Shown here: one piece after another, positions 1 to 64,000 of the stretch
How the letters are laid out: each line of letters begins with the position of its first letter
How positions within the stretch are numbered: position 1 is the first letter of the stretch
Origin: Clostridium sp. 'deep sea'
GTDB taxonomy: Bacteria; Bacillota; UBA994; PWPR01
Direction of reading: 5' to 3'
Length of the DNA stretch: 64,000 nucleotides
NCBI RefSeq assembly: GCF_014931565.1
Contig: NZ_CP063353.1
Span: forward strand, 1,364,001 to 1,428,000
The notes under the pieces: generated by a model
Databases searched by the model: none
What the model was told of the DNA's origin: nothing
What the model saw: only the letters and a program-made list of their open reading frames with translations
Translations under genes and position numbers: made by a program

Positions 1-345
1 TTTTTAATCATACCATATTAGCAATCAAAATTTTAAAAAATATATAATATTACCCTATTACAATTATTTTTATTTGTTTCAGATAAATAGCTCTATATTT
101 GTATTAGCAGAAAACATCCATTTTGCTAAGTGCAATGCCTTATACTCGCACAACTTTAATTATGGCTAGATATCTTATTTTGTGAGTGTCTATTTGTTAA
201 TTATTGTTATAAGGTAATAGTATAGTAGCAATAGCAGAGAAAACGTGAACTACTCATTGTACTTGAACAACTCACGTTTTCTTTGTTTATTATACAGTTA
301 GTTATTCACTTCAGTTTATGCGTACAATAAAATCTATTTTCTCTT
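1..345. other. non-coding left edge
   Basis: AT-rich, no convincing gene on either strand. The only structure seen is the hairpin at 237-284, which follows the leftward ABC ATPase gene. Confidence 0.6.
237..284 (-). terminator. hairpin, likely terminator of the cobalamin-riboswitch operon
   Basis: Arms GAAAACGTGA and TCACGTTTTC flank a loop of about 28 nt, about 60 nt past the stop of the leftward ABC ATPase gene. The U-tract is short, so strength is uncertain. Confidence 0.55.
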
Positions 346-1125
346 TTACTTATCTGATAATAATACAAAAGCCTTAGTTTTAATTCCTAAAGGGTCTAGA
401 TCAACAATTTTTGTTTTTACATTAAAAAACCTATTAATGTTTTTTTCTGTAAGAACATCACCTGTTTTTCCGTAGTCATATATACAATTACGACCAAGCA
501 GCAAAGTATTGTCCGATACTTTTAAGGCATGTACAGGACTGTGGGTGTTCATAATGCATGATATTTTTTTATCATCTACCAGTTTTCTTATTCTTTGGAT
601 AATAAGCTCTTGATTTTTAAAATCCAGATGTGCTTCAGGCTCATCTAATATTATTAACTTGGGATCCCCTGCCAAAGCTCTAGCAATATAAACCAATTGA
701 AGTTGACCACCACTCATTTTAGAACACTGTCTTGCTGCAAGATGCGTAATTCCCATATTATTAATACTTTGCAATGCTATTTCTTTATCTGTTTTTGAAG
801 GTGTTGCAAAAAAACCCATATGTTTTGTTCTACCCATGCAGACCATATCAAGTGCAGTATAGGGGAATTTTACGGCATGTGCTTGAGGTACATAAGCTAT
901 ATCTTTCTCTTTTGAGATACCTTCAATTTTTTTGCCGTTTATCGACACATACCCCGATTTCCATTTTAGTACTCCTGTTAGACAGTTTAGAAAAGTTGTT
1001 TTTCCAACTCCATTTTCACCCAAAACACATAAAAGTTTTCCCTCTTGTAAAGTTAAAGATAGATTTTGTAATATTGGTTTATTTTTTATATAGCTAAAAC
1101 AACCATTGTTTACAGACAATCTCAT
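346..1125 (-). CDS. ABC importer ATP-binding protein, FecE/BtuD type
   Basis: This is the cytoplasmic ATPase of a binding-protein-dependent importer for a metal-chelate or corrinoid. Visible motifs are Walker A GENGVGKTT near residue 37, signature MSGGQ followed by LQLVYIARAL near 137, Walker B LIILDEPEAHLD near 157 and the H-loop histidine in NTHSP near 194. At 259 residues it has the family's usual length. The start overlaps the end of the permease gene by 4 bases (ATGA-type coupling), so the two are translated together. With the permease and the lipoprotein upstream it completes one importer; the cobalamin riboswitch at 4.6 kb suggests corrinoid rather than iron-siderophore transport, but sequence alone cannot separate these substrates. 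Confidence 0.9.
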   Translation of the reverse strand: MRLSVNNGCFSYIKNKPILQNLSLTLQEGKLLCVLGENGVGKTTFLNCLTGVLKWKSGYVSINGKKIEGISKEKDIAYVPQAHAVKFPYTALDMVCMGRTKHMGFFATPSKTDKEIALQSINNMGITHLAARQCSKMSGGQLQLVYIARALAGDPKLIILDEPEAHLDFKNQELIIQRIRKLVDDKKISCIMNTHSPVHALKVSDNTLLLGRNCIYDYGKTGDVLTEKNINRFFNVKTKIVDLDPLGIKTKAFVLLSDK

Positions 1126-2141
1126 ATTTTTTCTCCTTCCCTTTTGAAAAAGACAAATACAAAGATTGGAGCACCAATAATTGCAGTTAATATACCTATA
1201 GGTATCTCAGCTGCTGTAGCACAACGAGCAATTAAATCTACAGTAACCATAAATAAGGAACCCAACACAATAGAAGCTGGTAACAGGTGTTTATTATTTG
1301 CAGTAACACATTCTCTACAGATATTTGGCATTATCATTCCTATCCATCCTATTATGCCTGATACAGTTACACAGGTAGCACTAATAATTGTACAGGCAAT
1401 AATAATAATAATTCTATTTTTTTGTGGATTTATACCTAAGGTATAGGCCTCTTCATCTCCCATTGATAAAACATTGATTTTCCAGCGCATTAATACTAAC
1501 ACCAATAATCCAATACCTATAAATAATAAAGCAAAAACTACTTTATCATAACCAACATTTGCAAAACTACCCATCAGCCAATAGGTAATTGAAGGCAATA
1601 CTGATTCTGTATCAGCAACTAGTTTTATTAATGAAATTAGGGCGCTGAAAAAAGAGGCTACAACTATTCCCGATAACACTAACGCCAAAGTTGATTGGTC
1701 CTTTTTTATTTTTGATATTGAGTATGTGATTAATACACTAACAATACCTCCCACAAAAGCCATAGGAGCTACCCCAAAGGGTAATGTAGAGCCCAAAAGC
1801 ATAGCTAGTGCTACGCCAAATCCAGCTCCATTACTAACACCTAAAATATCAGGGCTCACCAATCTATTTTGAAATATGCCTTGAAAAGCAGCCCCAGAGG
1901 CTGCTAGTCCTGCACCTACTAAAATATTCAAAAATACTCTTGGTAGTCTTATATCCCAAACAACTTTATAGGCTGTTTTATTTGTAATTACCCCTGTCAT
2001 TTTCTCATTAATTATTTTAATAACTTGCAAAGGTGAAAGTGAATATCTGCCTAAAAAAAGAGAAATAAAACTTACCAAAACTAATAATATGATACTTATA
2101 AAAATTATAGTTAATGCTCTTTTTTCTTCTCTAACAATCAT
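1122..2141 (-). CDS. ABC importer permease, FecCD/BtuC family
   Basis: Polytopic inner-membrane permease of 339 residues, the standard length of the FecCD/BtuC family, which dimerises to form the channel. It starts with a hydrophobic helix after a short basic N-terminus. The family hallmarks are present: RLPRVFLNILVGAGLAASG near residues 68-86, the QGIFQNRLVSPDILG stretch near 86-100, and GWIGMIMPNICR near 265-276 that forms the coupling region contacting the ATPase. It overlaps the methyltransferase gene upstream by 4 bases and the ATPase gene downstream by 4 bases, so all three are one translational unit. Substrate inferred from the riboswitch context: a corrinoid. Confidence 0.92.
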   Translation of the reverse strand: MIVREEKRALTIIFISIILLVLVSFISLFLGRYSLSPLQVIKIINEKMTGVITNKTAYKVVWDIRLPRVFLNILVGAGLAASGAAFQGIFQNRLVSPDILGVSNGAGFGVALAMLLGSTLPFGVAPMAFVGGIVSVLITYSISKIKKDQSTLALVLSGIVVASFFSALISLIKLVADTESVLPSITYWLMGSFANVGYDKVVFALLFIGIGLLVLVLMRWKINVLSMGDEEAYTLGINPQKNRIIIIIACTIISATCVTVSGIIGWIGMIMPNICRECVTANNKHLLPASIVLGSLFMVTVDLIARCATAAEIPIGILTAIIGAPIFVFVFFKREGEKI

Positions 2142-3151
2142 TCTCTTTTTTTCCTTACCACATAACGTAAGCCGCTTTCATCTTTAAGAACAATCTCTAA
2201 TTTTGCATTTTTTATTGCTTTTTTAACTGTTGAATCTGGTTTTAAAATATTAAGACCGTTTAAATGACTAGCTAACCAACCTAAAATGTAAGTTTTAGGT
2301 CCGGTAAATTCTTCATTAATGCCATGAGTGCTAATAAAAATATATCCATCATCTGTAAGGCTATCTTTAAGTTTTTTTATCATTACATCTATATCACCAA
2401 CAAAATCTAATACTCCAGAAGCTATGATTAAATTATATTTACTGTTAAAAGAATCTTTAACAAAATTGCCTGATTGAGTTTTTACTCTATCTTCCATTTT
2501 ATACTCTTTAATAATTTCAGTTGTTAATTCAATTACTTGGGGTTGATCAAAAATAACCGCTTTTGAGTTTGGAAAATTTCTGGCTATTTCAATAGACAGT
2601 AATCCTGAGCCACCGCCCATATCAAAAACACTAAATTCATCATTTACCTTAAACAATCGCTTTATAATTGAGATAAAGTTTTGTACTCTGCCTAAGTACA
2701 TGGTGTTTCTTGCACCTTGTCCCATAGATCTAAAATCAAAAAAATCAGAGCCATTATCATCATTAAACTTTTTCTCTTTTGGACCATGTTTTACTAAAGA
2801 GACAAGGTCTCCGAGATTGGTCATATCTCTCCAGTATAAAATATGATCTCCTAAAAACATTTCACTATTAGAGTTAAGATAATAATTGGTTTCTGGCGTA
2901 CTCGAATATTTACCATCCTTCTTTATTAAAAAATTCATTGAAGTTAATGCGTTAAGCATTAATTCTAGGTTTCTTTTGTGATATCCCGTTTGTAATTCTA
3001 GCTTATCTAAAGAAATGGGCGATTTTAAATATTTATATATATCCAAGTCAATACTAGCATACATTAATTCTGTTTCAAGTAGTTCGTATGATTTGCGTAA
3101 AAACATCTCAGCACTATATTGTGGCATTTTAATTGCACTTTTCAATATCAT
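2138..3151 (-). CDS. SAM-dependent methyltransferase with N-terminal dimerisation/winged-helix domain
   Basis: Resembles the class of small-molecule O-methyltransferases with an N-terminal winged-helix dimerisation domain (residues about 15-100, including LDKLELQTGYHKRNLELMLNAL). The catalytic Rossmann domain follows, with SAM-binding motif VFDMGGGSGLLSIEIAR near residues 174-190 and a conserved acidic residue in AVIFDQPQV near 201. It is 337 residues long and looks intact. The substrate is not evident; relatives methylate hydroxyls or carbons of aromatic or tetrapyrrole-like compounds. Its odd feature is position: it sits between the binding-protein gene and the permease gene and overlaps the permease by 4 bases. 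A role in modifying the imported ligand, or a corrinoid-linked reaction, is inference. Confidence 0.8.
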   Translation of the reverse strand: MILKSAIKMPQYSAEMFLRKSYELLETELMYASIDLDIYKYLKSPISLDKLELQTGYHKRNLELMLNALTSMNFLIKKDGKYSSTPETNYYLNSNSEMFLGDHILYWRDMTNLGDLVSLVKHGPKEKKFNDDNGSDFFDFRSMGQGARNTMYLGRVQNFISIIKRLFKVNDEFSVFDMGGGSGLLSIEIARNFPNSKAVIFDQPQVIELTTEIIKEYKMEDRVKTQSGNFVKDSFNSKYNLIIASGVLDFVGDIDVMIKKLKDSLTDDGYIFISTHGINEEFTGPKTYILGWLASHLNGLNILKPDSTVKKAIKNAKLEIVLKDESGLRYVVRKKRE

Positions 3152-3242
3152 ATCTCCTTATTTAATCTTTAAAATATATATATATTTATATCAATTATTA
3201 ATAGTAAAGATAAATTAATTATCTATTCAAATAATATTTTAT

Positions 3243-3287
3243 AAACAAGCAGGGAAGCAGCAATACATTTACCTGCCTGTTTATATA
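3243..3287 (-). terminator. hairpin between lipoprotein and methyltransferase genes
   Basis: Arms AAACAGGCAGG and CCCTGCTTGTTT can pair on the leftward transcript, just after the substrate-binding-protein gene. It may be a partial terminator that lowers expression of the downstream membrane genes relative to the binding protein. Confidence 0.5.
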
Positions 3288-3329
3288 GGTTTTTACATCT
3301 TACTATAGATATACTTTTAGTATTTATTG

Positions 3330-4421
3330 CTATTTTTGAGGATTAAGTATTGACTTCATCAACTCATCTGTTAAATCAATATTGTACTGCCTTTTATAAT
3401 ACTGTTTCATATAATTATTAAAAAACTCTTCTTCAATCAAATCAGGATAGTTCTTCATAGTCATCCATATTAAAGTGAGTGGTGAATCAACATTAGGAGA
3501 TCCCCAATTAAACATTCCTTCTGGCATATGGTATATTTGCTTATTTTCATATGCTTTTACACTATCCCAATCTTGTCCTTTGATTTCGTTTGCTAAATAC
3601 TTATCTGCATCAGCACCAAGAAAATCATAAACTACCTCTGGATTCCATTCATATAATTGCTCCATAGAAATTTGAGCACCATCTTCTTTTAAATCTTTGG
3701 CAGCGTTTATAAGACCTGTTTTTACTAGCCAATCGTCACCATAATAGTTTCCACCTCTTACAGTAAACATTTCTTCACTATTGCTTCGTACCATTATTGC
3801 TAATTTTTTATCTTCATCTTTGATATTTTTTAAGGCCTCATTAACTATTTCATTTGCCTTATCCCATTCTTTTTGTAATGTATTTTGCTCTGTAATTTCA
3901 AAAACTTCTCTCATTAGGCTATCTATTTGAACTGACCAATCCTCATTTTTGGGATTTTTTATAAAAAAGTCTACTATCGGAATATCAATATTTTCTAAGC
4001 CTTTTTTCTGAAAATCCCCATAAACAAGTATTACATCTGGAGCCATTTTTAATATCTCTTCTGCATTTGAAGTAAAGCCCTTTAAAAAACTTGTATTTAT
4101 TGATTTATAATTAGGAACAACAAGTTTTAGCAGTTCTTGATTTGCATCGCTTATACAGCGGGGATGTACACCAACGAGTTTTTCGGTATCTTTAACAACA
4201 TTTGCATACGTTGCTAACAATGGTGGAGCTATTATAATAACTTTATTAAGTTCACTGGCAGCAGGCAATACTACTTCTTGCCCTGATAAATCAGTGATTG
4301 TTCTAGTATTGTTGTGCTCTGGTACACTAGCTCCTTTTTCATGGGCTACTTTATTACAACCCGCCAATGCCATACAAGAAATAAGAGCAATAATCATTAC
4401 TATTAAGAGTTTTCTTTTCAT
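3330..4421 (-). CDS. ABC importer substrate-binding lipoprotein (FecB/BtuF-like)
   Basis: Extracytoplasmic binding protein of a corrinoid/iron-chelate importer. I choose the ATG at 4421 because GGAGAG lies just upstream and the protein then begins with a lipoprotein signal: MKRKLL, hydrophobic core, lipobox ALAGC with the lipidated cysteine at about residue 21. The longer reading frame from 4505 would run into the riboswitch expression platform and terminator. The periplasmic-binding fold shows in TDLSGQEVVLP, the EEILKMAPDVILVYG stretch and the long inter-lobe helix typical of class III binding proteins. It is the first gene after the cobalamin riboswitch and is followed by a hairpin before the methyltransferase, permease and ATPase. 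Confidence 0.9.
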   Translation of the reverse strand: MKRKLLIVMIIALISCMALAGCNKVAHEKGASVPEHNNTRTITDLSGQEVVLPAASELNKVIIIAPPLLATYANVVKDTEKLVGVHPRCISDANQELLKLVVPNYKSINTSFLKGFTSNAEEILKMAPDVILVYGDFQKKGLENIDIPIVDFFIKNPKNEDWSVQIDSLMREVFEITEQNTLQKEWDKANEIVNEALKNIKDEDKKLAIMVRSNSEEMFTVRGGNYYGDDWLVKTGLINAAKDLKEDGAQISMEQLYEWNPEVVYDFLGADADKYLANEIKGQDWDSVKAYENKQIYHMPEGMFNWGSPNVDSPLTLIWMTMKNYPDLIEEEFFNNYMKQYYKRQYNIDLTDELMKSILNPQK

Positions 4422-4452
4422 TTTTCTCTCCTTAAATTTGTTTTGAGGAAAT

Positions 4453-4480
4453 AAAAAAACTCCTGCCCAAGAGGCAAGAG
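4453..4480 (-). terminator. riboswitch expression-platform terminator
   Basis: On the leftward RNA CTCTTGCC pairs with GGCAGGAG around a 5-nt loop and is followed by a run of seven U. It lies between the cobalamin aptamer and the start codon of the lipoprotein gene, as expected for a transcription-attenuating riboswitch. Confidence 0.85.
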
Positions 4481-4534
4481 TAAAAACGTGTACATTTAAT
4501 AACACCGTTAATAAATGAACCTCCCACCGAAGTT

Positions 4535-4740
4535 TTTATTGAAATAAGAAAAGGCAGGTTTCCTGACTTACAGCTTAATTTACTCTCTTTCCTTCCCAGA
4601 TTACTCCAGTGGTTACAAGATTTCATTGCTGCTTACAGTAGCGGGGGCTGCAATAGATTTACACTATTTTCCCTATTACCTCAATTACGAGCACCTTTTC
4701 TATGCCAAAGTTAGTATATGGCAATTACTCTCAATATTCA
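4535..4740 (-). promoter_or_regulatory. cobalamin riboswitch
   Basis: The leftward strand carries recognisable cobalamin-aptamer landmarks in order: AAAGGTGC near the 5' end (about 4690-4697), GCAGCCCCCGCTACTG (about 4640-4655), then CCACTGG and the 3' closing stem AGTCAGGAAACCTGCC (about 4553-4568). An intrinsic terminator follows. It precedes the importer lipoprotein gene, so B12-type ligand should switch the operon off. Exact ends are approximate. Confidence 0.93.
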
Positions 4741-4878
4741 AGTACTATCATGTACTTTTTTGGTAATTTTTAACTACAAATCATAATAATTTAACATATT
4801 CGATAATAGTATTATTACTTTTTACCCTATACGTAAATAAAAAAATAGTGCAGCATAAGCCACACTAATTTTAATTAA

Positions 4879-6129
4879 CTAATTACTCTCATGGTATTTA
4901 AATAAATTACTCATGTTATCTTTAAAATAATTATAAATATTTTTTACTGTTTCATCAATCTCGTCGTTATAACTAGCTGTAGGTGTTGCTTGCACATATG
5001 ACTCAATATACTCATCTAAGTCAGTGTAAATTAACGAACTTATGTCATAACAGATGGATAATTTGTCTTCATATACTTTTAAATCTTCAAGTTCATTAAA
5101 TGTATATAGATTTCCATAGATAAATACATAGTCATCATTAGAAGAAATATCTTCTTTATCATATGTCATAATATATAACAAGGGTAAAGCACTATAGCTG
5201 CCTGGATATTTTTTTTGAGGAACCATCGCTGACACAACCAACGCAGATTCCTCCATTGTTGCTATCAATTTTCTACCTGCATCCCTACAGAAATAATTCA
5301 TTCCAATAAGTTCTTTTTGTTCATCTTGTGAAAGATTTTTATCAAAAATAACATCATCCTCTTCTTGTAAATATAACTTACCACTTGAAGATGATACTAT
5401 GGGCTTTTCAATGTTTTTAAAGATTTTTTCGTAAGTGTTTACATACTCTTTAGTTATCTCTAACTCAGGTGTTTCTACCTCATTACTCTCAAAATAATAT
5501 TGCAGTTCTTTATTAATATTTTTTATTATGTCGCTATCAACCACCATTGGTCCAGGATGATTTTTGTCACTGACAATTGTTTTAGAAAATTTCACAGTGC
5601 ATTGCCAATCATGACCAAAAATAAATCTATTATTGGTAAGGATTAAATAGTAGGCATCATCTGTTAGGGGTTGTTCAAGTTTCTCTATATTATAGACATT
5701 AGAAATATCAATTTTCATTTTTGTAGATGATTTAGGATCTACTTTAGTATTAGTCACTAATATTTTACCATCATAATCTCGTTCTACCTCTTTACCAGTA
5801 CTATAAAGCATTAATTTAAGATTTTTCTCTAAAGCTAGCGTTTTTTCAGAAAGATTATCTATATTTACAGTAATAATTCCATTACCTTTATATTCGCTAC
5901 TTAACCTTAACTCATCACCATCGAGTGGTGAAAAAATACTTGCAGCAAAAACTGCGGTAGTTATTGATAATACAAGTATACAGGTTATAATTGAGGCATA
6001 TTTAAGTTTCATAAAAACAGGTTTTACATGGTGTTTTTTTTCCTTATTCATGAGAATAAGTGTTTTTTTCTTCAGCTCTTCTGGTGCTGTAATTTTTGAT
6101 ATTAGTTTATTATATTTTTCAAAATTCAT
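4879..6129 (-). CDS. membrane-anchored protein, probable anti-sigma factor
   Basis: A 416-residue protein with about 43 cytoplasmic residues, one transmembrane segment near residues 45-65 (ASIITCILVLSITTAVFAAS) and a large extracytoplasmic part of no family I can name. The arrangement, basic cytoplasmic N-terminus, single helix and sensor-like outside domain, fits anti-sigma factors of the DUF4179-like type. It begins 5 bases after the ECF sigma-factor gene, so the two are almost certainly co-transcribed, which is the main support for this role. No zinc-finger HxxxCxxC motif is present. The stimulus is unknown. Confidence 0.6.
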   Translation of the reverse strand: MNFEKYNKLISKITAPEELKKKTLILMNKEKKHHVKPVFMKLKYASIITCILVLSITTAVFAASIFSPLDGDELRLSSEYKGNGIITVNIDNLSEKTLALEKNLKLMLYSTGKEVERDYDGKILVTNTKVDPKSSTKMKIDISNVYNIEKLEQPLTDDAYYLILTNNRFIFGHDWQCTVKFSKTIVSDKNHPGPMVVDSDIIKNINKELQYYFESNEVETPELEITKEYVNTYEKIFKNIEKPIVSSSSGKLYLQEEDDVIFDKNLSQDEQKELIGMNYFCRDAGRKLIATMEESALVVSAMVPQKKYPGSYSALPLLYIMTYDKEDISSNDDYVFIYGNLYTFNELEDLKVYEDKLSICYDISSLIYTDLDEYIESYVQATPTASYNDEIDETVKNIYNYFKDNMSNLFKYHESN

Positions 6130-6134
6130 AGTTA

Positions 6135-6644
6135 TTAATCTCCTTTTGCAATTTGTTTTTTCAAGATATTTCTTGCTTTATATAATCTAGATTTAATTGT
6201 TCCAGGTCTTGATTTTAGTATTAAAGCAATTTCATCAATTTTATATCCCTCATAATAATGCAGGTATACAACACTTTTAAACTTAGGTTTTAGGGCTAAT
6301 ACCAAATAATAAACATCATCAACCTCAGTATTATTATTAGTAAAACTGTTTAAATCAGTTTCAGTTATGTTATTTCTCCAAAACGAGCTAAGGTGATTTT
6401 TACATTTATTTATTGTTGTTCTTATTAGCCAATACTTCACATGTTTCTCACTTTTTAATGAGCTGATATGACGAATAAGCTGTAAAAACACTTCTTGGTA
6501 TATATCGTCAGCATCATTTTTATTTCCAACTTGAGATATGGCTATCCGGTAAACCATATCTGAATAATTCTCTATAATTTCATTACATGACAAATCTATT
6601 TTCGTCATCTCCTTTATATGTATTTGAAAGTCTTTCACTAACAA
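6135..6644 (-). CDS. ECF-family RNA polymerase sigma factor
   Basis: Region 2 is visible in YSDMVYRIAISQVGNKNDADDIYQEVFLQ (quoted in parts: DADDIYQEVFLQ near residue 52) and region 4 in YYEGYKIDEIALILKSRPGT near residue 130-150, ending in the helix-turn-helix RPGTIKSRLYKAR. Length of about 160-169 residues is typical for extracytoplasmic-function sigma factors. The start is uncertain: the reported frame opens with TTG at 6644, whereas an ATG at 6608 lies directly against GGAG with no spacing. It is followed by the membrane protein proposed as its anti-sigma factor. Target promoters cannot be deduced here. Confidence 0.88.
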   Translation of the reverse strand: MLVKDFQIHIKEMTKIDLSCNEIIENYSDMVYRIAISQVGNKNDADDIYQEVFLQLIRHISSLKSEKHVKYWLIRTTINKCKNHLSSFWRNNITETDLNSFTNNNTEVDDVYYLVLALKPKFKSVVYLHYYEGYKIDEIALILKSRPGTIKSRLYKARNILKKQIAKGD

Positions 6645-6716
6645 TACAATCTAAACCCGCATTTGGTTCATTTTTTTATATATAATTTAATACGTATTTT
6701 ATCTACATAATTATAA

Positions 6717-6763
6717 AATCCGAATCACTCACCAGCAATATACATTGGTAAATGATTCGGATT
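6717..6763 (-). terminator. terminator after tRNA-Leu
   Basis: Long hairpin with arms AATCCGAATCA and TGATTCGGATT that can extend inward, then TTTTATAATT on the leftward strand. It lies immediately downstream of the tRNA. Confidence 0.75.
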
Positions 6764-6770
6764 ATCTTTG

Positions 6771-6857
6771 TGGTGCCGAAGATGGGACTCGAACCCACAC
6801 GAGCCTACGCTCACTGCGCCCTGAACACAGCGTGTCTGCCAATTTCACCACTTCGGC
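6771..6857 (-). tRNA. tRNA-Leu (anticodon CAG)
   Basis: The leftward strand begins GCCGAAG and ends CTTCGGC-A-CCA, giving a perfect 7-bp acceptor stem and an encoded CCA. The anticodon stem is CTGTG/CGCAG with loop TTCAGGG, hence anticodon CAG. A long variable arm (GAGC/GCTC) of class II type and T-arm GGG-TTCGAGT-CCC confirm tRNA-Leu, reading CUG. It stands alone. Confidence 0.96.
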
Positions 6858-7016
6858 ATATAAATTTATGTAAATAATTATATTACGCTTTTCAAAATTT
6901 TTCAATGAAAATATTAATATTAAATAAAGTGAACTTAATGATTTAAGATATTGTTAGTAATATCTTATAATTAGGAGTATAATTATGATATAAATGATTA
7001 AAAATAAGGTGATTTT

Positions 7017-7562
7017 ATGGAAAATGAGATTGTATTTGAATGTAGAGAGCTAGCTATGGCAGATCTAACTAGCGATTTATTAAAAAATTTTGATCGGTTT
7101 CAAGTAACCACTAGGGCTTGGTATAAAACTAATGATATTCATATAATTAATGACATAAGCTTTACCGATGATTGGGATAATAAAAAAAAATCAAAAATAG
7201 TTAGAGAGTTAAAAAAATGTATTGAACATGGTGGCTTTGTTATTGGGGCGTACAGCAACAATACTTTAGCAGGATTTGCAGCGGTTGAGGGTGTTTTTTT
7301 TGGTGAAAAGAATACTTATATAGAGTTAAGCTTCCTGCATACCACTAAGGATTTACGAGGATATGGAATAGGCTCTGAGTTATTTAATTTATGCTGTGTT
7401 AAAGCAAAATTTATGGGAGCAAACAAACTATATATAGGGGCACATCCATCAGTAAAAAGTCAAAAATTTTATAAAAGACATGGCTGTGTATATGCTACTG
7501 AAATAAACAAAAAAATATTAAAAAAAGAACCTTTAGATATTCAATTAGAAAAAACGCTATAA
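7017..7562 (+). CDS. GNAT-family N-acetyltransferase
   Basis: Predicted acetyltransferase of 181 residues using acetyl-CoA on an unknown amine substrate. The GNAT core lies in the C-terminal two thirds: GGFVIGAYSNNTLAGFAAVE (beta strands), then LSFLHTTKDLRGYGIGSELF near residues 102-121, where RGYGIGSEL is the acetyl-CoA pyrophosphate-binding motif A, and the strand KLYIGAHPSVKSQKFYKRHG near 140-159 that matches the motif B tail. AGGTGA precedes the ATG by a suitable distance. It is monocistronic, transcribed away from the tRNA, with a weak GGAGCA/TGCTCC hairpin plus T-run after the stop (about 7571-7620). Confidence 0.85.
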   Translation: MENEIVFECRELAMADLTSDLLKNFDRFQVTTRAWYKTNDIHIINDISFTDDWDNKKKSKIVRELKKCIEHGGFVIGAYSNNTLAGFAAVEGVFFGEKNTYIELSFLHTTKDLRGYGIGSELFNLCCVKAKFMGANKLYIGAHPSVKSQKFYKRHGCVYATEINKKILKKEPLDIQLEKTL

Positions 7563-7645
7563 AAAATAACGGGAGCATACCAATAATTATTTTATAATTT
7601 ATTGACTGCTCCTTTTTGTTTTTATATAAAACTCTTTAAATAATT

Positions 7646-8215
7646 TTAACGCCCATACAAACTAGTGTAAACTTCGTAAGACCTTAATACTTTTCTTACA
7701 AAGTGGCGGGTTTCATCATACGGTATTTCATTGGCTGTTGATATAGAACCATTCCAAATTCCTTCATTGATCCACTCTTTCACCCTACCCATACCTGAAT
7801 TATAAGCAGCCAAAGCCATTGCAGTATTGTTATTATATTTGTTTAAGAGATGTTTTATATAGAAAGTTCCTAGTTTTATATTAGTATTTGGATCATATAA
7901 ATCTTCGTTTTTTGCTATTTTTAATTCTACTTTATCTGCCACCCATTTAGCGGTATTAGGCATTAGTTGCATAAGCCCTATCGCTCCACTTTTAGATAAT
8001 GCTCTAGGTACAAAATTACTCTCTGTTCTTATTATAGAGGCAATAAAATATGGATCAAGTCCAGTCTCTGTTGCATGCTGCCAAATAATATCTTTATACG
8101 GTATAGGGTATAGAACTTTCCAAAAAAATTGTGATGTAACTAATACTGCTATTATTACAAGCAGTATTATCAATGCTAATGCTATTCTAATTTTTGAGTA
8201 AAAAGTTTTTATCAA
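7646..8215 (-). CDS. lytic transglycosylase, SLT domain, membrane-anchored
   Basis: Cleaves peptidoglycan glycan strands. It has an N-terminal transmembrane anchor (IALALIILLVIIAVLVTS, about residues 11-28) and then a soluble-lytic-transglycosylase domain with the catalytic glutamate in IIRTESNF near residue 67, followed by the family motifs SGAIGLMQLMP and LAAYNSGMGRVKEW. Length of 189 residues is typical for the small Firmicute SLT proteins. It overlaps the end of coaE by 4 bases, so it is the last gene of the polA operon, an arrangement often seen in Firmicutes. Confidence 0.92.
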   Translation of the reverse strand: MIKTFYSKIRIALALIILLVIIAVLVTSQFFWKVLYPIPYKDIIWQHATETGLDPYFIASIIRTESNFVPRALSKSGAIGLMQLMPNTAKWVADKVELKIAKNEDLYDPNTNIKLGTFYIKHLLNKYNNNTAMALAAYNSGMGRVKEWINEGIWNGSISTANEIPYDETRHFVRKVLRSYEVYTSLYGR

Positions 8216-8814
8216 GATTTTTCTCCATTTTTAGTTAATTCATTAAGTCTAATTTCAACCTGTAAAAGCAATTTTGAAATAGTACTACTATTATCTAATA
8301 CTATGTCTGCATGCTGTTTTTTAAAGTCTATGGGCATTTGAGCGTTAATTCTTGCTTTTGCCTCAGCCTTGCTATAATTATTACGCTGCATAAGCCTTGT
8401 TAACTGCTGATCAAAAGCGCAATACACTACCCATATTTCGTCAACCAAGTACTCAAGCTTAGCCTCAAACAATAAAGGTATGTCTATAACTACTATCTGT
8501 TCACTATTATATGATAGAAGTAGCTCATTTACGTCTCTAAGTACCTGTTTATGAATAATTTGCTCTAACGCTTTTCTTTTTTGTTTGTCATTAAATACAA
8601 TACTTCCTAATTTGCCTCTATTTATTTCTTTATTTTGTTGTAAAATATCTGTACCAAAATAAGCTACTACTTGGTAGTAAGCTGGTTTGTTTAAAGCTAC
8701 GGCTTGTTTTGCTAGTATATCACAATCAATTATTGCTATTTTTTTTTGCTTGAGAAAATTTACAACTGTTGATTTACCAGTTGCTATTCCACCAGTTAAA
8801 CCTATTTTAATCAT
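8212..8814 (-). CDS. coaE: dephospho-CoA kinase
   Basis: Phosphorylates the 3'-OH of dephospho-CoA with ATP, the last step of coenzyme A synthesis. The P-loop GGIATGKST is near residues 8-16, and the substrate-lid/CoA domain shows DIPLLFEAKLEYLVDEIWVV and QLTRLMQRN further on. I set the start at the ATG at 8814 because AGAGGAAAAG precedes it and it avoids the long overlap with mutM that the upstream frame (from 8853) would cause. The resulting protein of 200 residues has the family's usual length. It is coupled to the lytic transglycosylase gene by a 4-base overlap. Confidence 0.95.
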   Translation of the reverse strand: MIKIGLTGGIATGKSTVVNFLKQKKIAIIDCDILAKQAVALNKPAYYQVVAYFGTDILQQNKEINRGKLGSIVFNDKQKRKALEQIIHKQVLRDVNELLLSYNSEQIVVIDIPLLFEAKLEYLVDEIWVVYCAFDQQLTRLMQRNNYSKAEAKARINAQMPIDFKKQHADIVLDNSSTISKLLLQVEIRLNELTKNGEKS

Positions 8815-8824
8815 TGCTTTTCCT

Positions 8825-9661
8825 CTAGTTATATCTCTCTTGACATATCTCACAAAAATGAGTACTTCTGCCCGCGACTTTTATTCTATCTATAGGATGT
8901 CCACAGGTTAAACATAGTTCATTTTTTCGACCATACACTTGTAACAAAAATTGAAAACTACCTGTTTTGCCAAACCCATCAACATAGTCATTTAGAGTTG
9001 TTCCTCTATGCTCTATTCCATCATTTAATACATCTTTGATGGATTGATGCAAAGCTCTTCTTTTTTGCTCTGGTATTTTACCTGCTGTACTTAAGGGGTG
9101 TATACTGGCTCTAAATAAGGCTTCATCAGTATAAATGTTACCTAATCCTGCTATCATGTGTTGATCGAGTAAAAGAGCTTTAATATTTCGTTTTCTTTGT
9201 TTATTGAGGATTTCATTAAAGCACTCAAATGTAAACTGCTCAGCTAAAGGTTCTGGGCCAAGTCGATGCCAACCTGAGCTTTTGCTTACTTCATCTTCAT
9301 CTCCAATGTAAAGCATGCCAAACTTTCTTACGTCTACAAATCTAAGTTGTTTACCATTGTCTAAATCTATAATAAAATGATTATGCTTTTTAAGCTCTGT
9401 TTCGGGGTCTTCAAATCTTAGTTGACCAGTCATGCGTAGGTGTACTAATAGCCTTAAATCTTTATCGAGGTGAAACATTAAATATTTTCCACGGCGATTA
9501 ATTGACTCAAATATTCTATCTTGTAATAATTCACTAAAAAGATGTGCCTCTGCATTTTTTAGTAATTTAGCATGAGTGAGTTTTGCTGATTTTATTTTTT
9601 TACCTTTTAATAAAGGCAATAATGATCTTCTGATCGTTTCTACTTCTGGTAATTCTGGCAT
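8825..9661 (-). CDS. mutM: formamidopyrimidine-DNA glycosylase (Fpg)
   Basis: Base-excision-repair glycosylase/AP lyase removing oxidised purines such as 8-oxoguanine. After Met removal the protein begins PELPEVETI with the catalytic N-terminal proline and glutamate. The conserved lysine is in RGKYLMFHL near residue 59 and the helix-two-turn-helix in LLDQHMIAGLGNIYTDEALF near 160-180. The C-terminal zinc finger has Cys pairs in CLTCG and CEICQ. Full length at 278 residues. The start codon lies inside the last codons of polA (22-base overlap), the usual Firmicute order polA-mutM-coaE. Confidence 0.97.
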   Translation of the reverse strand: MPELPEVETIRRSLLPLLKGKKIKSAKLTHAKLLKNAEAHLFSELLQDRIFESINRRGKYLMFHLDKDLRLLVHLRMTGQLRFEDPETELKKHNHFIIDLDNGKQLRFVDVRKFGMLYIGDEDEVSKSSGWHRLGPEPLAEQFTFECFNEILNKQRKRNIKALLLDQHMIAGLGNIYTDEALFRASIHPLSTAGKIPEQKRRALHQSIKDVLNDGIEHRGTTLNDYVDGFGKTGSFQFLLQVYGRKNELCLTCGHPIDRIKVAGRSTHFCEICQERYN

Positions 9662-12240
9662 TTATATTCCTCCATTTGATACCAATTAACGCCAACCTTA
9701 ACATCTACTTTAATTGGCACACTTAACTGCATTGCATTTTTCATAGTTTTTTCTAAAAGATCTGCTATCTCCGGTAACTCTTCTTTTGTAACCTCTAATA
9801 TTAATTCATCATGTACTTGTAGTAACATTCTACTTTTATATTTGCCTTTTAATAATGCGTGCTGTAACCTAACCATAGCTAGTTTTATTAAGTCAGCAGC
9901 ACTACCTTGAATAGGAGTATTTGTTGCAATACGCTCAGCAAACGATCGCTGATGATAATTACGACTATTAATATTAGGTAAATACCTTCTTCTGTTTAAA
10001 ATGGTTTCTACATAGCCATTGCTTTTTGCATCTACTACTGTTTGATCTAAATAAGCTCTTACTGCTTTATATCTTTCGAAATAGTTATTTATATACACTG
10101 CAGCTTCTTTACGTGATACCTTAATATCTCTTGCCAAACCATAGTCGCTCATACCATATACAATGCCAAAATTTACTGCCTTAGCTCTAGCACGCATTTC
10201 TCTATCTACTTTATCTGTAGTTACATTAAATACTTCGGATGCAGTACGAGTATGAATATCCTCATTCTTAGTAAAGGAATCCGTTAAAATAGGGTCTCCT
10301 GACATATGGGCAAGTATTCTTAGCTCAATTTGAGAGTAATCGGCTGCTAATAAAAAATCATAATCAGTGCTTGGAACAAAAGCTCTTCTTATTCTACGAC
10401 CTTCTTCTAATCTTATAGGAATATTTTGAAGATTTGGTTCTGTACTGCTTAATCTACCTGTTGCTGTAACAGTTTGATTAAAGGTAGTATGAATTTTTCC
10501 TTGTTCAGTAATTAAGGTAATTAAACCATCTACATAAGTTGATTTTAACTTAGCTAATTGACGATAATGGATTATTAAAGCTGGTAGCTCATGCTCTAAA
10601 GCTAATGTTTCAAGCACCTCTTGTGAGGTAGAGTACCCAGTTTTTGTTTTTTTAATAACGGGTAAGCCTAGTTTATCAAATAATATTAATCCCAATTGTT
10701 TGGGTGAGTTAATATTAAACTCTTCTCCAGCTAAATCATATATTTTGGTTGTTAGCTGATTTATGCGTATATTAAGTTCGGTAGCCATATCTTTTAATAC
10801 ATTACTGTCTACTGAAATTCCATTCTCTTCTACTTGAGCTAAAACAGTTGCTAAAGGTAACTCCACCTCACAGTATAGCTCGTTTAAAAATAATTCTTCA
10901 ATTTTTTTACTCATTACCATGTACAAGTCAGGTATATAACTTACTGCTTGTAATAGCGATTGGTTTAATGCCTGAATACTTATATTTTTCTCTGGTAAGT
11001 ACTTTGAAATTAAGAGTGGTAAACTGTATTTGGCAGAGGTTGGGTCAAGTACGTAGCCAGCTAACTCTGTATCAAAAATAATACCCTTAATTTCAATATT
11101 TACTTTATTAAAATAATGTACAGCTTGCTTTAATCCATGGGTGACTTTTTTAATATTTACATTAGTTAACACATCAACCCACTGTTTTGACTGCCAAATA
11201 TCAGTATTGAACTGGTATAATTTATTGTTATCAATTACATAAAGTTGGTCGGTATCAGGGTTTAGAAAAAAGCTTAAACAATTTATATTATTTAAGAGCT
11301 CAATTTCATTTTCTTTATTAACAATTATAACTTGCAACTCTTTTAAGTCTTCTATTTTTTCATTAAGTTGCTCATTTTGGTTTAAGTCTTGCAGAAATTT
11401 ATTAAACTCTAGTTTTGTATATAATTTATAAAGTTCATTTGTATTAACTTCGTTCACCTCAATGTCTAACCATTCAAAATCCACAGGAGCTTTTCTGTCA
11501 ATTTTAGCTAATTTATAACTCATAAAGGCCAACTCTTTATTATCGGCTAGTTTTTTAGGTAATGCCTTGCCTTTAACTTTATCTATATTGTTGTAAACCT
11601 CTTCTATGTTGTGATATTCAGTTATTAGTTTTAAAGCAGTTTTTTCACCCACACCAGGTACCCCTGGTATGTTATCTGACTTATCTCCCATTAACGCCTT
11701 TACATCTATTAACTGCTGAGGCGTTATACCATATTTAGTTTTAATAGCATTAAGGTTCATTTCGTCAATATCGCTTATGCCTTTTTTGGTATAGTATACA
11801 GCTGTGTTTTTGTCTACCAACTGGTATAAATCTCGATCACCAGTAATAATAATTGTTTGAATATCTCCTTTTTGCTCAGCCACCTTCGAAATAGTACCAA
11901 TTATATCGTCTGCTTCATAACCCTCTAGTTTAATTTGTTTAATGTTATGGGCATCTAGTAATTGCTCAATGTATTCAATTTGCTCATGTAACTCATCTGG
12001 CATTTTGCCACGTGTTCCTTTGTAATCTGCAAAAATTTCGTTTCTAAACGTTGTTTTACTTTTATCAAAAGCTACAATAATATAATCTGGCTGTATATCT
12101 TTATATATTTTTTTGAGCATACTTGTAAATCCATAGCTTGCATTTGTAAATATGCCAGATGCTGTTTGCATAGATAAAGGCAAAGCATAAAAGGCTCTAA
12201 ATGCTAAGCTGTGTCCATCAATTAATACTAATTTTTTCAT
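9640..12240 (-). CDS. polA: DNA polymerase I
   Basis: Repair and Okazaki-fragment polymerase of 866 residues. Domains in order: 5'-3' nuclease (residues 1-290, with LIDGHSLAFRAFYALP and the DKSDNIPGVPGVGEKTA helix-hairpin-helix), a middle exonuclease-like domain, and the polymerase domain (about 450-866) with motif A AADYSQIELRILAH, motif B RAKAVNFGIVYG and motif C LLQVHDEL. The middle domain lacks the D-x-E proofreading pair (the expected site reads LSFFLNPDTD), so 3'-5' exonuclease activity is probably absent, as in Bacillus-type enzymes. First gene of the polA-mutM-coaE-SLT operon. Confidence 0.97.
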   Translation of the reverse strand: MKKLVLIDGHSLAFRAFYALPLSMQTASGIFTNASYGFTSMLKKIYKDIQPDYIIVAFDKSKTTFRNEIFADYKGTRGKMPDELHEQIEYIEQLLDAHNIKQIKLEGYEADDIIGTISKVAEQKGDIQTIIITGDRDLYQLVDKNTAVYYTKKGISDIDEMNLNAIKTKYGITPQQLIDVKALMGDKSDNIPGVPGVGEKTALKLITEYHNIEEVYNNIDKVKGKALPKKLADNKELAFMSYKLAKIDRKAPVDFEWLDIEVNEVNTNELYKLYTKLEFNKFLQDLNQNEQLNEKIEDLKELQVIIVNKENEIELLNNINCLSFFLNPDTDQLYVIDNNKLYQFNTDIWQSKQWVDVLTNVNIKKVTHGLKQAVHYFNKVNIEIKGIIFDTELAGYVLDPTSAKYSLPLLISKYLPEKNISIQALNQSLLQAVSYIPDLYMVMSKKIEELFLNELYCEVELPLATVLAQVEENGISVDSNVLKDMATELNIRINQLTTKIYDLAGEEFNINSPKQLGLILFDKLGLPVIKKTKTGYSTSQEVLETLALEHELPALIIHYRQLAKLKSTYVDGLITLITEQGKIHTTFNQTVTATGRLSSTEPNLQNIPIRLEEGRRIRRAFVPSTDYDFLLAADYSQIELRILAHMSGDPILTDSFTKNEDIHTRTASEVFNVTTDKVDREMRARAKAVNFGIVYGMSDYGLARDIKVSRKEAAVYINNYFERYKAVRAYLDQTVVDAKSNGYVETILNRRRYLPNINSRNYHQRSFAERIATNTPIQGSAADLIKLAMVRLQHALLKGKYKSRMLLQVHDELILEVTKEELPEIADLLEKTMKNAMQLSVPIKVDVKVGVNWYQMEEYKCQNYQK

Positions 12241-12281
12241 ATATATTTACCCCCATCTTCTTAGGAAAAGTTTTAAATATC

Positions 12282-12309
12282 AAAAAAGCCACCTTAACAG
12301 GCAGCTTTA
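12282..12309 (-). terminator. terminator after the SIMPL gene
   Basis: AAGCTGCC pairs with GGTGGCTT (two G-U pairs) around TGTTAA, followed by T6 on the leftward strand. Located between the SIMPL gene and polA, separating the two operons. Confidence 0.8.
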
Positions 12310-12451
12310 AGAAATTGACAAAATCAATAAATACCAGTGTCGATTAAAATATAATATATAAGTAGCATTACAATTAACTATTGCTGATTATAATCTTATT
12401 ACACTCGACTTTTAAGCTACCGTTTGGTAACTTTAATTATAGCATGTGCTC

Positions 12452-13186
12452 TTACTGAATAGCAAAAGATACAGATACTCTAGCTGTTAATTCTACATCG
12501 CCAGCCTCTATTGGAGTAGATACATCATTGGCAACGCTTTTTACCATTTCTACATTATAGTCAACAGTTCTATACCAGTTACCACCAATACTATTTTCAT
12601 TAATTGAAATGACCACACCGCGTGTAGCACCAGCTGCTTTTACTAATACATCAGCTTTTTCAGTAGCATTTTTTACTGCCATCTCTAAAAGTTGCATTTT
12701 AATTTCATCTTGGTCAGCAACTGTAAATCTAGGAGAGCTAACTCTAGTAGCACCAGCTTTTACAGCTATATCAAGTAAGTTGCCTACATCTTTAATATCT
12801 TTTGTTTCAAATTTTATATTGTTTGTTACTCTATATCCATCGTTTACGCGTTTGTTATCTTCCCAATGGCTAATTGGATATAAACCATATCCGTTTGTTG
12901 AAATTGTATCTTCATCAATACCAGCATCTTTTAAAGCTTTTATAACCTTATTCATTGCTAAGGCATTTTTAGATGATGCTAACTGAGCAGATTTATTCTC
13001 TGTTTCAACAGCAACAGATAAAATTGCTAAGTTAGGCTCTATTTTTAACTCAGCTTCACCAGTAACTGATACTTGACGTTCGTATCTATTTTCAGCAGCT
13101 GAAGTAGTTGGTGTATTAAAACTAAAAACAGTTACTAATACTGCACACATAGCGATTGTAGCAATTAAAACACTAGTTTTTTTCAT
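12452..13186 (-). CDS. SIMPL-domain (DUF541) exported protein
   Basis: Secreted or cell-envelope protein of 244 residues with a cleavable-type signal peptide (MKKTSVLIATIAMCAVLVTVFS) and an AxA-like end near SAAE. The rest is a single SIMPL/DUF541 domain: RQVSVTGEAELKIEPNLAILSVAVET near the start (typical 'G-x-G-x/ V-x-P-D-x-A' opening), VTNNIKF in the middle and PIEAGDVELTARVSVSFAIQ at the C-terminus. The biochemical role of the family is poorly defined; some members influence oxidative-stress tolerance or oligomerise. It follows the sigma/anti-sigma pair by 21 bases and is probably part of that operon, hence perhaps envelope-stress related (inference). Confidence 0.88.
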   Translation of the reverse strand: MKKTSVLIATIAMCAVLVTVFSFNTPTTSAAENRYERQVSVTGEAELKIEPNLAILSVAVETENKSAQLASSKNALAMNKVIKALKDAGIDEDTISTNGYGLYPISHWEDNKRVNDGYRVTNNIKFETKDIKDVGNLLDIAVKAGATRVSSPRFTVADQDEIKMQLLEMAVKNATEKADVLVKAAGATRGVVISINENSIGGNWYRTVDYNVEMVKSVANDVSTPIEAGDVELTARVSVSFAIQ

Positions 13187-13207
13187 TATTGTAGACCTCC
13201 AAATAGT

Positions 13208-14056
13208 TTAAGCTTTTTTTGGGCGCGAGTACCAAAGCAAAATTAAAGAAAACATAATCCCACTAACAGAAATTGCTATCCTGTCTTTTGGTATTTTTTC
13301 ATACCAATTATTCACTATTTCTTTTGTATTAGCTGAGCTTGAACAGATTTTTGCTGTATCCACACCATTATAGTTAGTTTTAGTTTTTATAATTTCTTTT
13401 GATGGTGTAAAAATAGCTTTTGAACTCTTTAATCTGTTGTCTCCGTTGTCTTTAGGAAGCATATCTTCATTAATAGCTTTTTCTATATCTTGATTCCTTG
13501 GGGCTGTAAGTTCTGATTGTTGCTTAATTTCTCTATCTTTGGCTGGATTAACTGCTTTACTGTTAATATCACCACCATTGTTAGAGTCCACTTTTGGACC
13601 ACTCTCATCTATTATAGTGTAAGTGGTTGGTGGCTCACTTTTTGCATCACTTAAAATAGAAAACGTACTCGGTTCATTATTATTTACACTTTCAATAAAG
13701 TTCATAGGTGCTGCGTCAGAGGTATTATTTGCTGCAAATAACGGCTGTAAACCCGTGGCTATTGAAACTGTAAACAAGATAAGTGCTGCAACAGCACGCT
13801 TCCACTGCCAACCAATCTGCTTAGCCTTAGTAGTTTCACTTTTGACAATTGACTGCATAACATTCTTACGTATTCTCTCAGGCGGATCCACTTCTGGGAT
13901 ATCGTTGAATGTTATTTGTACTTCTTGAATATAATGCAGTAATGAACTACACTCTGAACACTGCGCAAGGTGAATAGAGACTTGATTATACTCTTCTTCA
14001 CTGAGTTCTTTATCTAAATATGATGTAAGTAATTCTTGTACTTTATCACAAGTCAT
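13208..14056 (-). CDS. zinc-finger (zf-HC2) anti-sigma factor
   Basis: Predicted membrane anti-sigma factor paired with the ECF sigma upstream. The start at 14056 is supported by AGGAGGGATAG just before the ATG; the longer frame from 14110 overlaps the sigma gene. The N-terminal zinc-binding anti-sigma domain has the HxxxCxxC motif as HLAQCSEC near residues 30-37. A first hydrophobic helix lies near residues 89-107 (AVAALILFTVSIATGLQPLF) and a second near the C-terminus (IAISVSGIMFSLILLWYS). Between them is a low-complexity, Ser/Thr/Asn-rich stretch exposed outside the cell. Two-helix topology is less common than the one-helix RsiW type. Confidence 0.85.
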   Translation of the reverse strand: MTCDKVQELLTSYLDKELSEEEYNQVSIHLAQCSECSSLLHYIQEVQITFNDIPEVDPPERIRKNVMQSIVKSETTKAKQIGWQWKRAVAALILFTVSIATGLQPLFAANNTSDAAPMNFIESVNNNEPSTFSILSDAKSEPPTTYTIIDESGPKVDSNNGGDINSKAVNPAKDREIKQQSELTAPRNQDIEKAINEDMLPKDNGDNRLKSSKAIFTPSKEIIKTKTNYNGVDTAKICSSSANTKEIVNNWYEKIPKDRIAISVSGIMFSLILLWYSRPKKA

Positions 14057-14069
14057 CTCTATCCCTCCT

Positions 14070-14669
14070 TTACTTGGTCTGACGCAATAGGGGTGGCAAA
14101 AGTTCCCCACTATTTTTAAGAATTTTTGAAACTTTGATTCTCGCGCGATTTAATCGGGACTTTACTGTGCCTTCAGCTATATTTAATTGGTCTCCAATTT
14201 CTTTGTAACTAAAACCTTTTATGTCTCTTAAAACTATTATATCTCTGTGAGCTGGTTCTAGTGAAGCAATTGCCTCTACAATAGCTTTTCTCAACTCATC
14301 TCTTGTAACTGAATCAGCTGGGTTGCTACTAACATCGGTATCTGGAATGTCAATATCTCTTCTATTATCATCATTATCAGTATGTATTGAAACGATAGTT
14401 ACTTTTTTCCTTTTTCTCAAAAAATCATAGCTTACATTAGTAACTATTCTACATACCCATGTACTAAATTTTGAATCATTTCTAAAGGTTTTTAATGATT
14501 TATAGGCCCTAATAAATGCCTCTTGAGTTGCATCTGCTGCATCCTCATAATTTCCTAAAATGCGTAAAGATAAATTAAAAACTTTTTTTTCGTATCGTTT
14601 CATTAAAATATCGTAAGCTTCATTGTCTCCATTTAATACTTGCTTAATTAAAAAACTATCTTCTTGCAT
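14070..14669 (-). CDS. ECF sigma factor, SigW-like
   Basis: An RNA polymerase sigma factor of 199 residues. Region 2 includes YEKKVFNLSLRILGNYEDAADATQEAF (core DAADATQEAFIRAYKSL near residues 42-58) and the promoter-melting segment FSTWVCRIVTNVSYDFLRKR. Region 4 carries the helix-turn-helix GFSYKEIGDQLNIAEGTVKSRLNRAR near 150-175. A linker with the acidic stretch TDNDDNRRDIDIPDTD joins the two, as in SigW/RpoE-type proteins. It is followed by its likely anti-sigma partner after 13 bases and by the SIMPL gene. Confidence 0.93.
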   Translation of the reverse strand: MQEDSFLIKQVLNGDNEAYDILMKRYEKKVFNLSLRILGNYEDAADATQEAFIRAYKSLKTFRNDSKFSTWVCRIVTNVSYDFLRKRKKVTIVSIHTDNDDNRRDIDIPDTDVSSNPADSVTRDELRKAIVEAIASLEPAHRDIIVLRDIKGFSYKEIGDQLNIAEGTVKSRLNRARIKVSKILKNSGELLPPLLRQTK

Positions 14670-15087
14670 GCTACCCTCCCCCTTCTACCATCTCTAACAT
14701 AAAGGTTAATATTGTTTAAATTATCGTAAAGTTTTATTAAAATATATAATATAAGTTTGCTGGTGGTAGAATATAGCCTATTAAATCTATTTTTAAATAC
14801 TAAAATTAATATAAGTACTTATTCAAACTAGTTAAAAATCATAACACAGTCGTTAATTTGTAATCAATCTCTATTATATAATAATTTTTGCCATTTTATT
14901 AGCATAGTTTAATTTTTTAATACTCTTTTTTACTCTGCTAACCTTAATTTTTATTAAGCTTATAAATTCATTACGAAAATTAATCTTAATAATGTTATTT
15001 TATAACAATAAAGCTATAATATGTTGCATTATTTAGGTATAAACTACTTCATATATCAATGTAGCATATCTGGTCATTATCAAAGTA
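14670..15087. other. intergenic stretch between divergent genes
   Basis: About 420 bases of very AT-rich DNA between the leftward sigma operon and the rightward YhbY gene. I find no gene or convincing structure apart from the YhbY promoter at its right end; promoter elements of the sigma operon must lie here but none stands out. Confidence 0.6.
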
Positions 15088-15117
15088 TTGTCATTTTGGT
15101 CTTAAACATGTTACAAT
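15088..15117 (+). promoter_or_regulatory. candidate sigma-A promoter for YhbY gene
   Basis: TTGTCA (15088-15093) and TACAAT (15112-15117) are separated by 18 bases and lie about 40 bases before the YhbY start. Both boxes are one base from consensus. Confidence 0.55.
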
Positions 15118-15155
15118 TGTCGTATTATCGTCGCATTATAAAAAGGAGATTTTTA

Positions 15156-15452
15156 ATGTTAACAAGTAAACAACGAGCTTATTTACGCTCATTAGCTCAT
15201 CATTTAGAGCCTAAATTATATATTGGAAAAAACTTTATTAATGACAATCTAATTAAACAAGCCGATGATTATTTAACTAAAAACGAATTAATGAAGTGTT
15301 CAGTTCAACAAAATATTGAAGCTGATACTAAAGAAATTGCACTTGAATTAGCCAATTCTGTAAACGCTGAAATAGCTCAAGTAATTGGTAGAAAGTTTGT
15401 TATTTTTAGAAGAAATAATGAAGATCCAATAATCAACTTGCCTAGTAAGTAA
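15156..15452 (+). CDS. yhbY: YhbY/CRS1-family RNA-binding protein
   Basis: Small RNA-binding protein of 98 residues associated in bacteria with 50S ribosome assembly. The whole protein is a single CRM domain: MLTSKQRAYLRSLAHHLEP at the start, KLYIGKNFINDNLIKQADDYL with the GxxG-like loop replaced by the typical IGK turn, and VIGRKFVIFRRN near the end. The ATG at 15156 is preceded by AAAAGGAGAT; the in-frame extension back to 15021 lacks a site and is not family-like. It is read alone, towards the leftward ABC exporter genes. Confidence 0.93.
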   Translation: MLTSKQRAYLRSLAHHLEPKLYIGKNFINDNLIKQADDYLTKNELMKCSVQQNIEADTKEIALELANSVNAEIAQVIGRKFVIFRRNNEDPIINLPSK

Positions 15453-15630
15453 TGTTTATTATTAACAATCCATAATCTATATGATTTTGGATTGTTTGTT
15501 TATTGTTACTTTTTCTTCTTAAAGTGTGTAATATTCAACTAATAGAGTAGCTTATATGTTTTTTTCAAGGTCAAAATAGCTTATATTTATGTAATACTTT
15601 AATTACTCTTTATTTTACCACAAATACAAT

Positions 15631-15672
15631 AAAAAAAAGCAAAATTAATTGCTACTAATTCTGCTTTTTTAT
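15631..15672. terminator. bidirectional terminator between YhbY and ABC exporter
   Basis: A run of A, an imperfect hairpin (AGCAGAATTAGT / AATTAATTTTGCT on the leftward strand) and a run of T give a terminator that can serve both converging genes. Confidence 0.65.
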
Positions 15673-15682
15673 TTTACTTAAC

Positions 15683-17464
15683 TTATATTGCTTTCTCTAA
15701 GCTTTTATACTGAACTAGGTTTAAATCATAATACATGCCTTTTTTACTCATTAATGACTCATGGGTTCCTGACTCTGCTATTAAACCATTTTCAATAACC
15801 ATAATTAAATCTGCATTTCTAATAGTAGATAATCTGTGAGCTATAACAAACGATGTTCTGCCTATTAGTACTTTTTGTATGGCATCCTGTATTAACTTCT
15901 CAGTTTTAGTATCAATACTCGAGGTTGCCTCATCTAAAATAATTATACGGGGATCAGCCAGAATCGCTCTAGCAAAACTAACTAACTGTCGTTGTCCAAC
16001 ACTTAAACGAGACCCTCGTTCATGCACCTCAGTTTCATATCCTTTATCAAATTCTATAATAAATTCATGGGCATTGGCTAATTTTGCGGCCTCAATTATC
16101 TCTTCCTCGGTAGCATTAGGCTTTCCATATGCAATATTATCTTTTATTGTGCCTGAAAAAATCAAGGGATCTTGTAATACAATACTCATTTGATATCTCA
16201 GGGAGTTCATTGTTACATTTTTTATGTCTAACCCATCTATTAAAATACTGCCATCTAAAATATCATAAAACCTTGGGATTAAATTAATTATGGTGCTTTT
16301 TCCTGCACCCGTAGCTCCAACTAGGGCTATCGTTTGTCCCTGTTTTACCTTAAAACTAACCCCCTTTAAGACCTCAATATTAGCATCGTAACCAAACTTA
16401 ACATTTTTAAATTCAACATCACCTTTTATTTTTGGCATATTTTGTGCTGTTATTTTATTTTTAATTTCAGGTTCTTGGTCAAGTATGGAAAATACTCTCT
16501 CAGCTGAAGCCATAGCAACTAATAAAACATTATAAAAATTACTTAAATTTCTAATAGGTTCCCAAAACCATTTTACATAAGAAATAAATGCTACCAAAAC
16601 CCCTGGTGATATATCTGCTTTAAAAATAAATGTTGCACCTGCTATATAAATAATACAAGAACCAATAGCACTACAAATCTCTACCGCAGGTCTTAATAAA
16701 AGGCTTGTTCTGGTGGCCTTAATTTGAGCAGAGGTATAATCGTTATTAACTTCATCAAAAGATGAAGAACTACTATCTTCTTGAGTAAAAGCCTGTATAG
16801 TCCTCATACCACTTATTGATTCTTGTAAAAAAGCATTCATACTAGATCTTTTGCTGCGGGCAACTCGCCAATTATCTCTAACATGGCTTCGTAGTTTAAA
16901 GCCAATATAAAAGAGCAGTGGTAGTATTACAAAAGTATACAAAGCCAGTTGCCAATGCATGTATAACATTATACCCATAATCATCGCGAGCGTTATAATA
17001 TCATTTATAAACTGAACTATGCCAGATGTTAAAAGCTCATTTAGGTTTTCAACATCAGATGTTAATCGAGTCATTAGTTTTCCAGCTGGTCTGCTATCAT
17101 AAAATCTTAATGATAACTTCTGAATATGATTAAATAACTCTTGACGAATATTATAAATAACTGATTGACCCGTTTTATTAAGTAGCTTGGTTCTAAAGTG
17201 AGCGCCTACAGCTAAGAGCACTCTTAAAGCTAAAAATGTGATGCCCAACATATTTAAGTATTGAAGATTTTTTTGAGGTAAAGCCTTGTCTATTACCTCT
17301 TTTATTAAGATAGGTCCAGACATCTCCACTAAAGAAACCCCCACCATAATAACAAGGGTTATTATGAGATATTTTATAAATGGTTTTAGGTATTTAACAA
17401 GGCGTTTAAAATTATCTAAATCAAACTCTTGTTTATAAACATCTCTTTTATCAAAATCTCTCAT
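15683..17464 (-). CDS. ABC exporter half-transporter, consensus-type subunit
   Basis: Fused membrane and ATPase half of a heterodimeric multidrug-type exporter (593 residues). Residues 30-320 are a six-helix ABC transmembrane domain containing the LSLRFYDSRPAGKLMTRLTSD coupling region (core RPAGKLMTRLTSD); the ATPase has Walker A GATGAGKST near 378, signature LSVGQRQL near 480 and Walker B IIILDEAT with the catalytic glutamate. The serine-glycine signature is altered to LSVGQ, while the partner has LSGGQ. It starts one base after the partner gene ends. Relatives such as BmrCD/TM287-288 export drugs or lipids; the substrate here is unknown. Confidence 0.92.
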   Translation of the reverse strand: MRDFDKRDVYKQEFDLDNFKRLVKYLKPFIKYLIITLVIMVGVSLVEMSGPILIKEVIDKALPQKNLQYLNMLGITFLALRVLLAVGAHFRTKLLNKTGQSVIYNIRQELFNHIQKLSLRFYDSRPAGKLMTRLTSDVENLNELLTSGIVQFINDIITLAMIMGIMLYMHWQLALYTFVILPLLFYIGFKLRSHVRDNWRVARSKRSSMNAFLQESISGMRTIQAFTQEDSSSSSFDEVNNDYTSAQIKATRTSLLLRPAVEICSAIGSCIIYIAGATFIFKADISPGVLVAFISYVKWFWEPIRNLSNFYNVLLVAMASAERVFSILDQEPEIKNKITAQNMPKIKGDVEFKNVKFGYDANIEVLKGVSFKVKQGQTIALVGATGAGKSTIINLIPRFYDILDGSILIDGLDIKNVTMNSLRYQMSIVLQDPLIFSGTIKDNIAYGKPNATEEEIIEAAKLANAHEFIIEFDKGYETEVHERGSRLSVGQRQLVSFARAILADPRIIILDEATSSIDTKTEKLIQDAIQKVLIGRTSFVIAHRLSTIRNADLIMVIENGLIAESGTHESLMSKKGMYYDLNLVQYKSLEKAI

Positions 17465-17465
17465 C

Positions 17466-19223
17466 TTACTCTGCCCCCTCTTTTATAAAGTTGGCTAATA
17501 TTTCTCGCTCTTTAAACTGGTCTCTAAAAATTGAGTTGTAATAACCATTTTCAGTAAGTAAATCATTATGAGTACCTTGCTCAATAATTTCACCCTGTTT
17601 AAACACATAAATCATATCTGCATCTTTAATAGATGATATTCTGTGGGCTATTATAAATGTTGTTTTGTTATGTAATACCTTAGCTATATCACGTTGAATG
17701 GCAAACTCTGTTTCCATATCTACACTTGATGTAGCGTCATCAAGTATTAAAATATTTGGCTTACGAACCAAAGAACGGGCTATTGCAATGCGTTGTTTTT
17801 GTCCACCCGATAAACCTATTCCACGCTCTCCTACTAAGGTATCATAGCCATTTTCCATTGCCATTATAAAGTCATGCGCTTGAGCAATTTTTGCTGCCTC
17901 TACAATGTCTTCATCACTTGCATTACAGTTGCCAAAAGCAATATTTTCTTTAATTGAAGCCGAAAACAAAAATATATCTTGATTTACAATGCCTATTTGC
18001 TGACGTAAGCTGTTGATATTTAATTCTTTTACATTAATGCCATCAATAGTAATTGAACCCTCATTTACATCATAAAATCGGCAAATTAAGCTAACTAAAG
18101 AGGACTTTCCGCTACCAGTTTCACCTAAGATACCAATAGTTTGGCCAGCATTAACGTGAATGTTTATGTTACTTAATACATAGTTTTCATCATAACTAAA
18201 GCTAACATTGTTAAAAGAAATACTCTCTTTAACAGCTTTTAAATTGTGAGCATTATGACTATTTATAATGTTTGGGCTTACATCTAAAATTTCAAAAACA
18301 CGTTGCGCAGCTGCATCTGCTCTTTCGAAAAAGTTTATTAATAAAGCTAACCTTCTTATAGGCCAAATTAATGAAAATATGTATGAATAACATTGCACTA
18401 ACTCGCCTGGAGTTAGATTGTCTATAATAACCTGATAACCACCATACCAAATTATTACAACTGTACTTAAACCACCAAAAAAATGGATAATAGGTATGTA
18501 TTTTGCTCTTATATTTACTGCAAATAGTCTTTTTATAAAGTTTCCTTTATTATCTTTATCAAATTTCGTTTTTTCTATTTCCTGATTATTAAAGGCTTTA
18601 ACTACTCTTACTCCTGTTACATTCTCTTGAATTGTAGTAGACATATCTGCCATTTGTTCTCTTATTTTAGTATACGCAGGTCTTATTTTGGAGGCAAAAC
18701 TAGTGGTTGTTAAAAATAAAAAGGGCATAGATGCCAAAGAAACTAATGTAAGTTGCCAGTTTAATCTCAGTAATAGAAAAAAAACAACTACAAATGTTAA
18801 TATAGCATCATAAAATTCTAATAAACCTTCACCTAAAAGGTGTTTTACAGATCTTACATCACCGCTTATTCGGGACATGAGCTCTCCAGTTCTGGCTTTA
18901 TCATAATACTCGTAGGGTAACCCCATTAGATGATTAAAAAGGTCTTTTCTAATGTCTGCTATAGAATTCATAGCTACCTTTTCGGACAAAACCCCTTGAA
19001 CATATCTAAAAATTCCCCTAAACACTGCAATAAAAATTAGGGCAGTTGCAATTTTAGGAATTAAGCTAGCATCTTTACCATACACAACTTTATCTATGAA
19101 TATTTGGGTTAGTTTTGGTCTCATTAAACCCAATAAAGTTAATAATGTTAAAGATATAACTGATAATATAAACATGCCTAAGTAAGGGCGAAAATACATT
19201 AGCACCCTTTTAATTGTTTTCAT
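17466..19223 (-). CDS. ABC exporter half-transporter, degenerate-site subunit
   Basis: Partner of the following exporter subunit, 585 residues with the same plan: six transmembrane helices in residues 15-300, then an ATPase with Walker A GETGSGKSS near 366, signature LSGGQKQRIAIARSLVR near 471 and Walker B ILILDDAT. In Walker B the catalytic glutamate is replaced by aspartate (DDAT), which marks the degenerate, non-hydrolysing site known in heterodimeric exporters such as TM287. The pair therefore has one working and one impaired ATP site. The gene follows the MarR regulator by 58 bases and is likely controlled by it. Confidence 0.93.
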   Translation of the reverse strand: MKTIKRVLMYFRPYLGMFILSVISLTLLTLLGLMRPKLTQIFIDKVVYGKDASLIPKIATALIFIAVFRGIFRYVQGVLSEKVAMNSIADIRKDLFNHLMGLPYEYYDKARTGELMSRISGDVRSVKHLLGEGLLEFYDAILTFVVVFFLLLRLNWQLTLVSLASMPFLFLTTTSFASKIRPAYTKIREQMADMSTTIQENVTGVRVVKAFNNQEIEKTKFDKDNKGNFIKRLFAVNIRAKYIPIIHFFGGLSTVVIIWYGGYQVIIDNLTPGELVQCYSYIFSLIWPIRRLALLINFFERADAAAQRVFEILDVSPNIINSHNAHNLKAVKESISFNNVSFSYDENYVLSNINIHVNAGQTIGILGETGSGKSSLVSLICRFYDVNEGSITIDGINVKELNINSLRQQIGIVNQDIFLFSASIKENIAFGNCNASDEDIVEAAKIAQAHDFIMAMENGYDTLVGERGIGLSGGQKQRIAIARSLVRKPNILILDDATSSVDMETEFAIQRDIAKVLHNKTTFIIAHRISSIKDADMIYVFKQGEIIEQGTHNDLLTENGYYNSIFRDQFKEREILANFIKEGAE

Positions 19224-19281
19224 ATTATTAACCTCTCCATATTATTTATATCTTTTTATGTTGTATTTATCTCTACAGTCT

Positions 19282-19746
19282 TTAACAGTTATTACAGTCC
19301 TCTTCATAAAAATCAACTAAGTTATTATACATTTGTTTAAAAAACCTTTTTATTAAAGCAATTTCAACATCACTAAAGTCTGCAAATGTTTCATTTTCTA
19401 ACTGCTTTACACGCACTTCAATTTCCTCTTTAACATCTCTACCACAGTCGGTTAAATAAATTCGTGTAACCCTTAAATCAGCTGTATCTTGTTTACGAAA
19501 AACAAAACCTGCCTTTTCCATTCGCTGAATCATGCGAGTAATGGTAGCTGGCTGAAAATGTAGTGCTTCGGCTATTTCTTTTTGCTTTAAACCATCATTA
19601 TCCCACAATAAAGCTAAAATACGAGGCTGACCATGATGTAAACCTAGCTCTCTTAACAATGTTGTAGATCTATATCGGTATAAATGAACAACGTAAACAA
19701 ACAGCTCATCTAAACTTGTAGGTGCCTCATTTAAATTAAACCCCAT
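19282..19746 (-). CDS. MarR-family transcriptional regulator
   Basis: DNA-binding regulator of 154 residues with the MarR winged helix-turn-helix in residues about 50-105: LKQKEIAEALHFQPATITRMIQRMEKAGFVFRK, followed by the wing TADLRVTRIYLTDCGRDV. Flanking helices form the dimer interface. TAAGGAG precedes the start. As the first gene of the operon with the two ABC exporter halves it most likely represses them and is induced by a toxic exporter substrate; that is the usual logic of such operons and is inference. The C-terminus EEDCNNC has adjacent cysteines of unknown meaning. Confidence 0.92.
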   Translation of the reverse strand: MGFNLNEAPTSLDELFVYVVHLYRYRSTTLLRELGLHHGQPRILALLWDNDGLKQKEIAEALHFQPATITRMIQRMEKAGFVFRKQDTADLRVTRIYLTDCGRDVKEEIEVRVKQLENETFADFSDVEIALIKRFFKQMYNNLVDFYEEDCNNC

Positions 19747-19767
19747 ACCATCACTCCTTAAATAACT

Positions 19768-19808
19768 TAGTCGTCTACTATTTTACTGTTAGTGGAAAAC
19801 TATGTCAA
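19768..19808 (-). promoter_or_regulatory. promoter and candidate MarR operator
   Basis: On the leftward strand TTGACA (19803-19808) and TAAAAT (19780-19785) are separated by 17 bases, a near-consensus promoter. An inverted repeat TAGT-n5-ACTA (19768-19780) touches the -10 box and is a plausible site for autoregulation by the MarR protein. Confidence 0.65.
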
Positions 19809-19811
19809 TAG

Positions 19812-20083
19812 AGTATGCTTCGCACAGGGGTGGGCTTGTTCCTTTGGAACTTGCGTGGTGGGTATCCTCTAGGAATACGGGGTGGACTCACTAAAGCTCG
19901 TGGGGTGGATTTGCTTTGCAAATGGTAGACAGACATCGCTTAGCTTACGTGAGTAGTATTAAAGTGAGCATATAACCCGCGAACCAAAGGTGAGCCCAAA
20001 CCGTGCAGAGCAAAAGCTCAAACCCATCCCGAATATGACATGTCATATTCCCACCCCACGATGTTCAAAGAACGAGTCCTCAC
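19812..20083. repeat. palindrome-chain array A
   Basis: A chain of short hairpins with different stems: GTTCC-TTT-GGAAC (19838-19850), GTATCC-TCTA-GGAATAC (19862-19878), ATTTGC-TTT-GCAAAT (19909-19923), GAGC-AAAA-GCTC (20008-20019), the 20-base perfect palindrome at 20031-20050, and GTTC-AAA-GAAC (20063-20073). Spacers in the left half are G-rich (GGGGTGGG, GGTGGG, GGGGTGG twice), whereas in the right half they are the complement (GAGCCCAAACC, CCCATCCC, CCCACCCC). The element can therefore also fold back on itself. Arrays B and C share this plan. Confidence 0.85.
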
Positions 20084-20121
20084 CAAAAAAAAAGATTTGC
20101 TGTTAAGCAAATCTCTTTTTT
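20083..20121. terminator. bidirectional terminator
   Basis: AGATTTGCT and AGCAAATCT form a perfect stem flanked by A-run and T-run. It directly follows the stop of the leftward amidohydrolase gene. Confidence 0.9.
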
Positions 20122-21729
20122 TTAGTAAACTTGTTTTCCACCTACATAGGTCGCTGTAACCTTAGTATTCTTAATATCTTGTGAATTTATTGTTACTATA
20201 TCTTTATTTAATGTTATAAAATCTGCTAGCAGGCCTTTTTTAATCTCACCTTTATGTTTTTCTGCTTTTTCAGCATAAGCTGAACCTTTGGTGAATAGTT
20301 CTATTGCTTCCAGTGGTGTTAGTTTTTCTTCTGGTCTCCAGCCGTTTTCGGGCATGTTATTTATATCTTGTCTGGTTACGGCGGCAGCTATTCCTAAAAT
20401 AGGATTACAGGGTTCTACTGGTGAGTCTGAGCCACCGGCTGTCACTATACCCATCTCTCGCATAGTTTTCCATGGGTATGTTTGACTTGCTCTAGCTTTT
20501 CCTAATCGTTGTTCTACAAAGTGCATATCTGTAGGAACAAAGATTGGTTGTATATCACAAACAACTGCAAGCTGCTTCATTTGTTCTAAAATATGTGGGT
20601 TTGTAATTTGAGCATGAATGATACGTGGACGCGCATCTTCTACTGGGCTTTCTGTTAGTATTATTTTATAAGCATTAAGTAGTTTTTGAATAGCTAAATC
20701 TCCTATGGCATGCGCTGCTAGTTGTAAACCATAACTATGGGCGCGTTTAAACGTTTCGTTTATTTCTTCTTGGCTCATGGTAGACATACCACTAGTTGTA
20801 TAATCATCACTATATGGGGCATGCATTAAAGCTGTTCTGCCGCCTAAAGAACCATCTGTCATTAGTTTTAAAGGTCCGTATGTGACAGTATGTTCAGGAA
20901 AATTATAGTTCTTTTTAATTTCCATATATGAGTCTATTTCTGCTGGTTTACCCAATAACACCTGATGATTAACTCTAATAGGTAAACTACCCTCGGCTTG
21001 AACCTCTTGATAAGCCTGCAATATTGTATCCATGGCATGAATAGAGCTTAAATCATTGCTCTGGACTGAAGTTAATCCTAAACTAGCGGCTAAATTAGCA
21101 CCTTTAATAATACACCTCTTGTAATCTTCTTTACCAGCTTTAGGAATTAAATGAGCCACTATTCCACAGGCATTTTCTCTTAAAATCCCTGTAGGAACAC
21201 CGTTTTCATCTAAATCGATATGACCTCCATTAGGCTGCTGAATTTTACCTTTCATTAAACCAGCCATTTCTAAAGCGCAGGTATTTGCCACAGAGATATG
21301 TCCACAAGCTCTACGTAAATATACAGGTTTATAACTACAAACTTTATCTAAATCATGTCTACTAGGCATTTTACGGTCAGCAAAATAGGCCTGATTCCAA
21401 CCTCTACCTAAAATCCAATCTAAATCTTGATTATTATTTATAAACTCTATACACTTTTTTACTAACTCTTCACGTGAGGTTGTACTAGCTAAATTCACTT
21501 GCTCAAGTGATCTGCCAACACCCATTAAATGAATATGACTATCGTTTAAGCCAGGTAAAACTGTAACACCCTGTAAGTCGATTACTTCAGTTGATTTAGT
21601 TTTATATTTTAATATTTCCTCAGTACTGCCAACAGCTAAAAATCTATTATTTTCAACAACAAAGGCCTCTGCACGCGGTTTGTTTTTATCCACGGTATAC
21701 ACATTACCATTAATAAAGAGTTTTTGCAT
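20122..21729 (-). CDS. YtcJ-type metal-dependent amidohydrolase
   Basis: Member of the amidohydrolase superfamily, YtcJ/exoenzyme-regulatory (AepA-like) group, 535 residues. It begins with the composite beta-sandwich LFINGNVYTVDKNKPRAEAF, then the metal-binding HxH in GLNDSHIHLMG near residues 65-75. A second part contains LKLMTDGSLGGRTALM, an AHAIGDLAIQ histidine region and the late aspartate in TAGGSDSPVEP. Such enzymes hydrolyse amide or related bonds of unknown substrates. The ATG at 21729 is chosen because GGAGGGG precedes it; the frame from 21816 has no site. It is monocistronic between array A and mnmH. Confidence 0.88.
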   Translation of the reverse strand: MQKLFINGNVYTVDKNKPRAEAFVVENNRFLAVGSTEEILKYKTKSTEVIDLQGVTVLPGLNDSHIHLMGVGRSLEQVNLASTTSREELVKKCIEFINNNQDLDWILGRGWNQAYFADRKMPSRHDLDKVCSYKPVYLRRACGHISVANTCALEMAGLMKGKIQQPNGGHIDLDENGVPTGILRENACGIVAHLIPKAGKEDYKRCIIKGANLAASLGLTSVQSNDLSSIHAMDTILQAYQEVQAEGSLPIRVNHQVLLGKPAEIDSYMEIKKNYNFPEHTVTYGPLKLMTDGSLGGRTALMHAPYSDDYTTSGMSTMSQEEINETFKRAHSYGLQLAAHAIGDLAIQKLLNAYKIILTESPVEDARPRIIHAQITNPHILEQMKQLAVVCDIQPIFVPTDMHFVEQRLGKARASQTYPWKTMREMGIVTAGGSDSPVEPCNPILGIAAAVTRQDINNMPENGWRPEEKLTPLEAIELFTKGSAYAEKAEKHKGEIKKGLLADFITLNKDIVTINSQDIKNTKVTATYVGGKQVY

Positions 21730-21917
21730 TTTAACCCCTCCATTTTGTACTCTTTTGTATGCTTTAGCTATGAGCCATGCAAAAGGTTTATTTAAATACG
21801 CAACTGAAATATTCACTTTACTTACACCAGCAGTTTCTATTGATAAATAGTTAGTATATATGCATTGTACAGTTTTTTACTTGATTTAACAATTAGAGAT
21901 TACAACTAAAAGTAATA

Positions 21918-22967
21918 TTAAATACTCTCAACTTTAAACTGTTCTTCACACCACAGTTTAATACTTGCTGCTGCTTTTATTATATTGTCGGCACTTACAT
22001 TAAATTTATATCGATTATCTGAGCTATTACTATAACCATACAAAGGATCATAATAATCAACTAGTAGTATTCTTACTAGTTCAGCTATTTGATTATTATT
22101 TAAACAATTTAATAAATAATTAACTTTTTCATTGCCTAAATTTCTATTTAACTTACTTATAGATTTGGCTAATTCATCTACTTTAATTATGCTTGGGCCA
22201 TATTCATCAATTATTCTCTCAATTCGTTTTTCAACTGTAGTGTAGGCATGAATATGGGTACCCTCTTTCATTTTGGTAAAAAATTTATTAGGTAAATTTA
22301 TTTTACCAGTTCTTCTACTCTCACATTCTACAATAATATATGGCTCATTTTGCAGCCTAAGCAACTCATCGAATAATCTACTATCAAACATCTTTTGAGT
22401 TGGCTGATTTCCCAAACCAACACTGCCAAATGCACTTCCACGATGATTAGCTAAAGCCTCTATGTCTATAACAGGGGCATTTTTCTTCAACTCATTTAAA
22501 ATAAGAGTTTTACCAACACCTGTTAAACCATGTAAAACAACTATTTCATTTGTAGGAAATAGAGTTAAATAATCCGAAACCTTTTTTCTGTATGCTTTAT
22601 AACCACCCATTAATAGCTTATGTGGAACTTTAACTAATTGCAAAACACTACTTAAACTTTGACTTCTCATACCTCCACGTGCACAGTATAAAATTAGTGT
22701 ATGACGTTCACTTAATTCAATTAATTGATTAACTATGTTCATTAACTTGGGAGTTACATAAGCAAGTCCGGCTCTTCTTGCAATAACAGGGCCTTTATTT
22801 TTATGAACAAGCCCTATTTCATGTCGTTCTTGGTCATTTAAAATTGGTATATTTACTGAATTAGGTATATGAAATTGCGCGTATTCACTTGGTGAGCGTA
22901 CATCAATAAATAATTTATTATCTATCTTTAAGACCTCTTCAATTGTTATATGCATTGATTTATACAT
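21918..22967 (-). CDS. mnmH: tRNA 2-selenouridine synthase
   Basis: MnmH (SelU/YbbB) replaces sulfur with selenium at the wobble 2-thiouridine of Lys, Glu and Gln tRNAs, using selenophosphate and a geranylated intermediate. Residues 1-125 are a rhodanese domain with FIDVRSPSEYAQFHIP and the catalytic cysteine in LILYCARGGMRS near residue 94-105. The C-terminal part is a P-loop domain with HGLTGVGKT near 163. Length of 349 residues fits the family. GGAGATATATA precedes the start. Its presence implies selenophosphate synthetase (SelD) elsewhere in the genome and fits the two UGA-containing genes in this window. Confidence 0.94.
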   Translation of the reverse strand: MYKSMHITIEEVLKIDNKLFIDVRSPSEYAQFHIPNSVNIPILNDQERHEIGLVHKNKGPVIARRAGLAYVTPKLMNIVNQLIELSERHTLILYCARGGMRSQSLSSVLQLVKVPHKLLMGGYKAYRKKVSDYLTLFPTNEIVVLHGLTGVGKTLILNELKKNAPVIDIEALANHRGSAFGSVGLGNQPTQKMFDSRLFDELLRLQNEPYIIVECESRRTGKINLPNKFFTKMKEGTHIHAYTTVEKRIERIIDEYGPSIIKVDELAKSISKLNRNLGNEKVNYLLNCLNNNQIAELVRILLVDYYDPLYGYSNSSDNRYKFNVSADNIIKAAASIKLWCEEQFKVESI

Positions 22968-23022
22968 TATATATCTCCTTTAACTACCCATTAAAGCCTA
23001 TTTTAACGCAAAATGATTTAAA

Positions 23023-23073
23023 ATAAAAACCCAGTTTTAGTTTAGTTCTTTATTACTAAAGTAAAACTGGGTT
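23023..23073 (-). terminator. terminator after the DUF1540 gene
   Basis: AACCCAGTTTTA and TAAAACTGGGTT pair across a loop of about 22 bases, then TTTTATTTT on the leftward strand. Confidence 0.85.
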
Positions 23074-23151
23074 GCAACTTTATTTTAGTAATAATAATAA
23101 ATTGATATTATTGCCAAAATTGGTTGACTTAGTTAGCGATAATGTACTTGC

Positions 23152-23310
23152 TTACTTACGCTCAAATGTAGCACAGTCTGTCATTTGATTTGTGCTAGCA
23201 TTACGTGGCTCAATGTTAATATGTGATGCGTTACAATAATCACCAGTTTTATAATGCTTACATGTGTTAACTATGCAGCGTACTACAGGACCTTGTGTAC
23301 TTTTATGCAT
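23152..23310 (-). CDS. small DUF1540-type cysteine peptide
   Basis: A 52-residue protein with an excellent ribosome binding site (GGGGGTGATT before ATG at 23310). It has four cysteines in the spacing C-x5-C-x8-C-x19-C (VRCIVNTC, DYCNAS, TDCATF), which resembles a DUF1540 metal-binding peptide of Clostridia and Bacilli, whose function is unknown. It is followed by a clear terminator and stands alone. The clear start, composition and terminator support a real gene. Confidence 0.8.
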   Translation of the reverse strand: MHKSTQGPVVRCIVNTCKHYKTGDYCNASHINIEPRNASTNQMTDCATFERK

Positions 23311-23393
23311 TTGCTAATCACCCCCATTATAGAGTGTGATAAAAACAAGACTTTTAATACTGTAATATATTCCATATAAAATTTAAAAAAGAA

Positions 23394-23418
23394 AAATGCC
23401 ACTTAAAATAGCAGCATT
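23394..23418 (-). terminator. terminator after the P-type ATPase gene
   Basis: AATGCTGC and GTGGCATT pair (two G-U pairs) around TATTTTAA, followed by TTTC on the leftward strand, about 17 bases after the stop. Confidence 0.7.
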
Positions 23419-23434
23419 AATTACTAATGACAAT

Positions 23435-25849
23435 TTATTTAATTTTTTTTACTCTTAACAATCTCATAGCATTTAGAATAACTACTAAAGCCGCTCCAGT
23501 ATCGGCCATTACAGCTATCCATAAAGTCAACCAACCAGGAAATACTAAAAATATGGCAATTATTTTTACAATTAATGCAAAGTAAATATTTTGTTTAATT
23601 ATGCCTAGTGTTTTTTTACTTAACATCATGGTATATGGCAACATTTTTAAATCATCCGCCATTAACACAATATCTGCTGTTTCGAGTGCAGTATCTGTTC
23701 CTGCTCCACCCATGGCAATACCAACGCTAGCAGTAGCTAAAGCTGGGGCATCGTTAACACCATCGCCAACCATTGCTACATTTTCATATTTATTTATCAG
23801 CTCTGTTACAGCATTAACTTTTTCATTTGGTAAAAGATTAGCTCTGTAATCGCTAAGCTTTAATTTTGCGGCAATTGCTTTTGCTGTTTTTTTGTTATCG
23901 CCAGTAAGCATAATAACATTTTTAATACCTGTTTTTTTAAGCTTAGCAATTGTAGCTATGCTTTCATCACGTAACATATCTGCCACAGCAATTAAACCTA
24001 CAACTTTATTATCATAAATTACTATCATAGTTGTGTTTCCACCTTGCTGAAGCTGCTCTATTTCAGTATTAAAAAGATTTAAGTCAAACTTTAACTCATC
24101 TTGAGCATAGTTTGGTTTACACACTATACATTCTTTAGCTTTTATTATTGCTTTTACACCATTACCTGTTAGTGACTCAAAGTTTTTGCGAGGTAAATAT
24201 TCTATATTATTACTGTTAGCATACATCACTATAGCCTTGGCTAATGGATGTTGTGAGGCCTCTTCAACTGTGGCCGCTAATTGTAGTACCTCGTTTTTAG
24301 TTAAATCTGCTACCGAAATAATTTTAGTTACTTTAGGTTCGCCTTTAGTTAGTGTTCCTGTTTTATCTAAAGCTACAGCATTAATTTTACCAGCTAACTC
24401 TAAACAAGCACCACCCTTAATTAACACACCATTCTTAGCTGCATTTCCAATTGCCGAAACTATTGATACTGGTGTTGAAATTACTAAAGCACAGGGGCAA
24501 GATACTACCAATAAAGATATGCCACTATACAACATTTTAGTAAAGTCCGCATTAAAAAACAGGCTTGGAATAGTGACTATTGCTAAAGCTATTACAATTA
24601 CAGCTGGGGTATAATATTTAGCAAATATATCTACAAATTGTTGAGAAGGAGCTCTTTTTGATTGGGCTTCTTCTACTAGGTCTATAATTTGATCTAGGGT
24701 TGTATTACCAACACACCTTGTAACCTTAATTTCTAAATAACCCTCTTCATTAATTGTACCTGCATATACAATATCGCCAATATTCTTTGAGACAGGCATA
24801 GATTCACCCGTAATAGGTGCCTGATTAACGCTAGAGTAACCATTAATAACCTCACCATCTATAGCAATTCTAGTACCCGGCTTGATAATAACAATATCGT
24901 TCAAAACAATCTCTTCTACAGCTAACTCTACTTCTTCACCATTTCGTTTAACCAGTGCCACTGGGGGAGCTAAATTCATTAAGGATCTAATTGATTGCCT
25001 GGTTTTATCCATAGAATAAGTCTCTAACATTTTACCTATTGTAAATAAAACCGTTACAGTTGTTGCCTCAAATATTTCACCTAAATATAAAGCACCCAAA
25101 ACAGCTATTACCATTAGTACATTCATGTCCAGAGCCATTTTATTTTTAAGAGCCATAAAGGCAGACTTAGTAGGATAAATAGCACCAAAGAACAGCCCTA
25201 TATATAGTAGTGCATCCTTAACATTTGTAGCACCATTTACCAAACTTACAATAATACCTGCTAGCCAAAACAATGTTGCAATTCCAGTAATAATTGATTT
25301 TGGCTCTTGATACCAGGGTTTAAATTTTAAACGTTCTCTACTAGATTTTCTAAAAGCAACTTTATAACCCATTTTTTGTACAGTTTTTATTACATCTTCT
25401 TTATCTATATCATGAACAACCTTTAGTATTGATGTACTGAAATTATAAGAAGCATAAGATACACCATTTAAAAGAGCAACTGCCCTCTGCACACCTTTGG
25501 CGCACTCTGGTCAATCCACACCACTTACCACAAAAGACTGTGCTTTATCTTTAAGATCTAAGGGTATACTTCCACCTGTATCACTACTGTCAACGCTTAT
25601 ATGACTACTATTATGACCAGCACAACTACAACTCTCATCATGATGATGGTGGTGGTGGTGATTATCATGCTGATGTTCATTACCACAGTCATGGTTTTCT
25701 TCGGTAATAGTTGCTTTGCTTTCACCATGGTGATGCCCACAATTACACTCAGTTAATCCATGTTTGTGTACATGTTTATGATTATCTTCAAACTCCGCTT
25801 TTGACTCATTATTGCTTATATGTTTCTCTCCCAAGTTTTTGCTACTCAT
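23435..25849 (-). CDS. Zn/Cd/Pb-type P1B ATPase with in-frame UGA, probable selenoprotein
   Basis: Heavy-metal efflux ATPase of about 804 residues if the UGA at 25511-25513 is read as selenocysteine. Before the UGA is a His/Cys-rich metal-binding leader (a run of seven His, plus ECNCGHHHG and SCSCAGH); across it the sequence reads SGVD-U-PECAKGVQRAV, an exact HMA domain in which the first Cys of the GMDCxxC motif is replaced. After it come TGES (actuator), SCPCALV (metal-site CPC of the ZntA/CadA group), DKTGTLT and GDGVNDAPAL. The two halves are in the same frame with no start or binding site after the UGA. I set the start at ATG 25849, preceded by AGAGGTG; a GTG at 25858 is possible. It follows the ArsR gene by 13 bases. 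Confidence 0.9.
25474..25507 (-). promoter_or_regulatory. candidate SECIS hairpin in the ATPase mRNA
   Basis: Four bases after the UGA the RNA can form GAGUG/GUUGCUC (with G-U pairs) and an upper GCC/GGC helix enclosing a 14-base apical loop AAAGGUGUGCAGAG with G-U about 16-20 bases from the UGA. This fits bacterial SECIS geometry, but was folded by eye. Confidence 0.5.
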
Positions 25850-25862
25850 ATTTAGCACCTCT

Positions 25863-26207
25863 TTATATATGTTTTAAATGCTCAATACCAAGCTTTATTA
25901 ATCCCTCTACATGATCGTCATCAAGTGAGTAAAATACCTGTTTACCAACTTTACGGTACTTAACCAATCTTGCAGCCCGTAAATATCGTAAATGATGTGA
26001 CACATTAGATTGTGATGTTTCTAGTAACTCACTAAGATGAAACACACATAACTCTCTTAAAGATAATGCATACATTAATTTACTACGGGTTTCATCAGCT
26101 AGCGCTTTAAACAAGTCTCCTAATCCATTAAGCTCTTGTACTAACGGCTTAATATCGTCTACATTATTACTACACTCTTCATTACTATTTATAAACTCAT
26201 TTGTCAT
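25863..26207 (-). CDS. ArsR/SmtB-family metal-sensing repressor, CadC/CzrA-like
   Basis: A 114-residue winged helix repressor controlling the downstream metal ATPase. The DNA-recognition helix is in LLETSQSNVSHHLRYLRAARLV near residues 62-83. Two classical metal sites can be seen: the alpha-3 motif LRELCVFHLSE near residue 51-61, and the alpha-5 pattern LDDDHVEGLIKLGIEHLKH near the C-terminus, with Asp, His, His and His at the zinc-binding spacing. Binding of Zn or Cd would release the operator and express the ATPase. Promoter and operator are visible upstream. Confidence 0.93.
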   Translation of the reverse strand: MTNEFINSNEECSNNVDDIKPLVQELNGLGDLFKALADETRSKLMYALSLRELCVFHLSELLETSQSNVSHHLRYLRAARLVKYRKVGKQVFYSLDDDHVEGLIKLGIEHLKHI

Positions 26208-26224
26208 TTAATCACCTACATATC

Positions 26225-26278
26225 AATATATGAATACGTGTTCATATATTATTATATTCTTATCTTATGTTTTGTCAA
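26225..26278 (-). promoter_or_regulatory. arsR-ATPase promoter with ArsR operator
   Basis: On the leftward strand a consensus TTGACA (26273-26278) and TATAAT (26251-26256) are 16 bases apart. Directly after the -10 box is a perfect 10-base inverted repeat, AATATATGAA-TACGTG-TTCATATATT (26225-26250), the usual SmtB/CadC operator type covering the transcription start. Confidence 0.9.
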
Positions 26279-26309
26279 TACAATTCTACAAAAATTTGTT
26301 GACTAACAT

Positions 26310-26532
26310 TGCGATGGAGTTGGCATGCCTGTAGCATACGGCTTGGGCTTGCCTTTGGCAAGCGGGGTGGATATTTCTAAAGAAATATGGTTTAGACTTC
26401 GTGGAATAATACTATAAAAATAAAAAAACGCTAATTAGCGTTTTATGATTACCGTAAGCATTTTATTGCGCACCCCGTCAAGAGCGATAGCTCAAGCCCA
26501 CTCCGTATTTAACTTATTAAATACCCCCACCG
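26310..26532. repeat. palindrome-chain array B
   Basis: Hairpins with unrelated stems: GCTTGCC-TTT-GGCAAGC (26347-26363), ATATTTCT-AA-AGAAATAT (26371-26388), CGCTAATTAGCG (26429-26440, flanked by A and T runs), GAGC-GATA-GCTC (26482-26493) and GTATTTAA-CTTA-TTAAATAC (26505-26524). Left-half spacers read CGGCTTGGG, CGGGGTGG; right-half spacers read CACCCCG, AAGCCCACTCCG, CCCCCACCG, the complement. The turning point is near the central A/T-flanked palindrome. Same architecture as arrays A and C. Confidence 0.85.
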
Positions 26533-26578
26533 TGAGTTTTAACTAAAAAAACCACCACCTCAATCTGTGGAGCTTTTA

Positions 26579-29500
26579 TCAACGCAGATTATCTAATATT
26601 ACATAAACTATTGGTATAAAAACTAAAGTTAGCAAGGTTGCAAGGCTGAGTCCAAAGATAACTGTTATGGCCATAGGGGCTAGGGCTTCTGCACCTTCTC
26701 CTATGCCTAAGGCTAGCGGTATGAGCCCTAAAACAGTGGTTAAGGTTGTTATTAAGATAGGCCTTAGTCTTATTGATCCGGCGTTAATAATGGCGTTATA
26801 TCTGTTTTCTCCACTTGCCCGACGCGTGTTTATGTAGTCAACTAACACTATGGCATCGTTAACTACTACTCCAGCTAATATTGTAGCTCCTATTAAGGCT
26901 GGTACGCTAAGTGCTTTACCTGTAATAAACAAGCCAAAAGCTCCTCCAGACAAAGACAAAGGAACCGCAAACATAATGATAAATGGGTAAAGCAATGACT
27001 CAAACTGGGAGGCTAAAACCATATACACTAATACTACAGATAATAACAAAGCCCTCGAAAGATCTTTTAACGATTTGGTCATTTCACTAAACTCTCCCCC
27101 AAACTCGTAAGAATAACCACTAGGTAAAGAGTATTTATCAAGCTCTGCTTTTATTGCATTGGTTACCGAGTTTAAATCTCGTTTATAGATTTGCGAGGAT
27201 ACCTCTGCTACTCTTGCTTGGTTTTCTCTTATTATAGACTCTGGACCAGGCACCTCGGTGATGTTAGCTATGTGGCTTAGCTGTATAACTATTCCTACAG
27301 GTGTAGGAATCATAATCTCTCCCAGCTTTTTTATGCTATTTCGATTTTTTTGTTCACCTTTAATTATAATATTAATTTCATTAGCATCATCAGTATAACG
27401 ACTTATTGTACTACCACTTATTAAGGATCTAACATAACCCCCTATTTGAGCAGTTGTTAAACCATATTTACTGGCAATTTTTTGGTTTATTATTATCGAA
27501 ACCTCAGGTATACCACGCTGCATATTAGATTTAACCATTCTTGTACCCTCTACTTTGGATACTATATTAACTATATCGTTGCTGATATCTTCGAGTACAT
27601 TGAGTTCCTTTCCTTTAATTACAATATTTACAGGATTACCCATTATATTTTTTGTTGCCATAGATGCTACACTAATATTTATTTTTACATCTGTAACATC
27701 CTTTAAGATGTTTCGGGTAATATCAGCAACCTCGGATGTTGTGATAGCTTTTTGCTTTTTAGTTATAACTGTAATAATGGCACTTGACCTGTTAACAGAT
27801 GTATATGTAGTATCTACTTCAGCTAAAGATTTTACCTTTTCTTCAATATCAACTATGGTATTCTCTATGTTTGTTATGTTTTGTCCTGGTGGAAATTCTG
27901 CATTTATGGTAAAGTTCCCTTGATCCATTTGAGGGAAATATTCAGCACCCACAAAATAAAGACTACTAATACAACTAACAAAAACTAGTACTCCAATTAC
28001 AATTGTTCTGCGGGGGTATTTTAATGCTAATTTAAGAATTTTTTTGTAGCCTTTAACTACTCGCAAATAAATCCTGTTTAAAGGCTTTGCTTTAAATGTT
28101 TTATCTTTATAGGACTGTTTGATTTTCATAAATTTAGATGCCAACATGGGAATTAACGTAAGTGAAATTCCCAGTGATGCTAGTAGTGAAAGTGTTACTG
28201 TTAAAGCTAACTCTCTAAATATTTCGGAGGTAATACCCCCAATAAACACTATTGGTAAAAATACAGCTACCGAGGTTAGGGTTGAAGCGGTTACAGCCAT
28301 AGCAACTTCTCCTGCCCCTTTTATGGCTGCGTTTTTTTTATCTTCACCCTGTTCACTCATTCTAAAAATATTCTCTAAAACAACTATAGCATTATCAACC
28401 AGCATACCAATTGCTAAAGCTAACCCACCCAAAGTCATGAGGTTAAGGGTAATGCCATTAAAATACAATAAAACAAAGGTGCCTATTATAGATATAGGTA
28501 TTGCTACAGTTATTATTAAAGTTGTTTTAATATTTTTAAAAAACAATAACAATACAAGGGCAGCCAAAATTGAACCTAATATAGAATTTTCTACAAGCTG
28601 ACTTATAGATTTTTGAATATACTCTGCTTGATTTATGATAGGAACAATTTCATATTGACTGTAGCTTTCTTTAAGCTCTTTTATTTGAGCAATAACCTCT
28701 TTGGCAACAGAAACAGTATTTGTACCAGCTTGTTTTTGAACAGATATATTAATGCAACGATGACCATTTAAGCGGTTTAAACTGCCACTATAATCATTTA
28801 CTAAAAGTACATCTGCTACTTCACTTAGTGGTATAGTGCTACCATTCATTAAAGTAATGCTAAGACTTTTAATATCTTCTATACTTTTAAATGTACCCTC
28901 TACTCTAATTGCCAAATCTTGGTTTCCTTTTTTAACAGATCCTCCAGGCAGACTTAAATTGTTAGTGGCAATTATTTGAGATATTGTACTCATACTTAAG
29001 CCATATTTTTTTAGCTTGAGTTCGTTTGCTATTACCTCAACTTGTTTTTTATATCCCCCAGATATTGATACAGACGCAACACCATTAATCCTTTCCAAGC
29101 TAGACTTAATAACATCATTAGAAAAACTCTGCAGTTGATATAAGTCCGACGCCCCTGTAACAGATATTTGAATAATAGGAAGGGTATTTGGATCTAGCTT
29201 TAAATACATAGGATTACTAGCCTCAGTTGGCAGTAACCCCTTTATTAATTCAATTTTTTCTCTTAGCTCTAAGCTAGTAGTATCCATATTGGTTCCAAAT
29301 TTAAACTCAGCAATAACTACCACTCTGCCTTCAGACGAAATTGAACGAACCTTTTTTACATTGCTTATTGTACCAATAGCCCCCTCCAAAGGGATTGTGA
29401 TAAGATTCTCCATTTCTCGAGGACCAGTTTCAGGGTAGTTAACAGAGACGGCTATAATAGGGAACTCAATATTAGGTAATAGGTCAATAGGTAATTTAGC

Positions 29501-29587
29501 TAAAGAAACAAAACCCAGCAAAATAACTGCAAAGGTTATCATAACAATGGTTATAGGTCTTTTAACTGCAAAGCGTGATAAAAACAT
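26579..29587 (-). CDS. RND-family multidrug efflux transporter (AcrB-like)
   Basis: Proton-driven resistance-nodulation-division pump of about 1002 residues, full length. It opens with FLSRFAVKRPITIVMITFAVILLGF, the usual first transmembrane helix, followed by the porter domain. The GGLALAIGMLVDNAIVVLENIFR segment near residues 390-412 holds the two aspartates area (MLVDNAIV) of the proton relay, and a duplicated second half has LAGVVVNDAIVLVDYIN near 920. I start it at ATG 29587, where GGAGGAATAGT precedes. It is translated directly after the membrane fusion protein, one base apart. In monoderm bacteria such pairs act without an outer-membrane channel; none is seen here. Confidence 0.94.
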   Translation of the reverse strand: MFLSRFAVKRPITIVMITFAVILLGFVSLAKLPIDLLPNIEFPIIAVSVNYPETGPREMENLITIPLEGAIGTISNVKKVRSISSEGRVVVIAEFKFGTNMDTTSLELREKIELIKGLLPTEASNPMYLKLDPNTLPIIQISVTGASDLYQLQSFSNDVIKSSLERINGVASVSISGGYKKQVEVIANELKLKKYGLSMSTISQIIATNNLSLPGGSVKKGNQDLAIRVEGTFKSIEDIKSLSITLMNGSTIPLSEVADVLLVNDYSGSLNRLNGHRCINISVQKQAGTNTVSVAKEVIAQIKELKESYSQYEIVPIINQAEYIQKSISQLVENSILGSILAALVLLLFFKNIKTTLIITVAIPISIIGTFVLLYFNGITLNLMTLGGLALAIGMLVDNAIVVLENIFRMSEQGEDKKNAAIKGAGEVAMAVTASTLTSVAVFLPIVFIGGITSEIFRELALTVTLSLLASLGISLTLIPMLASKFMKIKQSYKDKTFKAKPLNRIYLRVVKGYKKILKLALKYPRRTIVIGVLVFVSCISSLYFVGAEYFPQMDQGNFTINAEFPPGQNITNIENTIVDIEEKVKSLAEVDTTYTSVNRSSAIITVITKKQKAITTSEVADITRNILKDVTDVKINISVASMATKNIMGNPVNIVIKGKELNVLEDISNDIVNIVSKVEGTRMVKSNMQRGIPEVSIIINQKIASKYGLTTAQIGGYVRSLISGSTISRYTDDANEINIIIKGEQKNRNSIKKLGEIMIPTPVGIVIQLSHIANITEVPGPESIIRENQARVAEVSSQIYKRDLNSVTNAIKAELDKYSLPSGYSYEFGGEFSEMTKSLKDLSRALLLSVVLVYMVLASQFESLLYPFIIMFAVPLSLSGGAFGLFITGKALSVPALIGATILAGVVVNDAIVLVDYINTRRASGENRYNAIINAGSIRLRPILITTLTTVLGLIPLALGIGEGAEALAPMAITVIFGLSLATLLTLVFIPIVYVILDNLR

Positions 29588-29588
29588 A

Positions 29589-30710
29589 CTATTCCTCCAC
29601 AACCACTTTTACTTTTCTACCATGAGATAAATAAAACTGACCTTTAACAACTAATTCATCACCATTATCTAGTCCCTCACTAATAATAGTTAAATCATTG
29701 TTTTCTGTTGCTTTTTTTACCTCTCTTTTATAGGCAATACTATTTTTTATTATGTAAACAAAGCTTTTATAGTCCTCTACAAAAATACACTGCGAGGGAA
29801 TTGCAATAACCTCTTTATGGCAATCTGTATCTATTACAACCTCAGCATACATACTAGACTTCACTTTATGAGGTGTGTTAGTTAATTTAACTTTAATAGG
29901 GTATAACATACTGTTGAAGTTCTTTAAAGAGCTTACACTAATTACTTCTCCAGTTGTACTATAGTCAGCAGCTGGTATCCAAACTTCAACTATTGTGTTT
30001 TCTTTTATGCTATTTATATAGCTTTCAGAAACCTCCAAGTTTATTATAGGACTTTTCATATCTAGGATTACAATAGAGGGTTGTTTATTAGGAACCATTC
30101 CAGTACTGTGAACATTAACAAAAGATACTAATCCGCTCTCTAAAGCTCTCACAGTTGTGGATTCATAAGCCTTTTTAGCTATCTCAAAATTAGTTTTAGC
30201 TTGCTCCATAGCCTGATAAGCAATTTCAACCGGTTGACTAGAGGCAAAGTACATTACTTGTTGATATTCTTCACTAGATATTCTTTTCTTTTTATATAAT
30301 TGAGTGGCACTATCTAAATTTTGTTTGGCTAAAGCTACTTGATTTGAAACAGATTTATAGTTTGAATAGGTTTTATTTAAAGCTTGTTCAGCATCATTTA
30401 GCTGTTGTTCTATTAAGCTACTATCTAAACTAAAGAGTTTTTGATTTTTTTTAACATAGTCACCCTCACTTACATATACTTTACCCACCTTACCTACCAT
30501 ATTAGCAATAATTGGTATAGTTTTATTTGGTTCAATTAAACCCCCAAGTGTAATGTTGTTTGTAATAGTTTTAGTGTTGACAATTATTGTTTCTACAGGA
30601 ACATAGTCCTCTACTATTTGTTTTGGAGCATTAGAAAAGGTACAACTAGTTAATGAGAATATTAATAAAAAACAACATGCTAAAAAAATAAGCCTTTTTA
30701 ATTTAGCCAT
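29589..30710 (-). CDS. RND efflux membrane-fusion lipoprotein (HlyD/AcrA-like)
   Basis: Periplasmic-adaptor type partner of the downstream RND pump, 373 residues. The chosen start (ATG 30710, preceded by GGGTGGAT) yields a lipoprotein signal with lipobox LTSC near residue 23. The biotinyl-lipoyl domain halves flank a helical hairpin: GKVGKVYVSEGDYVKKNQKLF near residues 68-88, a coiled-coil region of LIEQQLNDAEQALNKTYSNY type near 90-175, then VRALESGLVSFVNVHSTGMVP. The C-terminal beta-barrel ends the protein. The frame from 30761 would need a TTG start without a site. Transported compounds unknown. Confidence 0.9.
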   Translation of the reverse strand: MAKLKRLIFLACCFLLIFSLTSCTFSNAPKQIVEDYVPVETIIVNTKTITNNITLGGLIEPNKTIPIIANMVGKVGKVYVSEGDYVKKNQKLFSLDSSLIEQQLNDAEQALNKTYSNYKSVSNQVALAKQNLDSATQLYKKKRISSEEYQQVMYFASSQPVEIAYQAMEQAKTNFEIAKKAYESTTVRALESGLVSFVNVHSTGMVPNKQPSIVILDMKSPIINLEVSESYINSIKENTIVEVWIPAADYSTTGEVISVSSLKNFNSMLYPIKVKLTNTPHKVKSSMYAEVVIDTDCHKEVIAIPSQCIFVEDYKSFVYIIKNSIAYKREVKKATENNDLTIISEGLDNGDELVVKGQFYLSHGRKVKVVVEE

Positions 30711-30970
30711 AAAAATCCACCCAACTTTTCTTAAGATTGCCTTAATTCCAGATTTTTTCAATATTTTATTGTTTGAGTATTTTAGATTATTTATTCGTTT
30801 TTTATTAACAGTTTCAGTATAATTTCATTTAATTAAAGCTGCAGAATGTCTAAATAATTAGGGGTTATTTTTAATAGACGGAATGCCTTTAATAAACAAA
30901 ATAGGTTATCAAAATACACAAAGAAATTACCCAAAGGAGATTGTTTATCTGTTGAAAATTAAGGTATTAC
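30711..30970. other. intergenic region upstream of the RND pair
   Basis: AT-rich DNA between the DUF2500 gene (with its terminator) and the efflux pair; a short rightward frame at 30883-31065 has no ribosome binding site and overlaps the DUF2500 gene. No structure besides the terminator at its right end. Confidence 0.55.
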
Positions 30971-31005
30971 AAAAAAAACAGACCACTGCAAGCAGTGACC
31001 TGTTT
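30971..31005 (-). terminator. terminator after the DUF2500 gene
   Basis: AACAGGTCACTGC and GCAGTGGTCTGTT pair almost perfectly (C-A mismatch in the middle) around a tight loop, followed by T8 on the leftward strand. Confidence 0.9.
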
Positions 31006-31015
31006 TATTTTTATT

Positions 31016-31390
31016 TTACCATCTACTTCTTTCAAAGTCGTGAAATCTGGTTCCTTGATATGTAAGCATACCAATATCACCCTCAACCATTTCACCATAT
31101 TTTTCACCACTTACATGTAGCTCTATTCTGTCTCCATTTTCAAACTCAAAGGTAACGTAATAAGATGTTCTACTACGACTATGGTGATGGGTTCCTGTTC
31201 CACTATGGGAACTCCAATTATGGGTTCTTTTACTCACTACGTTAACTGACTTTGTTTCTTTCGGTTTAGAATTATTAGATGACCATAAAGCTATTCCCCT
31301 AAACATTGATACAATAAAAGTACATATCACAATGCCAAATATTAAAAAGAATATTATCTCAAAGCCGCCGCCAAACATAAAATTATTCAT
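31016..31390 (-). CDS. DUF2500-family membrane protein
   Basis: A 124-residue protein with one N-terminal transmembrane helix (FEIIFFLIFGIVICTFIVSMF, residues about 10-30), a polar Ser/His-rich linker (residues 55-75, SGTGTHHHSRSR) and a C-terminal beta-rich domain: YYVTFEFENGDRIELHVSGEKYGEMVEGDIGMLTYQGTRFHDFER (core GDRIELHVSGEKYG near 87-100). This matches the DUF2500 family, often found in Firmicutes with unknown function. It is monocistronic between an MFS gene and a terminator. Confidence 0.8.
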   Translation of the reverse strand: MNNFMFGGGFEIIFFLIFGIVICTFIVSMFRGIALWSSNNSKPKETKSVNVVSKRTHNWSSHSGTGTHHHSRSRTSYYVTFEFENGDRIELHVSGEKYGEMVEGDIGMLTYQGTRFHDFERSRW

Positions 31391-31484
31391 TAAGATATTC
31401 TCCCTCTAAAAACTCCACAACAATAATTATATACCCTTAATAATACAGGCTCAAACTTCAAAATTATTACTGTAATAAAAGTTT

Positions 31485-32690
31485 TTAAGTAGCTAATGTT
31501 TTTATGTCCTTTACTCTTTTACCCAATTTATCTTTAATATATATTAATGACAAGATTGTTAATAATAACATAACGCTAGCCAACACTAAATGGGTATTAA
31601 AAATTGATGTATTATCCTTTAATATTCCTAACAGCGGAAACATTAAACTACCAGCTAACCTAGTCACCAAACTAATAAATGATAAAACTGTAGCTCGCAT
31701 ATTGCTTTCAATATGTTTATTAAAGTACTTACGAGTTATGGGTGAATATAATCCTCTAGCAACTTGTTGAAGAAGGATTGCAAACGAACCAATCCATATT
31801 TTTGTTACTCCTAAAAGTAAAAAAGATACAATCAATAAAGCAGATAAAAAAGATAAAGTCCTCTTTTTAGTATAAGCCATTATTTTATGACAATTACGTG
31901 AGGTTAATGCTGCAACAACATTAAATAAAAAGAACATTATCCCAATATATCTTACAGGAATATTTACAGTAGTCATGTAAGGTTGAAATAAAAAAAATCC
32001 CATTCTATAAAAAACAAAAAATACTGTTACATATACTAATAAAGCCTTTACTTTTTTATGAGTAAAAGTAAAATAAGCGCTATCAGCTACCTGTTTAAAG
32101 TACGACTTTTTCTCACTGTTTTCATGTTTTTTTACTTCTGGTTCTTTAAACAACATTATAATTAGGATAGAGGCACAAACAAATACTGCTGAAAAAATCA
32201 TAGGCAAATGTTCATTATACTCATACAAAAATCCAGCAGCAATAGAGCCTAATGCCTGTACCCAAAAAAGTCGGGACTGGGCTAACCCTGCAATGCGTTG
32301 AAATTCATTTTCTTGCTTAAGCTCTAGTAAACTATCGTATAACAAGGCTGTATCTGCACCAGAGTTAAAAGCAAAACCTAAAGCAAACAATACTTCTGCA
32401 ATTAAACAGCCCCAAAAACCCCGGGCAGTAACATAAAATGCTAGGCTTATAGCTATAAAAGATGAGCCCAATATAAGACTAGCTTTTCTACTCCAATAGT
32501 CTGCAACTGCTCCAGTAGGAACCTCAAAAATTACAGTAGCTATTGCTGCTATAGAGCTTAATAGCATAACCTGTTTAAAATCTAACCCCTTTACATTTAG
32601 CAAATACAACATAATTATTGGTCCAATAATTATAGCCCCTGATAACATTTTATAAAGATAAAATCTCTTTATGTTCTTGTATACCGACAT
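31485..32690 (-). CDS. MFS transporter, preceded by ykkC-class riboswitch
   Basis: Twelve-helix major facilitator superfamily exporter of 401 residues. The family loop motif between helices 2 and 3 appears as GAVADYWSRKAS near residues 61-72, and IFEVPTGAVAD precedes it. Homology group is the drug/compound exporter type, not a sugar symporter. The gene starts about 150 bases after a ykkC-class riboswitch and its terminator, so its expression should respond to guanidine or another ykkC ligand. Known guanidine-I genes include Gdx (SMR) exporters; an MFS exporter in this position is less usual. There is no partner gene. Confidence 0.88.
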   Translation of the reverse strand: MSVYKNIKRFYLYKMLSGAIIIGPIIMLYLLNVKGLDFKQVMLLSSIAAIATVIFEVPTGAVADYWSRKASLILGSSFIAISLAFYVTARGFWGCLIAEVLFALGFAFNSGADTALLYDSLLELKQENEFQRIAGLAQSRLFWVQALGSIAAGFLYEYNEHLPMIFSAVFVCASILIIMLFKEPEVKKHENSEKKSYFKQVADSAYFTFTHKKVKALLVYVTVFFVFYRMGFFLFQPYMTTVNIPVRYIGIMFFLFNVVAALTSRNCHKIMAYTKKRTLSFLSALLIVSFLLLGVTKIWIGSFAILLQQVARGLYSPITRKYFNKHIESNMRATVLSFISLVTRLAGSLMFPLLGILKDNTSIFNTHLVLASVMLLLTILSLIYIKDKLGKRVKDIKTLAT

Positions 32691-32840
32691 AACATATCCT
32701 CCCTTAACAATTCTTTAAGCAGTGTTTAAAGCTGATGTTTTACAGTTTTTTATGCCCCTAGTTGTTTTAAATTCATTGATAGATTTATGTATAAAAACTG
32801 TGCAGATAGTAACATGATCCCATTTGGTACTTACAACTAC

Positions 32841-32892
32841 AAAAAAGCCTGAAGAGAGTCTCAAAATGTGAGACTCGTCCTTCAGGCTTTTA
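32841..32892 (-). terminator. riboswitch terminator before the MFS gene
   Basis: AAAAGCCTGAAG pairs with CTTCAGGCTTTT and an inner GAGTCTCACA/TGTGAGACTC-type helix; a T6 run follows on the leftward strand. The 5' arm overlaps the 3' end of the aptamer. Confidence 0.93.
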
Positions 32893-32980
32893 TCCTAAAA
32901 GTGTTGTGTTTAATATAACACATTGTATCGCTCGGACCTGTCACATAAAAGTCGGAACCCTAGATACACTCTCAATATAT
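32885..32980 (-). promoter_or_regulatory. ykkC-class riboswitch
   Basis: The leftward RNA contains the class landmarks in order: GTGTATCTAGGGTTCCG, then ACAGGTCCGAGCGATACA, a variable hairpin GTGTT/AACAC, and AGGATAAAAGCCTG at the 3' end that merges into the terminator arm. CTAGGGTTCCG and GGTCCGAG are hallmarks of ykkC RNAs. The subtype (guanidine-I, ppGpp or PRPP) cannot be fixed by eye; the transporter downstream favours guanidine. Confidence 0.88.
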
Positions 32981-33246
32981 TTTTATGAATTATATAGCAT
33001 GGTTTATATCATGTCAATACAATTAGTAATATTTATACTAATTTTATTTAATTATATTATACCGCAAAATTATCCATTCAAATAAACTAACATCATTATA
33101 TTTTAGTTCTCTTCTGAAATATCTGTACTCAAAAATTTGCATTTCTTATTTTACTTTTACCTATCGACTTTTTATTAACTCTAGTGTTTTGAAAGTGTGT
33201 TTTATTGTTTACTGCCTTAAAATAACCTAAATTAGTATACTTTACT

Positions 33247-33447
33247 TTATAAACGCAACTCATACATTTTTAATAATTGTCTTAAGATGTTAACATGATT
33301 TGCAAGAAGTAAATAAGGTGGTTTTAAGTTTTTGGTATCATTTTTAATAACCTTTAAATCATATATTCGCTCAAATATTAAGTGTTTAAGAATATATAAC
33401 AGCCTTTTAGCCATTACATCACTAATTTGAGCTGTTTTTCCAAGCAT
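33247..33447 (-). pseudogene. truncated acyltransferase-like remnant
   Basis: A 66-codon frame whose middle reads LKPPYLLLANHVN, which recalls the start of the PlsC acyltransferase catalytic box (NHxxxxD), preceded by a helix ERIYDLKVIKNDTKNL. The needed aspartate and the rest of the enzyme are absent; the frame diverges after ANHVN and stops 14 codons later. I read this as an old N-terminal remnant of a 1-acylglycerol-phosphate-type acyltransferase, but a short unrelated orphan cannot be excluded. Confidence 0.35.
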
Positions 33448-33492
33448 TAATATATCACATAATATTTTACCTTTGTTAATAAATGTTAATAT

Positions 33493-34140
33493 TTAATATT
33501 TTATTATTCTATTTAGCAACATTGCTAAATCAGTTGGGTTTTCTAACATAGGAAAATGACAACTATTATTGATTATCCATAATGCTATTTTATCTTTAAG
33601 TGGAGCTGACCAATTCAATTCTTTTTCCACAGCATGGTAATCATTAAGTCCTCTATCACCGTAAACTGCGTGTAAACTACACCTTAGCTGTAATACTTGT
33701 TCGGTTACGTTTAGTTGTTTTAGTTTTGAGCCAAGAATAGGTGAATATAAACCTTGTTCTTTTTTAAGCATAGTAATAATCTTAGCTTTTAGTTTTTTAT
33801 TAGTATGTTCCATTAGCAAATTCTGAAAAAAATCTTGGGGACTCTTAATAAATGACTCAATAAAAATAACTTGCTTAATGTTTAGATTTATTTCAGCCAA
33901 TTTTAAGGCAACTAAACCTCCCATACTATGCCCAACCACAGTATGATAGTTATGACTTTTTACTATATCATTAACCCAGTTAACATAGTCATTAATATCT
34001 GTAAAATTAGCTAGCTGTTCTTTAGGCCATTCTAAAAAATCAGGTTCTATAATATGATTTAGGCTATGCTTTATCTTGCTCCAAATTAAAGGTTTACAAG
34101 CATAACCACTTAAAAATAATACTTCGCTCACTTCTCTCAC
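33493..34140 (-). CDS. alpha/beta hydrolase
   Basis: A 215-residue alpha/beta-hydrolase-fold enzyme. The nucleophile elbow is GHSMGG near residues 70-75 (VVGHSMGGLVALKLA), and the catalytic histidine probably lies in NNSCHFPMLENP near 192-203; the acidic member is likely in the YGDRG stretch near 158-163. The strand order and length resemble small carboxylesterases or BioH-like proteins. The substrate is unknown. It stands alone, next to the acyltransferase remnant, with AGGTGAG before the ATG. Confidence 0.8.
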   Translation of the reverse strand: MREVSEVLFLSGYACKPLIWSKIKHSLNHIIEPDFLEWPKEQLANFTDINDYVNWVNDIVKSHNYHTVVGHSMGGLVALKLAEINLNIKQVIFIESFIKSPQDFFQNLLMEHTNKKLKAKIITMLKKEQGLYSPILGSKLKQLNVTEQVLQLRCSLHAVYGDRGLNDYHAVEKELNWSAPLKDKIALWIINNSCHFPMLENPTDLAMLLNRIIKY

Positions 34141-34220
34141 CTCTTTTTAAAACATTATACATAATAATACTATTATAATCAAACAATTTAATGTTTTGTT
34201 ATAATAAATTAATGTAAATA

Positions 34221-34261
34221 AAAAAAGACTATAACTAGCTTTAAAGCTAATTACAGTCCTA
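34221..34261 (-). terminator. terminator after pepT
   Basis: AGGACTGTAATTAGCT and AGCTAGTTATAGTCT pair with a small loop, then T7 on the leftward strand. Confidence 0.85.
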
Positions 34262-34289
34262 TTAGTTTTGTTACTACTTACAATGGTAT

Positions 34290-35525
34290 TTATTTAGAGT
34301 AAATTTTAACAATATCAATTAAAACATCAACAGCTTTTTCCATAGATTGAATAGGAATAAACTCTTTTTTACCATGGAAATTATGACCACCTGTAAACAG
34401 GTTAGGGCAAGGTAGACCCATAAACGATAATCTGGCACCATCTGATCCACCTCTAATGGGTTCAATAATTGGCTCAATATCATTTCTTTTTAAAGCCTCA
34501 CAAGCATTATCTATTAAATGCATATTTGTTACTATTTTTTCGCTCATATTTCTATAAGAATCCATCAGATTTAAATCTACTGTGCCTTCGCCATACACAT
34601 CGTTTAAAAATTTAGCAACCTGTTGCATTAGTTGTTTTTTATTTTCAAACTTAGTTCGGTCATGATCCCTAACAATATAGGTCATTTCAGCAGAATCAAC
34701 ATTACCCTTTAGATTGGTTAAATGATAAAATCCTTCATATCTCTCAGTAAATGCTGGGCGTTGGTTAACAGGCAACATTGCATTTAGCTCCATAGCTATT
34801 AAAAGTGCACTTTTCATTTTATTTTTAGCAGAGCCTGGATGAATATTTATGCCATTAATTTTTATTTTAGCTGTAGCCGCATTAAAGTTTTCATAATCTA
34901 CACCACCAATTTTACCACCATCAACTGTATAACCATAATCTGCACCAAACTTTTTAACATCAAAATTAACTGTTCCTCTACCTATCTCTTCATCTGGGGT
35001 AAAGGCAATTTTTATGGTACCGTGTTTAACATTGTTATTGTTTAATAAATATTCAGCCATAGCTAAAATCTCTACCATGCCAGCTTTATTATCTGCACCT
35101 AAAAGTGTTGTTCCATCAGAGGTGATTATATCTTGTCCCACATAATCATTTAACACTGGGTATTCTGTTGCAGATAAAATTATATTTTGCTCTTTATTAA
35201 GAACTAAATCTCCACCCTGATAATTATTAAATATTTGAGGCTTAACATTAGCTGATGGAACTGAATTAACAACATCAAGATGAGCTACAAAACCAATAAC
35301 AGGAATATTATTTGTAGTATTGGCAGGAATTGTAGCCATAATTACACCGTTTTCATCAATATGCGCATCTAACAAACCCATTTCTACCATTTCTTTAACA
35401 ACATCTTTACCAAATGCCAACTGTCTCTTGGTACTTGGTGATGTTATTGATTCTGCATCGGAGGCTGTATCTACTTTTACATACTTTAAAAAACGATCTA
35501 TCATATTTTTATAGATTTGTTTCAT
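34290..35525 (-). CDS. pepT: tripeptide aminopeptidase (peptidase T)
   Basis: M20B family zinc exopeptidase that removes N-terminal residues from tripeptides; 411 residues, full length. Active-site segments are FVAHLDVV (first zinc histidine and aspartate) near residue 80, TLLGADNKAGM near 137, FTPDEEIGRG with the catalytic and metal-binding glutamates near 172, and the terminal TGGHNFHGKKEF with a metal-binding histidine near 380. PIRGGSDGARLSFMGLPCPN is also typical of PepT. First of a group of three leftward peptidase genes, each with its own ribosome binding site; it probably feeds amino-acid fermentation. Confidence 0.95.
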   Translation of the reverse strand: MKQIYKNMIDRFLKYVKVDTASDAESITSPSTKRQLAFGKDVVKEMVEMGLLDAHIDENGVIMATIPANTTNNIPVIGFVAHLDVVNSVPSANVKPQIFNNYQGGDLVLNKEQNIILSATEYPVLNDYVGQDIITSDGTTLLGADNKAGMVEILAMAEYLLNNNNVKHGTIKIAFTPDEEIGRGTVNFDVKKFGADYGYTVDGGKIGGVDYENFNAATAKIKINGINIHPGSAKNKMKSALLIAMELNAMLPVNQRPAFTERYEGFYHLTNLKGNVDSAEMTYIVRDHDRTKFENKKQLMQQVAKFLNDVYGEGTVDLNLMDSYRNMSEKIVTNMHLIDNACEALKRNDIEPIIEPIRGGSDGARLSFMGLPCPNLFTGGHNFHGKKEFIPIQSMEKAVDVLIDIVKIYSK

Positions 35526-35574
35526 TTTATATCTCCTTTTTTAATAGGCTTAAACTTTATTTTTTATCATTTTT

Positions 35575-36876
35575 TTAAAGAGAAAAGAATGTTTTAAAAC
35601 ACTCATATAGGTAATAATTATCTAATACTCCACCAAGCTCTCTAATCGAGTGCATTGCTAACATTGGGTTACCAATATCTACAGCCCTTACATCCAATAA
35701 GCTAGCAACTATATTGCCAATTGTTCCACCACTACGGGCATCATTACGGTTGTGAAACTCTTGGTAAGGGATATTAGCTTTTTCACATACAGACTTAAAA
35801 ACCGCCCCAGAATCAGCATCTGTTGTGTACTTTTGACCATGATGTACCTTTATAACTGGACCACCGTTAATGACAGGGCGATGAGTTGCATCGTGTTTAT
35901 CTGTAGCATTTGGGTGCACAGCATGAGCCATATCGCAGGAAATAAAGAACGATTGATAACGTGCTCTATGAAATTCTTCGGTATTTTTATTAAGGCCAAG
36001 CATTATTCTCTCTAATAAGGTGTACATTAGTGATGATCCTGCACCCTGTTTTGTTCTACTGCCTATCTCTTCGTTATCAAAACAAGCAGCAATAGTTGTT
36101 GATTTTGTTGCTTCACAAGCAGCTATTGACTGTAAAGCTGTATAACTCATGGCAACGTCATCTAGCCTGCCAACAGAAACTAACTCTTTATTTATGCCTG
36201 TTAACATACCCTTTTGTAGTTCATACAAGTATAAGTCAAAGCCTAAAATATCTTCTTTAGCAACATTACACTCTTTGGCTACTTTAGTTATAAACCAATC
36301 TTTTGCCAAATTATCGTCAGTAGCAATGCCTAAAAATGGTAGTAAATCTTTTTGAGGATTGTATTTAAAACCATTGTTTATTTCGCGATTTTGGTGAATT
36401 GCTATATTGGGAATAATGGCGATTGGCTCACGTATATCCACTGTAGTTATATGAGGTTTAAAAGGGTTATTCGACTTTGTGCTTACTCTACCAGCTATAG
36501 CTAATGGGCGGTCTAACCAGGTACTGTAAATTGGGCCACCATAAACCTCTACATTAAGCTTTAAGTATTTTTTTTCAGCAAGCATTTCTGGAATAGCTTT
36601 AATCTTTAATGCTGGGGCATCTGTATGTGCTCCTACAATTTTAAAACCATGCTCTTCTGGCTCTCCTGTACCAACTATAAAGGCAACTAAAGTTGAGCCA
36701 TTACGGGTAATATAGTATTTTCCACCACGCTTTAAACTCCATGTTTGTGTTAACTCAAGCTGCTTAAATCCCTTATTATTAAGTAATTGTTTTCCGCCTT
36801 CTACTACATGATATGGCGATGGATTAATATCTAAAAAATCTACTAGGTTCTGTGAAAATTGTTGTTCTTTATTCAT
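35575..36876 (-). CDS. M18-family aminopeptidase
   Basis: A 433-residue zinc aminopeptidase of family M18 (aspartyl aminopeptidase/ApeA group). Evidence: N-terminal DFLDINPSPYHVVEGGKQLL near residues 13-32; zinc-binding GAHTDAPALKIK near 80; AACFDNEEIGSRT with catalytic glutamate near 260; CDMAHAVHPN near 312 and the terminal VDIGNPMLAMHSIRE. The sequence is complete. M18 enzymes form dodecameric tetrahedra that trim peptides from the cytoplasm. It lies 12 bases downstream of the RocB-like gene, so the two are probably co-transcribed. Confidence 0.95.
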   Translation of the reverse strand: MNKEQQFSQNLVDFLDINPSPYHVVEGGKQLLNNKGFKQLELTQTWSLKRGGKYYITRNGSTLVAFIVGTGEPEEHGFKIVGAHTDAPALKIKAIPEMLAEKKYLKLNVEVYGGPIYSTWLDRPLAIAGRVSTKSNNPFKPHITTVDIREPIAIIPNIAIHQNREINNGFKYNPQKDLLPFLGIATDDNLAKDWFITKVAKECNVAKEDILGFDLYLYELQKGMLTGINKELVSVGRLDDVAMSYTALQSIAACEATKSTTIAACFDNEEIGSRTKQGAGSSLMYTLLERIMLGLNKNTEEFHRARYQSFFISCDMAHAVHPNATDKHDATHRPVINGGPVIKVHHGQKYTTDADSGAVFKSVCEKANIPYQEFHNRNDARSGGTIGNIVASLLDVRAVDIGNPMLAMHSIRELGGVLDNYYLYECFKTFFSL

Positions 36877-36887
36877 TTTTATTCTCC

Positions 36888-38516
36888 TTATATGTTTTGA
36901 GATAAAGCAATGCGAATGGCCTTATCCATTAACCATGGGGTACGCTCTAATAAGTCCTTTTTATAAACACGCTCAGTATACATGTGTAAGTCTTTGCCCC
37001 AAGGTCCTAAATTTATAGATGGAATTTGGAGCTTTGCAATACTGCTTAGAGGTATATCATAGGTTTTCCCCCATAATGGCATATTAGGCACAAGGTAGGG
37101 AATTACCTCAGTAGCGTCTTGTAATGAAGCATAACTCATATCTGAGATTGCAGTATAAAAATGCTGAAGCTTCATTTCTTCATTAAATTTTTCGGTATAG
37201 AGATTTATTAATTTTTGCTCTATATTAACAACTGCATCACTTAAATTATCCATTCGGGCATTTACAACATGAGGATAATATGGTGGTGCAAATGCTATTA
37301 TAGCTAATGGGCGTTTATGTGGCAAAGTGTTTACAATAAACTGAATTAATAATGATGTAGCTTGTGTCATATCATATTCTTTATTGCGTAAAGAAATTTG
37401 CACTTTTTCAAGCTCTTTATGCCACTCATTTTCAAATTCTTTACCACCATTATCTACAGCCTGTTGATATATTTCTGCAAAGCTATACACCTCGCACGAC
37501 CAGTCATTTTTAGGTGACTGCCCATAGTGTTTGTGATAGGCTTTGTTATACCTGTTTAAACAGCTTTCAAAAGAGTCTGTAACAATTTGCTTTAATCCCT
37601 TTAGCACTTGCTCTGGTGACATTGTAAAGGTTAAAACGCTAGTATAACCAAAAGCAGTCTCTGGTAATGACACATCATAACCCTTTTTACCGTCTCTAAA
37701 ATACATCCAAGTTGGTGGTGGTGCTAGCTCGCCTTTAAATGAATCACTATAGTCTTGGTTTAGCTCCATTCTATTAGCAACTTCACTTAATAAAGCTACT
37801 GGACTAAAGCCCTGAAAAACATTTCCAATATGAGCTCTTACACCCCTTACAAATACTGATGGCATTATTTTTCCAATACTTCCACCATATAGAATGGCTT
37901 GATCGTCCCTGTTTCTTACATGGGTTTCAACATCAATCAGCAAAGTATATTGCAGGTCATATTTATTATGTAATTCTGTTAACAAATTTACTGAGCTACG
38001 CATACCAGCCGATAGTGTCTCTTCATCGGGTACAGATAAATACACAATATTGCCCTCAAAATCTTTTTCGATACTGTATTGCTCAAGCAATGCTAACTGA
38101 ATTGCAGCTCCACCTTTCATGTCTGCTACACCACGTCCAAAAAACCACTCATTACTCTCTAAGTCTTTTGTACTTTCTTCATTTAACTTTAAATTTTTTA
38201 ACTGCTTAACTAATTGTAAAGGTTTTGTAGAAATAGGCCTTAATGTGCCATAATCATGAGTATCTACAGTGTCGGAATGATTAATTAACACAACTGTTTT
38301 TGCTCCACTACCTTTAACAAAAGCCCAAGCAACCTTACGCTCTAAAAAGTCATTTTCGATATCATATAAACCACAATGATTTGGATTTTGTTTAAAATAA
38401 TCCAATTCCTTAAATATGTTTATGTACTGCTGTGACATATTGTTTTCTTCTAAGGTTGCTGTTTCTGAAGGTACATTTACTAACCTTAACATCAACTGCT
38501 CAATTCTTTTTTTCAT
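36888..38516 (-). CDS. rocB: M20-family peptidase, RocB-like
   Basis: Member of the RocB branch of the M20 zinc hydrolases, 542 residues, which is longer than classical M20 enzymes and usual for RocB. Metal-binding motifs are VLINHSDTVD near residue 76, RGVADMKGGAA near 125-137 and SVPDEETLSAG near 157-167; a late DMSYAS...PNMPLWG region matches the C-terminal half of the family. In Bacillus RocB belongs to arginine degradation, but its exact reaction is not proven, so the symbol is given for family membership only. First gene of a probable two-gene unit with the M18 peptidase. Confidence 0.85.
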   Translation of the reverse strand: MKKRIEQLMLRLVNVPSETATLEENNMSQQYINIFKELDYFKQNPNHCGLYDIENDFLERKVAWAFVKGSGAKTVVLINHSDTVDTHDYGTLRPISTKPLQLVKQLKNLKLNEESTKDLESNEWFFGRGVADMKGGAAIQLALLEQYSIEKDFEGNIVYLSVPDEETLSAGMRSSVNLLTELHNKYDLQYTLLIDVETHVRNRDDQAILYGGSIGKIMPSVFVRGVRAHIGNVFQGFSPVALLSEVANRMELNQDYSDSFKGELAPPPTWMYFRDGKKGYDVSLPETAFGYTSVLTFTMSPEQVLKGLKQIVTDSFESCLNRYNKAYHKHYGQSPKNDWSCEVYSFAEIYQQAVDNGGKEFENEWHKELEKVQISLRNKEYDMTQATSLLIQFIVNTLPHKRPLAIIAFAPPYYPHVVNARMDNLSDAVVNIEQKLINLYTEKFNEEMKLQHFYTAISDMSYASLQDATEVIPYLVPNMPLWGKTYDIPLSSIAKLQIPSINLGPWGKDLHMYTERVYKKDLLERTPWLMDKAIRIALSQNI

Positions 38517-38700
38517 ACGTTTATACCTCTCTAATTAAGCTATACAATCATTGTACTATAATAATGTGATTAGTATATTTGTAAAAAATACAATACTGTA
38601 CTTATAAATAAGCTATTAAAATATATATTATACAAGCAAGTTAAATAACCTGCTTTACAGAGTACAGACTTTAAAATATTAACCAAAATTAAATTTAAAC

Positions 38701-38742
38701 AAAAAAATAGTATAAGTCTTTTACGTGATAAAAGACCTATAC
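38701..38742 (-). terminator. terminator after the winged-helix-like gene
   Basis: GTATAGGTCTTTTA and TAAAAGACTTATAC pair around TCACG, then T7 on the leftward strand. Confidence 0.9.
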
Positions 38743-38783
38743 CATTGTAATTAACATAAAAACAAATTAACTATTAAAACTTG

Positions 38784-39872
38784 TTAATAAACTATGTAAC
38801 TTGCAACACCCTCTTTAGGTATTTTTACTACTCTTTTTTCTACTAAAATATCAGTTATTTTGGAGTATAAGAGATGATACCACCAAATAAAATACTCGTT
38901 AAAACTTATTTCATTTACATAAACTGACTTGCTGTAATTATTATAAATCATTGCTTTGTTTTTATTTAAAATTTTTATTAAGTCAGCTGTAATAATTTTA
39001 GCTATGTCATACCATAGGGTAAACTGCTGCTGACTTAAAATAGGGATACTGATAGATTTATCATTCATTATGCCTAATTTATTAAATCCATTAATATTCT
39101 GCTCACTTATTTCATAAGTATTGTAAGAATAATACTTAAGCAACTGCTCCAATAAATAAGATTTATTGCTTAATACATCTCTATGATTATTAATATTAAA
39201 CCACTTAGTAAGTTGACTTTGATTAAGGTTATGAAAATTAATACCATTTCTTTTATTCCCATAAACCCCCAACTCCACAGTTCCATACGATTTAATCATA
39301 TTTCCGTAAATTCTAAAAGCCTCAACTTCACTACTTGGATCTTTCTCTTGTATAGAATAATAATAATTCATAGTATTTCTTATAGTTCTTTTAGAACTCA
39401 AAAATAAACTCTCAACATAATCTATTTGAACTGCATCTAAGATTATATTACTTAATACCAAAAGTGAAATGTCTTCAAAATTAAACTGTTTAAAACATTT
39501 TAAACTTAGAGCCTGCTGTTTTATTTCACTTAAGCTACTTATAATTAAATCTGCAACTTCTATGTCGATATTAAGCAATTGATTATAAAGTTGTTTACCT
39601 TCATTAAGGGTTATAATCATAAAGTTTGGTACATAGGTATCTTTTACTTTAATTATTAAATCTTCATTTAATAATAGTCGTATTCTATTAAATAACTTAA
39701 TATCATCCCAACCAAAATAGTCTTTAATTTCTGCTAATGATATTCTGCAATGTAATAAGATACACAAGGATTTGAGATTATTATTATTAATATTTATCTT
39801 AGGGTAATTTTCTCCTGAAGATATTATTTTAGTTTCAAAGTTATTTATTAAAATATTCTGTATATTTTTCAT
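38784..39872 (-). CDS. hypothetical protein with N-terminal winged-helix-like region
   Basis: A 362-residue cytoplasmic protein I do not recognise. Residues about 30-85 (LKSLCILLHCRISLAEIKDYFGWDDIKLFNRIRLLLNEDLIIKVK, read in parts) look like a winged helix-turn-helix that would bind DNA or mediate dimerisation. The rest is helical and rich in Asn, Ile and Tyr, with no catalytic motif, signal peptide or membrane helix. The gene is downstream of the selenium glutaredoxin by 24 bases and is followed by a terminator, so both may be one transcript. A regulatory role is only a guess. Confidence 0.6.
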   Translation of the reverse strand: MKNIQNILINNFETKIISSGENYPKININNNNLKSLCILLHCRISLAEIKDYFGWDDIKLFNRIRLLLNEDLIIKVKDTYVPNFMIITLNEGKQLYNQLLNIDIEVADLIISSLSEIKQQALSLKCFKQFNFEDISLLVLSNIILDAVQIDYVESLFLSSKRTIRNTMNYYYSIQEKDPSSEVEAFRIYGNMIKSYGTVELGVYGNKRNGINFHNLNQSQLTKWFNINNHRDVLSNKSYLLEQLLKYYSYNTYEISEQNINGFNKLGIMNDKSISIPILSQQQFTLWYDIAKIITADLIKILNKNKAMIYNNYSKSVYVNEISFNEYFIWWYHLLYSKITDILVEKRVVKIPKEGVASYIVY

Positions 39873-39896
39873 TCTTTATAGTCATTCTTTATGCTG

Positions 39897-40229
39897 TTAC
39901 ACAATAAAGTTATTTTTACACTTTTGACATGTTATTTTTAAGTTTTTCTTATCTTTTGGTACTCTTAGTCTTTGTTTACAATGAGGGCAATTTATTATTT
40001 TGTAATCAATTAATTGCATTAATTTTTGAATGTCTAGTCCTACAAAACTTTCGTTTCCTACTACAAAAGCAGGAACACCTCTTAAACCCTTAGTCATTAA
40101 AACATTTCTGGCATTTTCATCTGTACTAACATTATGCTCTGTAAATTTTAAACCATTTTGCCTAAGATACTCTCGGGCTGTATGACAATGTGGTCAAGTA
40201 CTACTGGTATATAATTCAATATTAATCAT
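39897..40229 (-). CDS. glutaredoxin-like protein with UGA-encoded Sec and C-terminal zinc ribbon
   Basis: The full frame begins at ATG 40229 (AAGGATGATG before it) and reads MINIELYTSST-U-PHCHTAREYL, with an in-frame UGA at 40194-40196 (codon 12). It sits where the first cysteine of the glutaredoxin CxxC belongs, so the protein is a UxxC thiol-redox enzyme. The thioredoxin fold continues with RGVPAFVVGNESFVGLD (cis-proline loop at GVPA). After residue 75 comes an unusual zinc ribbon: CPHC near 82 and CQKC near 102, with RLRVPKDKKNLKIT between. At 110 residues it is longer than the usual 75-80. Reading from the internal start at 40097 alone would leave a headless fold. Confidence 0.87.
40153..40193 (-). 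promoter_or_regulatory. candidate SECIS hairpin in the glutaredoxin mRNA
   Basis: Directly after the UGA, CCA and a loose lower helix pair with UGG, and an upper GCC/GGC helix closes a 13-base loop CGAGAGUAUCUUA containing G-U. The same GCC/GGC upper stem appears in the ATPase candidate. Folded by eye only. Confidence 0.4.
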
Positions 40230-40251
40230 TTACATCATCCTTACTTCATTA

Positions 40252-41466
40252 TTAGTTTATACTACTTTGTAAAACTGAAAACATTTGTTCAATATGCTCT
40301 TGTAAACTTTTTTTATTAAATTGCTCAAAACAACTAGTAGTTAAATTGCCTCCATTTAGCCCTAAAGGAGCATTTTTTTGATAAGGACCTGCAATTCCGG
40401 TCATCATACCTTTAATACTAAATTGATTAAAACTTGTTTTAAACTTAAAGAAATACCATTCATATTTTTGAATACCATCTTCTGTTTCAAAAATGCAAAC
40501 AAGCTCTAAATCCTCTGGAGCACAAGCAAATAAGCTATTATCTATTAACCATTTAACCATATCACTCTCCGCAAAAAATTCGGCAGTAATATAAGTACAA
40601 GGGAATTTATCTAGTAACCCTAGTTCATTTAAAGATTTATATAAACAGTTTCTAACCTCAGGATCTTGAGCCATTTTTATAAAATCTGACTTTCTTACAT
40701 TACCATTAAGTTTAATAATAGCGATGGCTGCGTATAGTCTTATTTTCATATCACCAATACGCATAAAGGATCTTAACGCTGAAACAAAGTTCTCATCACC
40801 TATTTTTCCCGATAACTCTAATAACAAACAAGATGTTTTTCTAATTTTTAAATACTCTGGATTTTTAAATTTCCAATTTACACCATTTTGATGTCTATAT
40901 TTACTTAGTGAGGTAGAGGCTACAATTAAATCTGCTATTAAGTTCTCTTTTAAGCTATTTATGTAGTTTACAGTAGCAACACTTACTACCTCTAATGCTA
41001 AACTATACATAGAATCTTTTAACTCTTTATTGCTAAAACAATCATTTATATTTTTTAAAAACTTAAAAGCAAGTTTTTTATTATTTTTAGTAATATCAAA
41101 AGGAATAGTATTTATACAATTTTTATTTTTAACTAGTAACTTAGCATACAGCTCAATAGATTCTTCACAATTTAAATAGTCCAAATACTTTAAGCTTGCT
41201 TGTTTAAGACTGCTATTCCATGATTCAAAACTAGCCTCAATATCAATCATTAGTTCAGGTCTTTTTTCAGCAAAAGCTAAATCAGCTAATAATGCGCTTA
41301 AGTCTTTATTAATATCCTTATAATCATTAGCTAAAACTAAAAGCTTTTTTCTTTCTGTTGTACTATATGATAACTCCCTAGCTTTATTAATATAGTTATG
41401 AATGTGTTCAAAGTCCCCAACCTTTAAGTACTGAATTAAACTAGACAAATTATCTAAGTGTTCCAT
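40252..41466 (-). CDS. hypothetical HEAT-like helical protein
   Basis: A 404-residue protein without signal or membrane segments. The first 300 residues are short amphipathic helices of HEAT/ARM type, for example SSLKQASLKYLDYLNCEESIELYAKLL near 87-115 and MRIGDMKIRLYAAIAIIKLNGNVRKSDFIKM near 235-265. The last 100 residues form a different, beta-containing domain with EDGIQKYEWYFFKFK and MTGIAGPYQKNAP. I know no family for it. It lies 22 bases upstream of the glutaredoxin gene and could share its transcript; no function follows from the sequence. Confidence 0.6.
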   Translation of the reverse strand: MEHLDNLSSLIQYLKVGDFEHIHNYINKARELSYSTTERKKLLVLANDYKDINKDLSALLADLAFAEKRPELMIDIEASFESWNSSLKQASLKYLDYLNCEESIELYAKLLVKNKNCINTIPFDITKNNKKLAFKFLKNINDCFSNKELKDSMYSLALEVVSVATVNYINSLKENLIADLIVASTSLSKYRHQNGVNWKFKNPEYLKIRKTSCLLLELSGKIGDENFVSALRSFMRIGDMKIRLYAAIAIIKLNGNVRKSDFIKMAQDPEVRNCLYKSLNELGLLDKFPCTYITAEFFAESDMVKWLIDNSLFACAPEDLELVCIFETEDGIQKYEWYFFKFKTSFNQFSIKGMMTGIAGPYQKNAPLGLNGGNLTTSCFEQFNKKSLQEHIEQMFSVLQSSIN

Positions 41467-41575
41467 ACAAAAACCCCCGTACTGTCATGTGATTATTAAG
41501 AGAATATTCGTTATACTTTTGAGTTTTCCTGTATAGTATTAAATAATTATAAAAAAAATTATAAACTTCATAAAA

Positions 41576-42628
41576 TTAAACACTAAAAATACACTTAATA
41601 CCATCTTTTCTAAAACACTTATTACAAGAAATACACATAGATTTAGTAAATTCTCCACGCATCCATATATTAGCTAAATTTGGTTGACAAATAAGGGCTC
41701 TACTCATTGAAAAATAGCTAATATTTGTTGTATTTAAAATTTTGGTTAACATCTTTGGATCTCTATTTTTGTTAACAACAATTATTGGCACCTTACAACT
41801 TTCAGCAATGTTGCAGGCATACTTGGCAAATACTGATTCTTGATTTGGCTCAACACTGGGGTCGTTGCCACCACTTATTTCAATAGCATTTATACCTAAA
41901 TTAGCAAGTCGACCACAAACCTCTTTACTCTCATTAAAAGTGAATCCCTGCTGCATAAAATCACTGCAGTTTATTTTTATTAAAATATTAAACTGCGAAC
42001 CTACTTCTGCTCGCATTTCTTCATAAATTTCACATATTATACGCATACGATTGGTTAAAGAACCACCATATAAATCCTGCCTTTTATTAAAGAAAGGGCT
42101 TAAAAACTGACTCAATAAATAACCATGAGCACCATGAATTTGCACACCGTCAAAGCCTGCTTCTTGTGCCCGTTTTGCAGCTAAAGCAAAGCTTTTAATT
42201 AACTCATCTATATCTTTTTGCTTCATTTCTACTGGGGTAATACCAGAGCGAGGATGCCTTACCGCAGAAGGTCCCCAAATAATTCTATTTTCTACTTTAT
42301 AACTAGTTTGTGAGCCACCATAGGCTATTTGAAGTATTATTTTACTATCATAATTGTGCACAACCTTAGTAAGTTTTTTAAGACCAGGTATAAACTTATC
42401 ATGACTAATACCCAACATTTTTGGATTGGGCTGCTCATGCTCTGTAACAAAAGCATAACCAGTAATAATTAACCCAACTCCACCCTCCGCTAACTCTTTA
42501 TATACATTAACCAAAGAATCATTAACTGTACCATCTTCATTTGCCATACGTTCCCAAGTAGCAGACCGAACTAATCTATTTTTAAGCTCTAGGCTGTTAA
42601 AACTAGTTTTATCAAATAAAGTTTTCAT
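41576..42628 (-). CDS. NADH:flavin oxidoreductase, old yellow enzyme family
   Basis: FMN-dependent ene-reductase of the OYE family, 350 residues. The TIM barrel starts KTLFDKTSFNSLELKNRLVRSATWERMA, with HGAHGYLLSQFLSPFFNKR near residues 165-183 (the conserved tyrosine/histidine region) and YGGSLTNRMRI following. The C-terminus has cysteines in CISCNKCFRKDGIKCIF, in the position where larger 2,4-dienoyl-CoA reductase-type members bind a [4Fe-4S] cluster, so an iron-sulfur cluster is possible though the NAD domain is missing. Substrate unknown. Divergent to the D-aminoacylase, with array C between. Confidence 0.87.
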   Translation of the reverse strand: MKTLFDKTSFNSLELKNRLVRSATWERMANEDGTVNDSLVNVYKELAEGGVGLIITGYAFVTEHEQPNPKMLGISHDKFIPGLKKLTKVVHNYDSKIILQIAYGGSQTSYKVENRIIWGPSAVRHPRSGITPVEMKQKDIDELIKSFALAAKRAQEAGFDGVQIHGAHGYLLSQFLSPFFNKRQDLYGGSLTNRMRIICEIYEEMRAEVGSQFNILIKINCSDFMQQGFTFNESKEVCGRLANLGINAIEISGGNDPSVEPNQESVFAKYACNIAESCKVPIIVVNKNRDPKMLTKILNTTNISYFSMSRALICQPNLANIWMRGEFTKSMCISCNKCFRKDGIKCIFSV

Positions 42629-42682
42629 ATTATCCTCCGCAAATAACTATTACTTTAACGTTAACTATAGTATAACATATTG

Positions 42683-42915
42683 GTTCGCTTTGCTCACGGA
42701 TTGGGCTTGCCTTACAGCTTCGCAGTTTGGGTATTTCACTATGTGAAACACGGGGTGGGCTTGAGCTAACGCTCTTCACGTTTTGGATTCGCTTCGCTCA
42801 TGGTTAAAAACTTGCTTTAGCAAGCCTACCGTCTGCGTTAGCAGACCCATACCGTATGCCGTGGCATACTCACTCCGTTTGCCTATGGCAAACCTATTCC
42901 GTGAGCGAAGCGAAC
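42683..42915. repeat. palindrome-chain array C with terminal inverted repeats
   Basis: The ends GTTCGCTTTGCTCACGGA (from 42683) and the complement of TCCGTGAGCGAAGCGAAC (ending 42915) match at all but one base, so the whole element is an inverted repeat. Inside are hairpins TTTCAC-TAT-GTGAAA (42734-42748), GAGC-TAAC-GCTC (42763-42774), CTTGC-TTTA-GCAAG (42811-42824), GTCTGC-GTTA-GCAGAC (42831-42846), GTATGCC-GT-GGCATAC (42854-42869) and GTTTGCC-TAT-GGCAAAC (42877-42893). Left spacers read CGGATTGGG, CGGGGTGGG; right spacers CCTACCG, CCCATACCG, CTCACTCCG, CTATTCCG. The turn is near 42805. Confidence 0.9.
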
Positions 42916-42972
42916 ATAAGAAGGATTTTTACTTTTGTACTCGAATTAATATTATTAAGGAAGGTGAAAATT

Positions 42973-44553
42973 ATGTATTCTTATATTATAAAAAATGCCC
43001 GATTATTAGATGGTGCAGGTAATCCTTGGCGGTACGGCGATGTTGCTATTAAAAATGATATTATTGCTAGTATTGGTGATTTTAGTAATGCTAAAGCAGA
43101 AACTGTAATTGATGCCAAAGGTCTTTATTTAAGTCCTGGTTTTATAGATGTTCATACTCACTCAGGAATGGTTCTTTATGTGGATGGCAGGGCTCATTCT
43201 CACCTGTTGCAGGGTGTTACAACTAATGTATTAGGTCAATGTGGTAGCTTTTTAGCGCCAGTGACTGACTTGCGTTTACAAACCTCCGATAAGTCTCAAA
43301 TAGACATTACTTGGAGAACCACCAATGAGTTTTTAACTCTGCTTGAAGAAAAAGATTTAAGTGTTAATGTTGTTCCTGTTGCTGGTCAGGCAGCTATACG
43401 TCAATGTGTTATGGGTTATAACCCTAATAAACCTAGTAACACCGAAATGAACGAAATGAAAGAGTTGCTAAAAGAGGCAATGGAAAGTGGTTGTTTTGGT
43501 GTAAGTACTGGACTTATTTATACCCCTAGTTCGTATGCTGATACCGAAGAGTTAATTGAATTAACTAAAATTATAGCCGATTACAATGGAATTTACTTCT
43601 CTCATATTCGGGGTGAAAATGATTTTGTATTAGAGGCTGTTAACGAGGCCATAGAGATTGGCAAACAGGCTAATGTGCCAGTGCAAATATCTCATTTAAA
43701 GGCTATGGGCAGACATATGTGGGGTAAATCTGTTGACATTTTAAATATGATAGATAAAGCCAGAGAAGATGGAATTGAAGTTACCTTTGACCAATACCCT
43801 TTTAAAGCCTCCGCTTGTGGTTTAAGTGCTGTATTACCACCCTGGGCACACGTTGGCGGTGCCAGTAAAATGCGTGAAAGATTGGCCGATAAAGAGCAAA
43901 GAGCAAAAATTAAACACGATATTTTACAGGGTGTAGATAAATGGATTAGTATTCATAAAGGGGTAGGTTTTGATAACATTTTAATTACTCATACTTTTGA
44001 AGACGAGTCCTTAATAGGTAAAACAGTAGCAGAAATAGCTAAAGAACGTAATGCAGATGAATTTGAAACCTGCTTTGATATTCTACAATCAATAGAGGGT
44101 CGAGTAAGCATTGTTTACTTTACCATTTGTGATGAAGACTTAGAGCGTATTATGAAACACCCTGCCATGATGGTGGGCTCTGATACAAGCGCTCGACCTA
44201 TTGATGGACCATTAACTGCTGGCATGCCTCACCCACGTACTTACGGTAGCTTTGCCAGAGTTTTGGGTGAATATGTTAGAGACAAACAAGTTCTTACTCT
44301 ACCTGAGGCTATCAGAAAAATGACTTCTGCATCAGCATTTAAACTTGGCTTATATGATAGAGGTTTACTGTTACCTGGTAAAAAAGCTGACTTAGTATTA
44401 TTTGATGCCAATACCGTAAGAACAGATGTTACCTATACAAACCCTAAACAGTTTCCGGTAGGCATAAAGAAAGTATTTGTTAATGGTGTATTATCTGTAG
44501 ATAACAGCAAACACACTGGTGCTAGTGCAGGGGTTGTAATAAGAAGAAAGTAA
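42973..44553 (+). CDS. N-acyl-D-amino-acid deacylase (D-aminoacylase)
   Basis: Zinc-dependent amidohydrolase of 526 residues that deacylates N-acyl-D-amino acids. It begins YIIKNARLLDGAGNPWRYGDVAIKND (core NARLLDGAGNPW), then the metal-binding HTHSG in FIDVHTHSGM near residue 60. Further landmarks are TGLIYTPSSYADTEEL near 175, SHIRGEND, the metal-ligand histidine region QISHLKAMGR and the late VGSDTSARPIDGPL near 400. ATG at 42973 has AAGGAAGGTG upstream; the frame from 42856 starts inside array C and is spurious. The YczE-like membrane protein follows after 4 bases, suggesting a two-gene operon. Confidence 0.92.
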   Translation: MYSYIIKNARLLDGAGNPWRYGDVAIKNDIIASIGDFSNAKAETVIDAKGLYLSPGFIDVHTHSGMVLYVDGRAHSHLLQGVTTNVLGQCGSFLAPVTDLRLQTSDKSQIDITWRTTNEFLTLLEEKDLSVNVVPVAGQAAIRQCVMGYNPNKPSNTEMNEMKELLKEAMESGCFGVSTGLIYTPSSYADTEELIELTKIIADYNGIYFSHIRGENDFVLEAVNEAIEIGKQANVPVQISHLKAMGRHMWGKSVDILNMIDKAREDGIEVTFDQYPFKASACGLSAVLPPWAHVGGASKMRERLADKEQRAKIKHDILQGVDKWISIHKGVGFDNILITHTFEDESLIGKTVAEIAKERNADEFETCFDILQSIEGRVSIVYFTICDEDLERIMKHPAMMVGSDTSARPIDGPLTAGMPHPRTYGSFARVLGEYVRDKQVLTLPEAIRKMTSASAFKLGLYDRGLLLPGKKADLVLFDANTVRTDVTYTNPKQFPVGIKKVFVNGVLSVDNSKHTGASAGVVIRRK

Positions 44554-44557
44554 GCTT

Positions 44558-45235
44558 ATGAAAATGACCTTTATATTAAAAAAAATTCCCACATTATTTT
44601 TGGGATTGTTTTTACTTGCTTTTGGCATATCTCTTACAATAACTGCTAAGTTAGGTCTTAATCCTTGGGGTGTTTTTCACTTTGGTCTAACAAAATTATT
44701 TCCAATTACGTTTGGTAGAGCTGACCAACTAACGGGATTAGTTATTCTTGTTTTAACCTGCTTTATTAAAATTGTGCCAGGCTTTGCTAGTGTGTGTAAT
44801 ATGTTTTTTGTTGGCATGTTTGTGGATCTTATTATAGGCATGAACATACTTAAAACTCCTAGTTCATTCTTACTAAAACTAATAATGCTACTAGCAGGTA
44901 TGTTTATAATTAGCTTGGGTTCATATTTTTATTTAAAAGTTGAACTTGGAGCAGGACCAAGAGATGGATTAATGGAGGGTTTAGTAAAGCTTTTAAAAAG
45001 ACCTGTACAACAGATAAGAACCAGTATTGATGTTTTAGTTTTAGCTATTGGTTATCTCCTGGGTGGACCTGTAGGTATTGGCACAATTATTTTATCATTG
45101 TGTACAGGCACAATAATCCAGTGGATTTTTAAAATTGGCAAATATAATCCTAAAGATGCTAACCATTTAGATTTTGCTAAACTTTATTACTTGTTAAAAT
45201 CAAAAAATACTAATCAAACTAATATTGCCGATTAA
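44558..45235 (+). CDS. YczE/YitT-family membrane protein
   Basis: Polytopic membrane protein of 225 residues with about five hydrophobic helices. The family signature is present twice: GISLTITAKLGLNPWGVFHFGL near residues 22-43 and YFYLKVELGAGPRDGLMEGL near 122-142, with GIGTIILSLCTGTIIQW near the end. This fits the YczE/YyaS/YitT group of unknown function. It follows the D-aminoacylase stop by 4 bases, so it is co-transcribed and might help import or export its substrates or products (inference). Confidence 0.85.
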   Translation: MKMTFILKKIPTLFLGLFLLAFGISLTITAKLGLNPWGVFHFGLTKLFPITFGRADQLTGLVILVLTCFIKIVPGFASVCNMFFVGMFVDLIIGMNILKTPSSFLLKLIMLLAGMFIISLGSYFYLKVELGAGPRDGLMEGLVKLLKRPVQQIRTSIDVLVLAIGYLLGGPVGIGTIILSLCTGTIIQWIFKIGKYNPKDANHLDFAKLYYLLKSKNTNQTNIAD

Positions 45236-45262
45236 TACTAAGGGTCGTAGACCCTTAGTATT
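45234..45262. terminator. bidirectional terminator
   Basis: Perfect 13-bp stem (arms AATACTAAGGGTC and GACCCTTAGTATT) with loop GTA, overlapping the stop of the YczE-like gene and facing the leftward HAD gene. Confidence 0.9.
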
Positions 45263-45281
45263 ATTTATTTACAGGATTTAT

Positions 45282-45758
45282 TTAGGGCCTTAATGTGGCC
45301 TTTAAAGATAGGGGGTTATCTAAAAGACTTATAGCATCATTTATATTAGCAACAACTATATCACTAGCAACAAGAGTTTTTGTGGCACAGCCCTCTTCAC
45401 CCATAAGGCATATTCCTATTTTTGCTAACCTTAACATTTCAATATCATTGTTACCATTACCTATTGCCACACAATTTTCTACCCCTAGTTGTTTAATGAA
45501 GTCAGCTTTATCTATTGTACCGTTTAGCTTAGATACTAAATGAACATTAATTGCAGATTGGGCAAACTGTTGATGTACAGTACCAAAGGTGTCTGCAGTA
45601 AGTACATGAACTTTTACATCATGTTTTAGACTAAGTGATGTTAACAAATTTATAGTTTTAGAACTAACCTTGCCAGCTGTTGCTAGGGTACCATTAAAAT
45701 CACAAACAATATGTTTTATTATTAATTCAGATTGTTGAGGTATTTGTATTGTTATCAT
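45282..45758 (-). CDS. soluble HAD-family P-type ATPase-like phosphatase
   Basis: A 158-residue haloacid-dehalogenase-fold protein. Motif I is CDFNGTLA near residue 19-26 (nucleophile Asp plus Asn instead of the usual second Asp/x), and the later GNGNNDIEMLRLAKIGICLMG near 102-122 resembles motif IV of P-type ATPases (GDGxND) and soluble relatives such as MJ0968. It therefore belongs to the small 'soluble P-type ATPase' group, probably a phosphatase of unknown substrate. The Asp in the motif GNGNND replaces the usual DGxND first aspartate by Asn. AAGGAG precedes the start. It follows the acetyltransferase gene by 13 bases. Confidence 0.8.
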   Translation of the reverse strand: MITIQIPQQSELIIKHIVCDFNGTLATAGKVSSKTINLLTSLSLKHDVKVHVLTADTFGTVHQQFAQSAINVHLVSKLNGTIDKADFIKQLGVENCVAIGNGNNDIEMLRLAKIGICLMGEEGCATKTLVASDIVVANINDAISLLDNPLSLKATLRP

Positions 45759-45771
45759 AAAGATATACTCC

Positions 45772-46602
45772 TTAAGACTTTTTAATAAAGTATACCATAT
45801 TAATTTGTCCTAAATCAGAGCTACGTGTATAACCCAATTTTTCGTATAAAGCTATAGCTTTATGGTTTTGTTTATCACAGCTCAAAAAGCTACGTTTAGC
45901 ATTATTTGCTAAGCCCCAATTTAAACCACAATACATTAAGTTGCGAGCTAAACCTAAGCTTTGATAATTTGGGTTAACTGCTAGTTCTTTTATCCATACA
46001 ACAGTCCCTTTTTCACTATTAAAACCATATAGATTTGTTAATAATACAGCAACTATATTATTGTTAATTTCAGCCACAAAAATTTTAGAATTTACATTTT
46101 CATACCATTCTTTAATTGCTTTAAAGCTTGATCCCTCAAATCCTCTTGATAATCCGCAACACATTTTAGTAACATAACTTGCCTCTGCTAACTCATTACT
46201 GCCTAATTCTCTAATAATATAATTATGTCCTGTAGCAAAAGCTATTGAGGAAATATTCTTTAGCCAAAAATCTAAAAAGTGAGAATTTTCTTTAAAACCA
46301 ATTTCAGCTAACTGCTCTACAAATTCTGGTGGTATAAACTCTATATTTACATTGGTACTTAAATCATTAAGAATAATTTTCTTTATAGCTTTTATTAAGT
46401 CATTTTTTTTGTTACAAGCCCAAAAGATTTGCAGTTTTTCATTAACGTGTTTGCTTAAAATAATTAAATCATTAGTAATAATATGTATTCTACTATTAAG
46501 CAGATTTTTAGCCTCAATATATTTTAACGATGTGTACTTTAGATTATTAGCATTATTTAACAATTGCTTACTAGCTTCTTCATTAATTAGCTTTTTACTC
46601 AT
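45772..46602 (-). CDS. GNAT-family acetyltransferase
   Basis: A 276-residue protein with a helical N-terminal half (residues 1-120) and a C-terminal GNAT domain (about 130-276). Evidence includes KIFVAEINNNIVAVLLTNLYG near 170-190, WIKELAVNPNYQSLGLARNLMYCGL near 202-226, in which NYQSLGLARNLM is the acetyl-CoA-binding motif A, and AIALYEKLGYTRSSDLGQ near 250. Substrate unknown; the N-terminal half resembles no domain I know. Followed by the HAD-family gene, likely the same transcript. Confidence 0.83.
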   Translation of the reverse strand: MSKKLINEEASKQLLNNANNLKYTSLKYIEAKNLLNSRIHIITNDLIILSKHVNEKLQIFWACNKKNDLIKAIKKIILNDLSTNVNIEFIPPEFVEQLAEIGFKENSHFLDFWLKNISSIAFATGHNYIIRELGSNELAEASYVTKMCCGLSRGFEGSSFKAIKEWYENVNSKIFVAEINNNIVAVLLTNLYGFNSEKGTVVWIKELAVNPNYQSLGLARNLMYCGLNWGLANNAKRSFLSCDKQNHKAIALYEKLGYTRSSDLGQINMVYFIKKS

Positions 46603-46701
46603 AATTTTCCCTCTCTAGTTAAAGAAAAAATATTTAAATCAATTATTATCACAATTCTATATGTAATTATATAACAACTTCTTTTTAAAAAGTCTGAACA
46701 G

Positions 46702-47183
46702 TTAAAATGCTAATAATAAATTGCTACTTAATAAGGTTACAATTACACCAGCAATAAAATTACCAATTACAATTGCAGGAAAGGCTACTTTAAATCTCAT
46801 ATTAAGAAGGGCTGCTGCTAAAGTTCCACTCCAAACACCGGTGCCCGGTAACGGTGTTGCTACAAATATCAGCAAACCCCAAAAACCATATTTTTTACCT
46901 TTTTACTTCTACGCAGTGTTTTATCCGATAAATTATTAATTAATTTTCTAAAAAGTTTAGTTCTCTTAAGCCATTTAAAAACTGGTCTTACTCCAAACAA
47001 AATAAATGGAGTAGGAATTAAACTTCCTAACATACATATAGTTAAAGCTTTTAAAGGCTCAACTCCCATAGCTATACCAACAGGAATTGCTCCTCTTAGT
47101 TCAACTACAGGCGCCATAGACATAAGTATTAGTTTTAGCTCTACTGAAAGTCCGCCTAACAAATTTAATAAATATTCAACCAT
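46702..47183 (-). pseudogene. small multidrug-export-like membrane protein (COG2426 type), frameshifted
   Basis: The first 100 codons read MVEYLLNLLGGLSVELKLILM and MAPVVELRGAIPVGIAMGVEPLKAL (core ELRGAIPVGIAMG), typical of the putative small multi-drug export family. The frame stops early after KNMVFGVC. In the -1 frame the missing part continues as KKYGFWGLLIFVATPLPGTG and ends with VIVTLLSSNLLLAF at 46702, giving the full family length of about 160. The shift lies at a run of six A (46891-46896 on the given strand as T6), so it could be a sequencing slip, a phase-variable tract or a real break. Confidence 0.75.
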
Positions 47184-47263
47184 TTTTTGCTCCTAAGTTA
47201 ATTAGTAACTTAAAAATATTTTAACACTAAATTAGTATAACTTAAATAATACAACTGCATTAG

Positions 47264-47758
47264 TTATAAATTAAATAAATCATCTAGGTAGAAAAAGACA
47301 GGCACAAAAATACCTTGAGCTATCATCTTTAGGATTTGCTCTTTTGTAGCCCATTTTGCATCACAGACCTCGTCTTGCTGATAAATAACATCACTTATAT
47401 TTATGTCTTGCTTAAATAAATATACATCTAAAAAATCTGGATAATCTGCATGTTGCCTTTTATAATTAAAAACACACTCACCATTATTAGGATTAATAAT
47501 AATACCTATCTCCTCTTGAACTTCTCGTAGTGCTGCTTTTAAACTACTCTCTCCTACTGTAGCAGAGCCACCTGTACACTCCCACATATTTGCATACGTT
47601 TTATTAGCAGTTCTTTTAGAAATAAGGTACTGGTTTTTACTATTTTTTATCCATACATGAACTACTAAATGAAATTCATTTTGAGCCATTGGCTGACCAC
47701 GCTCTACAACTTTACCTGTTTTTATCCTTTCATCGTTATAAATATCCCATAACTCCAT
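47264..47758 (-). CDS. NUDIX hydrolase
   Basis: A 164-residue NUDIX-fold pyrophosphohydrolase. The NUDIX box GGSATVGESSLKAALREVQEEIGI lies near residues 65-88; the key GxxxxxExxxxxxxREUxEExG spacing is intact (core AALREVQEEIGI). The opening MELWDIYNDERIKTGKVVERG resembles the isopentenyl-diphosphate-isomerase-like NUDIX subgroup, but the catalytic Cys/Glu pattern of true isomerases is not evident. I prefer the ATG at 47758, which has GAGGGTG upstream; the reported start at 47767 is GTG inside that binding site. Substrate unknown. Confidence 0.85.
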   Translation of the reverse strand: MELWDIYNDERIKTGKVVERGQPMAQNEFHLVVHVWIKNSKNQYLISKRTANKTYANMWECTGGSATVGESSLKAALREVQEEIGIIINPNNGECVFNYKRQHADYPDFLDVYLFKQDINISDVIYQQDEVCDAKWATKEQILKMIAQGIFVPVFFYLDDLFNL

Positions 47759-48004
47759 ACTAAGCACCCTCTTTCATTTTTGTGGATAATAAAATTATCA
47801 TAACACTAGAACCATGTCAATATAAGTAATTTTACTACTGTAAAGACTAATATTTTATTAAAGTTTTATGAATATTAATAAACTTAACATATTATGATTT
47901 AATAGTGCTAAAATTGGGTATATAAAATCAGTTGTATAGCGATTATACAATTTATTGTAAAAGCTAAAACTATTTCAACATTAGTGAACGAAAGGAAAAA
48001 CATT

Positions 48005-48678
48005 ATGAAATATAGCATTGAGGGTGGTAACTTACCTATTTTACGCGTTACTTTAAATCGAGGAGAATCGGTTTTTAATGAAAATGGTAGTATGGCATGG
48101 ATGAGTTCTGATATAGCAATGGACACCTCTACTAGGGGAGGTTTTTAAAGGGTTTAGCTCGCTCTTTTAGCGGTGAAAGCTTATTTTTAAACACCTATAC
48201 ATCTCAAGCAGACAATCAAGAGATTGCTTTTGCTACTAACTTACCAGGTGAAATTAAAGCTATGCAAATAGACCGACCTATGATATTTCAAAAGGGTGCA
48301 TTTTTATGTGCAGAAGAGTCTGTTAACCTAGAAGTTGCCTTTACAAAAAAATTCTCTGCTGGCCTAATAGGGGGAGAGGGTTTTATACTACAAAAAATAA
48401 CAGGTACAGGAACAGCCTTTTTTGAAATAGACGGCTGTTTAACTGAAATGCAGTTAGCGCAGGGGCAAGAATTACTTGTTGACCAAGGTCATGTTGCTTA
48501 TTTTGATGAATCCGTTAAATACGAAATAACAAAGGTTAAAGGCATTAAAAACATGTTTTTTGGAGGAGAGGGGTTGTTTTTAGTAAAACTAAGAGGACCA
48601 GGTAAAATTGGGTTACAATCATTACCTATTAGAAACCTTGCAGGTTCAATATTCTCTTTAGCTCCAAATAATAATTAA
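48005..48678 (+). pseudogene. AIM24/TIGR00266-family protein, frameshifted
   Basis: A member of the AIM24 (TIGR00266) beta-sandwich family interrupted by a -1 frameshift. The first 47 codons (MKYSIEGGNLPILRVTLNRGE..., with AAAGGAAAA upstream) run to TSTRGGF and stop at 48146. The remainder, in the -1 frame, includes the family's LARSFSGESLFLNTYTSQA, PGEIKAMQIDRPMI and AEESVNLEVAF to the stop at 48676-48678. The break falls in the glycine loop where a run of five T (48142-48146) is one base short. Sequencing slip, phase variation or true inactivation cannot be told apart here. Confidence 0.8.
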
Positions 48679-48681
48679 GCT

Positions 48682-48714
48682 AAAAGGGTTGTAGTTTTAA
48701 CACTACAACCCTTT
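48682..48714. terminator. bidirectional terminator
   Basis: AAAGGGTTGTAGT and ACTACAACCCTTT pair perfectly around a short TTTAAC loop between the converging AIM24 and ArsR genes. Confidence 0.9.
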
Positions 48715-48749
48715 GTTTATTGCTAATACAGTTTATCTATAATTTATAA

Positions 48750-49037
48750 TCATTGTTTAAACAATATTGTTAGCATACTAACAACTTGAGGATTGTCTAT
48801 ATAATAAGTAACAATATTTCCACTACGTTCACAAGAAATAACATTAGCATTTTTAAGCTTACCTAAATACTGAGAAACTGTGGATTGAGGCAAATTTAAA
48901 TGCTCTTTCATGGTATTAACATTACACTTACCTTTTTCAATTAAACGTTTAACAATACATAACCTAATGGGGTGTGCCAAAGCCTTTAATAATTCAGCCT
49001 TTTCTTCAAGCATATTAATTTCTTTTTTTAAACTCAT
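48750..49037 (-). CDS. ArsR-family transcriptional regulator
   Basis: A 95-residue winged helix repressor of the ArsR type, single domain, with the recognition region HLNLPQSTVSQYLGKLKNANVI near residues 45-66 and GNIVTYYIDNPQV as wing. It lacks the ELCV alpha-3 metal site and the C-terminal histidine cluster of the 25.9-kb paralogue, but has three Cys (ARLCIV-like LCIVKRL, GKCNV and ISCERSG), so it could sense something by thiols; this is weak. GAGGTG precedes the ATG. The gene has no obvious partner, sitting next to REP palindromes. Confidence 0.87.
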   Translation of the reverse strand: MSLKKEINMLEEKAELLKALAHPIRLCIVKRLIEKGKCNVNTMKEHLNLPQSTVSQYLGKLKNANVISCERSGNIVTYYIDNPQVVSMLTILFKQ

Positions 49038-49132
49038 TTATATCACCTCTATTACAGTATCTCAATAATGCAATAAAGTAAAGTACAAAATAAATAATTC
49101 TCTAGTAGTTATTACTCCAAAACATAAATACC

Positions 49133-49195
49133 CGAACGCTGGGGACGGGTGATTTTGTTCGGAAAACGAACATTTGCACCCGTCCCCAACGTTCG
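49133..49195. repeat. REP-like palindrome, copy 1
   Basis: 63-base hairpin: CGAACGCTGGGGACGGGTG pairs with CACCCGTCCCCAACGTTCG and encloses TTTTGTTCGGAAAACGAACA, itself an inner hairpin GTTCG/CGAAC. Nearly identical to the copy at 50208-50270, flanking the Y1 transposase gene. Confidence 0.9.
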
Positions 49196-49332
49196 TCAGT
49201 TATCTCAAGTTAATCAATCTCCAGTTTTACATTGCTCTATTAGTTAAATATTGTACTAAAAATTGTTAGCTCAATAGTTTTTCTCTTGTACCTTCTTTAT
49301 TATTTATTTCTTAACCTAACTCCTTTTATCTA

Positions 49333-49392
49333 AACGCTAGGGATGGGTGATTTTGTTCGGAATGTGAACAGATGAACCTGTATTTAACGTTC
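49333..49392. repeat. REP-like palindrome, degenerate copy
   Basis: Begins AACGCTAGGGATGGGTGATTT, matching the left arm and loop of the other copies, but the right arm has decayed (AACCTGTATTTAACGTTC). It overlaps the last codons of the transposase gene, whose C-terminus is thus encoded by the repeat. Confidence 0.75.
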
Positions 49393-50173
49393 TTTCATAA
49401 TTTTTTAGATACCTATCAACCGCATTATATTGAGTCTCTAACAAGCATGCTGTTTTTCTCAGTGACAAACCACATTCTCTTACTAACATGTAACATAATT
49501 CATTCATTAAATAACTATTCATATGTAACTGTTTTGCACTTGTAATACTATATTTTTTTATGTACTCTTGTCTTAAATTATAACCCATTATGTATTTTAT
49601 CTTTTCAGTATCCTCTTTTATCTCTAAATATATTTCATTATCATCTTGCTTATGAAAATCAGCAAAACTTTTGAGATTGTTACTAAAACACTTTAGTATA
49701 AACTTTTTTTCTTCATTATAAACAAAGTTTCTTTTATGCAAATACTCTATGTAACTACTCCAAATATAATCTTGGGCCTGATTAACTATATTCGCTTTTA
49801 CAGGGTTATTATGTATGTATCTAACATTACATTTAAGGTATTCATCCGATTCAATAGCTTTGCTTTTAAATCTATTATTAAATAGTGCCCCTATTCTGTC
49901 ATACTTATTATTATAGTAGGTAGCATACATGCCACTCACTACCTTAATAGCATAAGACATATCTTCTACATGTGCATGTAATATTAAATGTACATGATTA
50001 CTCATAATACACCAGGCTGTTATTTTTATTTTACAATCATCTTGTTGTTTTTTTAATAATTGTAAAAATTTTTCTTTATCTGTGTCATTTACGAAAATAT
50101 CTTTTTTATTAATACCTCGTAACATAACATGATAATATCCAGTTGAGCTTTGCTGTCTTGCTTGCCTTGCCAC
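49337..50173 (-). CDS. REP-associated Y1 (HUH) transposase, RAYT-like
   Basis: Single-strand HUH transposase of the TnpA-REP/IS200-like (Y1_Tnp) family, about 278 residues. The HUH histidines are in WCIMSNHVHLILH near residues 57-69 and the catalytic tyrosine is likely in ECLKCNVRY/RYIHNNPVKA near 115-130. A C-terminal helix-turn-helix (GLSLRKTACLLETQYNAVDRYLK, core) is typical of Firmicute members. I set a GTG start at 50173 because GGAGGTG lies 5-6 bases before it, while the frame from 50254 extends through a REP palindrome. It is flanked by REP-like repeats, so they are probably its cognate substrates. Confidence 0.88.
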   Translation of the reverse strand: MARQARQQSSTGYYHVMLRGINKKDIFVNDTDKEKFLQLLKKQQDDCKIKITAWCIMSNHVHLILHAHVEDMSYAIKVVSGMYATYYNNKYDRIGALFNNRFKSKAIESDEYLKCNVRYIHNNPVKANIVNQAQDYIWSSYIEYLHKRNFVYNEEKKFILKCFSNNLKSFADFHKQDDNEIYLEIKEDTEKIKYIMGYNLRQEYIKKYSITSAKQLHMNSYLMNELCYMLVRECGLSLRKTACLLETQYNAVDRYLKNYERTLNTGSSVHIPNKITHP

Positions 50174-50207
50174 ATTTACACCTCCATTAATTAAATATGG
50201 AACACTG

Positions 50208-50270
50208 CGAACGTTGGGGACGGGTGATTTTGTTCGGAAAACGAACATTTGCACCCGTCCCCAGCGTTCG
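50208..50270. repeat. REP-like palindrome, copy 2
   Basis: Same 63-base hairpin as copy 1 with the arm difference exchanged (CGTTGG on the left, CCAGCG on the right), so G-U/A-C changes lie at the same stem position in both. It lies just upstream of the transposase start. Confidence 0.9.
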
Positions 50271-50360
50271 GGAATTTTTAAATATATAGTGATAATTTAA
50301 TAATTATAGTTAAATATATATACATTTTATCAAAATATTTTTAATTTGTAATTAATAAAA

Positions 50361-50396
50361 TAAAACGCTAGAGACCTTAAACTGTCTTTAGCGTTT
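50361..50396 (-). terminator. terminator after folT
   Basis: AAACGCTAAAGAC and GTCTCTAGCGTTT pair around AGTTTAAG, followed by TATTTTATT on the leftward strand. Confidence 0.85.
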
Positions 50397-50410
50397 CATA
50401 TTTTATTTAT

Positions 50411-50929
50411 TTATTTATTTATTTTTATATCTTTGAATACTGGTGTTTTTAATAGGGTAATTGCTAAAATTGAGTTAATCGGAATCATTATTAGGTGATT
50501 AATTACTCGCATAGGTAGAGCTGCCATAAAGGAAAAGCTTCCTATATATAATGATAACCAATAGGTATTAATTAAGGCGTTAACTACTAAGGCATTTATG
50601 CTCACACTTAGCCACACAGCTACTTTGGGTTTCTTTTTTAGCCTTTGATAAACTAAACCGGGTATTAAACCACATAATCCTGCCGATAGGGTTAAGCCTG
50701 GTATAAACATACCCCCCATTGAGTTAATCATAAAGCCACTTAAATCAGCTAATACACCTACTGTAAATCCTAATAGCGGGTTTAAAGTTATTCCTGCTAA
50801 AATTATTGGTAATTGTCCAAATCCAATTCTTAAAACTGGCGTTAATCTAAATGAAAACAGCCTTGTAAATATTACACTTATAGCTATTAATAACCCTGCT
50901 TTTGCTAACTGCCTTGTAGAAATTTTCAT
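50411..50929 (-). CDS. folT: ECF-type folate transporter S component
   Basis: Substrate-binding membrane subunit of an energy-coupling-factor folate importer, 172 residues with about six helices. It begins ISTRQLAKAGLLIAISVIFTRLFSF and has the family's LRIGFGQLPIILAGITLNPLLGF near residues 34-56, GVLADLSGFMIN near 58-69 and MGGMFIPGLTLSAGLCGLIPG near 72-92. Dependence on the shared EcfA1A2T module is inferred. It is preceded by a THF riboswitch, which together with the family is strong evidence for folate. Confidence 0.93.
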   Translation of the reverse strand: MKISTRQLAKAGLLIAISVIFTRLFSFRLTPVLRIGFGQLPIILAGITLNPLLGFTVGVLADLSGFMINSMGGMFIPGLTLSAGLCGLIPGLVYQRLKKKPKVAVWLSVSINALVVNALINTYWLSLYIGSFSFMAALPMRVINHLIMIPINSILAITLLKTPVFKDIKINK

Positions 50930-50974
50930 GTGTTATTTCCTCCTTTAGGCATCCGCAATACTGTTATAACAAAC

Positions 50975-51009
50975 AAAAAATATCCCATATAAAACAGCTA
51001 TATAAGATA
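50975..51009 (-). terminator. THF-riboswitch terminator
   Basis: TATCTTATAT and ATATGGGATA pair (G-U included) around AGCTGTTTT, followed by T6 on the leftward strand, between the aptamer and folT. Confidence 0.8.
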
Positions 51010-51025
51010 CCTAAGTCAGAAATAT

Positions 51026-51117
51026 ACAGCGGACGCGATGTTTTATCGCGAAAATTATTCTTCGTCTAAAGACTACATCCCATTCTTTAGCACTTTACGC
51101 AAAACATCTACTCTGTT
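51026..51117 (-). promoter_or_regulatory. tetrahydrofolate (THF) riboswitch
   Basis: The leftward RNA reads GAGTAGATGTTTTGCGTAAAGTG, GAATGGGATGTAGTC, GACGAAG and at the 3' side CATCGCGTCCGCTG. These match the order and spacing of the THF aptamer (GAGUAG..GCGUUAAGUG, GAAUGGGAUGUCGUC, ACGAAG, GCAUCCGCUC). It controls folT. Ends approximate. Confidence 0.92.
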
Positions 51118-51225
51118 TTATTAAGTTTTATTAACAAGTTTATTAACTTGTAAAAAATATGATACCATGAGTTAACGTTAATGTCAAAAAGATTCTTAAT
51201 TTAAAACTAAAACTAGGCTTTAGAA

Positions 51226-51267
51226 TAAAAAGCAGCATGCTTGTTAATTAATAAATCATGCTGCTTT
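51226..51267 (-). terminator. terminator after the MerR gene
   Basis: AAAGCAGCATG and CATGCTGCTTT pair around a 17-base AT-rich loop, followed by TTATTC on the leftward strand. Confidence 0.8.
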
Positions 51268-51316
51268 GTTTTAATTTAAGTTATTGTGTGATATTTTTAG
51301 AGCATGTATCTTATAT

Positions 51317-52090
51317 TTATTCTATAATTCTAATGTATATTTTAGTATTTAATTTACCCAAAATAATACTAATTTCTTCAAGGGGATTATCAGCTAGCTT
51401 TAGATGTTGTTTGTTAGCATAATCATATAAGTTTGCATAGGCGTTTTCTTTGTGCTTTATACCACTATGAACTGTACTTACATAAGTACCCTGCTCTATT
51501 TCAACTACGTTGTTTATAGGTAAGCTTTTTAAATCTATAACCTCTGCAAACACCTCTATTGAACATAAATCATTATCTAAATATTTAACCCTCATTTTAT
51601 GACCATTTATTACTTGAACATTATATTCTTTGGCTAATTCATAAAGTCTACTAATTAGCTGCCCAATATCATTTAACCTAATAGTATCTCGCACACATAT
51701 AGCTTGGTAAGATTTTAAACTGTGTTTTTCAATTAAGTAGTTCTGATTCTCAACAGCGGTGTTTTGTTTATTATTATTCAGCTTTTGATTAATCAAGTTT
51801 TGCTTATGTTGTAAATCTTTTATTTCTTTTTCTATTACTATTAATTGATGTTTTAAATCATTGTTAAGCCCACTTTTGCTAGCCATTATTTTTTTTATTT
51901 GTTGCAAACTAAAACCATAACTCTTAAGCTCTTTAATGGTGTTTAATTCTGCTATTTGTTGTTTATGATAATATCTATAATTATTCTCTGCCACTATTGT
52001 ATAGGGTTTAAAAAGATCTATCTCATCATAGTGTCTTAATGCTTTTGCAGAAACCTGTGTTATTACTGCAAACTGACCTATTGTATACAT
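51317..52090 (-). CDS. MerR-family regulator with GyrI-like effector domain
   Basis: A 257-residue multidrug-type regulator like BmrR. The N-terminal MerR winged helix is MYTIGQFAVITQVSAKALRHYDEIDLFKP (core VSAKALRHYDEI) near residues 1-30, followed by NNYRYYHKQQIAELNTIKELKSYGFSLQQIKKIM. A coiled-coil linker (LKHQLIVIEKEIKDLQHKQNLINQKLNNNK) precedes a GyrI-like ligand domain from about residue 125 to 255. It follows the creatininase-family gene by 13 bases, so the two are probably one unit, and may regulate an exporter elsewhere. Confidence 0.9.
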   Translation of the reverse strand: MYTIGQFAVITQVSAKALRHYDEIDLFKPYTIVAENNYRYYHKQQIAELNTIKELKSYGFSLQQIKKIMASKSGLNNDLKHQLIVIEKEIKDLQHKQNLINQKLNNNKQNTAVENQNYLIEKHSLKSYQAICVRDTIRLNDIGQLISRLYELAKEYNVQVINGHKMRVKYLDNDLCSIEVFAEVIDLKSLPINNVVEIEQGTYVSTVHSGIKHKENAYANLYDYANKQHLKLADNPLEEISIILGKLNTKIYIRIIE

Positions 52091-52103
52091 TTTTAGTTCC
52101 TCC

Positions 52104-52940
52104 TTACACCATTAATTTTACAAAGGGTTTGGAATACAAAAAATGATGCTGATATTTTTCATAACCATCTCTTTTTATAAAGGCCGTAGTTGCTTTTACT
52201 ATTTGCTTTGCCATAGCTTCATTTAGTTGCCGACCAATATCTGTAGAAGCATATTGAGGATAACCTAAATGACCATAATCTCCAGTTGATTTATTTAGCT
52301 TTTTTTTACTAAGCATGTGCTTTGGGTCAATTTCTATATTAGGCATGTCTTTGTACTTATCTTTAACCAACATTTTATTATAGTTTAACATACATGATGT
52401 TTCTATCCAGCCAGCATGATAATCATGTGGATAACTTGTTAATAAGGCATTAACTTCTGCACAGTTTTCACTGTTAATGCCTACTTTTTCACCAGAGAAA
52501 ATTGCACCCATGGGAGCTATTGCTTTTATTCCATTTTCTGCATTTATTTTGTCGCAGGCTTTTTCCATTATAATGTTATGAATAGGATCTGCGTGAGCAG
52601 AAAGTAAAACGATATTTTTAAACTTCCATTGCGCAATATTATTTAGCACTTCATAAACTAAGTTAAACAGAGTGTTTTTAGATAAATATAAATTACCTAC
52701 AATATTTGTTTTAGTTGCGTAACCACATGGTATAACTGGTAAATGATATACCTCATATGTTTGCTCTTTTAATAGTTTACTCGCTAATTTTTGCCAATAC
52801 TCTGTTTCATAAACATCAACTCCCAATGGCAAATGAATACTATGTTGCTCAATTGGAGCTATATTAACAAAAATCACTGCGCTATCTTTGTTAATTTGTG
52901 CTAGCTCCTGCCAAGTTAATTGCATAATATTTTTACTCAT
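52104..52940 (-). CDS. creatininase-family amidohydrolase
   Basis: A 278-residue metalloenzyme of the creatininase family, which includes creatininases and MftE-like peptide hydrolases. Metal ligands are seen in IAPIEQHSIHLPLGVDVYET near residues 27-46 (Glu, His, Asp), the SAHADPIHN segment near 115 in place of the common NGHGGN, and the DYHAGWIETS motif near 175-184 with the catalytic His and Glu. The substrate is unknown; creatinine itself is not indicated. It precedes the MerR gene, with GAGGTGT before the ATG. Confidence 0.87.
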   Translation of the reverse strand: MSKNIMQLTWQELAQINKDSAVIFVNIAPIEQHSIHLPLGVDVYETEYWQKLASKLLKEQTYEVYHLPVIPCGYATKTNIVGNLYLSKNTLFNLVYEVLNNIAQWKFKNIVLLSAHADPIHNIIMEKACDKINAENGIKAIAPMGAIFSGEKVGINSENCAEVNALLTSYPHDYHAGWIETSCMLNYNKMLVKDKYKDMPNIEIDPKHMLSKKKLNKSTGDYGHLGYPQYASTDIGRQLNEAMAKQIVKATTAFIKRDGYEKYQHHFLYSKPFVKLMV

Positions 52941-53003
52941 TAATTACACCTCTTTTCATTAATAAGTTAAGCTTATGCTTTCCTGTAACAGGAAGGTCAA
53001 TAA

Positions 53004-53900
53004 TTAATTTATAGTTGCCATAACTATGTTATGAAAAGGCTTGTAGTAGATAATACTAAACATTAATATAGCATAACTAGCTATCAGTAAAAGCATTATT
53101 TTGTCAGAAAAAACAACCTCTACAGGGTCTCCATCGCTATCTCCTTCAACTGCTAAGCTATACTTTAAACAAATTAACATTACTAAAGGGACTGTATAAA
53201 TTATACTTTTTCCAAAACTACTTATAGTATTACTATCTACACACCACATTGAATAAAAACCAATTGTAAGGGCTAAATATAGGTACATATTTTTATCTAA
53301 AAAGTTGTAGTTATATTTTTTTAGCACACACCTTGTTGAGCTACCTTGTTTTACTATTTCATTTCTTCTTTTACCTAACACTAAGTATAAAGACAAAGTA
53401 ATAATAGTTAAATATAACCATGAAGATATTAATATATTAACCACAGCTGAGCCATATAAAACCCTTATTACAAAGCCCGATGCCAAAATAGCTATATCAA
53501 AAATAGGCACATGTTTATAGTGCTTACTATATAAAATATTTAACAAATAATAAGCCAATATCAAATTAGTAGATATAAACAAGTTGGATTTTGTAAAGGC
53601 ATTAACTATAATAGAAAAAACAAACAATACTGTGGCTAGTATTTTAGCTTTTGTAACTGTAATTAAGCCAGCTGGTAAAGGCCTTTTACACTTTGTGGGA
53701 TGCTTTTTGTCACTCTCAAGGTCATTAATATCGTTCACTATATACACTACTGAGGTCATTAGACTAAAGGCGATAAAGCCCAATAAATTATTAACAAAGT
53801 GCTGCTGAACAAAAAAAAGTTTACTAAAGACAAGTGGTACAAATACTAAAATATTTTTACAATAGTGTTTTACTCTCATTAGCCTTAGATATTTTTTCAT
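53004..53900 (-). CDS. UbiA-family prenyltransferase, DPPR-synthase-like (copy 1)
   Basis: Polytopic UbiA-superfamily enzyme of 298 residues with the first aspartate motif as NDINDLESD near residues 56-64, the basic segment KRPLPAGLI near 72-80, and a second motif at VEGDSDGDPVEVV near 245-258. This pattern matches decaprenyl-phosphate 5-phosphoribosyltransferase (Rv3806c type), which uses polyprenyl phosphate and PRPP, rather than quinone-biosynthesis UbiA. The gene follows the large membrane protein by 5 bases, AGGTG precedes the ATG. It is one of two close copies in this locus. Confidence 0.85.
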   Translation of the reverse strand: MKKYLRLMRVKHYCKNILVFVPLVFSKLFFVQQHFVNNLLGFIAFSLMTSVVYIVNDINDLESDKKHPTKCKRPLPAGLITVTKAKILATVLFVFSIIVNAFTKSNLFISTNLILAYYLLNILYSKHYKHVPIFDIAILASGFVIRVLYGSAVVNILISSWLYLTIITLSLYLVLGKRRNEIVKQGSSTRCVLKKYNYNFLDKNMYLYLALTIGFYSMWCVDSNTISSFGKSIIYTVPLVMLICLKYSLAVEGDSDGDPVEVVFSDKIMLLLIASYAILMFSIIYYKPFHNIVMATIN

Positions 53901-53905
53901 TTATT

Positions 53906-55534
53906 TCACCTCGGATAATATTTAATGCCAAACCTAACAAGCTGCATAACTTCCTTAACATTAAAGTATAAAAGCACAATCATAACTGTACTCAATATAG
54001 CAATTTTTGATACGCTTTTATTTGAAAAAAACTTGTCCACTAACATAAATATTAAACAAATAAACGCCCAAGCAAAATACAAACTATATAATAACAGACC
54101 GTTTTCACCAGTACCCCAACCAAAAGCGCATAAAACTATAAAGGAGAATATCGCCCAAAAAAAACTTATTTTAGCAAACATTCTTCGACGATTAACTATA
54201 AATGAAACAATTGTTAAAGCTATAATAATAACTCCCAGTATGTTTAAACTTTTTACGGCTGTTTGCTGATAAGAAGCAAACTCAAATGTTGTATTGTTAA
54301 CACCTGCCTCGGGCCTTAAGAAGCTAATTGCTACAAAGTTAATGTATTGCAATAATTTGTTTATAAATGTTAAACCATAACCTGTAAACTTCTTGTAGGC
54401 ATTCACAACTGATGGTGCTTCAGGGTATATAGGGATTAAGGCGAATATAAAAATTAAGCTAAAAAACTTGCAGGCAGTAAAGGCAATTTCTTTTATGCTT
54501 TTTTTAGGTGCTTTACTACTTGCTAATAATGGAAACAAAATGCCTGTGGTTAATAGTGAACCGGTAGCCCCTAGGTACACTAAATCCTTCAGCCTTTGAT
54601 TTTGGTAATTCAAACACACATATATGAACAAAATTAAATAGAATAAAGAATAAACATACTGCTCTAATAATATTGAAAATAACATAAATGGATAACAAAT
54701 AAATATCATCGCCATAAAAAATCGCTTTGTTATTTTGTTTAACTTCATAAGTCTAGTCAACATTAAAACTGTTAAAGCAAGTACAAAAGCCTGCACTGCT
54801 ATTAACGCAATTACATAACTATTAGGAATAAAAAACAACAACTTGCTTAAAACCACTGCTGTATAGGTAAATGGTAACGCAAAAATAGCAAAAAAAGGTT
54901 GTCTTATATCGTTAGCATACGCCTTAACATTTGTGTAAACATCTGTTGCTATAAAATAAGGTGAATCCGTAGTATAAACTACATCCCAATCTAAAACCTC
55001 ATTTTTATATATAGGTTTGTAAAAAACAGATGTTTGACTATATATAACAAATGTTACTGCTGTAAAAATAACTACTACTACAATTAAATAAAAATACTCA
55101 TATCTGGTAATGCTCTTCACAAATTTTACAACAGGGTCTTTTAAGGTACTAAAAAAGTAGCTGAAAAGTAAAAATATTGCCCACCCCGAGATTATTGCCA
55201 CAGCCATTACATAGGCAGTGCTAGAGCCCTTTACCAGAAGCTTTAGACTATTACTTGTCCAAGAATTTATAGTTAAAAAATAATAAGCTAAATAATATAG
55301 ACTGAATAAAGAACATATACCTGATAATATATTTAACATTTTAGTGGTGTTATGCAATGCAAGCTCAACAAATTTAAATCTATAACACATAATTCCAGCT
55401 ACTATAGGAGTTACTACTAAGCCTAAATAGAATTTTAAATGAGTGCCTCTAATCGATAATATTGATTGAAGTGCTACTACTGATATAATAAATAAAATGT
55501 TCAGAAGATGTTGTTTTTTGTTTATATCTTTCAT
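53906..55534 (-). CDS. polytopic membrane protein, GT-C-like (copy 1)
   Basis: A 542-residue membrane protein with about 11-13 hydrophobic helices. One extracytoplasmic segment after the fifth or sixth helix carries the pattern VVYTTDSPYF...NDIRQPFFAIFALPF (core NDIRQPFFAIFALPF near residue 214), which is conserved in the paralogue at 57.1-58.7 kb. Multi-helix proteins with an acidic residue in an outer loop next to prenyl-phosphate-sugar synthases are often GT-C glycosyltransferases; that assignment here is inference from topology and neighbours. No homologue name can be given. Confidence 0.7.
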   Translation of the reverse strand: MKDINKKQHLLNILFIISVVALQSILSIRGTHLKFYLGLVVTPIVAGIMCYRFKFVELALHNTTKMLNILSGICSLFSLYYLAYYFLTINSWTSNSLKLLVKGSSTAYVMAVAIISGWAIFLLFSYFFSTLKDPVVKFVKSITRYEYFYLIVVVVIFTAVTFVIYSQTSVFYKPIYKNEVLDWDVVYTTDSPYFIATDVYTNVKAYANDIRQPFFAIFALPFTYTAVVLSKLLFFIPNSYVIALIAVQAFVLALTVLMLTRLMKLNKITKRFFMAMIFICYPFMLFSILLEQYVYSLFYLILFIYVCLNYQNQRLKDLVYLGATGSLLTTGILFPLLASSKAPKKSIKEIAFTACKFFSLIFIFALIPIYPEAPSVVNAYKKFTGYGLTFINKLLQYINFVAISFLRPEAGVNNTTFEFASYQQTAVKSLNILGVIIIALTIVSFIVNRRRMFAKISFFWAIFSFIVLCAFGWGTGENGLLLYSLYFAWAFICLIFMLVDKFFSNKSVSKIAILSTVMIVLLYFNVKEVMQLVRFGIKYYPR

Positions 55535-55620
55535 AATAATTAAATCCTATCTATTTACTAATTGTTATAATCATAAAGTTTTTAAGAGTTAGCAGCCATT
55601 TAATAACCTTACATTATATA

Positions 55621-55652
55621 AAAATAGCTTACATTTTTGTAAGCTAAATTTT
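55621..55652. terminator. bidirectional hairpin
   Basis: TAGCTTACA and TGTAAGCTA flank a TTTT loop with A- and T-runs on both sides, in the gap between the GtrA gene and membrane protein copy 1. Confidence 0.75.
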
Positions 55653-55727
55653 TCAGTAATCTTTACATGCTCTTTAAAAATATAACAAATATTATTTAAG
55701 ATTTTCTTACAGTAAAATAACAAAAGA

Positions 55728-55753
55728 CACAAGGTTTTTATTTCAACCTTATG
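55728..55753 (-). terminator. weak terminator after the GtrA gene
   Basis: CATAAGGTT and AACCTTGTG pair with one mismatch, then TCTTTTGTTATTTT on the leftward strand. Confidence 0.55.
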
Positions 55754-55774
55754 CCTTACTTTATTTATTAATTA

Positions 55775-56170
55775 TTAATCAAAAAATACAAAGAGCTTTA
55801 TACATAAATAGGTTATAGGTACACCTATGATGGCTGCCATAACAAATACTATTAGCTTCGGCCACTGTAATATATTAAAAAACACCACCACAAATAAGTT
55901 TTGAATCACAAAATTAGGTACATACGAAATGCAAAACTTAATGTATTTAGAGAGCTGTAATCTCTCTTTAAAATTAAAGCTACTATTAAGTACATAGGAT
56001 ATTGATAAACTAGTGATATATCCTACAATAAAAGCTACATTTGTGTTTATAAACATTGCGTAAACAGTTGCAAACACAATACCATTGACTGCATTTATAA
56101 CTCCAATTATCAAAAATGCTAAAAAGTTTTTGTTAAAAAACAACGCTTTTAGTTTGGTTATTCTATTCAT
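55775..56170 (-). CDS. GtrA-family membrane protein
   Basis: A 131-residue GtrA-family protein with four predicted helices. It starts FFNKNFLAFLIIGVINAVNGIVF (core IGVINAVNGIVF), and has the family's SLSISYVLNSSFNFKERL near residues 52-69 and IVFVMAAIIGVPITYLCIKLF near the C-terminus. GtrA proteins take part in flipping or presenting polyprenyl-linked sugars; Rv3789, next to the mycobacterial arabinogalactan genes, is the named example. It is 11 bases downstream of UbiA copy 2 and lies between the two copies of the UbiA/membrane-protein pair. Confidence 0.88.
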   Translation of the reverse strand: MNRITKLKALFFNKNFLAFLIIGVINAVNGIVFATVYAMFINTNVAFIVGYITSLSISYVLNSSFNFKERLQLSKYIKFCISYVPNFVIQNLFVVVFFNILQWPKLIVFVMAAIIGVPITYLCIKLFVFFD

Positions 56171-56181
56171 TTTATTAGCCC

Positions 56182-57069
56182 TTATTTTGATATTAACTGT
56201 AGCAAGGGTTCATAATAAATTATTATAAACATTGTCATAGCATAAAGTAGTATTAATACTAACATAAATTTGTCATTAAACACTACTTCTATAGGATCTC
56301 CATCCGACTCACCCTCTACAGCTAAGCTATACCTCATACATATTAACATGACCAAAGGAACTGTCCAAATAATGTTTTTACCATAGCTAATAATGGTTTG
56401 TTGATCAACACACCATAATGCGTAAAAACCAATAGTTAAAGCTAAATACATGTACATGTTTTTATCTAAAAAAGCATAACTATATTTTTTTAAAACCTTA
56501 CGGGTATCTAGTTCTTGATTATTAATTTCATTACGTCTTTTACCTAGTACTAAATAAAATGACATGGATAGTACTGTTAAGTAGAGCCAACTAGAGATAC
56601 TAATAGCACTTACCACCGAGCCATACGTTAAACGAATAACAAATCCACTGGCTAATACCGCAATATCAGCAACAGGTACATTTTTTAACCATTTACTATA
56701 GGATATATTTAAGAGCAAATAGACTAAAAGTAATAACCATGATTGTACTGTTAAAGCTGATGCTAAAAAGTTAAAGCAAATTACTAATAATAATAATAAT
56801 ACAGCAATAATTTTTGCTTTGTTAATAGATATAAGCCCTGCTGGTAAGGGTCTATGCCTTTTCCGTGAATGTTTTTTGTCATTATCTATATCATTAATGT
56901 CATTATAAATATACACAACAGATGATAAAAAACAAAAGGCAATAAAGGCATACAATGTAGTTTTAAATAAATTATACTGCCAAACTTGTTTACTAAACAC
57001 TAAAGGAAAAAAGATAAGCGTATTTTTTAAATAGTGTTTTACTCTTATTAGTTTTAAATACTTACCCAT
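56182..57069 (-). CDS. UbiA-family prenyltransferase, DPPR-synthase-like (copy 2)
   Basis: Close paralogue of the 53-kb UbiA gene, 295 residues. It has the same aspartate motif NDINDIDND near residue 55, HRPLPAGLI near 75, RKVLKKYSYAFLDKNMYMYLAL later and the second motif EGESDGDPIEVV near 255. I begin at ATG 57069, preceded by TAGGTGAGAG, which mirrors the other copy; the reported start 57078 is GTG. It follows membrane protein copy 2 by about 10 bases. Likely function: transfer of a phosphoribosyl group to a polyprenyl phosphate. Confidence 0.85.
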   Translation of the reverse strand: MGKYLKLIRVKHYLKNTLIFFPLVFSKQVWQYNLFKTTLYAFIAFCFLSSVVYIYNDINDIDNDKKHSRKRHRPLPAGLISINKAKIIAVLLLLLVICFNFLASALTVQSWLLLLVYLLLNISYSKWLKNVPVADIAVLASGFVIRLTYGSVVSAISISSWLYLTVLSMSFYLVLGKRRNEINNQELDTRKVLKKYSYAFLDKNMYMYLALTIGFYALWCVDQQTIISYGKNIIWTVPLVMLICMRYSLAVEGESDGDPIEVVFNDKFMLVLILLYAMTMFIIIYYEPLLQLISK

Positions 57070-57078
57070 GTCTCTCAC

Positions 57079-58725
57079 CTACCGAGGATAATACTCAAAG
57101 GCAAATTTTATTAAGTCCATAAAGCCTTCAATATTAAAATAGCCAATAACTGCAATAATACATAATAAAGTAATATTTTTTAATACTAAACTCTTTTTAA
57201 ACAAGGTTTTAATAGCAAAATACCAAAGAGATATAAAGGCCCACGAAAAATATAAAGAGTACAGTATTAAGCCGTTTTCTGTTGTACCCCAACCAATTAA
57301 AGTTAACATTATAAAAGAATAACATAACCAACAAAAACAAATCAAAGCATATTTATTTTTATAATTACTAATAAAACCTACTACAGCTAAAAGTAGCAAA
57401 AATACTCCAAGTAAGTTTAAGCTGTTAGCAGGCATTAGTTGGTAAGATACGTGTTTAAATGAAGTAAAATCAATAGTTGTTTGAGGCTTAATAAGACAAG
57501 CAGCTATAAAGTTAAAATATTGATAAAGTTTATCTATAAAGCTTAAGCTTTGCCCTGTATATGGTGAATATGCAGTTAAAAATTTTTTAAAATTAATAAA
57601 GATAACTGTTTGAGAAAATAAGATAACTACACTAAAAAACTTTAAAGCAGTTACCATAATAGTAGATACATATTTTTTTATATTTTTTAAGCTACTTAAC
57701 AACACAAAGATAACTCCGCTGGTCAATAATGAGCCAGTAGCAGCTATAAAGAGTATATCTTTAGCTGATTGATTTTCATTATTTAGGTAACTATACACAA
57801 ATAGTATTAGCCAGAAAAAAGCAAATACATACTGCTCTATTGTTACAGAAAAAACTAAATAAGAATAACTTATTGTTATTAGTGTTAAAAATAAATACTT
57901 ATTAAATCCCTTTAAATCTAATAACTTAGTTATAATAAGTGATCCTATTGTTAAAAGTAAAACTTGAATTATATTTATAGCTATAGGGTAAATATTAGTA
58001 ATATTAAATAAGATTGTAGAAATAATTTTAGCAACAACAGCAAAGGGTAAAGCAAATACTGCAAATAAAGGTTGTCTTAAGTCATTTTCATGGGCATTAA
58101 TATTCATAAAAACGTTGTCTTGAATGTGATTACTTGAGTCTGTTGTAAAAATAACATCATATTTAACTAGCTTATTATTTTGCTCTGCTGCATAAAAGGC
58201 ATTAGTACCATTATATACAAGCACTGTGATCACAGCAAAAATTAAGACAACAAAAACTATGTACAAATAATCTACTTTAGAAAAGCTAGCCAAAAGTTTT
58301 TTTAATACTGTACCAACAGTATTAAAAAAGTAATTATAATAAATAAACACTGCCCATAAAGATAAAAATGCTAAGCTAAAACAAACAATTTTAGCATCGT
58401 TTAAAGGTAATTTGGATGGTAAAGTAATAAAATCTGTTAGTTTTTTATATATAAAAGAATTTGAAAAATAAAAGAATTTAGAAAAACTTATTATTGTAAA
58501 TATACTAAAAGTCAAAGCAACACAAGCTGAAAAAAAAGTTATATTGTTTAAAGTCTTTTTAACAATATTAACAGCAAAAGCTAAAACACAAGCAACCATA
58601 ACTGTTAAAACTAAGTTTACTGTTACCCCATAACCCTCTGCCCTTAAACATAATAGCGTAGATAAAGCTAATGCAGATATAACAAAGGCTATGTTACTTA
58701 TATAATATTTATGTTTGATGCTCAT
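57079..58725 (-). CDS. polytopic membrane protein, GT-C-like (copy 2)
   Basis: A 548-residue paralogue of the membrane protein at 53.9-55.5 kb, with the same number of helices and the same outer-loop pattern VIFTTDSSNHI...NDLRQPLFAVFALPF (core NDLRQPLFAVFALPF). The C-terminal ends also match: both finish with a WGTGENGL/WGTTENGL segment, a long helix and KYYPR or EYYPR. GAGGTG lies before the ATG. As with copy 1, glycosyltransferase activity is inferred from topology and operon partners. The duplication keeps the order membrane protein then UbiA. Confidence 0.7.
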   Translation of the reverse strand: MSIKHKYYISNIAFVISALALSTLLCLRAEGYGVTVNLVLTVMVACVLAFAVNIVKKTLNNITFFSACVALTFSIFTIISFSKFFYFSNSFIYKKLTDFITLPSKLPLNDAKIVCFSLAFLSLWAVFIYYNYFFNTVGTVLKKLLASFSKVDYLYIVFVVLIFAVITVLVYNGTNAFYAAEQNNKLVKYDVIFTTDSSNHIQDNVFMNINAHENDLRQPLFAVFALPFAVVAKIISTILFNITNIYPIAINIIQVLLLTIGSLIITKLLDLKGFNKYLFLTLITISYSYLVFSVTIEQYVFAFFWLILFVYSYLNNENQSAKDILFIAATGSLLTSGVIFVLLSSLKNIKKYVSTIMVTALKFFSVVILFSQTVIFINFKKFLTAYSPYTGQSLSFIDKLYQYFNFIAACLIKPQTTIDFTSFKHVSYQLMPANSLNLLGVFLLLLAVVGFISNYKNKYALICFCWLCYSFIMLTLIGWGTTENGLILYSLYFSWAFISLWYFAIKTLFKKSLVLKNITLLCIIAVIGYFNIEGFMDLIKFAFEYYPR

Positions 58726-59050
58726 TAAAACACCTCATTATGATTACGATTGTAGAATAATTATATACTAAACTAGTTAATTACACTAGTTATTATAAAC
58801 AAAAATAAACTTTATAGATTAACTTTTATTGTATGGTTTTATTAAGAGAATAATAATAATTTAACATTATTTATTTAAAAGCACAAACACCCAATTAGGA
58901 AAACTGAGTGTTTGTATAAGTTGTATAAGGAGTTGCTTTCATCTCTATATTTGCTTTGCCAAAACTTTGCATAATTAATTATAGCCAAATATACCTTGTT
59001 ATATACCCTCACACTTAATGATTACATACGTTATCCATAATTCCCTTTAT
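58726..59050. other. intergenic region upstream of the duplicated locus
   Basis: About 325 AT-rich bases between the leftward hisC-type gene and the leftward membrane-protein gene. It holds the terminator at 58884-58914 and presumably the promoter of the duplicated locus, not identifiable by eye. Confidence 0.55.
58884..58914 (-). terminator. terminator after hisC-type gene
   Basis: CAAACACTCA and TGGGTGTTTG pair (one G-U and one mismatch) around an AT-rich loop, followed by TGCTTTTAAAT on the leftward strand. Confidence 0.65.
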
Positions 59051-60145
59051 TTATTTGAGTATTTTTTGCAAATTATTAATAAATCTCTTTGTTTGCTCTA
59101 TTGTTCCGGTGCTTACTCGTATCCAATTATCACAACCCCATAAATAACCTGGTCTTATAATAGTGCCTAGTTTCATTAACTCTACAAACACCTCTTTACT
59201 ATGGACACCAATATTAACAAAAATAAAATTCGAGTTAGAAGGCATATATTTATAGCCTTTACTGTCGAAATATGTTGTCATTAAGTCCATACATTTATAG
59301 TTTAGTTGCACTGTTTTATTTATGTGTTCAGTATCATCTAAAGCTGCAATTGCCGCTACTTGAGCCAGTTGATTAACATTAAATACAGGTTTAATCTTTA
59401 ACATTTCCCGGGAAATATGTTCAGATGTTAAGACATAACCCACCCTTAAAGCTGCTAAACCGACAACTTTCGAGAATGTTCGCAAAATAATTGTATTCTC
59501 TCTTTTCTTTAGTATTTCTAATGAGTTTGGATATTCTTGATTTATCTTGGCATACTCATAATAAGCTTCATCAAATACTATAACAATATCTTTGGACACA
59601 TTATCTACTAAATAGTTAACTTCTTCTGCTGTCATTATGTTTCCAGAGGGATTATTAGGGTTACAAACATATATTAACTTAGTGTTTTCATTAACTGCAT
59701 TAACAAACTGCTTAAAATCGTGTTTAAACTCTATCATTGGCACTTTTATAGGTACACCACCCATAATAGTTACAGATGAGGAATATAGCCCAAATGTTAC
59801 ATCAGCCATTATAGCCTCGTCACCTGGGTTAATAAATGTTCGAGCTACAAAATCTAATAATTGCTCTCCTCCACTTCCAACAACTACATTATTAATGGTT
59901 AAACCATAAAAATCTGCAAGTTTAGCTCGCAAATCCATGGCAGCCGCATCAGGATATATATTAACTGTATTTATAGCCTCTTTAATCGCTTTTAAGGCTT
60001 TAGGAGAAGGTCCTAGTGGGTTTTCATTAGATGCTAGTTTATCAATTTTATCAATATTAAATTCTTTTTTCACTTCTGAAATTGGTTTACCAGGCACATA
60101 AGGTGCAATTTTACTTATCTCTGTTCTAAATAGGTTTTTACTCAT
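59051..60145 (-). CDS. hisC: HisC-like PLP aminotransferase
   Basis: Class-II-type PLP-dependent aminotransferase of the histidinol-phosphate/aromatic aminotransferase group, 364 residues. It opens with [32 protein letters not shown] near 38-52, [11 protein letters not shown] near 87, and the PLP lysine in [15 protein letters not shown] near 228-242, preceded by the Tyr-binding EAYYEYA segment near 197. The enzyme may act in histidine synthesis or as an aromatic amino-acid transaminase; the position next to IorBA favours the second, but no other his gene is near, so it is not proven. A terminator separates it from iorB. Confidence 0.85.
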
Positions 60146-60183
60146 TATTTCTTTATCCTTTCATATAAATATAACTTTATAAT

Positions 60184-60220
60184 AAAAAGCAGCTCTACTA
60201 TTTAAAGTAAAGCTACTTTA
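60184..60220 (-). terminator. terminator after iorB
   Basis: AAAGTAGCTTTAC and GTAGAGCTGCTTT pair along 13 bases (G-U included), then TTTATTAT on the leftward strand. Confidence 0.8.
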
Positions 60221-60229
60221 ATTTAGTGC

Positions 60230-60802
60230 TTATTTAACTAAAGATATTCCTAAAGAAATGGCTTTTTTGTTTATTTCAACAAAACGTTCTTTAACGTTTT
60301 CTTCAATAATTTTATTCCAATTAACAGACTCTAAATTCATAGATTTTACTAGGGTACCTAATAGTATTACATTCATAACTTTTATGTTGCCAAGCTCACG
60401 TGCTAGCTTGGCTGCATCTAATACTTGAGTGTCTACAACAGATTTAATTTTATCAATTATACCCTTTGGGTATTCGGCAACACCATTAAGTATAGGCATT
60501 GACTCAATAGCAAAATCATTTACTACTACTTTACCATTAGGCTTTAAATATTTTAAATAACGTAAAGCTTCCATTTTTTCAAAAGCTATTAATACATCTG
60601 TGCTACCTATCTCAATTACTGGAGATGAAACTTTTTCTCCGTACCTTACCTGTGATGATACTGAGCCACCACGCTGTGACATACCATGAATTTCACTCAT
60701 TTTTACATCGTAACCAGCCTCAAGAAGACCAGTAACTAGAAGTTTACTTGCTAAAATAGTTCCTTGGCCACCTACACCAACTAACATAATACTCTTAGTC
60801 AT
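60230..60802 (-). CDS. iorB: indolepyruvate:ferredoxin oxidoreductase, beta subunit
   Basis: Small subunit of the enzyme that decarboxylates aryl pyruvates to aryl-acetyl-CoA with ferredoxin reduction, 190 residues. It shows IMLVGVGGQGTILASKLL near residues 5-22, the typical opening of gamma/beta-type oxidoreductase subunits, and MSEIHGMSQRGGSVSSQVRYG near 37-57. I start at ATG 60802, just after the iorA stop (AAAGG upstream); the frame from 60853 overlaps iorA. Adjacent to iorA with a 2-base gap, as usual for IorAB. Confidence 0.93.
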   Translation of the reverse strand: MTKSIMLVGVGGQGTILASKLLVTGLLEAGYDVKMSEIHGMSQRGGSVSSQVRYGEKVSSPVIEIGSTDVLIAFEKMEALRYLKYLKPNGKVVVNDFAIESMPILNGVAEYPKGIIDKIKSVVDTQVLDAAKLARELGNIKVMNVILLGTLVKSMNLESVNWNKIIEENVKERFVEINKKAISLGISLVK

Positions 60803-60804
60803 AA

Positions 60805-62589
60805 TTACCTTTGCTCCTTTGAAATAGCGTTTACAGGACATGTTTGTAAACAAACCTCACAGCCTACACATGAATTATAATCAATACTAGCTTTTCTGGT
60901 TTCTTTGTTAAATGATAATGCTGGACATCCTGTTTTAATACATTGACGACAGCCAATACATTTGTCATGGTCTATAGTACATTTTTCTCTAAAGGCATTT
61001 GTAAATTCATCTTTATCCTCTTGAGAGAATTTTTTAAGAACACAAGGCCATCTGGTAATAATTACACATGGTTGATCTAAAGCAAATGCCCAATTTAAGG
61101 TTTCTTTTACTTTTTTAAGATTATTAGGATCTATTGTTTTAACATGTTTAATGCCACAGGCCTTAACTAAAACCTCTAAATCTAGGTTAGGGGCTGATTG
61201 ACCACCCGCTGTATATCCTGTTCCTGGGTTCTGTTGATGACCAGTCATACCTGTAATGCGGTTATCTAAAATAACATTAACTGTATTACTTTGGTTATAA
61301 GCAACATTTAATAAGGAGTTAATGCCTGTATGGAAAAATGTTGAATCTCCTAATACAGATACAACTCTCATATCGTTATCTTTATTCATGTTAAAGACTT
61401 TTTGGGCACCATGTCCCATACTCAATGAACCGCCCATACAAACTACAGCATCCATAGCATTATAAGGTGGAGCAAATGCTAAAGTATAACAACCAATATC
61501 ACCACTTATAAATACATTACGCTTTTTAGCTAACTCGTAAAAGAAGCCGCGGTGAGGACATCCTGCACATAGGGTTGGTGGTCTGGCAACTACCTCATCT
61601 GCTGTAAACTCTGCTGTTTTAAGTTGCTCTCCATAAAACGCCTTACGAATAACGTCTGGAGTCATTTCACCAGTGAATGGGAAGATATCTTTTCCAATAC
61701 ATTCAATGCCATTAATTTTTAATTGCTCTTCTATATATGGATCATTCTCTTCCACTATATAAAGCTTGTCTACCTGATTAGCAAACTCTCTTATTTTTTC
61801 AATTGGCAAGGGATTAGAAAAACCAATTTTAAAGTACGAAGCCTCTGCTCCAAATACTTCATAAGCATAGTGATATGAAACCCCTGAGGCCACAATACCA
61901 ATTTTAGTATCATTTATTTCTGAAAAGTTTAAAGGAGAATTGTTTGAGTAATCTTTAAGCTTAATCATACGCTCTTCAACTTTGTAGCGCATTTTACGTG
62001 AGTTAGCTGGAACAGATACAGTTTTCGAAGCATTTTTTTCATATTTTACAATAGGAACCTCTACCCTATCATTACAATCAACAATACCTTTAGAGTGACA
62101 TAGGCGTGTTGTTAATCTATATAAAACAGGGGTATCATATTGCTCACTAACTTTATAAGCCTCTTTAATCATTTCTTTAGCTTCTTGACTTGTTGCAGGC
62201 TCAAACATGGGAATTTTAGCAAACTTTGCATAATTACGATTATCTTGCTCATTTTGAGAAGAGTGCATTCCAGGTTCATCTGCACTTACTAAAACAAAAC
62301 CACCATTCACCCCAATATAAGATAAAGTAAATAATGGGTCAGCAGCAACATTTACACCAACGTGTTTCATAGAAGCAATAGATCTAGCTCCAGCAAATGC
62401 TGCTCCAATTGCAGACTCTAAAGCTACCTTTTCGTTTGGTGCCCATTCTGCGTAAATGTCGTTTTTGTAGTTTAAAATGTTCTCTAAAATTTCAGTACTT
62501 GGGGTACCTGGGTAAGCTGCAGCATAACGTACTCCAGCTTCATAAGCACCTCTAGCAACTGCTTCGTTACCGGTCATTAACTTCTTCAT
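60805..62589 (-). CDS. iorA: indolepyruvate:ferredoxin oxidoreductase, alpha subunit
   Basis: Large subunit of IOR, 594 residues. Order of domains: pyrimidine-binding TPP domain from the N-terminus (GAYEAGVRYAAAYPGTPSTEI; GVNGGFVLVSADEPGMHSSQNEQD), a transketolase-C-type domain, a PP domain with GDIGCYTLAF and GDSTFFHTGI near 400-450, and two C-terminal ferredoxin sites (CIGCRQCIKTGCPA and CVGCEVCLQTCPVNAI). Oxygen-sensitive cytoplasmic enzyme acting with IorB. Phenylpyruvate, indolepyruvate and hydroxyphenylpyruvate are usual substrates, giving ferredoxin-linked energy from aromatic amino acids. Confidence 0.96.
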   Translation of the reverse strand: MKKLMTGNEAVARGAYEAGVRYAAAYPGTPSTEILENILNYKNDIYAEWAPNEKVALESAIGAAFAGARSIASMKHVGVNVAADPLFTLSYIGVNGGFVLVSADEPGMHSSQNEQDNRNYAKFAKIPMFEPATSQEAKEMIKEAYKVSEQYDTPVLYRLTTRLCHSKGIVDCNDRVEVPIVKYEKNASKTVSVPANSRKMRYKVEERMIKLKDYSNNSPLNFSEINDTKIGIVASGVSYHYAYEVFGAEASYFKIGFSNPLPIEKIREFANQVDKLYIVEENDPYIEEQLKINGIECIGKDIFPFTGEMTPDVIRKAFYGEQLKTAEFTADEVVARPPTLCAGCPHRGFFYELAKKRNVFISGDIGCYTLAFAPPYNAMDAVVCMGGSLSMGHGAQKVFNMNKDNDMRVVSVLGDSTFFHTGINSLLNVAYNQSNTVNVILDNRITGMTGHQQNPGTGYTAGGQSAPNLDLEVLVKACGIKHVKTIDPNNLKKVKETLNWAFALDQPCVIITRWPCVLKKFSQEDKDEFTNAFREKCTIDHDKCIGCRQCIKTGCPALSFNKETRKASIDYNSCVGCEVCLQTCPVNAISKEQR

Positions 62590-62669
62590 TTAGCAACCTC
62601 CTACAAATTTTTCATATATTTATTTGCTTAATATATTAATGCTAGTTGGTACTAGCATATTTTATGTTA

Positions 62670-63569
62670 TTAACTTACTGCAACAGCCAACACAATTGAT
62701 AAATACTTTTCTTCTACAGTGGCACCACGAGATGTTAAAATAATAGGCACTTTAGCACCTACTATTAAACCAGCCATTTTTGCTTTTGCAGAGTAAATTA
62801 ATGACTTACCTAAAATATTACCAACGGTTATGTTCGGTACTAAAAATATATCTACTTCACCTGTTACTTCGCTATGGTAGTTTTTAATTTCTGCAGACTC
62901 TTTGTTCAAACTTAAATCATAAGAAATTGGACCTTCAACTATACAGTTTTTAATGATACCTTCTTGATTCAATCTTTTTAACTCTGCCGCATCAACTGTT
63001 TCAGGCATTTTAGGATTAACCTTCTCTACTGCAGCTAAAACTGCTACATTAGGTTTTTCATAACCTAATTTATTAAAAACTTTAACTGCATTTTCAAGTA
63101 CTGCTCGTTTTTGCTCTAGGTTAGGATACATTACCATACCACCATCGGTAGTAACTAAAAGCTTGTGGTAGTTTGGCACCTCATTAAACGCCATATGAGA
63201 CATAACACTACCTGTTCCTAAACCATGTTCTTTATTCACAACTGCTTTAAGCAGATTTTTAGTTTGGATTAAACCCTTCATAATAAAGTCGGCTTGATTA
63301 TTTTTTACTAAGTCAACTGCCTTTTGAGCTGCCAAAGGTTCATCTGTTTCATTAATAATAGTAACAAGGTTTAAATTCACAGCAAAGCTATTTAGTATCT
63401 CTTCAATTTTTGATTTATTACCAATAAGTATAGGAGTAACTAAGCCCTCTTTCATGGCCTTAATTACAGCCTCTAAAGTATGTTCTTCATGAGCACAAAC
63501 AACCGCAATACGTGCGGTTTTTACATTACTCTTTAAAGAACGCTCTAAATCAGCAAAAGATTTAATCAT
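62670..63569 (-). CDS. ptb: phosphate butyryltransferase-like acyltransferase
   Basis: Member of the PTA/PTB family of 299 residues, the length of Ptb. It has IAVVCAHEEHTLEAVIKAMKEGL near residues 20-42, MKGLIQTKNLLKAVVN near 98, GLGTGSVMSHMAF near 117-129, TDGGMVMYPNLEQK near 141, and the conserved GLIVGAKVPIILTSRGA near the C-terminus. Such enzymes convert acyl-CoA to acyl phosphate. No butyrate kinase is in the window. The gene lies 80 bases upstream of iorA, same strand; it may act on IOR acyl-CoA products (inference), or in butyrate/branched-chain formation. Confidence 0.9.
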   Translation of the reverse strand: MIKSFADLERSLKSNVKTARIAVVCAHEEHTLEAVIKAMKEGLVTPILIGNKSKIEEILNSFAVNLNLVTIINETDEPLAAQKAVDLVKNNQADFIMKGLIQTKNLLKAVVNKEHGLGTGSVMSHMAFNEVPNYHKLLVTTDGGMVMYPNLEQKRAVLENAVKVFNKLGYEKPNVAVLAAVEKVNPKMPETVDAAELKRLNQEGIIKNCIVEGPISYDLSLNKESAEIKNYHSEVTGEVDIFLVPNITVGNILGKSLIYSAKAKMAGLIVGAKVPIILTSRGATVEEKYLSIVLAVAVS

Positions 63570-63718
63570 ATAACGCTCTCCTTTTATGCTTATTAATTTT
63601 CACTTTATCTAAAATAAAATTTAATAGTACATTACTATTCTAAACTATACAGTAACTGGAGAGTCAAGAATTTTTACATTTTTTTCATATAAAAAATCTA
63701 ATTTAGGCTATTAGGCTA

Positions 63719-63747
63719 TTATCAGTATTAAAAGAAAATGCTAAAAT
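63719..63747 (+). promoter_or_regulatory. weak candidate promoter for the rightward partial gene
   Basis: TTATCA (63719-63724) and TAAAAT (63742-63747) spaced by 17 bases, about 40 bases before the ATG at 63790. Confidence 0.35.
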
Positions 63748-63789
63748 GATATTTACAAGTATTAACAATTTAAATTACAGGAGATAATA

Positions 63790-64000
63790 ATGGACAATAA
63801 AAATCAAAATAACAAGCAATTAAAAGTAAATAGAGAAAAATCAAAAAAAAGAAATAAAAAATTAATGATAATAGTGGCTGTTGCCATTTTTATTATTTAT
63901 GTTATGTATACAAACTTAGAGGCCATTACACTTAAAGTTCAAGGAGACAGCCCTGCAATCTTTGAGATTATAGATAATAAAGCTTACATTAATGGGGTTA
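63790..64000 (+). CDS. hypothetical membrane-anchored protein, cut by window end
   Basis: Only the first 70 codons are present. After a lysine/asparagine-rich cytoplasmic start (NKNQNNKQLKVNREKSKKRNKK) comes one transmembrane helix (LMIIVAVAIFIIYVMYT, about residues 26-42), then an outside domain beginning LEAITLKVQGDSPAIFEII. CAGGAGAT precedes the ATG at a good distance. I cannot name a family from this fragment. It diverges from the ptb gene. Confidence 0.7.
   Translation, partial: MDNKNQNNKQLKVNREKSKKRNKKLMIIVAVAIFIIYVMYTNLEAITLKVQGDSPAIFEIIDNKAYINGV

Follow-up and report, generated by a model that had tools for sequence, protein, structure and literature searches.

Chains of unlike hairpins joined by constant seven-nucleotide linkers form a dispersed intergenic repeat family in Clostridium sp. 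'deep sea'

Architecture of array A and of its units

Between the 5' end of a MarR-type regulator gene (19282-19746, minus strand) and the intrinsic terminator of an amidohydrolase-like gene (20085-20123, minus strand, 17-nt arms that are 94% complementary), the genome of Clostridium sp. 'deep sea' carries a chain of hairpins that raises the question how stems can differ from one hairpin to the next and yet stay self-complementary, with constant spacers between them. Positions without further label refer to the window, i.e. the whole stretch of 64,000 nucleotides that was analyzed. The preliminary description had placed this chain, here called array A, at 19812-20083; the array is real, and its bounds were refined to 19814-20084. 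On the minus strand it begins directly after the T-tract of the amidohydrolase-like gene's terminator. The linkers have the form GGNNTGG in the left half and CCANNCC in the right half, and the intervening hairpins are unrelated in sequence. Array A contains three strict units, whereas 1000 dinucleotide shuffles gave 0.016 on average and never more than 1.

The unit consists of the 7-nt linker GGNNTGG and a hairpin that is closed by the bases beside the linkers. The spacer motif (A/C)CGGRRTGGG proposed initially had correctly captured constant linkers but is too narrow; GGNNTGG is the better consensus, because the closing pair (G:C or A:T) takes up the flanking bases. Two kinds of hairpins were distinguished. 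Stems of kind 1 are perfect and mostly 7-9 bp long, whereas in kind 2 a 2x3 internal loop separates two outer pairs from a short inner stem. The internal loop (TY/NTC) mostly has TC or TT on one side and NTC or TC on the other; the inner stems comprise at least 25 different sequences. The two kinds alternate along the chain, with unlike neighbours in 37 of 50 cases (P=0.0003). A full copy is built of two half-chains in inverted order around an asymmetric core of two hairpins, with up to 4-5 hairpins per half; half-copies terminate in the cap GGGCTGGCGCGG and a tail.

Linker-to-linker spacing varies from 13 to 22 nt, a variation that fits recognition of a folded strand better than phased binding to the double helix. 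The loop-closing pairs are strongly biased (37 C:G, 1 G:C), the loops of the GG strand are rich in T, and the internal loops are conserved, reading as tandem G-A on the CC strand. The bias together with the T-rich loops points to selection for stable folding with a strand polarity. Selection for hairpin structure and a templated process, the two origins proposed at the outset, are both viable, but templating alone would be insufficient in view of the conserved internal loops and the closing bias. The mirrored spacers also reported there exist as GG-type linkers left and CC-type linkers right of the core; however, the halves are not selected to pair, as linkers with equal index on either side of the core matched in 15 of 41 comparisons compared with 12.8 after shuffling (P=0.24), i.e. 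without cross-half covariation. A fixed pattern of spacer, gap and reverse spacer gave no match, because the halves do not stand directly face to face.

For searches a covariance model of 60 positions, R2, was built from 18 copies aligned by sequence only; it comprises linker, kind-2 hairpin, linker, kind-1 hairpin and linker. In array A, a weak outermost hairpin, TATGCTTCGCACA (19814-19826, strand unassigned, defined from its letters), precedes the left half-element (19827-19930, plus strand; R2 match 19827-19885, plus strand, 45.4 bits, E 6e-8). The latter contains the linkers GGGGTGG (19827-19833), GTGGTGG (19855-19861), GGGGTGG (19879-19885), GGGGTGG (19902-19908) and GGTAGAC (19924-19930), between which lie hairpins of kind 2 (19834-19854), kind 1 (19862-19878), kind 2 (19886-19901) and kind 1 (19909-19923). 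The asymmetric core (19933-19974, plus strand), which is common to many other full copies, is composed of ACATCGCTTAGCTTACGTGA (19933-19952) and a degenerate second hairpin, TAAAGTGAGCATATA (19960-19974). The right half-element follows in reverse orientation (19976-20084, minus strand; R2 match 20084-20024, minus strand, 65.3 bits, E 3e-12) with the linkers CCAAACC (19996-20002), CCATCCC (20024-20030), CCACCCC (20051-20057) and CCTCACC (20078-20084) and hairpins at 19976-19995, 20003-20023, 20031-20050 and 20058-20077.

Two more arrays were found in the window. The second is a full array with the same grammar between divergent genes (42682-42915, strand unassigned), matched by R2 at 42698-42758 on the plus strand (E 3.5e-10) and at 42900-42847 on the minus strand (E 6e-4); its DNA fold has a z of -5.9. 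The third (26322-26558) has a left half at 26322-26395 (plus strand; R2 match 26340-26395, E 8e-9) and a right half at 26471-26558 (minus strand; R2 match 26558-26498, E 7e-7). Apart from these arrays, the window holds a cobalamin riboswitch (4536-4713) and a tetrahydrofolate riboswitch (51025-51117), both on the minus strand.

A repeat family and its genomic sites

Array A is one copy of a dispersed, intergenic, non-coding repeat family, which to our knowledge has not been described before. The hairpin-chain repeat occupies about 45-60 places in its own genome. A search of the 3.83-Mb genome gave 40 exact matches of CGGGGTGGG and 3 of the reversed control, and nearly all CGGGGTGGG sites showed the same architecture when they were read. 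With R2, 103 matches at E<=0.1 were obtained in the own genome (3.8 Mb). The genus is represented by just one further genome in the sample, here called the sister, which had 4 matches, and 396 genomes from the rest of the phylum had 0. This genome-wide search, which had been suggested from the start, rules out a local accident and confirms that the spacers are conserved. In a pattern scan of named genomes, the same units were also found in the metagenome-assembled genome Bacillota bacterium PL25a_bin.78, where the copies have nearly the same three stems in common, which fits a recent expansion from a single source. The fetched loci together contain 167 units compared with 1-4 in shuffled loci; these shuffle controls exclude a chance origin of the hairpin chains. 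The Rfam search returned no family above the gathering score for the hairpin-chain elements, and searches of phage, plasmid and viral collections revealed no similar DNA. A CRISPR identity was rejected, because 7-nt stretches form the constant part and what varies between them are palindromes of 13-22 nt.

The elements often lie close to transcription terminators. A terminator stem ended within 15 nt of 19 among 69 outer element ends compared with 76 of 2341 random nearby positions (odds ratio 11, P=3e-12); since the control positions include coding DNA, this enrichment is an upper estimate and the abutting distances are more telling. The first linker typically follows the T-tract directly, for example in GGGTCGATGACCCTTTTTTATTTT|GGGGTGG and GCTCGCGACAATGCGAGCTGTTTTTTTT|GGTTTGG. 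The elements are situated behind, not before, the terminators, and the orientation of the core relative to the terminator varies among copies. The neighbouring genes are co-directional in 26, convergent in 13 and divergent in 2 cases.

Comparison with the sister species revealed six loci that lack the element there, namely array A, the second array and the loci at 641, 643-644, 651 and 1473 kb. At all six the gene order is kept and the interval between the aligned flanks is shorter, for example 49 bases compared with 440 in the own genome at 641 kb; neither the R2 model nor inspection by eye detected an element in these sister intervals. Identity to the sister is about 70% in genes, and its intergenic DNA is too diverged for base-by-base insertion points. 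At single loci, loss in the sister may partly explain the absence. For the third window array, the sister has its own element with other stems just upstream of the matching regulator gene. Both element ends begin with GGNNTGG in inverted order; no partner transposon was found, and no target-site duplication either at junctions that sister divergence makes unreadable. The elements of the sister genome (L187 6600-7219, L189-L195, L200) have a long tail with many TTGGCAATNGGTTGGCGATTG motifs, which is apparently a further repeat specific to the genus.

Covariation and turnover of the stems

The claim that the stems differ and yet stay self-complementary between constant spacers was borne out by the family. 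In an alignment of 18 copies made by sequence (A1), 96.9% of the cells were paired compared with 71.7% in shuffles. Two-sided changes occurred in 12 of 13 pairs, one-sided standard changes such as G-C to G-U in 0 cells, and pairing dropped to about 30% when the partner was shifted by one base. The six outer pairs of the kind-1 hairpins were counted in 73 distinct examples; 429 of 437 (98%) were Watson-Crick, 4 were AC/CA, 4 others and 0 GT/TG. The closing pair, counted in the 167 units taken without forcing a pair, was GC in 107, AT in 40, AC in 4 and GT in 0. The abutting terminator stems contain 8 GU among 148 pairs compared with 0 of 437 in the chain stems (Fisher P=1.5e-5, a value limited by the non-independence of stems and by a terminator finder that allows GU). 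Terminators act as RNA. We read the absence of GT from the chain stems as pairing that is kept at the DNA level.

The proposal that the array is not a simple copy of one REP sequence was also confirmed, because the family draws on a recurring library of stems that is combined as a mosaic. The 7-nt arms comprised 74 distinct sequences among 138 units. Where the same arm occurred at two places, the next inner arm was common in only 1 of 35 comparisons, hence the hairpins behave as exchangeable cassettes. Stems of the GTGTTCC type are found with six different loops. Identical stems within one element were observed 0 times compared with 1.8 expected, an avoidance that is not significant (P=0.14).

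Single steps of this turnover can be followed among closely related copies. The tandem half-copies 1490a and 1490b (1490 kb) share the cap, the visible tail and the second hairpin, but the third hairpin is wholly unlike, GTAGCTTCGCTAC in one and GTAACCCTGTGGGTTAC in the other. Copy 1471b has ATAACCCTGTGGGTTAT, which equals GTAACCCTGTGGGTTAC with the closing pair A:T in place of G:C, and the tail of 1471c has 89% identity to that of 1490a. In one hairpin, the arms AATACC/GGTATT of 1471c and 1512 correspond to AATGCC/GGCATT of 1490, i.e. both arms changed in a coupled manner around an unaltered loop. Template switching is known to make and keep perfect stems by two-sided changes without intermediates (PMC8794818). 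Four tandem half-elements with a period of about 265 were also noticed at 643.5-644.6 kb of the genome (locus L061 7500-8560), downstream of a pseudouridine synthase gene; they have a common tail with the terminator-like hairpin GGACGCCAATTGGGCGTC.

Relation to known elements and possible origin

Several known systems resemble the hairpin chains in part. Integron attC sites are recognized as folded single-stranded DNA by their structure and unpaired bases, with most of the stem sequence free; unlike attC sites, the chains have no gene cassettes and a different motif, and no integrase was linked to them here. MITEs of the ERIC/IRU, BOX and Correia types are intergenic, imperfectly palindromic, modular and about 100-300 bp long, and the chains share with MITEs the many dispersed copies without coding capacity and an insertion polymorphism, seen as the six loci that are empty in the sister; these MITEs, however, are conserved in primary sequence from end to end. 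Group IIC introns insert directly behind intrinsic terminators, but the chains contain no ribozyme or reverse transcriptase and have no Rfam match. REPINs and REP-BIMEs are likewise dispersed and extragenic, with inverted half-units, compensatory hairpins and tandem clusters, and are probably mobilized in trans (PMC3116915; PMC2817692). The chains correspond to REP/REPIN elements in being extragenic, inverted in pairs, hairpin-forming and present in many copies, whereas they lack the conserved palindromic core of about 16 nt: REP conserves a stem-forming 16-mer, the chain conserves 7-nt linkers and has variable stems. Unlike REPINs, the chains have up to 4-5 hairpins per half, do not flank the examined RAYT-like genes and sit behind terminators. 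Repetitive and double hairpin elements in mitochondria of fungi and sponges are also small, dispersed, non-coding and thought to be mobile, but in the sponge elements the stems are conserved and only the loops vary (PMC2800124), whereas in the chains the stems are replaced outright.

Considering these features, the family is probably, though by no means securely, best explained as a miniature, non-coding and non-autonomous mobile repeat of one genus that works like a REPIN/REP or a MITE. Copies may spread by insertion at terminator hairpins, or at single-stranded DNA or RNA 3' ends there, via a putative factor acting in trans. The element would be recognized as a folded single strand; this would fix the unpaired linkers and internal loops and leave the stem sequence free as long as it is paired. 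Whole hairpins might be exchanged between copies by short recombination through the identical linkers, template switching could transfer a change from one arm to its partner, and the turnover of stems would then proceed under selection for folding. A bolder version, which we regard as possible but doubtful, takes the chains as mobile DNA that is read by its structure, so that the fold and not the sequence would be inherited. A process acting on single-stranded DNA at terminators, whether dedicated or recruited, would exchange and rewrite the cassettes between the 7-nt linkers as whole blocks, similar to attC but without an integron.

Alternatively, the chains could be structured RNA or 3'-UTR elements (a read-through insulator, an mRNA 3'-end stabilizer or a protein-binding RNA) that were duplicated and then kept for function. 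Their vicinity to gene 3' ends, the strong covariation, the folding of array A as RNA (z -3.4 on one strand, -2.5 on the other) and the tandem G-A of the internal loops on the CC strand would suit such a role, which nevertheless appears unlikely, because one-sided G-U intermediates are missing (GT 0/437 against 8/148 in the neighbouring terminator stems), the elements stand behind rather than before the terminator with a varying core orientation, and no Rfam family exceeded the threshold. It is also quite improbable that no selection on structure exists at all and that the palindromes arose and were perfected by replication template switching and spread by duplication of neighbouring DNA. The ability of template switching to generate and maintain perfect stems (PMC8794818) and the constancy of GTGTTCC-type stems with varying loops agree with this scenario, but it leaves unexplained the fixed 7-nt linkers, the alternation of kind-1 and kind-2 hairpins (P=0.0003), the fact that the unpaired TY/NTC loop persists, the 37:1 preference of C:G over G:C and the precise placement behind terminators.

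Finally, mobilization as true REP/REPIN elements by a RAYT-like Y1 transposase of the own genome seems very improbable. The life style as short, extragenic, inverted pairs with compensatory hairpin changes is the same (PMC3116915), and the own genome contains nine Y1 transposase genes, several of which are RAYT-sized. However, the RAYT-like Y1 gene of the window (minus strand; 49805-50146 within a longer open reading frame) has another long palindrome, GAACGTTGGGGACGGGTGATTTTGTTC, at its flanks; a RAYT-style flanking by GGNNTGG hairpin arrays was not found at the 8 of 9 Y1 loci that were read, apart from a few units about 100 bp from one IS200-type gene, and the chains lack the conserved stem sequence that defines REP.

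Compensatory stem evolution is usually held to be slow and to pass through G-U intermediates. Here, scores of copies in one genome have wholly changed stems without intermediates next to fixed unpaired bases. The hairpin chains therefore represent a natural experiment to separate folding selection, template switching and cassette exchange, and they may point to a factor that reads folded single-stranded DNA beside terminators.

In the region of the window RAYT gene (49120-49200, 49330-49390, 49420-50170, 50200-50275), copies of its palindrome read GAACGYTGGGGACGGGTGATTTTGTTC ... GAACAWTTGCACCCGTCCCCAACGTTC, and a related palindrome is present at about 1512420 of the genome. The end of an IS200-type transposase gene (locus L171 1429-1881, genome about 1.4995 Mb) lies about 100 bp away from several chain units. 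At at least 8 places, an A+T-rich hairpin of 45-60 nt (approximately ATGTTTTAT-AAGGTAAYGATTTTATTMCRYWRYGYTCC-ATAAAACAT; also seen as ATGTTTTAT...GGTAAYGATTTTATT...TCCATAAAACAT) is nested inside the loop of a chain hairpin, as if it targeted these loops, which recalls insertion sequences that target REP palindromes (PMC1525189). This nested element was located near genome positions 332171, 395653, 651223, 783644, 954856, 1490492, 1490717, 1568655, 1657365 and 2487155.

Follow-up and report, generated by a model that had tools for sequence, protein, structure and literature searches.

A predicted selenocysteine-containing glutaredoxin with a C-terminal zinc-ribbon-like tail in Clostridium sp. 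'deep sea' and other Bacillota

Glutaredoxins with selenocysteine (Sec) in the active site and thioredoxins with an added zinc finger are both known kinds of protein, and an attacking Sec together with a resolving Cys is established within the glutaredoxin family as the signature of a dithiol-type reductase. For thioredoxin-2, PMC8615215 states that mutation of the zinc-binding cysteines in DrTrx2 lowers reductase activity without abolishing it, and that the finger is thought to contact targets. Here we describe a gene of Clostridium sp. 'deep sea', located in a 64,000-nucleotide stretch of the genome that we call the window, in which a Sec-glutaredoxin is joined to a four-cysteine ribbon. Our literature searches, made mostly without subscription papers, returned no description of a Sec-glutaredoxin/zinc-ribbon fusion, the portions of PMC8579941 and PMC8612252 available to us (from the literature on glutaredoxins and zinc ribbons) describe none, and none of the Pfam and NCBIfam families that were matched covers both parts. 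Such a fusion is easily lost in annotation because, read in the standard way, the gene would stop, or start anew, at the UGA. As judged from sequence, it is a real but modest variation on a known protein type, and one that recurs in many related anaerobes.

The fusion gene and its in-frame UGA

Translated from the minus strand with UGA as U, the gene encodes MINIELYTSSTUPHCHTAREYL...CPHC...CQKC...FIV (Table 1), and a Shine-Dalgarno-like AAGGATG lies immediately 5' of its ATG. The standard reading yields only a 66-residue frame downstream of the UGA. The glutaredoxin profile PF00462 matches residues 4-60 (2.5e-15; 56.8 bits against a curated cut-off of 22.9) and is matched by 18/18 fusions in the alignment of 18 of the 29 collected below. 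The expectation that the glutaredoxin fold would be complete before the ribbon is upheld by a metal-free AlphaFold model (mean pLDDT 90.7; ribbon blocks 85-92) and by alignment to the solved structure 7c10 over residues 1-75.

Table 1. Features of the fusion gene and its surroundings, in window coordinates
Feature	Position	Strand	Properties or basis
Sec-glutaredoxin/zinc-ribbon fusion gene	39897..40229	minus	110 residues, TAA stop, one frame with UGA read through
Glutaredoxin domain, residues 1-75, complete beta-alpha-beta-alpha-beta-beta-alpha fold	40005..40229	minus	PF00462, AlphaFold model, 7c10 match
In-frame UGA, codon 12, read as Sec	40194..40196	minus	aligned to TGT/TGC in 13/29 homologues
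Predicted SECIS hairpin, apical loop GUA, 23 nt past UGA	40160..40178	minus	pairing, covariation, local folds
C-terminal ribbon, residues 76-110, net charge +9	39900..40004	minus	profile matches, alignment, AlphaFold model
First ribbon CxxC, CPHC, residues 81-84	39978..39989	minus	invariant 29/29
Second ribbon CxxC, CQKC, residues 101-104	39918..39929	minus	invariant 29/29
Upstream neighbour, 404 aa, 22 nt gap to fusion gene	40252..41466	minus	no confident family; HEAT_2 only E 0.13
Downstream neighbour, 362 aa, 24 nt gap	38784..39872	minus	no family above Pfam cut-off
Terminator-like hairpin closing the three-gene run	38706..38746	minus	3 in region vs 1.4 expected in shuffles

The initial annotation took the UGA for selenocysteine and UPHC for a UxxC motif, and the homologues bear this out, with Cys forms aligned at the same codon. 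Among 29 distinct full-length fusion proteins the position is TGA in 16 and TGT or TGC in 13, a count that is not a frequency because one of the two search patterns was Cys-only (TCPHC); the pattern search gave 34 loci, 20 of them full-length fusions and 14 not. A sample of 398 genomes from the phylum contained 12 with the full fusion, four of which are source genomes of the search profile, and the codon is TGA in all 12. The pattern that the initial annotation had named as refuting its reading is not what the homologues show. Residues N-terminal to the UGA are conserved across the aligned fusions and the Cys forms continue through the site; Met45, from which a downstream-only product would start, is poorly kept (Met in just 6/29).

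Published constraints on bacterial SECIS elements, as given in PMC13188914, call for an apical loop that is small, has a G near its start and lies 16-37 nt after the UGA. A predicted hairpin common to the 16 Sec genes conforms to them, its loop (GUU or GUA) starting with G at 23 nt from the UGA. Over the seven pairs of this hairpin in the 16 Sec forms, 84.8% of cells are paired and 10 cells show two-sided changes, neither value being equalled in 500 shuffles, and registers slid along the alignment reach a pairing of at most 69.6%; the number of pairs with two-sided changes (four) was equalled by 93/500 shuffles and so does not stand above them. The same columns in 12 of the 13 Cys forms (L099 was omitted as a near-copy of L097) are 41.7% paired with no two-sided changes. 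G opens the loop in 16/16 Sec forms and 0/13 Cys forms, and local folding energies run from -4.7 to -10.0 kcal/mol in the 16 Sec genes versus 0 to -3.0 in the 13 Cys genes. The window gene forms 6/7 pairs in this register and five other Sec genes form 4 or 5.

The machinery that the initial annotation had proposed to look for is present in full: the genome, a single contig of 3.83 Mb, carries SelB, SelA adjoining SelB, SelD, and a tRNA-Sec with anticodon TCA. SelD (L056:10067-11092) is probably itself a selenoprotein, since its own frame contains a UGA close to the N-terminus (GGGUSSKIG). By the sequence evidence presented here the fusion protein is a genuine selenoprotein, in which UGA 12 would be decoded as Sec with the aid of the hairpin just 3' of it, and at this level both the Sec and the joining of glutaredoxin to ribbon are confirmed.

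The ribbon, its relatives and its genomic setting

The C-terminal CPHC/CQKC ribbon pointed out at the start is likewise genuine. CxxC-x16-CxxC occurs in 29/29 fusions with its four cysteines at identical spacing (motif length 24), giving the two CxxC knuckles at fixed distance that a zinc ribbon requires, and the tail is basic, with a mean net charge of +6.5 (range +1 to +11) across the 29 fusions, whereas the glutaredoxin part is neutral (about 0). Zinc-ribbon profiles stay under their cut-offs, both on residues 77-109 (Zn_ribbon_4, PF13717, 24.4 versus 30.3 bits) and in the NCBIfam comparison of the window protein (MJ0042, TIGR02098, 14.5 versus 20.9 bits). A profile of the ribbon itself found nothing strong among PDB sequences, the best match being 8.6e-4 across 14 residues, and the Deinococcus radiodurans Trx2 (7ysi) matched weakly (E 0.023). 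The structural comparison with the PDB covered residues 1-76, so that the ribbon fold was barely included. We consider that the four-cysteine basic ribbon probably holds zinc.

Outside the fusions, the ribbon is matched best over its full length by small proteins that are hydrophobic N-terminally and carry this same ribbon at the C-terminus, none with a glutaredoxin (L049, L050, L143-L148, and also L093:4365-4772); one of these membrane-ribbon proteins, scanned against Pfam, met no family above cut-off. All seven Acetobacterium-type loci have a membrane-ribbon gene on the strand of the fusion, 0.2-4.4 kb upstream. At the sensitivity used, a search of the window's genome for further ribbon proteins returned the fusion only. 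The ribbon may have been recruited from this membrane-ribbon family.

The search for glutaredoxins with a C-terminal ribbon, suggested by the initial annotation, thus turned up 29 distinct full-length proteins, all from Bacillota, with bearers including Fusibacter paucivorans, Acetobacterium dehalogenans and A. wieringae, Alkaliphilus serpentinus and many metagenomic Bacillota. A thirtieth, of Cys type and outside the 29, came from Acetoanaerobium noterae in a protein search of plasmids; its record (NZ_CP154629.1, L133) is labelled plasmid pTPELB2, and the size of 2.63 Mb suggests a mislabelled chromosome. One genome holds a tandem pair, in which the fusion gene is preceded at about 0.8 kb by a second Sec glutaredoxin-like frame with VVPLUPHC (L062; G135:C1:1104319-1104528). 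A tree of the glutaredoxin part was built from 66 of 73 hits (at least 60 bits) and has 78 columns only; on it, ribbon presence needs two changes and the Sec/Cys state nine. Two ribbonless rows are nested among the fusions in the best tree, and a constraint keeping the 29 fusions together was not rejected (p-AU 0.143). The ribbon's history is best read, from these sequences, as one gain and one loss, the latter in G017 and G165, two related genomes whose Sec glutaredoxins (L068, L070) terminate where the ribbon should start, and the ribbon would therefore be dispensable somewhere.

The fusion gene and its two neighbours are likely to share a transcript, given the short gaps, the common strand and the terminator-like hairpin that follows (Table 1). 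Elsewhere in the window, at 4536-4713 and 51025-51117, cobalamin and tetrahydrofolate riboswitches are matched with scores that exceed the gathering cut-off. The names HEAT protein and winged-helix protein, first given to the neighbours, do not stand, neither protein reaching a Pfam cut-off, and the supposed glutaredoxin-HEAT-winged-helix order does not recur: searches of 61 genomes returned the 404-aa protein in two, namely the window genome and one congener in which it sits on a different contig from the fusion gene, and the 362-aa protein in one, the window genome only. Because these neighbours are so confined, gene order says little about function. Conserved order was pursued as a clue by clustering 352 neighbouring ORFs from 30 loci (the 29 fusion loci plus the ribbonless G017) and was set aside when only lineage-bound neighbours emerged; across these 30 loci no partner-revealing neighbour is conserved between lineages. 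The seven Acetobacterium-type loci share the membrane-ribbon protein (7/7), a DnaJ-like protein (6/7) and a rhodanese-type CoA-disulfide-reductase-like flavoprotein (5/7), the four Fusibacter-type loci have MutY, a diacylglycerol-kinase-like protein and a sugar-phosphate dehydrogenase as neighbours, and the window has only two peptidase genes nearby in common with its nearest congener.

Proposed function and competing explanations

We propose that the fusion is a dithiol-type Sec-glutaredoxin whose basic, zinc-bound ribbon docks or selects its partners, a reading to which we assign a probability of roughly 0.6. Sec 12 would be the attacking residue of the UxxC site and Cys15 the resolving residue of the intermediate, and the enzyme would reduce disulfide, selenenylsulfide, or sulfenic or selenenic bonds in partner proteins. 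The ribbon may carry a structural zinc ion and offer a surface that selects or orients those partners; a structural or docking role fits because the same ribbon ends membrane proteins that have no glutaredoxin. Zinc binding, docking, catalytic direction and substrates are what we infer from the sequence and model comparisons.

The genome suggests where a client might be sought. A selenoprotein glutaredoxin adapted for reducing a selenoprotein methionine sulfoxide reductase, MsrA, was reportedly described in 2011, in a paper cited by PMC13188914, and one of the two MsrA genes here (L142, G000:C1:2251303-2251746) has an in-frame UGA in GUFWN and encodes a Sec-MsrA, the other (L141) being a Cys form with a longer frame of 342 aa. 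This enzyme is therefore a natural first candidate client, and by analogy it is plausible that the fusion serves it. Two additional Sec-glutaredoxin-like genes (L002, L004) are just as good candidates for that task; one of them lies about 1.2 kb from selB. As to the electron supply, no bifunctional glutathione synthetase GshF exceeded cut-off in the genome, and one thioredoxin-reductase homologue fell just under its own cut-off (338.4 versus 343.45 bits).

It is also possible that the ribbon is a relay or switch, its cysteines exchanging electrons with the Sec site or releasing zinc on oxidation, so that it acts as a sensor or electron store. The invariance of the ribbon cysteines is compatible with this, as is the disulfide formation and zinc release in the zinc domain of Escherichia coli Trx2 after H2O2, a report cited in PMC8615215. 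Flavin redox proteins are neighbours in several lineages (the CoA-disulfide-reductase-like protein noted above, a nitroreductase at L053 and an FMN reductase at L127), and an NADH:flavin oxidoreductase lies two genes upstream of the fusion in the window. However, these neighbours vary by lineage, the same ribbon occurs in membrane proteins without any redox domain, and a structural zinc site would call for just such a constant spacing of 16 residues. We consider a relay or switch unlikely, and the sequence comparisons lean towards docking or structural zinc.

A bolder proposal would be that the basic ribbon, taken once from membrane-anchored ribbon proteins, steers the selenoglutaredoxin to a single acidic partner, whether a client enzyme, the ribosome or RNA, or else that zinc release on oxidation switches the Sec site, which would make this an uncatalogued selenoprotein family; we regard that combination as speculative and quite improbable. 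The ribbon might also position the glutaredoxin on nucleic acid or the ribosome, a role suggested by its charge and by a weak similarity of its profile to ribosomal S27e ribbons (E 0.0025); but that match spans fewer than 20 residues around one CxxC, basic ribbons are able to dock proteins too, and the gene context is without nucleic-acid genes, all of which makes this very unlikely. That the UGA simply ends translation, or arose by sequencing error or as a lesion in a pseudogene, with the downstream frame the sole product, accords with the standard reading, which lists 40097-39897 alone, and is practically negligible in the face of conserved coding before this codon, the exchange of Sec and Cys, covariation in the SECIS hairpin, a full set of sec components in the genome, and TGA in every fusion-bearing genome of the phylum sample.

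The related Sec and Cys versions, with and without ribbon, form a natural series for studying the effects of selenium and of an added zinc module on an anaerobe glutaredoxin, and the same series could show whether a Sec-glutaredoxin serves Sec-MsrA.

Relation to known systems

The closest solved relative of the fusion is cGrx1 (7c10, 7c12), a name given in the PDB title and belonging to what we take to be the glutaredoxin of Clostridium oremlandii. It is 42-46% identical, with the same glutaredoxin fold and active-site position, and the glutaredoxin part of our AlphaFold model superposes on 7c10 with Z 14.2 and 1.2 Å over 75 residues; the solved chain, in contrast, stops after that fold and has no ribbon. 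Sec-glutaredoxins, as represented by the PF00462 entry in the selenoprotein table of PMC13188914, share the UxxC motif with Sec at the attacking position, whereas a zinc-ribbon fusion is not mentioned in the accessible part of that paper. Among glutaredoxin-like families, Uxx-star and HUGP/GUXX-star (NF041212, NF045501) resemble the fusion in that some members contain Sec and one family is itself a fusion, but the partner is different and the window protein falls under both cut-offs (48.7 bits versus 66 for Uxx-star). The YruB-family glutaredoxin TIGR02196 is still the best NCBIfam match, at 71.5 bits versus a cut-off of 88.55.

The ribbon has its nearest counterpart in the membrane-ribbon proteins, which share it at up to 59% identity over 32 residues and differ in having a hydrophobic N-terminal part in place of the glutaredoxin. 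In plan, the fusion resembles thioredoxin-2, exemplified by DrTrx2 in PMC8615215, which also couples a thioredoxin-fold reductase to an added four-cysteine zinc finger. There the finger is N-terminal, the domain is a thioredoxin and the active site contains Cys, and the likeness that we claim is one of working mode: a thioredoxin-fold reductase that may meet its partners through an attached zinc module.

Follow-up and report, generated by a model that had tools for sequence, protein, structure and literature searches.

A chain of hairpins between divergent genes

The window, that is, the whole stretch of 64,000 nucleotides from Clostridium sp. 'deep sea' analysed here, carries arrays of small palindromes designated A, B and C. 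Array C is flanked by divergent genes and is the main subject of this section. The two neighbouring genes and the parts of the arrays are the following.

41576-42628, minus strand: Old Yellow Enzyme-type gene, neighbour of array C
42683-42915: array C, a chain of hairpins that has lost its core, flanked by divergent genes (from ends, folding and alignment; missing at the syntenic site in two relatives)
42683-42697, minus strand: outer left end, a type 2 hairpin with tandem G.A loop, reading GTGAGCaaaGCGAAC on the minus strand (from the sequence)
42698-42704, minus strand: linker CCAATCC
42705-42724, minus strand: degenerate type 2 hairpin (matched in position by a type 2 unit of the 18-copy alignment)
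42731-42751, minus strand: type 1 perfect hairpin GTGTTTCACataGTGAAATAC, with one G-T pair
42752-42758, minus strand: linker CCACCCC, identical to the family consensus
42759-42779, minus strand: type 3 hairpin GTGAAGAGCgttaGCTCAAGC (18-copy alignment)
42787-42801, minus strand: inner type 2 hairpin ATGAGCgaaGCGAAT, of the type shared with the ends of array C
42811-42824, plus strand: pivot hairpin, where fuller copies carry core hairpins (18-copy alignment)
42831-42846, plus strand: type 1 hairpin GTCTGCgttaGCAGAC
42847-42853, plus strand: linker CCATACC
42854-42869, plus strand: type 1 hairpin GTATGCCgtGGCATAC
42877-42893, plus strand: type 1 hairpin GTTTGCCtatGGCAAAC
42901-42915, plus strand: outer right end, a type 2 hairpin, GTGAGCgaaGCGAAC
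42973-44553, plus strand: amidohydrolase gene, probably N-acyl-D-amino-acid deacylase, neighbour of array C
19826-20057: array A, a more complete copy that includes the core (288 bp collinear with another genomic copy, at locus L019)
26315-26531: array B, eroded copy (18-copy alignment)

The end 18-mers of the 233-base array C, GTTCGCTTTGCTCACGGA and TCCGTGAGCGAAGCGAAC, are inverted copies of each other with one mismatch, as the initial annotation had observed, and at 84% the inverted match can be followed over 32 nt. The spacers between hairpins are rich in G up to about 42803 and rich in C beyond it; the switch, previously placed near 42805, lies at 42803-42811. The earlier description of the entire unit as an inverted repeat with hairpin branches held equally well: the left half aligned to the reverse complement of the right half with a score of 26.5 (best of 300 shuffles, 18.5), and folding of the array as single-stranded DNA gave z = -6.1 and -6.2 for the two strands, with no shuffle performing as well. 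Perfect hairpins are found at 42811-42824, 42831-42846, 42854-42869 and 42877-42893. A search for direct repeats within the array found none, and comparison with Rfam gave no match even at E <= 1. Elsewhere in the window, Rfam identified a cobalamin riboswitch (4536-4713, minus strand) and a tetrahydrofolate riboswitch (51025-51117, minus strand).

The repeat family and its common plan

Array C belongs to a family of non-coding elements of about 230-350 bp, each composed of around ten different small hairpins chained by a fixed C-rich spacer. Its terminal 18-mer, further copies of which the initial annotation had proposed to seek, occurs within two mismatches at 10 places of the 3.83-Mb genome, and the spacer YGGGGTGGR is present 151 times versus 35 for the reversed control. 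In 40 fetched stretches around linker hits plus the window, a sample biased to arrays with strong linkers, the arrays merge into 38, meaning that the genome holds at least 38.

On the C-rich strand the family unit reads as a hairpin and then CCANNCC. Hairpins of type 1 have perfect stems and often start with R-T-A. Those of type 2 carry GA on both arms inside the two outer pairs, forming tandem G.A mismatches in a YGAR context (ACGATGCCaaaGGCGAGT, GTGAGCaaaGCGAAC), and a third, rarer type has the form GTGCAGAGC...GCTCAAAC. The first two types tend to alternate. Alignment of 18 fuller copies revealed a common plan in which about four inverted units lead to a core, which is followed by about four forward units, the core consisting of two further hairpins with ACGT...ACGT and ATGC...GCAT stems. 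Array A follows this plan and is 74% identical to the copy at L019 over an alignment of 288 bp. Array C retains the half-chains and lacks the core hairpin with ACGT stems that array A keeps; instead of being the most complete form, as had been considered, it is a degraded, core-deleted copy of the family. At two loci (L028:3683-4554 and L045:1347-2253) whole or half arrays are tandemly duplicated, with periods of about 265 and 330 bp.

A covariance model made of a type 2 hairpin, the linker and a type 1 hairpin produced 89 matches in the genome under study and 22 in that of a congener (G001), the only other genome of the genus, with none in 24 further relatives. Under stricter filters, a search of 299 genomes of the phylum returned matches in the own genome only and none in the 298 others. 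A pattern scan of one genome per species across 84,980 GTDB species gave two chance matches, both in GC-rich genomes, while the scan of viral contigs, plasmids and phages gave none; the arrays in 11 further loci had no match in Rfam. Within the searches made, the family was therefore found only in one genus. The arrays of the congener share the common plan; some of their spacers differ (GGGCTGG), and one form with three hairpins is abundant among them. The same genome harbours a second chained-palindrome repeat (L080:1708-1790, in G001:C129; L100:1563-1610; L090), in which different perfect palindromes are joined by TGAAG(T), as in TGTTGTtatcACAACA-TGAAG-TATTGCttcGCAATA-TGAAG.

Pairing in the stems and placement of the arrays

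Turnover of the stems is extreme and multi-base, with pairing retained. Among 105 distinct units delimited by their linkers, with no fitted alignment, the outer two stem positions were complementary in 90% and 90% of cases, against 49% and 45% when the 3' arms were dealt anew (maximum of 500 such controls, 62% and 57%). A model-fitted alignment of 82 distinct units, which leans towards structure and on whose fit the complementarity test does not depend, showed changes on both sides at all 14 pairs; the cells changed on both sides amounted to 213, versus 68.5 in shuffles, and the covariation score was 0.45, falling to 0.03-0.06 with partners slid.

Such palindromes could in principle be kept by mutation bias and not by selection, with template switching inside the hairpin copying one arm onto the other, so that stems drift and stay perfect. 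Template switching can indeed make and maintain hairpins (PMC8794818), and the multi-base turnover described above would suit it. However, template switching would be expected to remove the tandem G.A mismatch, whereas GA was found on both arms in 25 of 57 imperfect units, and the process leaves the fixed spacers and the alternation of hairpin types unexplained, which makes mutation bias an improbable explanation. Because the tandem G.A loop is conserved although it is a mismatch, which repair would remove, the stems appear to be under selection on the fold and not shaped by template-switch repair alone.

With regard to genomic context, the 37 classifiable arrays are distributed among codirectional (23), convergent (13) and divergent (1) gene pairs, array C being the sole representative of the last group. 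The remaining arrays are found at the 3' ends of genes, in many cases next to a terminator T-run. Array ends stand within 10 nt of a terminator T-run in 15 of 76 cases, compared with 28 of about 2500 random positions (1.1%), a control that includes coding DNA and hence overstates the enrichment relative to an intergenic one. This placement agrees with a tolerance of, or a preference for, gene 3' ends.

The location at gene 3' ends, together with the strong covariation, would also be expected if the arrays were RNA elements, either structured 3' regions or small RNAs located downstream of genes and selected for their RNA fold, which might stabilise transcripts, serve as backup terminators or present series of hairpins to binding proteins. 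The C-rich strand, moreover, is predicted to be the more stable one in 37 units and the less stable in 15. Against this, the two halves of an array are inverted, so any transcript would show the favoured strand over half of its length only, and many arrays lie past the T-run, outside the expected transcript. In addition, array C sits between divergent genes, the syntenic genes of relatives do without arrays, and Rfam offers no counterpart, all of which renders a role as RNA unlikely.

Dispersal of the arrays and likeness to known mobile elements

The initial annotation had suggested looking for empty sites, and these were found. In the congener and in a relative from another genus of the family (G002), the same divergent genes occur in the same orientation and array C is absent, the distance between start codons being 344 bp here versus about 147 bp (G001) and 144 bp (G002); a conserved box, AGAAGGAT, is retained beside array C. 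Since both syntenic relatives lack the array at the same gene pair, array C was most likely gained in its own lineage, loss in both relatives being a possible but less simple alternative. Presence here and absence at syntenic sites, the general mark of a mobile element, extends to array A and to the array at L047:1486-1903, both missing from the congener, and to array B, missing from G002. At the site of array B the congener has a different array, which could be orthologous or have been inserted independently. In the reverse comparison, of one congener array with the genome studied here, synteny was lacking on one side. At L047:7591-10142, a segment of two genes (probably of the 2-hydroxyacyl-CoA dehydratase type) lies between two arrays and is missing at the syntenic site of the congener.

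Dispersed copies are collinear and their homology ends at the array bounds (90% quantile of the overshoot, 15 bp). Together with the empty syntenic sites, this indicates that the array is the unit of dispersal and was gained in the own lineage. The best dispersed pair is 84% identical over 160 bp, and as no near-identical copies exist among the 38 sampled arrays, movement was probably not recent. The syntenic genes of the relatives share about 67-72% DNA identity, a distance that makes the exact insertion junctions unreadable.

The earlier proposal of a MITE-like mobile element thus stands as regards a dispersed family with empty sites and homology confined to the array, and fails as regards a MITE with terminal inverted repeats. 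Like MITEs, the arrays are small, dispersed, apparently non-autonomous and non-coding, with inverted ends. Nevertheless, a classic MITE mobilised by a DDE transposase is highly improbable: MITEs have constant terminal inverted repeats, whereas array ends differ from copy to copy, and the end hairpin of array C is a recurring family type that is also present internally (42787-42801). The only direct repeat across the ends of array C, AACATA (42674-42679 and 42913-42918), overlaps the terminal repeat and gives no clear target duplication, and the Y1 genes examined in the own genome and the congener include no cognate transposase bounded in this way, such as the initial annotation had envisaged.

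The Y1 loci themselves carried no array units at eight of nine positions in the own genome nor at the two of the congener, the remaining own locus showing a weak array piece beside one IS200 gene. At L009:700-1250, a tandem repeat of about 150 bp containing GGAATCACACAGAGGTGATTCC adjoins an IS200 transposase and an array piece. The Y1 transposase genes L010 and L011 of the own genome form two orthologous pairs with L111 and L129 of the congener (54-56% identity), and these are bounded by their own inverted GGGGTCAGGC repeats, as in TIRYT elements, whose TIR repeats have a GGGGWSAS motif (PMC3733652) that GGGGTCAGGC matches. The array linker likewise starts with GGGGT on its G-rich strand, but GGGGTGG does not fit GGGGWSAS and the arrays are not located at TIRYT genes. 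As candidates for the mobiliser, these RAYT/TIRYT-like genes find no support: they have inverted repeats of their own, and Y1 genes occur also in relatives devoid of arrays. The window contains a Y1_Tnp gene (49337-50254, minus strand), at a distance of about 6 kb from array C; neither an array unit nor a GGGGWSAS repeat occurs near this gene.

The nearest parallels are REPINs and BIMEs, doublets of REP sequences whose presumed mobilisers are RAYT Y1 transposases (PMC3116915, PMC3733652). In the REPIN model, inverted palindromic units with compensatory changes form single-stranded hairpin intermediates acted on by a Y1 transposase (PMC3116915). The arrays resemble them in being non-coding, dispersed and intergenic, in lying near gene 3' ends, and in their inverted palindromes, imperfect hairpins and compensatory changes. 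They differ at the foot of the hairpin, which is formed by CCANNCC and R...Y and carries no conserved GTAG or CGTC tag, and Firmicutes are not mentioned among the hosts of GTAG/CGTC repeats in the survey of PMC3733652. Furthermore, REP palindromes are conserved in sequence whereas array stems vary freely; a REPIN consists of two inverted copies, whereas each array half is a chain of several hairpins, the whole comprising some ten hairpins in which two to three types alternate, CCANNCC joints and a core; and RAYT genes are flanked by their repeats, whereas none of the Y1 genes examined is flanked by arrays. As the REP features tested were not found, the arrays are not classed as REPINs and would be REPIN-like in their working at most. 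Mitochondrial repetitive hairpin-forming elements, such as sponge RHE and double-hairpin elements, are also invasive and non-coding as far as described in PMC2800124; these are, however, elements of organelles.

The family is best read as a dispersed, non-autonomous element that is REPIN/BIME-like, has a new architecture and is kept by selection on hairpin structure, and the balance tips modestly towards array C being a degenerate copy of such a genus-specific element. Its members would spread in the form of folded single-stranded DNA on which an enzyme acts in trans, reading the type 2 hairpins and the CCANNCC foot, much as REPINs are thought to use RAYTs; they would persist at sites past terminators, where an insertion causes little damage. 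Array C probably entered the divergent promoter region after the split from the sister species, replacing about 35 bp, and lost its core before or after entry. A bolder view, tentative and rather doubtful, is that the arrays constitute a new class of structure-encoded mobile DNA, in which a hairpin string with a tandem G.A signature, a fixed foot and nearly free stems owes its movement to a trans-acting enzyme for which no action on such arrays is known so far.

In the preferred reading, the family is a dispersed element whose identity resides in structure and not in sequence, nearly every stem base changing while pairing and one non-Watson-Crick signature are kept. The arrays also provide a natural test of selection on hairpins versus template-switch mutation. 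Repeats defined in this way are missed by ordinary repeat finders, as illustrated by the direct-repeat search in array C, and for that reason such elements may be overlooked elsewhere.
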